From Desulfococcaceae bacterium HSG8 (lineage in GTDB: Bacteria; Desulfobacterota; Desulfobacteria; Desulfobacterales; 4be13): a DNA stretch of 32,874 bases. Made by a program: the position numbers and the translations under genes. The stretch lies in NCBI GenBank assembly GCA_030378015.1, contig JAUCGG010000041.1:1-32874 (forward strand), in the 5' to 3' direction. Of the stretch, positions 1 through 32,874 are shown in pieces (positions within the stretch are counted from its first letter, which is position 1; each line of letters begins with the position of its first letter). The notes under the pieces were generated by a model. The model saw only the letters and a list, made by a program, of their open reading frames with translations. It searched no databases and had not been told where the DNA came from.

Positions 1-39
1 GGGAAAATGATTGATCAGGCAGTAAAATACATTTCTTAA
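1..39 (+). CDS. C-terminal end of an unidentified upstream gene (partial)
   Basis: The first 12 codons are open in frame 1, read GKMIDQAVKYIS and end at TAA (37-39), 16 bases before the folD start. The close spacing and the same strand suggest it is the gene before folD in an operon. The fragment is too short to identify; a one-carbon-metabolism gene would be a guess. It could also be chance open sequence. Confidence 0.4.
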   Translation, partial: GKMIDQAVKYIS

Positions 40-55
40 TGAAAGGAGATCAAAA

Positions 56-949
56 ATGTCAGCAAAGCTCATCAAGGGCACTGAAATCCGGGAAAAAATC
101 CTGGAGGAGATTACCAAAGAGGTCGCTGAAATCAAAGAAAAGCACGGGGTGGTCCCCGGGCTTGTAACTATTCTGGTAGGGGAAAATCCTGCTTCTATAT
201 CCTATGTCACCCTGAAGATCAAAACCGCCCATCGGGTCGGTTTTACAGAGATCCAGGACACCCAATCGGAAGATATTTCCGAACCAGATCTTCTTGCCCT
301 TATTGACAAATATAATAATGATGATTCCATCAACGGGATTCTTGTGCAGCTTCCCCTTCCCAAGCATATAGATGAAAAGAAGGTTCTGAATGCAATTGAT
401 CCGGATAAAGATGTTGACGGATTCCATCCGGTCAATGTGGGAAGACTGATGATCGGTGGGAATGAAGTGAAATTTCCGCCTTGTACCCCTGCGGGAATCC
501 AGGAAATGATTGTACGCGCCGGTGTTGAGACAAGCGGTGCCGAGGTTGTGGTTGTGGGTCGTTCCAACATCGTGGGAAAACCCATTGCCAATATGATGCT
601 TCAGAAAGGTCCCGGGGCAAACTCAACTGTAACAATTGTACATACCCGTACAAAAGACCTGGCTGGCCATTGCAAACGCGCAGATATCCTGATCGTTGCC
701 GCGGGTGTTCCAGGACTGGTAAAGCCCGAATGGATCAAGCCCGGCTCGTGTGTCATTGATGTCGGTGTCAACCGGATCGGTATGAATGAAAAGACAGGGA
801 AAGCTATCCTGAGAGGTGATGTTGATTTTGACGCTGCCAAAGAGATAGCCGGTTCTATTACTCCTGTGCCCGGCGGAGTGGGACCCATGACCATCACCAT
901 GCTGATGAGGAATACCCTGAAATCGCTCAAATTCAAACTGGGAGCCTGA
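56..949 (+). CDS. folD: Bifunctional methylenetetrahydrofolate dehydrogenase/methenyltetrahydrofolate cyclohydrolase
   Basis: Cytosolic FolD interconverts 5,10-methylene-, 5,10-methenyl- and 10-formyl-tetrahydrofolate with NAD(P). The 297-residue length is normal for the family. Visible signatures are VGENPASISYVTLK with the Tyr50/Lys54 pair of the YxxxK catalytic motif, QLPLP near residue 100, DKDVDGFHPVN near 117-127, PCTPAGI, the dinucleotide-binding VVVGRSNIVGKP near 165-176 and the C-terminal TPVPGGVGPMT signature. The start is supported by an AAGGAG ribosome site at 43-48. The gene follows an upstream frame that ends 16 bases away and is followed by 443 bases without a gene. It looks complete and ordinary. 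In anaerobes FolD may serve biosynthesis or the acetyl-CoA pathway; nothing here distinguishes the two. Confidence 0.97.
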   Translation: MSAKLIKGTEIREKILEEITKEVAEIKEKHGVVPGLVTILVGENPASISYVTLKIKTAHRVGFTEIQDTQSEDISEPDLLALIDKYNNDDSINGILVQLPLPKHIDEKKVLNAIDPDKDVDGFHPVNVGRLMIGGNEVKFPPCTPAGIQEMIVRAGVETSGAEVVVVGRSNIVGKPIANMMLQKGPGANSTVTIVHTRTKDLAGHCKRADILIVAAGVPGLVKPEWIKPGSCVIDVGVNRIGMNEKTGKAILRGDVDFDAAKEIAGSITPVPGGVGPMTITMLMRNTLKSLKFKLGA

Positions 950-1392
950 TAAAAAGCAGTTTTGTCTCAAATTATTAAATATTTCAGGCAGAACATGTAA
1001 TAGTGCCGAAGGATACAGGCAGAGTGTCTGATACTGTTTCCCGGAGTTAAATATTGTTTCGGATCGGGAGAATTTTCAGAAATCCTCCCGATCTGTTACC
1101 ATAAATACCCTTTCGCACATGCTGAAAGTATGTCTGCATTTATAATTTCCTATATATAAAAGGTTTTATCCGACTGTCCGGATTTAAATTTTAAAAGTAT
1201 GATCTTGACAGTCCTGTTAAATTCGTGATAAAAACTCAGGAGTAAACTATAGGATTGGTGTGCAACCTGCTGAAATTAAAGTGTTTTGTATTAAATATCC
1301 CGGAGTATTACCCGGATGGGTAAACAGAAAAAATTTTTTTTCTGTAGCTACCTGATAATTTGTTAAAAACATAACTTGCAGAGCGATATATC
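950..1392. other. Gene-free spacer with one hairpin
   Basis: This 443-base stretch between folD and the M23 peptidase holds no convincing reading frame. Its only clear structure is an inverted repeat, gatcgggag (1062-1070) and ctcccgatc (1085-1093), with a 14-base loop. No T-run follows, so a factor-independent terminator is not supported. The second half is AT-rich and may carry the promoter of the peptidase gene. Confidence 0.6.
1205..1233 (+). promoter_or_regulatory. Possible sigma70-type promoter for the M23 peptidase gene
   Basis: A perfect TTGACA (1205-1210) is followed after 17 bases by ATAAAA (1228-1233), a poor -10 match. It lies about 160 bases upstream of the M23 start in AT-rich DNA. 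The -35 box is good and the -10 box weak, so this is only a candidate. Confidence 0.3.
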
Positions 1393-2316
1393 ATGAATGG
1401 TAAGATCACTTTTATTGTATTCGGCAAAGGCGGAACTCCGATAAAGGAGATAGGTTTTTCCAAATCACTTCTTTTTTTTCTTGGCTTCCTGATTGCTTCC
1501 TTAGCGGCAGCTATCGGGGTTGGTATCCACGATTATTATTCTTTGAAGATTGCGTCATTCGATAAAAGAGAACTTGAAAGCAGTGTCGGAGACTACGAGC
1601 ATGAAATTGCTGTTCAGCGCGAGCAGATTCAGGCGTTTGCAAGTGAAATCAATGATCTGAAGTCCAAAGTGCTGACCTTGGGCGATTTTGAGAAACAGAT
1701 ACGAATTATTGCAGGCCTTGACAATTCAGGGCATTCCGAAGTTTTCGGGATCGGCGGTTCAATCCCCGATGACATGGATACGAATATCGCTCTGACGGAA
1801 AAACACAACACCCTGATTCGTGAAATGCATGATCAGGTAAAGCAGATCGAACTGGCATCCGTTGTTCGGGAAGAGAGCTTTGACTCCCTTATCCAGGACC
1901 TTGTTGATAAAGGGAACCTGCTGGCGCACACACCTGCAATTCGTCCCACAACTGGAATTCCCACCTCTTTATTCGGGAACCGTGTATCCCCTTTCACCGG
2001 GCTGAGTGAATTTCATAAAGGTGTGGATATTGCGAACCGCCAAGGAACAGAGATTCTTGCAACAGCAGACGGTGTGGTGACATTTGCTGATGAAAAAGGC
2101 TGCTGGGGCAGGCTGATCGTCATCAGCCACGGTCACGGTATGACGACCCATTACGCTCATCTGAAGAAATTTTTCAAAAAAAGCGGTGATACAGTAAAAA
2201 GGGGAGAAGTAATTGCAAAAATGGGCAGCACAGGACGAAGCACGGGCCCCCATCTCCATTATGAAGTCCGCCTGAACAACACACCGGTCAATCCTGAAAA
2301 ATACATATTGAATTAA
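1393..2316 (+). CDS. Membrane-anchored M23 (LytM-type) peptidoglycan endopeptidase
   Basis: The 307-residue protein has a short cytoplasmic N-terminus, one membrane helix (about residues 24-45, rich in L, F, A, I), a charged region likely to form a coiled coil (about 55-160) and a C-terminal M23 domain (about 190-305). Zinc ligands are visible: His208 and Asp212 in HKGVD, and the HLH motif (His287, His289); the catalytic-type HGHGMTTHYAHL segment lies near 252-263. The ligands are all present, so it could be an active cell-wall cross-link hydrolase facing the periplasm, or an activator that uses the fold. No strong ribosome site precedes the ATG. secA follows 129 bases downstream on the same strand, behind a heptamer array. 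Confidence 0.88.
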   Translation: MNGKITFIVFGKGGTPIKEIGFSKSLLFFLGFLIASLAAAIGVGIHDYYSLKIASFDKRELESSVGDYEHEIAVQREQIQAFASEINDLKSKVLTLGDFEKQIRIIAGLDNSGHSEVFGIGGSIPDDMDTNIALTEKHNTLIREMHDQVKQIELASVVREESFDSLIQDLVDKGNLLAHTPAIRPTTGIPTSLFGNRVSPFTGLSEFHKGVDIANRQGTEILATADGVVTFADEKGCWGRLIVISHGHGMTTHYAHLKKFFKKSGDTVKRGEVIAKMGSTGRSTGPHLHYEVRLNNTPVNPEKYILN

Positions 2317-2343
2317 GCGTTAAAGTTTGAACATGATCGCGCA

Positions 2344-2412
2344 TCAAACTTCACATTTCAAACTTCACACTTCACACTTCAAACTTCACACTTCAAACTT
2401 CACACTTCAATT
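2344..2412. repeat. Tandem heptanucleotide array (units ACTTCAC / ACTTCAA)
   Basis: About nine to ten head-to-tail 7-base units alternate between ACTTCAC and ACTTCAA, with one variant (ATTTCAA) near the start. The array fills most of the space between the M23 stop and the secA start. The 7-base period is shared with the other tandem arrays in the window although the unit sequence differs. Confidence 0.9.
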
Positions 2413-2445
2413 TTTCAATCTTCAATTCAAAGGAAAAATCTGTAC

Positions 2446-4974
2446 ATGATCTTTAATTTTCTGACAAAAGTTTTCGGAAGTAAAAACGAACGAGAGATAA
2501 AAAGGCTTCTGCCCATTGTGGAAGATATCAATTCCCTGGAACCCGAATTCCAGGCCATGAGTGATGACAAACTGAAAAATCAGACAAATGTCTTCAGAGA
2601 GCGTTTTGAAAACGGGGAACCCCTTGATGAAATGCTTCCTGAAGCCTTTGCAACAGTAAAAGAAGCCTCTTGGCGGACACTGGAAATGCGGCATTTTGAT
2701 GCCCAGCTTATAGGCGGAATGGTTCTTCACCGGGGAAAAATTGCGGAAATGAAGACCGGTGAGGGAAAAACCCTGGTTGCCACCCTGTCTGCCTATCTGA
2801 ATGCTATTTCAGGCAAGGGGGTTCACGTTATCACGGTAAATGATTACCTGGCAAAACGCGATACAGAATGGATGGGGCAGATTTACAATTTTCTCGGTCT
2901 CTCCGTGGGCACCATCGTACACGGTTTGGATGATACTGAACGACAAGAGGCGTATCTCTCTGATATCACTTACGGAACGAATAATGAATTCGGTTTCGAC
3001 TATCTGAGAGATAACATGAAATTCAACAAAGAACTCCTGGTACAGAGGCATCTGAATTATGCCATTGTGGATGAGGTGGACAGCATACTTGTTGATGAAG
3101 CAAGAACCCCGCTGATCATATCAGGCCCGGCCGAGAAATCCACGGATCTTTATTACCAGGTCAACAAAATCATTCCGCGCCTTGCCCGTGATAAGGATTA
3201 TACCATTGATGAAAAGGCCCGGACCGTTGTACTGACCGAGGAAGGGGTCGCTAGTGCCGAAGATATATTAAGTGTTGATAATCTGTATGACCCGAAATAT
3301 ATAGAACTCCTGCATCATATAAATCAGGCTCTCAAGGCTCATACCCTGTTCAAACGTGATGTTGACTATATAGTCAAAAAAGGGGAAGTTATCATTGTTG
3401 ATGAATTTACCGGCCGCCTGATGCCCGGGCGCCGTTACAGCGAAGGACTTCACCAGGCCCTCGAAGCCAAAGAAGACGTCAAAATAGAAAATGAAAACCA
3501 GACCCTTGCCACGATCACATTTCAGAACTATTTTAGAATGTATGATAAGCTTTCCGGCATGACAGGAACAGCAGATACCGAAGCTGCTGAGTTCAAAAAA
3601 ATATATGATCTTGATGTTTCGGTGGTTCCCACACACAGGCCCATGGTTCGGGCAGATCACCCGGATGCTATCTATAAAACCAGGAAGGAAAAATTCAAAG
3701 CAGTTATAGATGAAATTGAGTCCCTGCATGAGAGAGAGCAGCCTGTCCTGGTGGGAACGATTTCAATAGATGTTTCGGAAAGTCTGAGTAAAAAATTGAA
3801 AATGCGGGGAATTCCCCACACAGTCCTGAATGCCAAACACCATGAAAAAGAAGCTGAAATTGTTTCAATGGCGGGCCAGAGAGGCGTGGTGACAATTTCG
3901 ACAAACATGGCGGGCCGAGGTACGGATATTGTCCTGGGTGAAGGTGTCACAGAACTGGGAGGTCTTCACATCATCGGCACGGAGCGCCATGAGAGCAGGC
4001 GGATTGATAATCAGCTCAGGGGGCGTTCGGGCCGGCAGGGGGACCCCGGATCATCCCGGTTTTACCTGGCCCTGGAGGATGATCTCCTCAGGTTATTCGG
4101 CGGGGATCGGATCACCGGGGCAATGGAATGGATGGGAATGGAAGAGGGCGAACCCATTGAGCATAACTGGATCAGCAAGGCCATTGAAAACGCCCAGTCA
4201 AAGGTGGAAGCACGTAATTTTGATATGCGCAAACACCTGCTTGAGTATGATGATGTAATGAATCAGCAGCGGGAGGTTATTTACAAACAGCGCAGGGAAG
4301 CACTGAGCGGGGAAGATATCAAAGATGCCATCGAGGACATGATGGCGGAAAAGTCCGAAGAAATAGCGGATATGTTTGCTGATGAGACCATTCTTCCCGA
4401 GGACTGGGACTGGAAAAATCTAAAAGACGCTGTGTTCAAGCAGTTCAACTTCCGGCCGGAGATTGATGATGACACACTTGACGGGTTAAGCAGGGACGGA
4501 CTGGCACAACTGATTGTTGACGAGGCCTGCGATATATATAATGAAAAAGAATCCGAAGTCGGGGCATATGAATTCAGGCAGATAGAACGTATGGTGATGC
4601 TGCAGACAGTGGACAGCCTGTGGAAGGATAACCTTCTCAGTATGGATCATCTGAAAGAAGGGATCGGCCTCCGTGGATATGCCCAGCAGAACCCGCTGAT
4701 TGTATATAAAAAAGAGGGATTTGAGATATTCAGCAATATGATCTCCAGGATTAAGGAAGAAACCCTGGAGATATTGTTCAAAATTCAGATAGACAGAGCC
4801 GAAAAGCTGAATGACCTTATGCAGCCTGAGGATCAGGAACTTGTATTTTCCAGCGGAGACAGTGTGGAAAGCAGGAAAAAGGAACCTGTGAAACGCGCTG
4901 AAAAGAAGATCGGCAGAAATGCCCCGTGTCCCTGCGGAAGCGGAAAAAAATATAAAAAGTGTTGCGGAACGTGA
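2446..4974 (+). CDS. secA: Protein translocase ATPase SecA
   Basis: SecA is the cytosolic motor that drives unfolded preproteins through SecYEG. The 842 residues are typical. Walker A is MKTGEGKT (102-109), the DEAD-type Walker B region is [15 protein letters not shown] near 207-221, and the second nucleotide-binding half shows [10 protein letters not shown] and [23 protein letters not shown]. The C-terminus carries the zinc-binding [13 protein letters not shown] tail used for SecB or lipid contact. AAGGAA (2428-2433) is a plausible ribosome site for the ATG. The stop TGA lies inside the first unit of a GTGAAAC array (acg tga aac). clpS follows 78 bases downstream, so secA-clpS-clpA-aat may be one transcript. 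Confidence 0.98.
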
Positions 4975-5032
4975 AACGTGAAACGTGAAACGTGAAACGT
5001 GAAACGTGAAACATGAAACATGAAACATGATG
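4971..5032. repeat. Tandem heptanucleotide array (GTGAAAC x6, then ATGAAAC)
   Basis: Six exact GTGAAAC units (4971-5012) are followed by two ATGAAAC units and an ATGATGC variant. The first unit contains the secA stop codon. The array creates an ATG at 5020 in frame with clpS, which probably is not the real start. Confidence 0.95.
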
Positions 5033-5052
5033 CAACATCAGGAAGAATAAAA

Positions 5053-5367
5053 ATGAGCATTTTCAGCCCTGAAACAGAGGGAGATGTCATTTCCGAGACG
5101 GAGGAAGATATTCATGAGCCATCTATGTATAGGGTGCTGCTCCATAATGATGACTATACCACCATGGAGTTTGTGGTGGAAATACTTGTATTTGTCTTTA
5201 ATAAATCTCCGGAGGCAGCAACGCAGATCATGTTAAATGTCCATGAAAAAGGTATCGGTGTCTGCGGGGTTTATACTTATGATGTGGCTGAAACTAAAGT
5301 GCAAACCGTTCACGCGTTAGCCCGGGAACACGATTTCCCGCTGAAATGCACCATGGAGGAAGAATAG
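5053..5367 (+). CDS. clpS: ATP-dependent Clp protease adaptor ClpS
   Basis: ClpS binds N-degron substrates (N-terminal Leu, Phe, Trp, Tyr) and hands them to ClpA. The core motifs are YRVLLHNDDYTTMEFVVEIL, which contains the Asn-Asp substrate pocket, and the GVYTYDVAETKV segment. I chose ATG 5053 (104 residues) because AGGAAG at 5040-5045 precedes it at proper spacing; the in-frame ATG at 5020 lies in the repeat array and would add 11 odd residues. The stop is two bases before the clpA start, so the genes are surely co-transcribed and probably translationally coupled. Confidence 0.95.
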   Translation: MSIFSPETEGDVISETEEDIHEPSMYRVLLHNDDYTTMEFVVEILVFVFNKSPEAATQIMLNVHEKGIGVCGVYTYDVAETKVQTVHALAREHDFPLKCTMEEE

Positions 5368-5369
5368 CC

Positions 5370-7610
5370 ATGATCAGTAAAGAACTGAGCGCGACCCTGG
5401 GGTTTGCCGTCCGGGAAGCTAAAAAGCGGCGCCATGACCATGTTTGTATAGAACATATTTTATTTGCCATCCTGCATGATGATGCGGGAGCTGAGATTAT
5501 TGAGAGCTGCGGCGGGAATATCGTGACTCTGAAAACCGCTCTGGACGGATTTTTCAATGAGCGTATGGAGCGCGTTCCCGATGGGCGGGAATATGTATTT
5601 CAGCAGACAACAGGCTTTCAAAGAGTTATCCAAAGAGCCGTGAACCATGCGCGTTCTGCTGAAAAACAAAAAGTTGAGGTGGGTGATATCCTGGCTTCCA
5701 TGTTTGAAGAAAAAGACTGTTATGCCACCTATTTTCTGGGCATGGAAGGGGTATCCCGGCTTGATATTTTAAACTACATCTCACATGAGGTTCCCAAACC
5801 GATTTATGAATCAGGGCCTGACAACAAACCTGCTGCTAAAACAGGCGATGGAAAGAAAAAGAAAAAAATCAGTCCGTTGAAAGCCTTCACAATTGATCTC
5901 GTGGAACAGGCTTCGAAGGGAAAACTTGATCCGCTGATCGGCCGGGAACATGAACTGGACCGAACGGTGCAGGTACTTTGCAGGCGGCGTAAAAACAACC
6001 CGATTTTTGTCGGGGAACCCGGGGTGGGAAAAACTGCCCTGGCTGAAGGGCTGGCCCTGAAAGTTCATGCCGGAGCCGTTCCTGATATTCTCAGGGAGGT
6101 ACGGATATTTTCCCTTGATCTGGGCGCGCTGCTGGCAGGCACGAAATTCCGGGGTGATTTTGAGCAGCGTCTTAAGGCCGTGATTGCCGCGCTGAAAAAG
6201 AAAAAAGACGCTATCCTGTTTATTGATGAAATCCATACTATTGTGGGCGCGGGCGCGACCAGCAGCGGCACGATGGATGCATCCAATATCATGAAGCCGT
6301 CCCTTTCAACCGGTGAACTCCGGTGCATCGGCTCCACCACATATGAAGAATATCAGAACCATTTTGAAAAGGACCGGGCACTGTCCCGCCGCTTTGAGAA
6401 GATCGAAATCCCGGAGCCGTCAGTTTCCGAGACCGTTAAGATATTAAAAGGATTAAAATCCTGCTATGAAGAACATCATAATATCACTTATACGGACTCA
6501 GCTTTGAAAGCGGCTGCCGAACTGTCTGCCAAATATATCAATGACAGGTATCTCCCGGACAAGGCTATTGATGTTATAGATGAAACCGGCGCGTATATCC
6601 GGCTCTCCGGCAATCCCCGGAGAAAGAAGATCCATTCCTCGGATATCGAAAAAATCGTCGCGAGGATGGCAAAGATTCCAACTGTCAGCGTATCCACCTC
6701 AGACAAAACCAAACTGGAAAACCTTGAAGAAAGTCTGCAAACAGTGGTTTTCGGCCAGGATGAAGCCATCAGGTCTCTTGTCACCTCTATCAAACGTTCC
6801 CGGGCAGGTCTCAGCACACCGGGCCGGCCCGTAGGTTCCTTTTTGTTCACAGGGCCCACGGGTGTCGGAAAAACAGAAGTTGCCAGGCAGCTTTCCAACG
6901 AACTCGGGGTGCAGTTTTTACGCTTTGATATGAGTGAATACATGGAAAAACATGCGGTTGCCCGGCTTATCGGCGCGCCTCCCGGGTATATCGGCTTTGA
7001 TCAGGGGGGGCTTCTGACAGACGGCGTCCGAAAGCACCCCCACAGTGTGCTGCTGATGGATGAAATAGAGAAGGCCCATCCGGACCTGTTCAATATCCTG
7101 CTCCAAGTCATGGACTATGCCACGCTGACCGACAATAACGGGAAAAAAGCTGATTTCAGAAATGTCATCATTATTATGACCTCAAATGCAGGTGCAAGGG
7201 AAATGAGCACCCAGAACATCGGCTTCGGTGGTTCCCAGTATGATTCTGAAAGCAAAGGTAAAAAAGCCATTGAAGGCTTGTTCAGCCCGGAATTCAGAAA
7301 CCGCCTGGACAGCATTATCGGCTTCGGTCATCTGACCGTTGAGATCATGGAAAAAATTGTGGATAAATTCATGAAAGAACTCAACGGACAGCTTGCCGCC
7401 AAAAAGGTTTCCCTGAAGATATCCCCGGAAGCCCGCACATGGATGGCAAAAAAAGGATATGATCCCCGCTACGGTGCCAGGCCCCTCAGCAGGCTTATAC
7501 AGGAGAAAATCAAAGACGGACTCGCTGATGAAATCCTGTTCGGAAGCCTTGAAAAAGGCGGCGATATTTTTGTTGATTTGGAAGATGATGAACTGAAGTT
7601 TGATGCGTGA
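5370..7610 (+). CDS. clpA: ATP-dependent Clp protease ATP-binding subunit ClpA
   Basis: ClpA is the hexameric AAA+ unfoldase that feeds ClpP and takes substrates from ClpS. The 746 residues show the N-terminal Clp repeat domain (about 1-140), AAA1 with Walker A GEPGVGKT (215-222) and Walker [10 protein letters not shown], and AAA2 with GPTGVGKT (495-502) and [10 protein letters not shown]. An IGF-type loop (QNIGFGGS) that docks ClpP is present, which separates it from ClpB; there is also no ClpB middle domain. ATG 5370 is chosen because GGAGGA (5355-5360) precedes it; an in-frame ATG at 5346 would overlap clpS. The last codons (gat gcg tga) are already part of a heptamer array, so the terminal Asp-Ala may be repeat-encoded. 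Confidence 0.96.
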
Positions 7611-7766
7611 TGCGTGATGCGTGAAACGTGAAACGTGATGCGTGATGCGTGATTCATACTTTTCGCATCACGAATCATGCTCAATATTTCATAAATCACG
7701 TTTCACGTTTTACGTTTCACGTTTCACGCATCACGTTTCACGCATTACGCATTACGCATTACGTTA
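7601..7766. repeat. Heptamer array with inverted halves, from clpA stop to aat start
   Basis: The left half runs as TGATGCG and TGAAACG units; the right half carries the complementary sense (TCACGTT, TCACGCA, then GCATTAC units). The halves can pair into a long imperfect hairpin. The array begins in the last codons of clpA, supplies its TGA stop, and ends just before the aat ATG. It leaves no recognisable ribosome site for aat. Confidence 0.92.
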
Positions 7767-7769
7767 CCC

Positions 7770-8450
7770 ATGCCTGTTTTCATTTTATCAGACAAAATAG
7801 CTTTCCCCCCTCCTCATCTTTCACGAAGCGACGGGTTGCTGGCAATCGGCGGTGATCTGAGCCAGGAACGCCTGCTGCTTGCCTACCGGATGGGCATATT
7901 TCCGTGGTTTTCAGAAGATGAGCCTATCATATGGTGGTCCCCTGACCCGCGCCTTGTGCTTTTTCCTGAAGAAATTCGGGTTTCCAAACGCCTGAGACGA
8001 ACCATCAGGAAAAACACGTTTCATGTGACAACAGACACGGCTTTTTCACAGGTGATTACCGCCTGCGCCCAGGCAAAAAGACGGGATGACCAGGGAACCT
8101 GGATTGTGGATGAGATGATCGAAGCATATTGCAGGCTCCATGAATCCGGTTTTGCCCATTCCGCGGAAGCATGGTGTGACGGGGAACTGGCTGGCGGATT
8201 ATACGGGATTTCCCTGGGAAAGTCTTTTTTCGGGGAATCAATGTTTACGCGTGTCAGTGATGCGTCAAAGGTGGCCTTTGTAAAACTTGTGGAGCATCTC
8301 AAAGAATCATCTTTTGATATCATAGACTGCCAGGTGAGAACCAATCATCTCGTGAGTTTCGGGGCCAGGGAGATACCGAGGAAATCCTTTCTGAAGCAGC
8401 TTGCAAGGTCTGTGGATAAGCCGACGAAAATAGGGAAATGGGCGTTTTAA
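7770..8450 (+). CDS. aat: Leucyl/phenylalanyl-tRNA--protein transferase
   Basis: Aat transfers Leu or Phe from aminoacyl-tRNA to proteins with N-terminal Lys or Arg, creating the degrons that ClpS recognises. The 226 residues match the family. Motifs are GGDLSQERLLLAYRMGIFPW (about 28-47), WWSPDPR, RDDQGTWI, GGLYGISLGKSFFGESMF (about 142-159) and the late IDCQ segment. The gene lies after clpS-clpA on the same strand, so tagging enzyme, adaptor and unfoldase are together. No Shine-Dalgarno site is visible before ATG 7770, because the upstream DNA is repeat array; translation may depend on clpA or on structure in the repeat. Confidence 0.96.
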   Translation: MPVFILSDKIAFPPPHLSRSDGLLAIGGDLSQERLLLAYRMGIFPWFSEDEPIIWWSPDPRLVLFPEEIRVSKRLRRTIRKNTFHVTTDTAFSQVITACAQAKRRDDQGTWIVDEMIEAYCRLHESGFAHSAEAWCDGELAGGLYGISLGKSFFGESMFTRVSDASKVAFVKLVEHLKESSFDIIDCQVRTNHLVSFGAREIPRKSFLKQLARSVDKPTKIGKWAF

Positions 8451-8464
8451 TTATAATTTTCCAT

Positions 8465-8575
8465 CCCAGGGTGGCGCTGCGCTGACCCTGGGCTAGATTA
8501 TGTAACCCCTTCGGGGTATTTGCCCTGAAAGGGCTACATAATCTAGCCCAGGGTCAGCGTAAGCGCCACCCTGGG
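8465..8575. repeat. Palindromic element with two inner hairpins (three-way junction)
   Basis: Arms of about 40 bases (8465-8504 and 8535-8575; cccagggtggcgct paired with agcgccaccctggg) are nearly complementary. Between them lie two separate small hairpins, accccttcggggt (8505-8517) and gccctgaaagggc (8522-8534). As single-stranded DNA or RNA it would fold into a three-way junction. No T-run follows, so it is not a simple terminator. A decayed partial copy (ccctgaaagggatacataatct) lies near 8600-8625. Confidence 0.9.
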
Positions 8576-8691
8576 AAAAAAGATTCATAAATGAGATTTT
8601 CCCTGAAAGGGATACATAATCTGTGTGACCTTCAGGGTAATCCGTTTTCCGTTTTTTTCCATCCCAGGTTTAACCCCCCAGGAAACAACAG

Positions 8692-11490
8692 ATGACCGAA
8701 ACTGACAAAAAACTGGCCCAGTTGAAAGCAGCCTATGAGAGCGGCATCCTGGATGAGGATACATATATCTCACTGAAAAACCTGGCCGTGGAAAACCGGG
8801 AAAAACCCGATGCGATCAAAGATTCTCGGATCGGTATTCTCGGTGATCATGCCAGGTTGGAAGGCGATATACACCACGGGGACCGCTTCGGCATTGAAAC
8901 CGGCCGCGATGCTGCTGTTGCAAAGGATCACAGGACAGCGTCTGTTTCCAAAGATACGAATATCCGGGCCCGTGACATCCAAAGTGCCAATGTCGCTGAC
9001 AAAATAGATAATCTCACACAGAACCGTGGCAATATCGTTTATGCCAAAAACGGTGCGACCGTTATCATGGGCGAGCATCTGAAAGACAAACCCGATCTGA
9101 GCTTTGAAATCCGGGAATACTGCAAGAAGGCGGAATCACTCCATTATACGATCCCCCTTGCAGGCTTTAAAACCAGACTTCGGGTTCCTATCCGCATCGA
9201 GGATATTTATGTGCCCCTGAGGGCCGTGGCGGATATGCGTTCCACGGGCCAAAGCTGCTTCGGCGATGCGGAAGATGCGGAAAAGCATCTGCGGGAATGC
9301 GGCGAAAGCAGGGAAATCCCCCTGCCGGAAGCCTTTCATATGGCTGATAAGATAGGCCGAAGAGGAATTGTTATCCTGGGTGATCCGGGTTCGGGAAAAA
9401 CCACCCATCTGAAGCGTCTCCTGCTGTGGTGTTTTCGCGGGGGGCTGGAGAAACTGGGACTGCCCGAGAATATGATACCGGTATTCCTGCCCCTGAGAGA
9501 ACTGAAAGACCTTTCCGGGGGCCTGGATGCCTTCATACAGGATCAGTTGAACCAGCGGCATCTGAAAACCCCCGAAGGTTTCGGAGAACGTATGCTTGCC
9601 CGGGGAAACCTGCTTCTCCTGTTTGACGGGCTGGACGAAGTCGCGGACCCTGATCACCGGGCAAGGGTATCCCGGTGGATCGAGGAAGCTCTTCCCCTGT
9701 ACGACACCTGTTATTTTGTCGTTACCTGCCGCTTTGCCGGTTATTCGGACAAGGTGCAGTTGGAAGCCCGCTTTCTTGAGATGCACATACGGCCTATGGA
9801 TGAGAAACAGGCGCAGGAGTTTGTACATAACTGGTACAGGATTGTGGAAACCGGGATTCGCGGGGATGAGAAGCAGGCGAATACTATCGCGGAGCAGGAG
9901 GCGGAAAAGCTTATCCGGCGGCTTCGCAGGCCCGAATTCCGGGCACGCAGGGTGTTCGAGCTTACACGGAATCCCCTGCTGCTGACAAATCTCTGCCTGG
10001 TGCATCGCGACCGGGGGAATCTCCCGAGAAGCCGAGCAAGGCTGTATGAAGAGTGTACGGATGTCCTCCTCGAGCTTTGGCGGGATGCCATCGGGTATGA
10101 GTCAAAGATCAATGCACAGACCGGCAGTAGGATACTCCAGCCGGCCGCGCTCTGGCTCCACCAGGAGGAAGGAAGGACGAGGGCACGGGCAGATGAGCTT
10201 GGCCCCGTGATTGAGCCTGCCCTGAAGGCAGTGAGCTGGCCCCACGGAACTGCCCGTGATTTCCTGGAGGTCGTGAGGAATGAGAGCGGCCTGCTTACGG
10301 GATGGGATCAGGAAAATTACGGGTTTATGCACCTGGGATTCCAAGAGTACCTGGCAGCACGGGAGATACGGCGGAAGGCTTTCACTGATCCGTCTGTACT
10401 CCGGGAGCTTGCCCGGCGGTTCGGTGAAAGCTGGTGGCAGGAGGTCGGGCTGATCCTGCTTGCTTTGGAAGACCCTTCGCTTTTTGTGCCGTACATGAGA
10501 GAGATTGTTAAACTGCCCGGTTTTACGGAGCATCCCGATCTGGTTGAGATGTGCCTGGATGACGCGGCTGAGACCTCGACGGAGCCGTTTACGGAACTGC
10601 TGGAAAAAGACCCGGGGGATGACCGTGAACTGTGGAAGCGGCAACTCATGGCCCTCCGGATCGCGGAGCGGCTTGATCCTTCGGTGATCGGGAGCCTGGA
10701 GCCGCTTATGAAAGATCATCCATACAAGGATATCCGGCAGTGGTTCGGGGAACAGGGCCGGCAGGCAGGGCAGGATGTCATCCGGGCAGAACCGGGCGGT
10801 TACGAACTGGTGAGAATACCGGGCGGGTCATTTATGATGGGTTCTCCGGATACCGAGGGAGGGCGTTATAAAAACGAAGGCCCCTTGCATAAGGTATCTG
10901 TATCTGATTTTTACATGGGCCGGTACCCGGTGACGAATGAGGAATACGGGCGGTTCCTGGAAGCGAACCCGGATGCGGAGGAGCCGGAATACTGGAGTGA
11001 CAGGCAGTATAATCAGTCCCGGCAGCCCGTGGTCGGAGTAAGCTGGCATGATGCAAAGCAGTACGCGGAATGGGCAGGTCTGCAACTGCCTTCCGAGGCA
11101 CAGTGGGAATATGCATGCCGGGCCGGCACGCAAACCAGGTATTATACCGGGGATTCCGAGGATGATCTTGGCAGGGCAGGATGGTACAGGGAGAATTCGG
11201 GTGGTCAGCATCATCCTGTGGGCAAAAAAGAACCCAATGCTTTCGGCTTGTATGACATGCATGGGAATGTGTGGGAGTGGTGTGAGGATTGGCACGGGGA
11301 TTATCTCCCGGATGCCGTGAAAGATACTGAGGGTCCTGATCAAGTCTCGTCCCGTGTCTTACGGGGCGGCGGCTGGAACCGCTTCGCCAGGGACTGCCGG
11401 TCGGCGCGCCGGTACGGGAGCTCGCCTGGTGCCCGTTCCGGCCGCTACGGGTTCCGGCTGGCTTTCTCCCCAGGTCAGCAGGTCAGCTAA
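8692..11490 (+). CDS. NACHT NTPase with C-terminal FGE-sulfatase (CLec-fold) domain; probable DGR target
   Basis: The 932-residue STAND-type protein starts with a SHOCT-like helix pair (about 5-35, LKAAYESGILDEDTYISLK), then a polar region I cannot assign (40-130). The NACHT NTPase follows: Walker A GDPGSGKT (230-237), Walker B LLLLFDGLDEV (307-317) and a sensor-like TCR (345-347). A helical region (about 380-690) leads to an FGE-sulfatase domain (about 702-927) with IPGGSFMMGSP, LPSEAQWEYACRAGT, GLYDMHGNVWEWCEDW and GFRLA. Of the two FGE copper-binding cysteines only the second aligns (Cys902; the first is Arg897), so enzymatic activity is unlikely. A ligand-sensing role, as in bacterial NACHT immune proteins, is inferred. 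AGGAAA (8680-8685) supports the start. No partner gene is adjacent. Confidence 0.9.
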   Translation: MTETDKKLAQLKAAYESGILDEDTYISLKNLAVENREKPDAIKDSRIGILGDHARLEGDIHHGDRFGIETGRDAAVAKDHRTASVSKDTNIRARDIQSANVADKIDNLTQNRGNIVYAKNGATVIMGEHLKDKPDLSFEIREYCKKAESLHYTIPLAGFKTRLRVPIRIEDIYVPLRAVADMRSTGQSCFGDAEDAEKHLRECGESREIPLPEAFHMADKIGRRGIVILGDPGSGKTTHLKRLLLWCFRGGLEKLGLPENMIPVFLPLRELKDLSGGLDAFIQDQLNQRHLKTPEGFGERMLARGNLLLLFDGLDEVADPDHRARVSRWIEEALPLYDTCYFVVTCRFAGYSDKVQLEARFLEMHIRPMDEKQAQEFVHNWYRIVETGIRGDEKQANTIAEQEAEKLIRRLRRPEFRARRVFELTRNPLLLTNLCLVHRDRGNLPRSRARLYEECTDVLLELWRDAIGYESKINAQTGSRILQPAALWLHQEEGRTRARADELGPVIEPALKAVSWPHGTARDFLEVVRNESGLLTGWDQENYGFMHLGFQEYLAAREIRRKAFTDPSVLRELARRFGESWWQEVGLILLALEDPSLFVPYMREIVKLPGFTEHPDLVEMCLDDAAETSTEPFTELLEKDPGDDRELWKRQLMALRIAERLDPSVIGSLEPLMKDHPYKDIRQWFGEQGRQAGQDVIRAEPGGYELVRIPGGSFMMGSPDTEGGRYKNEGPLHKVSVSDFYMGRYPVTNEEYGRFLEANPDAEEPEYWSDRQYNQSRQPVVGVSWHDAKQYAEWAGLQLPSEAQWEYACRAGTQTRYYTGDSEDDLGRAGWYRENSGGQHHPVGKKEPNAFGLYDMHGNVWEWCEDWHGDYLPDAVKDTEGPDQVSSRVLRGGGWNRFARDCRSARRYGSSPGARSGRYGFRLAFSPGQQVS
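11377..11448 (+). other. Candidate DGR variable region in the FGE domain
   Basis: These codons encode residues 896-919, directly after the conserved RGGGW and before GFRLA, the place where DGR variable regions end FGE/CLec-fold target proteins. Positions that are usually Asn (AAC) in such templates here read CGC, TTC, GAC, CGC, TAC, AGC, GCC, TCC, GGC, CGC and TAC. All keep the final C, as expected if only adenines were mutated. Only 7 of 72 bases are A. Neither a template repeat nor a reverse transcriptase is in this window, so they would have to lie elsewhere in the genome. Confidence 0.6.
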
Positions 11491-11663
11491 CAGGTACAGG
11501 CAGGCAGGAGGAATTCGCACCCCATCGGGACGGATCAGCCGCACGGAGGGCGTCGCCTGTGTCAGAACTCGGATAGCCAGGATTAAAGGATGGACAGGAT
11601 GAGTGCCAGGGGTCGGGAACTACACAGATTGCATTTAGTAAGGATTGATTGGCATTAATCATC

Positions 11664-11746
11664 GTAGGGTGGGGCTTGCCCCACCGATTCTTATTATTAT
11701 TAATTATTTGAAATTATTGAAATTGGTGGGGCAAGCCCCACCCTAC
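11664..11746. repeat. GTAGGGTGGGGCTTGCCCCACC palindrome, copy 1
   Basis: Arms at 11664-11685 and 11725-11746 are perfect inverted repeats with a 39-base AT-rich loop. Each arm is itself nearly palindromic (ggtggggcttgccccacc), so hairpins can form within or between arms. Confidence 0.92.
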
Positions 11747-11749
11747 AAC

Positions 11750-11853
11750 AACTACACAGATTGCATTTAGTAAGGATAATTGGTATTTGGCTGAACGGAA
11801 ATCAATTTTTATTTAATAAAAATCAATCCTTATTAAATGCAATCTGTGTAGTT
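11750..11853. repeat. 28-bp inverted repeat around an AT-rich core
   Basis: The arm beginning aactacacagattgcattta (11750-11777) pairs with 11826-11853 with one mismatch, around a 48-base core. The arm sequence also occurs alone at 11618 and 11911. It looks like a small palindromic insertion that brings a third, inverted copy of a dispersed repeat. Confidence 0.85.
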
Positions 11854-11956
11854 CTCATGCCAGGCAGTGTCAGAACTCGGATAGCCAGGATTAAAGGATG
11901 TACAGGATGAAACTACACAGATTGCATTTAGTAAGGATTGATTGGCATTAATCATC

Positions 11957-12039
11957 GTAGGGTGGGGCTTGCCCCACCGATTCTGATTATTATTAATTGT
12001 TTGAAATTATTGAAATTGGTGGGGCAAGCCCCACCCTAC
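11957..12039. repeat. GTAGGGTGGGGCTTGCCCCACC palindrome, copy 2
   Basis: It has the same arms as copy 1, at 11957-11978 and 12018-12039, with a loop that differs at only a few bases (gattctgattatt instead of gattcttattatt). Confidence 0.92.
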
Positions 12040-12079
12040 TGAAATTATCGCCGGGCATGAGATGATCATTTGAATCATC

Positions 12080-12162
12080 GTAGGGTGGGGCTTGCCCCAC
12101 CGATTCTGATTATTATTAATTGTTTGAAATTATTGAAATTGGTGGGGCAAGCCCCACCCTAC
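12080..12162. repeat. GTAGGGTGGGGCTTGCCCCACC palindrome, copy 3
   Basis: It is a near-identical tandem duplicate of copy 2, with the same loop and the same following bases (tgaaattatcgc), about 123 bases away. The copies are recent enough to be almost unchanged. Confidence 0.92.
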
Positions 12163-12226
12163 TGAAATTATCGCTGGCATGTCGGGCGGGACTTGCAGCC
12201 CCGCCCTTTTATTCAAATCCGGTTTG

Positions 12227-13738
12227 TTACCTTACAGGACGCAGGTGACGATTTTTATGAGATTTGTCGTGGGAAACTGTCCGACCGGACAGAGCTTTTC
12301 CCGCTGACCGTTTTCCAGCGCCTGCAAACAAAGTTTCGCTGCCTGCAAATGCTTCGGTTACATGAGCGAAAGCCTGAACATTCATCAGGAAAGCCTCCTG
12401 ATCAATGTTTTCAACATTATCACACGCGCTGCTGTCACAATTGTCAGGCCCCGCGGACAGGCTGCCAAAAGGAACCCCGATCAGAATGAAGGGATAGTAA
12501 TCTGTTTCCCCATCCAGAACATCGGGAACCGCAGCCTGCCCCTCTGATTCAAAATAGCTTGCAAAAGCTGCTTCGATTTCCCCGGAACCTGCGGGCATCT
12601 CATCAGGATCATAAGCAATGCTGTCCAGATCATCGGCTGTGTCAGAAAGATCGCCGTCCCCGACGCCCGAAACCCCGTCCTTTGATCCCAGGGTATCAGC
12701 ATTCAGGTACATTGCTATTTTTGCAGCGTCCTCCTGGCCCAGGTTTTCCGTGTAAGCAAGTGAGCCTGACATCCCTGCCTCACCGCCGGCCCACCATGCG
12801 AAACGCACCTTGTTTGCAAAATCGTAATCCTGCATGCTGATCTGATACGCGAGTTCAGCCAGTGCCGCGGCCCCGGTTCCGTTATTGTTAATCCCCGGAC
12901 TGCCGGCCGCTGAATCCAGATGCGCGCCCAGCATGATCACCTGATCTCCGTTACCGCCCGGTGTTTCCGCAATCAGATTTTTTGCAGATGCCTGGGCATC
13001 ATTTGCACTGACAGCCAGATTAAGGGCTATTGTCCCTTCCTGGTTCTGGTTGTAAAGGGCTTCGGCAGCCGCGTAGCTCAGTCCGACAACCGGGATGGTC
13101 ACGTCAGAATCATCCCCGAGACTTCCCCCCGCGTAATCCGTGCGTCCTACCTGTCCTTCGTTGAAGATAATCACCGCTGCCGCACCGCTGTCCTGGGCAT
13201 TCCGAGCTTTTGTCTGGAAATCACAGGAACCGCGCTGAAGTACCACGATTTTACCTGTGGCATCAATGCCTTCAAAATCTGCGGCGTCGCAGCCATCTTC
13301 GGATGAATTGGGATCAGGCCCGGGAGGGAACTGCGGGTTGACAAACATGATCTCGGCAGTCACATCCCCGGTTCCTGAATAGGTCATTGTAATAAAATCC
13401 TCACCCGCCGCATAAGTTTCCAGTACCGGGTCACTGAGTTCTTCAAAAAGCCGGAATGAGACTTCCTGTTCGCTGATGACGAGGTTCGTATCGCTCATCA
13501 CTGTTTTCAGGTATTCTGCGGATGCATCATAGCCGGCTGTTCCCGCGGCACGATTGCCGGAATTCGTATCGGCAATATCCGAAAAGCTTTGAAGATGTCC
13601 CATGAGGTCTTCAATCATGAGTGTATCTTCCAGATCTGCCAGCTCAGTGTCGCTGTCACTTTTACATGCAGTCACGAGAAAGCACATCAGACCGGATACC
13701 AGTATGATGGTAAAAAATTTCCCGAATTTTACGGACAT
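12227..13738 (-). CDS. M28-family peptidase-like lipoprotein with PA domain, probably catalytically dead
   Basis: The 503-residue precursor has a lipoprotein signal ending in LVTAC (Cys25), so it is exported and lipid-anchored. A PA insert lies near 110-245 (VVLQRGSCDFQTKARNA). The M28 fold is clear: GAHLDS (His273), GINNNGTG, FAWWAGGEAGMSGS, YLNADTLGS (Asp348) and SACDNVENI. Compared with Streptomyces griseus aminopeptidase, the bridging Asp97 is Asn285, the general base Glu131 is Gly319, and zinc ligand His247 is Ser436, while His273, Glu320, Asp348 and the Cys434/Cys439 pair remain. It therefore looks like a pseudoenzyme. A strong GGAGGAGG site precedes the ATG. The M14 gene lies upstream on the same strand, separated by two palindromes. 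Confidence 0.9.
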   Translation of the reverse strand: MSVKFGKFFTIILVSGLMCFLVTACKSDSDTELADLEDTLMIEDLMGHLQSFSDIADTNSGNRAAGTAGYDASAEYLKTVMSDTNLVISEQEVSFRLFEELSDPVLETYAAGEDFITMTYSGTGDVTAEIMFVNPQFPPGPDPNSSEDGCDAADFEGIDATGKIVVLQRGSCDFQTKARNAQDSGAAAVIIFNEGQVGRTDYAGGSLGDDSDVTIPVVGLSYAAAEALYNQNQEGTIALNLAVSANDAQASAKNLIAETPGGNGDQVIMLGAHLDSAAGSPGINNNGTGAAALAELAYQISMQDYDFANKVRFAWWAGGEAGMSGSLAYTENLGQEDAAKIAMYLNADTLGSKDGVSGVGDGDLSDTADDLDSIAYDPDEMPAGSGEIEAAFASYFESEGQAAVPDVLDGETDYYPFILIGVPFGSLSAGPDNCDSSACDNVENIDQEAFLMNVQAFAHVTEAFAGSETLFAGAGKRSAGKALSGRTVSHDKSHKNRHLRPVR

Positions 13739-13789
13739 ATTTTTTCCTCCTCCGTATGTTTTGGTTAAGTTTGCAGTTTATACACGGAT

Positions 13790-13892
13790 TGTAGGGTGGG
13801 GCTTGCCCCACCATTATCTGCTATTCGTCATTTCGGTTATATCCGATACGAATATCAATAAACATTATCGGTGGGGCAAGCCCCACCCTACA
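13790..13892. repeat. TGTAGGGTGGGGCTTGCCCC palindrome with a different loop
   Basis: The arms match the elements at 11.6-12.2 kb, but the loop (ttcggttatatccgatacga region) is unrelated. The pair of arms therefore behaves as a module independent of the loop. Confidence 0.9.
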
Positions 13893-13898
13893 TTTTAA

Positions 13899-14003
13899 TC
13901 CAAGAGGCTTGCCCCGCCATTATTTGCTATTTCGCCATTTCGGTTATATCCGATACGAATATCAATAAACATCGGGGCAAGCCCCACCCCACATTTTAAT
14001 CCA
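13899..14003. repeat. Degenerate second copy of the 13.8-kb palindrome
   Basis: It repeats the loop of the preceding element (ggttatatccgatacgaata) with decayed arms (aggcttgccccgcc / ggggcaagccccacccc). Its right end overlaps the stop codon of the M14 gene: cattttaatccaag occurs both here and at the start of this copy. Confidence 0.85.
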
Positions 14004-16560
14004 AGGCGTTATAAATGGCGTTCGCCATGATTCTGAACGTGTTTCTCGGATGGGCCCTGAAGGTGGGTTGTATTCCTATCAGGGTTACATCCTGTGTTCC
14101 CTCTGTCTTATGAATGATGACAGGCATTCCCTTTGCTTCGCTTTCCTGCCATCCGGACCAGTAGCCGGCAACCAGGAAATCGCCGTTGTCAATAGAGGCA
14201 GCTACTTTAAAATCTTCCGGAACATTCGTAAAATAAACGGGCTCAATGACAAGAGCGTAGCCGTCATCACTGAATCCGGCGGCCACAGGGTCTGTGGAAA
14301 CGTAATCTATGTGTGCAATAGCATCCGCATCAACAGCATCATAGCTGAAATCTGCAAATCCGGCATCCTGGGCCAGGCTCACACCGTCTCCCATTCCGAT
14401 ATAGTCCCCGCCGTTCTGAAAGAATGCAGCTATATAACCCCTCAGATTTTCATCATTGCCATTAGCGGTGTACTCCAAAATCAGAGATTTATAGGTTTCA
14501 GTGTTTTCTTCCCCTATTGTCTCTTTCAAAGCATCCGTAAACTCGCCTTCGGCTTTATAATTCTGATTCGCCACTGCTTCCAGTGCGGTGACGATATCTT
14601 CGGGAAGACCTGCTTCTTTCAGGTCTTCCAAAGAATTCTCGGCCAGCATCAGGAAAGGCCAGCCGCCGTCACTTATAAACACATCATATTCTGAAAGAAC
14701 ACCTGAGTTCAGATCTTCTTCCGAAACAATATCCGCGTCGAATCCGAGATCCGTCAGGACGAACGGGAGACCGTTAGGTCCGTAAACATCTACAGCAATC
14801 CGCTGCTTTTTCATCGGGACTGCCTGCTCCGGGATACTGCTGAGGACAAGAACATCCAGGGCGTATTCATTTGCCAGTTCATCTGCAAGCGCGCTGTCCC
14901 CGGGAATCATAAATATCCCGGCTCCGAATTCACGCTCCGAATCCGTAAAAGGTGCTTCTGAACGATACAGGCTGACACCCCTGTCCAGCAACATGTTTGT
15001 CACTTTGATCGCTTGCAGGTTGATCGGCTCATATGCATACGCGCCTGCTTCCCCGGCTTCCAAGGAACCCTCCGGAGGGGCTGCTTTTTTGATGGCTGCT
15101 GTCTGAATATCAGCTTTTTCTTCCATGACAACCCGGTGAACGCCCCACAGGAGCGGATGGCTCCATGCTGTGGGCGGGGAATAGAATTCCATTCCTTCCT
15201 GAAGGTCAGATACGTCCGCTCCCGACTCCAGGATAGTAGTGGCAAGCCCTCGCTTGGGCTGATCCGTCCATACAACATAGGTTCCTTCCGGGTATTCGAC
15301 CCCGTCAAGGGTAAAGGGCTGGGTTGCCGTTTCCACCTCAATCCCGTTAAAGATCATAAAGTCAACAAGTTTAGCGGGCTGATGGGAACTCAGCTGCGTT
15401 GCTCCGTCAGCAGGGATAACAAATGCAGCAGGAAATTCTTTTGTTGTGAATTCATTAAACTGGTCATATTCAGACTCGGCCAGCATTTCCTCGCTGATTT
15501 GCTGCTGGGGCTGTTCGTAAATGCCCCGCCAGAAAATCGAAAGCTGGTCCTCAAGCATGACTCTTTTGTTTTCAGCAACAAATTTCAGTGCGCCCCATAC
15601 AGCCGCATAGTGGGCATCCACCCCGATTTCATCTTCATACGGGGTTTCCAAGGTATGACCATAAGCTCCGTGATACATGGGATACATTGCTCCGTAGATC
15701 GGAGGCCAGTCATCCCAGCCAATCTCCCAATCCCTGTAAGGGATCTGGGCTTCCAAACCGGTCTGAGCCATCAGTTCGGCTTCCATTGCTTCAGCCTGGT
15801 AAAAGGCCCATTTGATATAAAGGTCATATTCATAATTCTGGTTGTGCGGCGGTGAACAAGGTTCGATGAGCATGGGTTCAATATCATCATGCAAATCCAG
15901 GAAAATCAGCGGATTCCATTTTGCAACAAGGCTGGCCGTGATCCGGGTTTCAGGCTGGGACTGGGTGATAAAATCACGGTTCAGATCAATCCGGTTAGCG
16001 TTTTGGCGAGTGCCGAGCACACGTCCGTCAGGGTTCTGACACACATTGATCAGCACAATCATGTTGTCCAGGATCGAACGAATCTCTTCGTTGTCCTCGT
16101 ATGCCAGCGTGTTAATCAGCCGGATACATGCATCGGTTCCCGGGTATTCATTCCCGTGGATGCTCCCGTTGATAAACACAGGTACTTTGATGTCTTCAGA
16201 ATTGTCAAGCATCTGAAATGCTTTTTCAGGGTCCCTGCTCATCATTCTGTAAAATCTGAAATACTTCAGACGATCCCGGGCTCCCCCGGATGCGATTGTT
16301 GCCAGGAACAGATTCCGTCCCCCGGCAGACTGGCCGATCACCTCGACCTTCACCCGGTCACTGTTGGTTTCAGCTTCATGCAGAATGGACGGGATTTCCG
16401 AATAGAGGACAGAATCATAAAGTTCTGCCGGAATTTCTTCCTCCGGTGTCACATCCCACCAGTCAGATGCTGCTGCGCCAGCAGGCACAAGCAGCATTGC
16501 AATGCACAGCACTGCAAAAACATACAGTGCCCCTTGCGTTTTCACGCGTTTTTCCCTCAT
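13996..16560 (-). CDS. Secreted M14-family zinc carboxypeptidase with C-terminal extension
   Basis: I place the start at 16560 (854 residues) because AAAGGAG lies six bases upstream and a signal peptide follows at once (residues 1-31, cleavage near AGAAA/SDW); a longer frame to 16602 adds 14 residues without support. The M14 domain (about 45-365) has zinc ligands in HGNE (His135, Glu138) and LDLHD (His224), the substrate-binding IDLNRDF (191-197) and catalytic Glu305 in TLETP, so it should be active on peptides or cell-wall peptides outside the cytoplasm. About 480 further residues have no motif I can name. The M28-like lipoprotein gene is downstream on the same strand. Confidence 0.92.
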   Translation of the reverse strand: MREKRVKTQGALYVFAVLCIAMLLVPAGAAASDWWDVTPEEEIPAELYDSVLYSEIPSILHEAETNSDRVKVEVIGQSAGGRNLFLATIASGGARDRLKYFRFYRMMSRDPEKAFQMLDNSEDIKVPVFINGSIHGNEYPGTDACIRLINTLAYEDNEEIRSILDNMIVLINVCQNPDGRVLGTRQNANRIDLNRDFITQSQPETRITASLVAKWNPLIFLDLHDDIEPMLIEPCSPPHNQNYEYDLYIKWAFYQAEAMEAELMAQTGLEAQIPYRDWEIGWDDWPPIYGAMYPMYHGAYGHTLETPYEDEIGVDAHYAAVWGALKFVAENKRVMLEDQLSIFWRGIYEQPQQQISEEMLAESEYDQFNEFTTKEFPAAFVIPADGATQLSSHQPAKLVDFMIFNGIEVETATQPFTLDGVEYPEGTYVVWTDQPKRGLATTILESGADVSDLQEGMEFYSPPTAWSHPLLWGVHRVVMEEKADIQTAAIKKAAPPEGSLEAGEAGAYAYEPINLQAIKVTNMLLDRGVSLYRSEAPFTDSEREFGAGIFMIPGDSALADELANEYALDVLVLSSIPEQAVPMKKQRIAVDVYGPNGLPFVLTDLGFDADIVSEEDLNSGVLSEYDVFISDGGWPFLMLAENSLEDLKEAGLPEDIVTALEAVANQNYKAEGEFTDALKETIGEENTETYKSLILEYTANGNDENLRGYIAAFFQNGGDYIGMGDGVSLAQDAGFADFSYDAVDADAIAHIDYVSTDPVAAGFSDDGYALVIEPVYFTNVPEDFKVAASIDNGDFLVAGYWSGWQESEAKGMPVIIHKTEGTQDVTLIGIQPTFRAHPRNTFRIMANAIYNALD

Positions 16561-16651
16561 AAATGACTCCTTTCTGTGTAATGAAATCAAAAACTTCCCC
16601 AATAAATAATAGAATATTTATATAGAATAGAAATGTCCGGATGTCAAGTAT

Positions 16652-16792
16652 GATTTACGATTTATGATTTATGATTTATGATTTACGATTTATGATTTAT
16701 GATTTATGATTTATGATTTATGATTTACGATTTACGATTTACGATTTACGATTTACGATTTATGATTTACGATTTACGATTTACGATTTATG
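16652..16792. repeat. Tandem heptanucleotide array (units ATTTATG / ATTTACG), about 20 copies
   Basis: About twenty 7-base units in tandem alternate between ATTTATG and ATTTACG. It is 90 bases upstream of the M14 start. Open frames through it are artefacts of a 7-base unit read in three phases. Confidence 0.96.
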
Positions 16793-17165
16793 TCCGGTCG
16801 TAAATCAGGATGGTAACGGCAGTGAATCAGCAGGTATTGAAGACTTATACCTAACTTTTTGGAAATGCTCCCGTTTGAGAGCGGGGAACCAAGGGATGAT
16901 TCAGGTGTGACTGGTATGCGGCTGTCGGAGAAAAAAAACCGTGGGAAGAAAAAATACAGCATCCTTAAAAGTTATAAGGAATCTCATAGAAAGTATAACC
17001 GGATACTTCAGATTCTTTTAGAAATTGAACTCGTCGGCTGACGAAATAAGCTGTTAAATTTACTGAAATCGGAATAACTTTTGGAGGTCTTTCGCATATC
17101 GCAGATGCGAAAGACCGCTTATCTTTCGCACTCCTTTTCCCTGACAATGTTTTTCTTAAAAGCTA
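16793..17165. other. Gene-free stretch with one perfect hairpin
   Basis: I see no convincing gene. A lysine-rich 60-codon frame at 16859-17041 lacks a ribosome site and known motifs. The clear structure is ggtctttcgcat (17086-17097) and atgcgaaagacc (17105-17116), a 12-base perfect stem with a 7-base loop and no T-run. Confidence 0.55.
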
Positions 17166-17405
17166 TAGTCCCGCCTTTAGGCGGGGGTGTAATTAAAAGT
17201 GTCAGGTTCAGTATGTGTCCCCTTGTTCCCAAACTCCGTTTGGGAACACACCTGCCCGGTAAACTCTGTTTGCCATGCAAAACGGAGTTTTGCATGCAAT
17301 TGCGTTCCCAAACGGAGTTTGGGAACGAGGATGGCTCACCTGGCTCAACCTAACACTTTTAATTGCACCCTTTAGGCGGCATGGTACCGCCTAAAGGCGG
17401 GACTA
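17166..17405. repeat. Nested palindromes, three layers deep
   Basis: The outer arms are tagtcccgcctttaggcgg (17166-17184) and its complement (17387-17405). Inside are imperfect arms around taattaaaagtgt and acacttttaatt, and inside those lie two gttcccaaac..gtttgggaac palindromes (about 17225-17250 and 17304-17330). Each layer is an inverted repeat seen as an independent element elsewhere: a relative of the outer arm forms the 28.2-kb element. This suggests successive insertions of one palindrome into another. Confidence 0.85.
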
Positions 17406-17409
17406 CGAA

Positions 17410-18378
17410 CTAACTATCATTTTTTATGATCATCATTGTTGATTTCAGTGTCTCCTGGGCTTTACGATGCCCCAGTTGCGCGGCGATTTTCAAATCATCC
17501 ATCGCCCGTTTTTTATTCCCCATCTTTTTATTCACTATCCCGCGATGGTAATATGCCAGACTGAACTTCGGATTCAAGTCAATGGCATTGGTCAGCATAC
17601 TTAACGCCTCATTGAGGTTCCCGGAACGGTATAACGCCTGCCCTTTTCTTAGCCAATCCACTTCCGTTGTTCCGGGAATGACGGTACTGTTTGGTGAATC
17701 TGCTTTAAGCACATGTCCGCAGTGCTTGCATATTTTGGCTTCCGGCAGAATTTTTTCCGCACATTTCGGACATCTTTTCATGCGTCTGGCCATATGCAGA
17801 TCCGTCTTTTCCCGTATTTTCTTATTTACCGTGATGAGGTATTTCTTCATTATGCGTTCCAGAAAATGTGCAAAGTCCTTTTCGTCAACCCGATAAATCT
17901 CAATCTGATGAACAATTTCGTGTTGGACAATTTCCTGGTTCTCTTTATAGTCCGGGAGGATCAGAGAAAAGTCGGCCAGCAGTTCTATAATTTGTCCGTA
18001 TTTGTCTAATTGCAGGTTTTGTATGGCAGCCGAGGCCGGTACTTCATTTTTTATATTCTCAATTTTAAAATAATCCAGAGCATTTTTGATAAGCGTCTGA
18101 GTTCCGTCACGAATAGTCTTCTCAAGAGTGGTGGTATCATGTTCTCTCTTCAACCTGTGTATTTTTGTTTTATATTCTTTTTTCAGACAATCTATCACAT
18201 CTTCGTACTCTCTTTCGACATCCTTTTTCGTCAGGATAAATGTAATCAGCAAGGAAAGAATATAAGAAAGAGTTGATGACATAAATGATATATTCGGATC
18301 AGGCACCCGAAAAAAAAGGTATGCTGAAAGCCCCGTGCCTGTCAAGCCCAGAATAACCAGATTTGCATAAAAGCTCAT
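17410..18378 (-). CDS. Membrane protein with zinc ribbon and TPR repeats, function unknown
   Basis: The 322-residue protein has two N-terminal membrane helices (about 5-23 and 31-50), a long charged helical region (about 52-205), a zinc ribbon with two CxxC knuckles (CPKCAEKILPEAKICKHCGH, about 208-227) and two TPR-like repeats (about 240-310: WLRKGQALYRSGNLNEALSM, AYYHRGIVNKKMGNKKRAMD). GGAGG seven bases upstream supports the start. The soluble part is probably cytoplasmic, since the ribbon and TPR lack export signals. TPR regions usually bind partner proteins. No neighbour suggests a pathway: the flanks are repeat fields. Confidence 0.8.
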   Translation of the reverse strand: MSFYANLVILGLTGTGLSAYLFFRVPDPNISFMSSTLSYILSLLITFILTKKDVEREYEDVIDCLKKEYKTKIHRLKREHDTTTLEKTIRDGTQTLIKNALDYFKIENIKNEVPASAAIQNLQLDKYGQIIELLADFSLILPDYKENQEIVQHEIVHQIEIYRVDEKDFAHFLERIMKKYLITVNKKIREKTDLHMARRMKRCPKCAEKILPEAKICKHCGHVLKADSPNSTVIPGTTEVDWLRKGQALYRSGNLNEALSMLTNAIDLNPKFSLAYYHRGIVNKKMGNKKRAMDDLKIAAQLGHRKAQETLKSTMMIIKNDS

Positions 18379-18925
18379 AGAAACGCCTCCGTAATATCTT
18401 GAAATCTGAAACCGTTGATAAAACCGGTCAGAAAAGACTGAAAGCAGAATAAACTACAGAGCGGGTAAAGCAACAGTCTTACGCTTTATTCGTCCGACAT
18501 CAGCATACCGATAGATTTTGTCGTGCTTTACCCGCCCTGCGATTTTCTGAAATTTCAAATTGTTCACTGAAGTTATCAATAGTATTGTATCGGATATTCG
18601 GGTGTGTCTGTTGTCTGCCATTGTTGTCTGAGTATATTTTGCAATTGATTAAGCAGCATATATAAAATAACGTGTGCGGTTGAAAATATAAATGTTAGTC
18701 AACTGACAAGTAATACTTTCAACAGACATATTTAGCTACTTTTTTCATAAAACAGGGGCGTAAGTCAATGGGGTGGAGGGAGTATTCGTTGGTAGAAATA
18801 TTCTCCATTCAGGCGATTTTTTTTACCGGCGGGTGTTATTTTCATTCATCTGAAGGTGAAATTGCTACCCGGAATCAGCTATCGCGATAGTGAGCTTCGC
18901 TTTGAGTCAGGCGATTGATCACTCG
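18379..18925. other. Gene-free stretch with one inverted repeat
   Basis: No supported gene was found. Arms gcgggtaaagca (18461-18472) and tgctttacccgc (18524-18535) form an inverted repeat with a 51-base loop. The remaining sequence is AT-rich without recognisable motifs. Confidence 0.55.
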
Positions 18926-19042
18926 AAAATTCGTCCCGTTTTCTACTCCCGTCGGATTGGCGATTAATACCAGCTTTCAGCGGCTCGGATTTGCCAATCC
19001 GAGTTGAACAAAAGGGGACGAATTTATAAGTTGCTGTACCAG
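18926..19042. repeat. Nested inverted repeat downstream of the binding-protein gene
   Basis: Outer arms aaattcgtccc (18927-18937) and gggacgaattt (19015-19025) enclose inner arms cggattggc (18953-18961) and gccaatccg (18993-19001). The right flank aagttgctgtaccag runs to 19042, two bases from the stop codon of the gene at 19045. The same flank occurs at 30751-30765, next to another gene end. Confidence 0.8.
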
Positions 19043-19044
19043 TA

Positions 19045-20067
19045 CTATAATCCTCTAAGAATACTTTCAAAATCGCTGATCCCCTCCAAAATCGCTTCCT
19101 TCGCAAACCTATCCTCGACCAATCCGGCGATATCATTATCTTTGATCAGGTTAAAATGAAGCATGAGATCCGCCATCTGCTGCATCTCTTCATTATCAGG
19201 GACAAATCGGTCATATACGATGCGGTTTTCGGGTGTCGCAAGGGCATAAGCAATCAGTTCAGGCGGCTGATTCCAGTATCGGGATGCGATATGAGCCGCA
19301 GATTTTGTATTTTCTGCTGCCCATAGACCGGAGCGCGCCGCACTCTGAACCAGCATTCCGACGATTTCAGGATCATTTTCAATCAACGACTGTTTTACAA
19401 TCAGAAGGTTGCAGATAAAGTGCTCCCACACGTCTTCCACATAAAAGAATACAGACGCATCTCCGCTCATTATGGTCTGTGCCGCAAAAGGCTCACCCAC
19501 ATAATAGGCATCAAGCGAACCCGTCGTCATCGCGGAAGCCATATCCGGAGGATTCATCTCCACAATGCGAATCTGATCCGCGAGCGCGTTTTTCTCCATC
19601 AGTTGAAGAATGCTGAGGTGATGTCCTGAGTAGCGCATGGGCACGGCAATGGTTTTCCCTGCCAGATCACTCAGTTTTTTTACATTCAGGTTTTTTCGCA
19701 CAGCCAGGGTACTCTCATGACGATTGCCGATATAAACGATTTTCACATCTTCTCCCTGCTGCCTGAGCACGACGGATAAGGGTGCGATCATAAAAGCCGC
19801 GTGAATGTCACCGTTGCGAAGGGCCTCACCCATTTCGGCAAAAGAGGAAAACTTCAGCGCGTCAAAACGGATACCGTCACCCTCACGGGTTGCATAATCA
19901 AGAAGCGGTGCTGCAAGATTTGTAATAACAGGCATATAACCCATTATGATTACCCGCCGCTTTCCGCTCTCAAGATTAAGATAGAAGTGAAGCGCGGATA
20001 TGAAGATGAGCCATCCCACAGTCCAAGTGAAAATGCGCCAGGGCAAAGGCAGGTTCTTAAATCGCAT
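19045..20067 (-). CDS. Membrane-anchored ABC substrate-binding protein (NrtA/SsuA/ThiY-like)
   Basis: The 340-residue protein has one N-terminal hydrophobic anchor (about 11-30) and a two-lobed binding fold of the NMT1/nitrate-sulfonate type: GYMPVITNLAAPLLDYATREG, NGDIHAAFMIAPLSVVLRQ, LAVRKNLNVKKLSDLAGKTI, YYVGEPFAAQ. The family binds nitrate, taurine, alkanesulfonates, bicarbonate or pyrimidine precursors; the ligand cannot be told here. Its start overlaps the end of the ATPase gene by 11 bases, a sign of translational coupling. The usual membrane permease is missing on both sides. Confidence 0.85.
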   Translation of the reverse strand: MRFKNLPLPWRIFTWTVGWLIFISALHFYLNLESGKRRVIIMGYMPVITNLAAPLLDYATREGDGIRFDALKFSSFAEMGEALRNGDIHAAFMIAPLSVVLRQQGEDVKIVYIGNRHESTLAVRKNLNVKKLSDLAGKTIAVPMRYSGHHLSILQLMEKNALADQIRIVEMNPPDMASAMTTGSLDAYYVGEPFAAQTIMSGDASVFFYVEDVWEHFICNLLIVKQSLIENDPEIVGMLVQSAARSGLWAAENTKSAAHIASRYWNQPPELIAYALATPENRIVYDRFVPDNEEMQQMADLMLHFNLIKDNDIAGLVEDRFAKEAILEGISDFESILRGL

Positions 20068-20854
20068 AATTCACACCCAGGATAAAGAAAAGTTCGTTCC
20101 GAAGCCCATTCAGTTCCGGCATTTTTTCATAGTTCCGGGGGCGGGGAAAGTCAAGTTCACGCGCCAGTTTTAGATGGGCCGGTCTTTCGCTGAGTACTAC
20201 AATCCGGTCTCCCATCAGGAGGGCATCGTCAACATCATGGGTGACAAGCACAACGGTTTTGCCGATAAACTGATGCATATTGACTACCTCCTCCCGCATC
20301 TTCAGATGGGTCAGAAAATCCAGACCTGAAAAAGGTTCATCCATAAAAAGGATATCCGGGTTTACTGCCAAGGCTCTTGCCAGTTCGGCCCGCCGCTGCA
20401 TTCCCCCGGAAAGCTGATAGGGGTAACGATTCTCAAACCCATCCAGTTCAACCATTTCAATGTATTCTTGTATCTGTTCGTTCATATCTGCTTTGTCTTC
20501 CATATGGCGCAAACCCAGTTCGACATTCTGGCGCACCGTCATCCAGGGAAAAAGCGAACTGTGCTGAAATACAAAAATATTATCCGAGCTCGGGCCGTTC
20601 ACGGGCTTGCCGTTAATCAGGACAGTTCCGGAACTAGCGCTGTCAAAACCCGCGAGAATACGAAGCATGGTAGATTTGCCGCATCCGGAGGGGCCGAGAA
20701 TACAAATCATCTCTCCGTTCTGGAATTCGAGGCTGATATCGTCAAGTACGAGGACACAATTTCCTATGCATTCATCAGGCTTTTTCGAACCGCGTTTCCG
20801 CCTCCGGCGATCTATATATTCTTTTCGCAGATTCCTGACAACAATATGTCCCAT
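20057..20854 (-). CDS. ABC transporter ATP-binding protein (SsuB/TauB/NrtD-like)
   Basis: The 265-residue ATPase has Walker A GPSGCGKST, a Q-loop in FVFQHSSLFPWM, signature LSGGMQRR, Walker B ILFMDEPFSGLD and the switch histidine in VTHD; all are intact. The FQHSSLFPW segment and the partner protein point to the nitrate/sulfonate/taurine import group. A basic insert (RRRRKRGSKK, about 17-26) between the first strands is unusual. The ribosome site is weak. It is first in a two-gene unit with the binding protein. No permease gene lies upstream: the next 200 bases are repeats. Confidence 0.9.
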   Translation of the reverse strand: MGHIVVRNLRKEYIDRRRRKRGSKKPDECIGNCVLVLDDISLEFQNGEMICILGPSGCGKSTMLRILAGFDSASSGTVLINGKPVNGPSSDNIFVFQHSSLFPWMTVRQNVELGLRHMEDKADMNEQIQEYIEMVELDGFENRYPYQLSGGMQRRAELARALAVNPDILFMDEPFSGLDFLTHLKMREEVVNMHQFIGKTVVLVTHDVDDALLMGDRIVVLSERPAHLKLARELDFPRPRNYEKMPELNGLRNELFFILGVNYAI

Positions 20855-20965
20855 ATAATTAGCATCCGGTTAATAAAAACAGACAGTCTTTTGTTAATTT
20901 TATATCCCATAATCAGTAGATCGAAAAGTCACCGAAAGCCGCTCGTTCCCACGCTTTGCGTGGGA

Positions 20966-21060
20966 ATGAGGGAGTCCGATGTTAGTAGGGTGGGTGGAGC
21001 GCAGCGTAACCCACCACAACCCGCACATGGTGGTGGGTTACGCTCCACCCACCCTACAAC
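20966..21060. repeat. Palindromic element, left boundary of the ATPase/TOPRIM cassette
   Basis: A unique stretch atgagggagtccgatgtt is followed by tagggtgggtggagcg, cagcgtaacccaccac, a short loop and the complementary arm. It ends seven bases from the TOPRIM-gene stop. The same unique stretch and arms recur in direct orientation at 22758-22856. A further small palindrome (gttcccacgctttgcgtgggaa) lies just left of it. Confidence 0.92.
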
Positions 21061-21066
21061 TTTTCG

Positions 21067-21804
21067 TCACAGGGCACTGAAAGTCAGTAGATCTGAAAGT
21101 TTCAGGTCTGCTGATTTCATAGGCTCCCACTCATCAACCTGCTCTTTAAACAGGGCGAAACTGTCAGATATCTTCTGCAAATCTTTCGGAATCAGATTTT
21201 CAGCGCAGTAAGCACAAAAGTCCCTGTCTGATTTTATATTCAATTGTTTTTTCTTAATTTTACACAGATCTTTCAACTGATCTCCCGGTTTTCGCGGTCC
21301 GTAATAAAGTTGGGCTGACGAACTCCTTTTCTTTGCGAATATCGGCAGTTTTGCTTCGTTCTGATATTGCACACCGTCACAAATCAGCAGGAGCCAGCTT
21401 TCCATCATTTGGACGGGAACAGCTATTGCACCTCTGATGGGCCAGTTTTCTCTTATATCGAGGATATTCACAGCGATACGTTCGATCTCACAGAAACGAC
21501 AGGTCTTTCCCTGTTCTTTTTTGGGAAGCTTTAGGAATCGGGGCGGCTTTTCATGATTCGGATGAGCCGGACTTCTGTCGTTGTCCAATGCGATGACAAA
21601 GAATGTGTTGTCAACATGACCGGTATATCGGATATCCCTGAGAAGTATGGGCATGTATTTCCTGACTTGAGAGACTCCCCCGCCCCTTCGGAGCCGTCTG
21701 GATATCAGGTCGTAAGATTTCCCGGTCATCTTTTCTATGCATCCTTTATAAAATGCATCGTCATTGTCATCTTCGGAGAGTATGTATATGAAATTCATTT
21801 CCAT
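21067..21804 (-). CDS. TOPRIM-like protein, likely nuclease partner of the adjacent ATPase
   Basis: The 245-residue soluble protein has no signal or membrane segment. The N-terminus YILSEDDNDDAFYKGC fits the first TOPRIM motif (hydrophobic strand, acidic residue, DxxFY), and FFVIALDNDRSP (about 68-79) fits the DxD motif. Other features are an MMESWLLL segment near 133 and cysteine pairs (CRFCE, CAYC) that might bind metal. I assign TOPRIM-like from motifs only; DUF4435 (AriB of PARIS) and DUF4276 proteins are the nearest types I know. It starts six bases after the ATPase stop, with AGGAG inside that gene, so the two are one operon. The likely job is an effector nuclease in a defence system (inference). 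Confidence 0.65.
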   Translation of the reverse strand: MEMNFIYILSEDDNDDAFYKGCIEKMTGKSYDLISRRLRRGGGVSQVRKYMPILLRDIRYTGHVDNTFFVIALDNDRSPAHPNHEKPPRFLKLPKKEQGKTCRFCEIERIAVNILDIRENWPIRGAIAVPVQMMESWLLLICDGVQYQNEAKLPIFAKKRSSSAQLYYGPRKPGDQLKDLCKIKKKQLNIKSDRDFCAYCAENLIPKDLQKISDSFALFKEQVDEWEPMKSADLKLSDLLTFSAL

Positions 21805-21810
21805 ATCCGC

Positions 21811-22728
21811 CTATGCTCCTTTCCCGGGAACTCCGCCAAAAAATCCTGAATACCACAATGCACCCAGAGGCTCCTCGTCCGGGTCAATATGCATGAGTCT
21901 TTCTTCCAGGGTGGTAAATGTTGTCTCTCCTTTTTCTTTTTCCACAATGATCACTGCATCCTCATTATCTCTGAACTGGTCAACCAGATAAGGGTTATGG
22001 GTTGTCGCAATGATCTGAGGCATGTTTTCTCTGTTTGCCATGTCAAAGCAGAGACGGACGATTTGCCCGAACAAGCGGGGATGAAGACTTCGATCAATTT
22101 CTTCGATGCAGATCAGGGACGGGGGATTTTCCTGGAACATGATAGTCAGCATAATCAGCGCCAGACAGGTTCCTTCGGAAAGGTGGCTGACCGGAATCGG
22201 CTTTGTAAGATACTTTTCCCTGACCTGCAACTGTTTGAATGTCTGACCGGGAACGAAGCTCAGTTTTTTTATTTCAGGTATGTATTCTCTCAGCGTTGCT
22301 TCGATGGTGTCAAACAGATCCTCCCTGTCACCTGTTTTCAGTGAATCAAGCACCTGAACCACGCCTGACCCGTCCTCATGAACGACCGGGGATTCCACCA
22401 GAGGTTCCTTCCCCCCGGCTTTGGCCGGGTCGAGGGAAAAGACGGAGACATTTTGCAGTTCGGGTATTGTTTCAGATCCGGCTGAATAATAATTTTCTAT
22501 CAAAAATATTTCTCCCTCATGGTTTTGAAATTTGAAAAACTGATCTGAGGAAGGATGATTCACATGTCTTGGAAACTGGGAATAAGGGTCATCCGAGGCT
22601 TTCTTCAGCAACTGAAGGAAATTCGATTTTCCGGTTCCGTTCGCTCCGATGAGAAGCGTGAAAGGACGCAGGGAAACCGAGGCGTCGAGGATGGATTTGT
22701 AATTCTTTATTCTCGCATTTGTTATCAT
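21811..22728 (-). CDS. AAA_21/OLD-like ATPase
   Basis: The 305-residue SMC/ABC-type ATPase starts MITNARIKNYKSILDASVSL, typical of RecF/OLD relatives. It has Walker A LIGANGTGKSN (about 27-37), an ABC-like signature LSEGT, Walker B LICIEEIDRSLHP and the switch ATTHNPYLVD. I start it at 22728, where GAGAGGAAG is well placed; the frame runs open to 22848, but that extension is translated palindrome. No nuclease domain is fused, unlike OLD proteins; the TOPRIM-like protein downstream would supply it. Both genes lie between two copies of one palindromic element. By analogy with AriA of PARIS the ATPase would be the sensor (inference). Confidence 0.85.
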   Translation of the reverse strand: MITNARIKNYKSILDASVSLRPFTLLIGANGTGKSNFLQLLKKASDDPYSQFPRHVNHPSSDQFFKFQNHEGEIFLIENYYSAGSETIPELQNVSVFSLDPAKAGGKEPLVESPVVHEDGSGVVQVLDSLKTGDREDLFDTIEATLREYIPEIKKLSFVPGQTFKQLQVREKYLTKPIPVSHLSEGTCLALIMLTIMFQENPPSLICIEEIDRSLHPRLFGQIVRLCFDMANRENMPQIIATTHNPYLVDQFRDNEDAVIIVEKEKGETTFTTLEERLMHIDPDEEPLGALWYSGFFGGVPGKGA

Positions 22729-22757
22729 TTTCTTCCTCTCTTTACTTTCTTTGCTGC

Positions 22758-22856
22758 ATGAGGGAGTCCGATGTTGTAGGGTGGGTGGAGCGCAGCGTAA
22801 CCCACCACCATGTGCGGGTTGTGGTGGGTTACGCTGCGCTCCACCCACCCTACAAC
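22758..22856. repeat. Palindromic element, right boundary of the ATPase/TOPRIM cassette
   Basis: It is a direct repeat of 20966-21060: the same unique stretch (atgagggagtccgatgtt) and arms. The loop is the exact reverse complement of the left copy (accaccatgtgcgggttgtg here, cacaacccgcacatggtggt there). It ends 29 bases upstream of the ATPase start and may carry or disrupt its promoter. Confidence 0.92.
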
Positions 22857-22917
22857 GGGGGCGAAAATCCCGTAGTGAGATGTTCTTTTTCGGAAATCAC
22901 CTTACTTCATAGCCGGT

Positions 22918-24678
22918 TTATCCTTTTCTTTTCACGATCACCAAAGTCATATCATCATCTCTCTTATCATCGCACCATCTGAGAACATCAGCAATGATGT
23001 TTTCCTTCATGGCTTCGGGTTCCTGGTGAGAATGTTTTTCCACGATGTTTATAAAACCATCGATGTCCAGCATTTCGCCTTCCGGGTTTTCCGCCTCGGT
23101 CAGACCGTCGGTGTAAAGAACCATGATATCCCCTTCTCCCAGTTCGAAATATGAATTTTTTGTGGGTTTGGAAATGTCGCTTATAAAGTTCAGATAGACG
23201 CCTTTTGTCCTGATCAGTTCACACTGCCGGGATTCCCGTCGCCAGACAATGATTCTCAGATGCGCGCCGGCGTGTTCGAATTTTCCCCTGCCCATATATT
23301 TCAGGGCGTTGAATGTCATAAAATGGGTTTCTTTCAGCCGTTCATGGACATTTTTATAGAGTATTTCATTGATCTTTACAACAACATTCCTCGCCTCGCA
23401 CTCAAGATTGGTTGTAACGGTTGCGTGAACTGTCTGGGCCATCATCATGATGAGGCCGGGGGTGACGCCGTGACCCGAAACGTCGCCGATGGCAATCCAG
23501 AGATTGCCGGATCTGTCCGGGGTGATTTCATAAAAATCACCGCCCACCTCATCCGCGGTCAGCATGACTGCCGAGATTTCGAAATCCGGGTGGATCTCTT
23601 CCACTGATGTCGGTAGCAGACAGGTCTGTATCTTCCTGGCCAGTTCCATCTCACCCCACAGGGCATCACGGGCTTCCCGAAGCTGCACAACCTTTTCTTC
23701 CAGGCTGTTGAGCAAACTGACATTTTCGCTCCTCAGATCAGAAAAAGCCATGCTGATTTCCCCGATCTCGTTTTTAGGGACAGGAAGTTCGGTCAGGGTG
23801 CGATTCCCTTGGGAATACTCATACATTGCGCTGACGAGAATTTTAACAGGTGCTACCATCCTCATGACCAGCAGGATGACCACTCCCATAATCACGAAGC
23901 TCAGGGCGTATGTAAAAAACAGGATATTCTGGCGCAGTCTGACCAGGGAAGAACGTCTGGCTTTGTTGTCCTCAAAAATGCTGACCGTGCATGACGCCTC
24001 ATTTCCCGGGATCACCGATTCATAAGACCAGTAATCGAAATCAGCGGTATCCCATTCCGGGAGGGGATCTCCTTCAAATGATCCGGCAACCTGTTTCCCG
24101 CCAATGCGGACCGAGATATCCACATTATGCCGCTTGCCGATATTGCCGAGAAACTGTCTGTCAAGTGCAATCCCCGTAATAACCACACCTACGATTCTTT
24201 CCTCGTGTAGTACCGCGGGGACGAGAGATATGAGAAAGACACCCTTGTCAAAGGGGGTGATGAGCGAAAGTGTTTTCCAGTCAAGAGCCTTTCGGAAATA
24301 CGGATCATCTCCAAGGCTGTCACCAAAGGCAAACTCATCGTGCCCGCGTGCAACCACTTTCCCCTGGCTGTCGGCAAAGGCAATGTAATCAATGCCTATA
24401 TCCGAAAACAACTGCCCGCGCTGGAACAGGATATCGGCATCGCTGATTTCAATCCCCGTGACGATTTCTTCAGTCTTTGCCAGCAGGGTGGCAAACTGCC
24501 TTGTTTCCTTCAGGAACACATCAATATCGTTCTTTACCTGTTCCGAGGTATCCCGGAGACGCTCCTGGATTGTCTGATCAAGGCGTTCAAGCAGGCTTTC
24601 AATCTGAAAGATCGAAATCCCCACGGAAATCACAAGGGGGAAAAATACCAGTAAGAGTATCTGATTTAACAGTTTCAT
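22918..24678 (-). CDS. Membrane sensor with HAMP and SpoIIE-type PP2C serine phosphatase domain
   Basis: The 586-residue protein has an N-terminal membrane helix (about 8-27), an extracytoplasmic sensor of Cache type (about 30-250), a second membrane helix (about 255-278), a HAMP-like segment (about 278-330), a coiled linker and a SpoIIE/RsbU phosphatase domain (about 360-585). Phosphatase motifs with metal-binding acids are EVGGDFYE, IGDVSGHG, LYTDGLTEAEN and DDDMTLVIV, all intact. Such enzymes usually dephosphorylate an anti-sigma-factor antagonist, tying a signal to gene expression, but no such partner is present. The gene follows the PhnD-like binding protein on the same strand after 133 bases, which suggests the binding protein presents a ligand to this sensor. 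Confidence 0.9.
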   Translation of the reverse strand: MKLLNQILLLVFFPLVISVGISIFQIESLLERLDQTIQERLRDTSEQVKNDIDVFLKETRQFATLLAKTEEIVTGIEISDADILFQRGQLFSDIGIDYIAFADSQGKVVARGHDEFAFGDSLGDDPYFRKALDWKTLSLITPFDKGVFLISLVPAVLHEERIVGVVITGIALDRQFLGNIGKRHNVDISVRIGGKQVAGSFEGDPLPEWDTADFDYWSYESVIPGNEASCTVSIFEDNKARRSSLVRLRQNILFFTYALSFVIMGVVILLVMRMVAPVKILVSAMYEYSQGNRTLTELPVPKNEIGEISMAFSDLRSENVSLLNSLEEKVVQLREARDALWGEMELARKIQTCLLPTSVEEIHPDFEISAVMLTADEVGGDFYEITPDRSGNLWIAIGDVSGHGVTPGLIMMMAQTVHATVTTNLECEARNVVVKINEILYKNVHERLKETHFMTFNALKYMGRGKFEHAGAHLRIIVWRRESRQCELIRTKGVYLNFISDISKPTKNSYFELGEGDIMVLYTDGLTEAENPEGEMLDIDGFINIVEKHSHQEPEAMKENIIADVLRWCDDKRDDDMTLVIVKRKG

Positions 24679-24727
24679 TATTTTTTCTCAGCCATATCTC
24701 TGTACAAAAGTTTTCCGCTGTATTCAA

Positions 24728-24784
24728 AGACCTGCGAGGTTTTGAAAACGACTCGACCGAGCTCGCCGAAGTCCTCGCAGGTCT
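24728..24784. repeat. Short palindrome (agacctgcgagg / cctcgcaggtct)
   Basis: Arms 24728-24739 and 24773-24784 are perfect. They lie between the binding-protein stop and the sensor-phosphatase start, and could act as an attenuator in that transcript. No T-run is present. Confidence 0.75.
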
Positions 24785-24811
24785 GTTGTCTCAGTCCCTG
24801 TCTGCTCAGGA

Positions 24812-25678
24812 TCACTTCTTTTTCTCGGTCAGGTAAGCTTCTCTTACTACGTCATAAAAGGCGTCGCTGCGGCGAATGAATCCGGCATAATTTGCGCCGG
24901 TTTCTTTTGCTTTCAGAAAGAAAGGGCAATCCGCTTTCAACTGTAATAGCTGGGACTGTATCGCGTTACAATTATCTTCAGACATGTGCGGGGCTGCTGC
25001 AAAGGCATCGTAAGGGATCGGGGCTGTTTCTTTGACAATCCTAAACATATGGCCCCATTTTGCTGTATCCTTATAAGTGGCTCCCGCGTCAATTTTACCC
25101 AGTTCCAGGGCCTTTAAAACCTTTGGATGCTTTTTCAGCATATATACATCGGAAAAAAAAGTATCCGGGTTTATCCCGTTTTTCTCCAGCAGGGCACGCG
25201 GGTAAAGATACCCGGAAGCAGAACGGAAATCAGTGAACGCGAAACGCTTGCCTTTCAGATCCTCAAGTGAATTAAAAGACGAAGATTTAGAAACTATGAT
25301 GACTCCGCTGTAGTGATCACGCAATGGCCCGGACTCGGTTTTTGTCTGTATGGTAACCAGATATTTCAGTCCCTGGATATTTTCTTTTGCCTGTACATAG
25401 GCGGCAGGAGTAAAAAAACCGACATCAACCGTTTTCTTCAGAATTCTCTCGCTCAGTTCTTTATAATCCTTGGTAATCCGAACCCTGCATTCCATGCCGA
25501 GAGTCTGGCTGAGATCCTTCATGAGAAGATCATACATGCTTTGAAGTTCATGAGGATCTCCCCAGGGAGGAATGCCGAAAACTATTCCCTGTTTATGTAT
25601 GTCTGACCCCCAGGCAGCGGGTATCAGGCACAGAACCGCTGCCAGGCAACAGGCAGTCAGCCGATAAAACTTTTTCAT
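24812..25678 (-). CDS. PhnD-like periplasmic phosphate/phosphonate-type binding protein
   Basis: The 288-residue precursor has a signal peptide (residues 1-24, ending AAWG) and a PhnD/type-2 periplasmic binding fold: FGIPPWGDPHELQSMYDLL, VDVGFFTPAAYVQAKE, LKGKRFAFTDFRSASGYLYP (strongly PhnD-like), KIDAGATYKDTAKWG. AAAGGAG before the ATG supports the start. No permease or ATPase of a Phn system is nearby; the next gene is the sensor phosphatase. A role as ligand receptor for signalling is therefore more likely than transport (inference). The specific ligand cannot be told. Confidence 0.88.
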   Translation of the reverse strand: MKKFYRLTACCLAAVLCLIPAAWGSDIHKQGIVFGIPPWGDPHELQSMYDLLMKDLSQTLGMECRVRITKDYKELSERILKKTVDVGFFTPAAYVQAKENIQGLKYLVTIQTKTESGPLRDHYSGVIIVSKSSSFNSLEDLKGKRFAFTDFRSASGYLYPRALLEKNGINPDTFFSDVYMLKKHPKVLKALELGKIDAGATYKDTAKWGHMFRIVKETAPIPYDAFAAAPHMSEDNCNAIQSQLLQLKADCPFFLKAKETGANYAGFIRRSDAFYDVVREAYLTEKKK

Positions 25679-25894
25679 TGTGCTGCTCCTTTCACAGTTT
25701 TTTTGTTTATCAAGTCAGCCCGCCCTGCTCTCTCCGGATTGACGATCTGTCTTAGCTTTTTGGGCAGTTACATAGCTCGTGTCAATCCGAGCCGCGGCCC
25801 GAACGAAACTCATTGCCGTTTATCATTAAAATTTACATCCCGAACCTCCTTTCCTTATCCCGGATGAAAACAGACCGGGGCAAAGCAAGACTTT
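25679..25894. other. Upstream region of the PhnD-like gene
   Basis: No gene was seen. It holds the ribosome site of the PhnD-like gene and an inverted repeat (cggattgac near 25736 with gtcaatccg near 25780) related to the inner arms at 18.95 kb. Confidence 0.5.
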
Positions 25895-26095
25895 CAGTAG
25901 ATCGAAAACTTCTGCAAACAGTGGATTCCGGGTTAAAATCGGAAAACATCCGTTTTCCGATTTTCCCCGGAATGACAGTATATTAAGATGTCATTCCGGG
26001 GAAAATTAAAAAACGGATGTTTTTTACCTGATCTTAAATTGGTAACCCGGAATCCACTGCCTGCAACGGTTTACCGGAAACTTTTCGATCTACTG
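25895..26095. repeat. Large nested palindrome
   Basis: The layers are: cagtagatcgaaaa (25895-25908) with ttttcgatctactg (26082-26095); cagtggattccgggtt (25919-25934) with aacccggaatccactg (26044-26059); an inner pair around ttttccccggaatgaca and tgtcattccggggaaaa. The outer arm also occurs near 20915 (cagtagatcgaaaag). No coding frame fits. It looks like layered palindromic insertions. Confidence 0.88.
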
Positions 26096-26112
26096 ACTTT
26101 ATCGAAAGCTGC

Positions 26113-26844
26113 CTATATCTGTTCTCTCAGTTTTGCCCAGATCAGCCCCAGGTATTCATGTATTGCTCTTTCCGTTTTATACAGCGCGTCAGAATTCGGA
26201 TAAAGCAGATCCGCCCCCAGCCATTGGTCTCCCCTGATTAAATGTCCCGAGGGATAGGGGCAGGGATTCATCCCCTGTTTTCTGAATAAAGCCACTGCCC
26301 TGGGCATATGCGCGGCTGAAGTGATCAGGACAAAGGGGGCGTCGCGGACGATCCGCTTTACGTTTTTCGCCTCGTCTTTTGTATCCTTGGAGCCGGAATC
26401 AATAATTATATTTTTTACACCCACAGACCTTGCAACATCAGCCATCAGCACCGAGCATCCCCTGCCTGTAACTATCAGACGGGTCTGCGGATTTTTACGA
26501 TGCAAGCGTATGCCCTCCAATAAACGAGCCAGGGAGTAGGGATTCAGTTGGCTGCTTACCGGGAGCTTGGGATTAAAAACATGCCCGCCCCCGAGAACAA
26601 CGATGAATTTTACGGAACTTTCCACACGGCAGGGAGGACATTTCTTTTCAAGGGGTCTGAGAATAAAATACGACACAGGGCCGGAACTCATCAGAAAAAG
26701 AGCGCATATCCCGGTTGAAATGAGAATTTTTCCAAGCCGCTGCTTTTTCGTGAACCACAGAAGATACAAGCCAGCGAAAGAAATCCCGAAGCACAGGGGC
26801 ATGGGATATATAAAGAGTGAGATGATTTTTTTAAAAAGAAACAT
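26113..26844 (-). CDS. DUF218 membrane protein (YdcF/SanA/ElyC family)
   Basis: The 243-residue protein has two N-terminal membrane helices (about 8-30 and 38-60) and a DUF218 domain (about 78-240) with VKFIVVLGGGHVFN, LLEGIRLHRKNPQTRLIVTG, SKDTKDEAKNVKRI and FVLITSAAHMPRAVALFRK. ElyC and SanA relatives affect envelope integrity and undecaprenyl-phosphate-dependent polymer steps; the exact reaction is not known. No Shine-Dalgarno site precedes the ATG, because the upstream DNA is heptamer array. The MFS gene lies upstream on the same strand. Confidence 0.88.
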   Translation of the reverse strand: MFLFKKIISLFIYPMPLCFGISFAGLYLLWFTKKQRLGKILISTGICALFLMSSGPVSYFILRPLEKKCPPCRVESSVKFIVVLGGGHVFNPKLPVSSQLNPYSLARLLEGIRLHRKNPQTRLIVTGRGCSVLMADVARSVGVKNIIIDSGSKDTKDEAKNVKRIVRDAPFVLITSAAHMPRAVALFRKQGMNPCPYPSGHLIRGDQWLGADLLYPNSDALYKTERAIHEYLGLIWAKLREQI

Positions 26845-26847
26845 GGT

Positions 26848-27052
26848 GATTTGTAATGCGCTATTTGTAATGCGTGATGCGTGATGCGTGATTCGTGGTG
26901 CGTGATTCGTGATGTTTATGCCCCAATATTTGCACTACTACTGAGTTTCACGTTTCACGCACCACGTTTCACGCACCACGTTTCACGTTTCACGTTTCAC
27001 GTTTCACGTTTCACGCATCACGTTTCACGCATCACGTTTCACGCATCACGTA
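26848..27052. repeat. Heptamer array with inverted halves, from MFS stop to DUF218 start
   Basis: It has the same type and plan as the array at 7601-7766: on the minus strand it starts with GCGTGA, which is the terminal Ala codon and stop of the MFS gene, runs through GTGATGC and GTGAAAC units, changes polarity in the middle and ends with GCATTAC units directly before the next gene's ATG. Its halves can pair. Confidence 0.93.
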
Positions 27053-28220
27053 TCAACACCACAATCCCCCCAACCAGCGCAAGAGAGACCAGGGCAAGTG
27101 CGGGGAACGCGGCTTCGATTCCGAAATTCGTTTGAATGACTTCCATCATTTTTACTGCCAGGGACCCGACACCGAAGGTCAGTATGAATTTGGTTCCGTA
27201 AGCTGAACTGTGGAATTTTTTCGGCGCAAATTTGGCGACCAGAGTGTTTTCAATGGGCTGCATTCCCAGCAGGAAGAAAAAATAAATCATTCCCAGTCCC
27301 ACCAGCGGCAGGTCAGTTGTCATGGACATTAAAAATGCAGCGGGGATTGTTATGCAGTGGAATACAAGATAGGAACGCCTGAGTTCAAAGCGCTCTGCTG
27401 TCCGTCCGCCGGTATATTGACCGACCATTCCCACCAGGTAGATAAACGCGGTGGCAGAGGTGGCAACAACATTCTGAGAAAAATTTCCTCCTGTCAGAGA
27501 TGAAATCCACTGGAATATCCCTTGGTTCTTCAGCTCAAAATATGCAGGCAGGATGACTGTCGCCCCCCTGTAGGCAATGCCGCCCAGCATCATGCATAGC
27601 AGTAATATAAGGAATGAGCGAAGGGAAGCGCCTTCATCGCCTGCGCCGGTCTTTACTGACTGTCCTGCCTCGGATTTCGGAGAAAAAATCATCAGAGCTA
27701 CGCCGACAAGATTTAATCCGCCCAGGAACAAGTAAACAGCCCGGGGGCCCCATACCCAGTTGACCAATCCGGCCAAAAGGGGAGCCATAGCAAGCCCCAG
27801 GTTTCCGAACATTCCGTTATAAGCCATGCCCAGGCTGACCCGCCGGATTTCTTTTGAAATCCAGCCCAGTCCTGCTGGATGATAGATTCCTGAAAAAAGC
27901 CCGATTGATGCAAGAGATACCGCGAGCCACACGGGCGAATCAATGCAGAACGCCGCAGTCAGACCGCTCAGGCCGGCTCCTATAAAAAAAATCAGTAACA
28001 GCGGCGGAGCACCCCATCGGTCCGCGGCCAGCCCCCAGGGGAGGGCAGTAAGTCCGAACAGCAGGTACATCCAGAAGGAGATTCCCAGCACATCTGCCAT
28101 TTCCATATTCAGGCGCCCGGACAGGGGAAGCAATACTGCCGGGAATACCAGCATGTTGAAATGACTCATAAAATGACCGAAACAGGTCACGGTCAGAATA
28201 CGACGATCTTTATCTTCCAT
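27039..28220 (-). CDS. Major facilitator superfamily transporter
   Basis: The 393-residue protein has about twelve hydrophobic segments. The motif-A-like loop GLAADRWGAPP lies between helices 2 and 3 (about 62-72), as in sugar or drug MFS members. AAGGA before ATG 28220 supports the start. The final residues Arg-Asp-Ala and the stop are encoded by the heptamer array, so the original C-terminus may have been replaced. The substrate cannot be inferred. It precedes the DUF218 gene. Confidence 0.88.
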   Translation of the reverse strand: MEDKDRRILTVTCFGHFMSHFNMLVFPAVLLPLSGRLNMEMADVLGISFWMYLLFGLTALPWGLAADRWGAPPLLLIFFIGAGLSGLTAAFCIDSPVWLAVSLASIGLFSGIYHPAGLGWISKEIRRVSLGMAYNGMFGNLGLAMAPLLAGLVNWVWGPRAVYLFLGGLNLVGVALMIFSPKSEAGQSVKTGAGDEGASLRSFLILLLCMMLGGIAYRGATVILPAYFELKNQGIFQWISSLTGGNFSQNVVATSATAFIYLVGMVGQYTGGRTAERFELRRSYLVFHCITIPAAFLMSMTTDLPLVGLGMIYFFFLLGMQPIENTLVAKFAPKKFHSSAYGTKFILTFGVGSLAVKMMEVIQTNFGIEAAFPALALVSLALVGGIVVLIRDA

Positions 28221-28231
28221 TTTGTTTCCTT

Positions 28232-28321
28232 AAATTAAAAGTTTGTAGTACCGCCTTTAGGCGGCTTTCATGCACAGCATGAAAAAGCCCGCCTAAAGGC
28301 GGTACTACGAACTTTTAATTT
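28232..28321. repeat. Palindrome (aaattaaaagt..gtagtaccgcctttaggcgg)
   Basis: Long near-perfect arms around a five-base centre (acagc) sit just upstream of the MFS gene. Both arm modules, taattaaaagt and ccgcctttaggcgg, also make up layers of the 17.2-kb nested element, there in the opposite inside-out order. Confidence 0.9.
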
Positions 28322-28415
28322 TGTTAAAAGCTCTGTTAGGAGCGATATATTTGTAGTAGATTCTCAAATTTGACGAGGCTTAGACCCGATCCGCAACGCC
28401 TGACGTTTTCCGTTT

Positions 28416-28678
28416 TCATTTATCATAGTGATACCGGCATTGTGCTATGATCAGTTCTTCGTTTTTCATTGTATAAACAAGCCGGTGTTCGTCATTTATT
28501 CGTCGGCTCCAGAATCCGCTCCAACCGAATTTCAGCGGTTCGGGCTTGCTGATTCCGTCAAAGGGATTTCGCAGGATATCTCTTATCAGCGCATTTATAC
28601 GCTTTACAACACGCTTCTCATTGGCCTGCCAGTAAACATAATCATCCCATGCCGGACATGCCAGTTAATCGTTTTCAT
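28416..28678 (-). pseudogene. yoeB: YoeB/Txe-family toxin, frameshifted near its start
   Basis: A frame ending at TGA (28416-28418) reads AWDDYVYWQANEKRVVKRIN, then NPFDGISKPEPLKF, WSRRINDEHRLVY and CRYHYDK, the complete body of a YoeB endoribonuclease toxin including the RxxxxEHR and HY active-site residues. The expected start ATG (28676-28678) overlaps the antitoxin end but reads MKTINWHVR in a different frame, so one base is missing between about residues 9 and 10. No good start exists in the toxin frame after the antitoxin stop (only CTG). It is inactive unless a non-standard start or frameshift is used, or the base is a sequencing error. Confidence 0.85.
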
Positions 28679-28910
28679 TTATCAGTCCGTGAGGTTCGTA
28701 TTTTCCCGCTCTGATATCTCTGACAGCCCTGTCAAGACGTTTCCTGTTAGTTTCCGATTTTGCAAGATAAGCGGTTTCATTGTAAGCGCTGTCGTGTTCT
28801 ATACGTTCTTCTATAAGTTCGATTACATATTCTTCCGGTGTCTGGCAGACCAGCTTTGCAAATTCGTTTATTCTGCCGGTAAGTTTTTCCGGAACATTTA
28901 CTGTCAGCAT
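28665..28910 (-). CDS. Antitoxin with Phd/YefM-like C-terminus
   Basis: The 81-residue protein has an N-terminal segment MLTVNVPEKLTGRINEFAKL resembling ribbon-helix-helix DNA-binding proteins, and a C-terminal neutralising region (ETAYLAKSETNRKRLDRAVR, GKYEPHGL) that matches the toxin-wrapping part of YefM-type antitoxins. AAAGGAAAGG upstream supports the start. It overlaps the start of the broken YoeB gene by 14 bases. It is intact while its toxin is not. Confidence 0.85.
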   Translation of the reverse strand: MLTVNVPEKLTGRINEFAKLVCQTPEEYVIELIEERIEHDSAYNETAYLAKSETNRKRLDRAVRDIRAGKYEPHGLINEND

Positions 28911-28968
28911 ATTTTAAGCCTTTCCTTTTTGTTATGTCCGTAATTCTGGAACCCGAAATATTTTTCCG

Positions 28969-29354
28969 CTACTCGGAATTTCTCATAGCATACCCGCCGG
29001 AAGCATAAGTTCCGGTATGAAGGGAAGCCATTTCTTGTTCCCATTTACCCGAATCCCTTCGGTACGCCGCCTTGCGGCTTCCTCTCATCGGAGGAGAGAT
29101 ACGAGCTATTGCCCAGACAATGATTCTGTTTTTATCCGAGGTGAAGAGAATTTTATATGAAAATTTCGGAACGTATGCCTTGTAAATATTGTCGGCTTCC
29201 TTCAGAAACCAGTCCGGATTTTTCCTGATCTTTTTAAGCTGGTCTGTTACCGATTATTTAAACCGCCTTCCGAGCCCTTCTGATTGAAGTTAATACCATC
29301 CGATTGCTTCCTCGAATTCCTTGACTGCCCATGAATATGAATATTAATCTTCAT
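28969..29354 (-). pseudogene. RelE/ParE-family toxin with a frameshift and two nonsense codons
   Basis: The minus strand reads MKINIHIH from an ATG overlapping the antitoxin stop, then, in another frame, AVKEFEEAIGWY-stop-LQSEGLGRRFK-stop-SVTDQLKKIRKNPDW, YKAYVPKFSYKILFTSDKNR and IIVWAIAR, clearly a RelE/ParE toxin. Both stops are TAA where Glu or Gln is expected. The end departs from the family (the RRxPxYW tail is absent) and runs on to TAG at 28969. It is therefore a dead toxin gene. Confidence 0.85.
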
Positions 29355-29547
29355 TGTATAATCTTTCGAAATCCAATAATTCCGATTTCCCTTCGTTTAC
29401 CGTTTTCATGCGATTGCAGACTTCCGCAATCCATGACTGGCGTATTTCTTCCTCTTCGTAATCAATGCTTGCAAGAATCAGCTCGGCAAATACGACCCTT
29501 TCATTAGCCGGCATCTCAAGTGCTTTTTCCAAAAGAACATTATCCAT
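29344..29547 (-). CDS. Addiction-module antitoxin (TIGR02574-like)
   Basis: The 67-residue protein MDNVLLEKALEMPANERVVF... ends DFERLYNED. It resembles the small helical antitoxins paired with RelE/ParE toxins (pattern of ALxLPxxERxxLAExLLxSL and a late W..E). The start is set at 29547 because AAGGAGAT is directly upstream; the open frame extends to 29649 without support. It overlaps the ATG of the broken toxin. Confidence 0.85.
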   Translation of the reverse strand: MDNVLLEKALEMPANERVVFAELILASIDYEEEEIRQSWIAEVCNRMKTVNEGKSELLDFERLYNED

Positions 29548-29651
29548 AAGTATCTCCTTTGCTGATATGAGGCTCTGCAAGGAGGTGCCAGAGCGATCAC
29601 CCGCCGGGCAACAATATCGGATTTCACGGACTTTCAACCCGTTCAACATAA

Positions 29652-29921
29652 TTAAGCGGCTTTCAAGGGCGCTAAGTCGTCTCCTGTAATTGTAGATGCT
29701 CCTATTTCCAATAAAATACGATTTAAATCGGAAACTGTTACCCTGGTTGGTGCTGTAATCTCAATGCCAATGGCTCTTCCATTTTGTTCATAATCAATTA
29801 ACATTCCAGGCTCGGCCTTCGATGTGCGATAACTTTTATCTCCAGGTTTCCTGTTAAAATAAAGATACGCAGCAATAGGCAAACCATGCCGGAATGTTAC
29901 TTCTAAATATGGTTCTTTCAT
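29652..29921 (-). CDS. DUF2283-family protein, probable antitoxin
   Basis: The 89-residue protein has the DUF2283 pattern AYLYFNRKPGDKSYRTSKAE...LIDYEQNGRAIGIEITAP. Such proteins commonly sit beside DUF4258 proteins as toxin-antitoxin-like pairs. Its ATG follows the partner's stop by one base, so translation is coupled. The biochemical role is not known. Confidence 0.82.
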   Translation of the reverse strand: MKEPYLEVTFRHGLPIAAYLYFNRKPGDKSYRTSKAEPGMLIDYEQNGRAIGIEITAPTRVTVSDLNRILLEIGASTITGDDLAPLKAA

Positions 29922-29922
29922 C

Positions 29923-30189
29923 TTAAATACTCCAAACTGGATAAGCGGTTATAACAATAAGCAACTCACAACCCGTTTCAGGTTCCACAATAACTTCCCA
30001 AGATTTTTTTCTATGTCTTGTTTCTATAATCCATCGCCCTTCTATAATATCTGCGCGAAACGAATGTGCGTGTTCAAGCATTGTCCTAATATCTAGTTCA
30101 TTAAAATTACGATCATCCATTCTTTTATACAAATGAGGGGTAAATTCAAGTTCCCAATCCCACCACTTTGGCCATGACCGTTTTTTCAA
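29923..30189 (-). CDS. DUF4258-family protein, probable toxin
   Basis: The 88-residue protein LEFTPHLYKRMDDRNFNELD...GRWIIETRHRKKSWEVIVEPE matches DUF4258, a RelE-like small fold. The start is TTG (30189) with a strong GGAGGAG just upstream; the next in-frame ATG would remove the conserved FTPH. It is first in the pair with DUF2283. Unlike the two neighbouring toxins it is intact. Confidence 0.8.
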   Translation of the reverse strand: MKKRSWPKWWDWELEFTPHLYKRMDDRNFNELDIRTMLEHAHSFRADIIEGRWIIETRHRKKSWEVIVEPETGCELLIVITAYPVWSI

Positions 30190-30227
30190 CTCTCCTCCTG
30201 TTATTTATTCTAAATTTACTATAGTAT

Positions 30228-30717
30228 ATCGGCTTTATAATTCTACATGTTTTATTATCAGTATGTTACAGACCATATTTCGGACATTTTTAATGCAAGT
30301 TATTAATTTTAAATACTATATTGATATTTATTATTTTTACAGATAGTTATGACTGATGAGACGCCGGACAGAAATCCTGCGACATCCTTCAGGCTTTTTC
30401 GTCGGCAAAGTCCGGATTACTCACATATTACTTATCATAACCACCTGCTATGTAAAAATAAGCTTGCATTACAATAATATATTATCATTTACTACCGGAT
30501 ACAGAGTAGTAAATCGGAGAATATCCTCCGAGCGTCGCAGGTTTTCAGAATGATGTCCTGGCTGCTCCCGGTCAGTATTTAACAATCTGATTTAACGGCA
30601 TTTACATTTACAGATACCATTAAATTCAGTATTATAAGTAGCTTGCATTGAATCTGTCTGAAATATGGCTTGCAACTTACTGATAATACAACATGTAGAA
30701 TCGGAATCCCGATATAC
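30228..30717. mobile_element. MITE-like element with ~80-bp imperfect terminal inverted repeats
   Basis: The left end (30228-30305: tatatcgg, attctacatgttttattatc, ccatatttcggaca, aatgcaagtta) and the right end (about 30636-30717: tagcttgcattgaat, ctgaaatatggc, gataatacaacatgtagaat, ccgatata) are imperfect inverted copies about 80 bases long. The 330-base core has no transposase frame. I could not identify a target duplication. It may be a non-autonomous or decayed transposon, and it fills the whole gap between the toxin pair and the glycosyltransferase. Confidence 0.7.
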
Positions 30718-30740
30718 CTCAGATTTATAAGAAAGGGTGG

Positions 30741-30765
30741 ACAAATTTACAAGTTGCTGTACCAG
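30741..30765. repeat. Dispersed repeat (aagttgctgtaccag), second copy
   Basis: It shares about 25 bases with 19018-19042, with two differences. Like that copy it lies just past the 3' end of a minus-strand gene (15 bases from the stop at 30780) in the same orientation. Confidence 0.75.
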
Positions 30766-30779
30766 ATGCTTTTATTTCA

Positions 30780-32012
30780 TCATTTATGGGATGATCCTCT
30801 TCTTAAAACGAGATCATTCCATAAATTTAAATAGTTTTCGGCAATAACATCAATATTGTATCTGAGTTTGGCAATATCTTTGCAATTCTTTTTCATTTCC
30901 TGATAGTTCTCAACTATGAAAAAAAGTTTTTTAATCAATTCCTTTTCAGAATTTACAATGATTCCTGTTTCACCATTAATCACTGCCTCTGATGCCCCGG
31001 GAACATCAGTAGTGACAATCGGTACTCCGTTGTTCAACATTTCCAACCACGTAAGAGGAGGGGCAAGGATCACATTCGAATTGACTACAGGGGAAAACAT
31101 TATATCGCAAGATTTTTTCAGGATTTCAAATCCAGATGCATCAGTAGGTTTTACAAATATTCCTTCTTCCGGCCTATGATAATTCTCAAATCCGTTTTCA
31201 AAACACTCGGGTTTGAATGCAAAATAAAAGTTCGCGTTAAGCCCCTGTTTTAAGGCATTTATAGATGTATGAGCAGCAAAAAGAAAATCGTTTCGCTGGA
31301 TTTGCTGTATATAACCTGTCCATAGAATCAGCGGTTTATCATTAGATATTCCGATATCTGTTTTCTGTGTTTCTCTGCTGTCACATGTATTACATTTAAT
31401 TCCCCATGGAATATGTCTGATATTCTTGTTACTGATACCAAGTTTAAGCAATCTTGTTTGATATGCTTTGCTGTATGGGACAACTGAAATATTATGATGG
31501 CGATAGCTAACCGTAAGGAATTTTTCATATATAAAATTGTTTCTTTTCCCATGATAAGACATCGCAGAAACAGAAAGAGTGGTCGGATTTTTTTCAGCTA
31601 TCATACGATTTGCCAACCCCATATTATCCATCAAATGTAAATGCTGATATGGATATTCGTTGTAGATGCGATTTAATTCCTGTAACAACTTTCTTGCATT
31701 TAATAATTTCTCTATAACTCCCATCTTTCTTGGAAATGCGCTCTTTTTCCAAAAAAATTTCTCTTTTTCATAAGTTGCATCCGGAGTTTCTAAAAATTTT
31801 GGTGGTATATATTTTATAATTAAACGAGCTCCGTTAACAGTTAAATCCTCTGAAGATTTATGATGCTTTCGTATGGAGATAACGGTGACCCTTTTGAGAT
31901 TTTTTGCAAGAAAAGGGATAAGTTCTACCCAAAAATTTTTATCACCTGTGGAACGTAACGGTTGATAATTCATTCCTATCAAAACAACATGATCAAGCAT
32001 TAAATATCTCAT
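30780..32012 (-). CDS. Glycosyltransferase (GT-B fold, GT4-like)
   Basis: The 410-residue protein has an N-terminal acceptor half and a C-terminal donor half with PLILWTGYIQ (about 228) and WLEMLNNGVPIVTTDVPGAS (about 337-356), carrying the conserved Glu and Gly-rich turn of family-4 glycosyltransferases. AGGAAG eight bases upstream fixes the start. It is 34 bases downstream of another glycosyltransferase, so both probably belong to a surface polysaccharide operon that continues outside the window. The sugar is unknown. The gene is visibly more AT-rich than those at 1-28 kb. Confidence 0.87.
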   Translation of the reverse strand: MRYLMLDHVVLIGMNYQPLRSTGDKNFWVELIPFLAKNLKRVTVISIRKHHKSSEDLTVNGARLIIKYIPPKFLETPDATYEKEKFFWKKSAFPRKMGVIEKLLNARKLLQELNRIYNEYPYQHLHLMDNMGLANRMIAEKNPTTLSVSAMSYHGKRNNFIYEKFLTVSYRHHNISVVPYSKAYQTRLLKLGISNKNIRHIPWGIKCNTCDSRETQKTDIGISNDKPLILWTGYIQQIQRNDFLFAAHTSINALKQGLNANFYFAFKPECFENGFENYHRPEEGIFVKPTDASGFEILKKSCDIMFSPVVNSNVILAPPLTWLEMLNNGVPIVTTDVPGASEAVINGETGIIVNSEKELIKKLFFIVENYQEMKKNCKDIAKLRYNIDVIAENYLNLWNDLVLRRGSSHK

Positions 32013-32046
32013 TTTATAGTCTTCCTGGAAAATATTCTCTGTTAAT

Positions 32047-32874
32047 TTAATTTAATAAATCTGAGTATAAATCAATATATGAATTTGTCATCCTTTCTAA
32101 GCTGAAAACATTATAAATCCTTTCCTTTCCAGCATCGCCCATGTTAACTGCCAGTTCTTTATTTTCTAACAAATACAAAATTCTTTTACTCATATTTATC
32201 ACATCACCTGTTTGTACTAATAAACCGGTTTTAAATTCTGAAACCAGTTCCATTATGCCGCCGCATCTGGTAGCCACAACAGGTTTCCCCAATGCCATGT
32301 ATTCCATGACAGCATTTGATATGCCCTCCGTATAAGTAGCAAGGACACCGATATCAAACAAATTTATAATTGACTCCACATCATTTTGTTTATCAAGGAA
32401 TTTTATTTTGTCTCGGAATCGGGTATCTGCCAGTTTCTTACATTTTTTACAATTTACACCCTCGCCGATTGCTAAAAAGGTGACATCTTTTCTTTTCTGT
32501 AATACCATATTCGCGGCTGATATAAATGTTTCATAATCTTTTGATTCGGAAAATCTTCCTATCATTCCGACAATATTGTCGGTTTCTATAGCGTTTTTTT
32601 TCTTCAGTGTTTCTTTATCTGTAAGATTTTTTAACCTGGAAAAATCAAAACCGTTATATATGCAGACAGATTTTTTTGATTTGGCTTTGTAAGATTTAAG
32701 GCCTGCATAAGAATTAGCAAGAATTATATCTGAATATGGGAAAGTGAGCTTTGATCGAATCCAGTAGTTACTAAATGGTATTAATTTTGCGGGTGCATTT
32801 CTGATCATCCCGTTGACAAATCTGATCCCCAATATTTTCGCAATCGGTGTTACATACACTGAAGTCATTGAACC
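32047..32874 (-). CDS. Glycosyltransferase family 4, N-terminus outside the window (partial)
   Basis: The frame is open to the window edge; about 275 residues are present, probably lacking about 100 N-terminal residues compared with typical family-4 enzymes (near 370). Motifs are CIYNGFD (usual YNGxD linker), VGMIGRFSESKDYETFI, and EGISNAVMEYMALGKPVVAT with the ExxxxxxxE retaining-GT signature, then LLVQTGD. An internal ATG at 32868 should not be taken as the start. It is upstream of the other glycosyltransferase on the same strand. Confidence 0.9.
   Translation of the reverse strand, partial: GSMTSVYVTPIAKILGIRFVNGMIRNAPAKLIPFSNYWIRSKLTFPYSDIILANSYAGLKSYKAKSKKSVCIYNGFDFSRLKNLTDKETLKKKNAIETDNIVGMIGRFSESKDYETFISAANMVLQKRKDVTFLAIGEGVNCKKCKKLADTRFRDKIKFLDKQNDVESIINLFDIGVLATYTEGISNAVMEYMALGKPVVATRCGGIMELVSEFKTGLLVQTGDVINMSKRILYLLENKELAVNMGDAGKERIYNVFSLERMTNSYIDLYSDLLN

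Follow-up and report, generated by a model that had tools for sequence, protein, structure and literature searches.

The NACHT–FGE receptor gene and its surroundings

The window, i.e., the whole 32,874-nucleotide stretch of contig JAUCGG010000041.1 from Desulfococcaceae bacterium HSG8, encodes a large receptor-like protein whose gene and associated features are laid out as follows:

8692..11490, + strand: NACHT–FGE receptor gene (ORF call with ATG start, 932 aa; orthologues 61–72% identical outside the variable region)
8692..9096, + strand: N-terminal stretch, residues 1–135, with neither a Pfam nor a PADLOC match and with no effector recognised
9367..9837, + strand: NACHT NTPase domain, residues 226–382, with the P-loop GDPGSGKTT (Pfam PF05729, 6.6e-18)
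10804..11463, + strand: FGE-type C-type-lectin-fold (CLec) domain, residues 705–924, the predicted sensor (Pfam PF03781, FGE-sulfatase, 8.6e-59)
11347..11457, + strand: DGR-type variable region (VR), 37 codons, residues 886–922, from alignment with the template on contig C307 and VR comparisons
11470..11481, + strand: CCAGGTCAGCAG, an IMH-like acceptor-type end with GGTCAG at 11473–11478, from comparison with the family-2 VRs and templates
11511..11549, + strand: left half of a palindromic MITE-like element, which is complete behind the sister VR genes on C121 and C155

The fusion of a NACHT NTPase to an FGE/CLec-fold domain, proposed in an earlier sequence-only reading of this DNA, is borne out by the two Pfam matches, and the P-loop-bearing NACHT domain is the feature that marks membership in the STAND/NACHT class; no PADLOC model matches the 932-aa receptor. 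Of the neighbours examined, those upstream encode a leucyl/phenylalanyl-tRNA protein transferase and a ClpA-like AAA protein, and those downstream M28 and M14 peptidases. Further, a dense array of palindromic MITE/REP-like repeats lies downstream of the receptor gene (11617–12162), and long palindromes are likewise found immediately 3' of the VR in the sister genes on C121 and C155.

A PDB sequence search with the FGE domain recovered as its top match TvpA, a DGR variable protein of Treponema denticola (2y3c, 5e-31), which ranked above the formylglycine-generating enzymes, and a Foldseek search with its AlphaFold model (pLDDT 80.5, lower in the VR) matched both FGE and TvpA folds. TvpA shares with the window domain the FGE-type CLec fold and the C-terminal VR, but its solved chain is a 294-residue protein lacking an NTPase. 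The formylglycine-generating enzyme SUMF1 also has the same fold (TM-score about 0.8); however, SUMF1-type FGEs possess two catalytic cysteines, whereas in the window domain, as aligned to 6muj and 2q17, one of these positions near the C-terminus is a gap and the other an alanine. Catalysis of the FGE type by this domain was rejected on that ground. Taken together, the TvpA match, the missing cysteines and the shared FGE/TvpA fold make it more likely that the domain is a binding scaffold than an enzyme.

The variable region and its family

The bounds of the VR and its 13 expected variable codons (residues 887, 890, 896–898, 901, 908–910, 914 and 916–918) were set by aligning the tail with the C307 template. 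The sequence-only reading had confined the VR to residues 896–919: the DGR origin it assigned to this segment stands, but its bounds do not, the full VR being longer. Its remark that adenine is nearly absent there held on recounting, with 7 A in the 72 nucleotides of 11377–11448 as against 23% A in the receptor gene overall; indeed, all 26 in-frame 72-nt segments of the gene with at most seven A fall within 11341–11487. Likewise, its observation that the codons are almost all NNC where templates carry AAC is matched by the counts: 11 of the 13 codons for which the template is expected to have AAC or AAA end in C, as against 25% of codons elsewhere in the gene (binomial p ~1.3e-5).

The window VR belongs to a family (family 2) of which the same genome has at least five other members that are intact and in frame, on contigs C121, C155, C148, C106 and C151; they vary at the columns where the C307 template has A. 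Pairwise comparison of the six VRs revealed a crossover between codon positions: the expected variable codons mismatch in 69% of cases at positions 1 and 2 and in only 15% at position 3, whereas the framework codons show the opposite, with 12% at positions 1 and 2 and 32% at position 3. Moreover, all 26 position-1/2 columns in the variable codons vary, as against nine of 48 in the framework (Fisher p = 1e-12). We infer that this crossover arises from copying an AAC-rich template rather than from ordinary protein selection. Thus, the tail displays a characteristic feature of DGR targets, namely a 3'-terminal VR that varies only at template-A positions, as judged from both homologous templates and sister VRs.

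Other family-2 tails are shorter or more divergent (C105 and C128) or broken (C211, C75 and C384). The N-terminal partners of the family, with names read off the sequences without a profile test, include a protein kinase (C121), caspase-like domains (C155, C148 and C106), a peptidase-like domain (C151) and NACHT domains (C105 and the window). Framework divergence among the family-2 VRs is 13–20%. The window VR differs from its sisters at 12–16 of 81 non-A sites, with 14 of 81 (about 17%) for C121, and from every template examined at 15 or more. On C384, the FGE-tail remnant (LRLVISPGQQ followed by a stop; L042:2505–2560 of G000) lies immediately 3' of a group II intron whose RT frame is disrupted.

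Beyond the GFRL motif, the family-2 VRs run on into ...CCAGGTCAGCAG, with the GGTCAG end present in the window and in most members of the family. Templates of this type in related genomes mostly end instead in GCTCA[C/T]; of seven templates compared, six have this end or one close to it. The window thus carries an acceptor-type IMH end distinct from the template-type end, paralleling the BPP-1 DGR, in which IMH and IMH* differ. An IMH and a downstream hairpin are described as target requirements (PMC3240598). Two VR-like diversified tails, L186 (G002:C1:2137377) and L197 (G027:C297:1155), break this donor/acceptor rule and end in the template-type GCTCGC/GCTCAC.

Templates, reverse transcriptases and orthologues

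The assembly of this genome (6.0 Mb, 81.5% complete) contains an A-rich template on C307 (7239–7459) with four VRs (family 1) distributed over three contigs, in the genes at C307:6231, C307:29648, C373:8011 and C167:34171. The C373 copy is frameshifted through a short deletion. In the three VRs readable in frame, 22, 15 and 17 of the 30 template adenines are mismatched, as against 1, 0 and 2 of the 81 other sites, i.e., 54 of 57 mismatches are at adenines. Remote templating, with one template and VRs on three contigs, is therefore present in this genome. As the template of the window VR itself, the C307 sequence was rejected: it mismatches that VR at 24 of 81 non-A sites, as opposed to 0–2 of 81 for its own VRs.

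In related genomes, the gene order is accessory gene, RT and template, with the RT–template unit being compact. At C307, an HRDC-domain accessory gene is found upstream of the template, but there is no RT; its place is occupied by a perfect 29-bp inverted repeat, and copies of one arm of this repeat are widespread in the genome (the cassette of HRDC gene, 29-bp-arm palindrome and template is L041:1640–2460, or G000:C307:6639–7459). An acceptor gene, the accessory gene and the template share this one contig. The missing RT may reflect a misassembly at the repeat. RT genes replaced by MITE-like arrays are known from Thiohalocapsa (Doré et al. 2024, PMC10907252), much as at C307.

The window itself showed neither an RT nor an accessory gene nor a template, in agreement with the sequence-only reading as regards the RT and the template. 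A search of the whole 81.5%-complete assembly uncovered no DGR RT, even as the same search recovered DGR RTs in several relatives (genomes of other genera). The RT on C20 was rejected as a DGR RT: its QGSVLSP sequence and the cas2-like ORFs nearby mark it as CRISPR-associated. The remaining RT hits in the genome were of the group II intron type or fragments. The search for a cognate template in the same assembly yielded only other VRs and the C307 template. When templates of the relatives were used as queries against this genome, only C307 and the known VRs matched, and one such query, covering its template in part, had no match. Searching by pattern for a further template (CGSAACARSAAC; TCCGGCT..CAGCTCRC) recovered just C307 and the VR on C121. 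Hence, of the earlier proposal that the gene is a remote DGR target whose RT and template lie elsewhere in the genome, the remote mode of templating is upheld by C307, but the template found is not the cognate one, and neither the cognate template nor a DGR RT is present in the assembly.

By similarity, the orthologues of the receptor are L150 and L151, from deltaproteobacterial MAGs, and L110 from the genome G043. They are 61–65% identical to it over residues 131–704 and 68–72% over 705–880. In the VR, each shares with it 75–83% of the framework and only 0–2 of the 13 variable residues. With the three comparisons pooled, identical residues amount to four of 39 at variable sites, 56 of 72 in the VR framework and 366 of 528 in the remaining FGE domain. 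The L110 gene is followed by an accessory ORF of the HRDC type, as read from its likeness to the L109 accessory ORF. Between the template of G043 (contig C83, L111) and the L110 VR there are mismatches at 13 of 22 adenines and six of 83 other sites; for the VR of a second NACHT–FGE gene, which adjoins the template, the figures are 16 of 22 and three of 83, respectively. Given this adjacent accessory ORF and a VR matching the template except mainly at A, it is very probable that L110 still is, or recently was, a target of a DGR. Elsewhere in the family, G003 has a DGR RT with a template and accessory genes. The single-contig genome G002, complete to 94%, contains a fragment of a family-2 VR and no clear DGR RT, a point that counts against a DGR-written tail in the window gene. 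On contig C709 of G004, two genes (L107:1340–1610 and 3730–4000) are identical from the middle of the VR into the 3' flank, with different 5' VR halves, and one of the two copies is fused in frame to a radical-SAM activase-like gene; this suggests that the VR cassette moves by recombination there.

A NACHT sensor with a probable DGR-written surface

From its anatomy, paralogues and orthologues, we consider it highly probable that the window gene encodes a NACHT sensor with a DGR-written VR. Briefly, we advance the following mechanism. The C-terminal FGE/CLec domain would be the binding part of a STAND (NACHT) receptor. A template RNA would have been copied by an error-prone RT with randomisation of the template adenines, and the resulting cDNA would have supplanted the gene's 3' end, i.e., its last 37 codons, up to the IMH-like site. 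By analogy with the biology of STAND proteins, ligand-binding at the diversified surface might then trigger oligomerisation via the NACHT domain and a cell-protective or suicidal response. The receptor gene, which lies in no DGR cassette, would be a remote target, and its RT and template would either reside in the unassembled ~19% of the genome or have been lost, as the RT was at C307.

Against this, diversifying selection on an ordinary surface loop of the FGE domain might explain the tail. Variation at this surface is possible in FGE domains, and further FGE genes in the genome (C320, C172a and C144) likewise show differences there, in codons that are not restricted to NNC. However, amino-acid selection fails to account for fixed third bases beside free first and second ones, for variation confined to template-A columns or for the acceptor end common to the VRs. 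The codon-position crossover and the template comparisons in practice refute this alternative, which we regard as highly improbable.

The high confidence in a DGR-written VR applies to that proposition as a whole, and two sub-cases, a VR that is still being rewritten and one that no longer is, together account for about all of it. The framework mismatch with C121, set against the 0–2 of 81 in freshly templated VRs, suggests that the window VR was not rewritten recently. Between a template of its own that has escaped detection and a long period without rewriting, we slightly prefer the latter. Accordingly phrased, the VR would once have been DGR-written and now change by ordinary mutation and occasional recombination between VR copies, a scenario to which we accord about an even chance. 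In its favour are the framework divergence among the family-2 VRs with the dominance of third-position changes in framework codons, the decayed copies on C211, C75 and C384, the frameshifted VR on C373, the palindromic repeat in place of the RT at C307 and the hybrid gene pair of G004. Nevertheless, drift at the third position has been smaller in the NNC codons than in the framework codons (15% versus 32%), and the window ORF and its acceptor end motif are intact. Continued rewriting by an RT and cognate template in the unassembled part of the genome is a more doubtful proposition, albeit one to be taken seriously: the assembly is incomplete, the near-perfect match of the family-1 VRs to their template implies that mutagenic homing was recent in the lineage, and the compactness of the RT–template unit in relatives means that a single gap could hide both. 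It has to contend with the drift of the window VR from every sister VR and template examined (12–24 non-A mismatches of about 81) and with the absence of the RT from C307 despite an acceptor gene, accessory gene and template on one contig. The earlier notion of a receptor with changing specificity is hence sustained as to a DGR-origin VR on a STAND-type receptor, but finds no DGR RT and a drifted framework on the other side.

DGR-diversified CLec/FGE domains on NACHT or nSTAND NTPases have been described before (Doré et al. 2024, PMC10907252), including such STAND NTPase–CLec sensors in DGR 3 and DGR 6 of Thiohalocapsa PB-PSB1 and in clade 5D DGRs. Like the window gene, these combine an uncharacterised N-terminus, a central NACHT/STAND NTPase and a C-terminal FGE/CLec domain with the VR. 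Unlike them, the window gene is solitary, without an adjacent cassette, RT or template, and its closest orthologues are in deltaproteobacterial MAGs. Remote variable proteins are known from cyanobacterial DGRs (PMC7517822), where CLec genes likewise lie at a distance from the DGR and have 3' ends that resemble the template; their template, however, is known in the same genome, while the cognate template is missing from the present assembly. DGRs also diversify FGE/FGS domains in NTPase conflict systems (Kaur et al. 2020, PMC7159879), but those are MoxR–vWA/VMAP ternary systems as opposed to a single NACHT protein. The window receptor is thus an addition to the known DGR-diversified NACHT–CLec sensors, in an unusual state, i.e., remote and RT-less in the assembly. 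It extends by one NACHT receptor the short list of bacterial immune-type sensors whose binding surface was made by a DGR, and the existence of orthologues with and without an adjacent DGR makes the fate of such a sensor after loss of the retroelement testable.

More speculatively, and with little likelihood in our estimation, a lineage with many dispersed DGR-born sensor tails (on NACHT, caspase-like, kinase and other proteins) that has lost its RT might reshuffle finished VR cassettes by recombination. If true, this would be an RT-independent continuation of DGR diversity, via recombination from the middle of the VR into the downstream flank.
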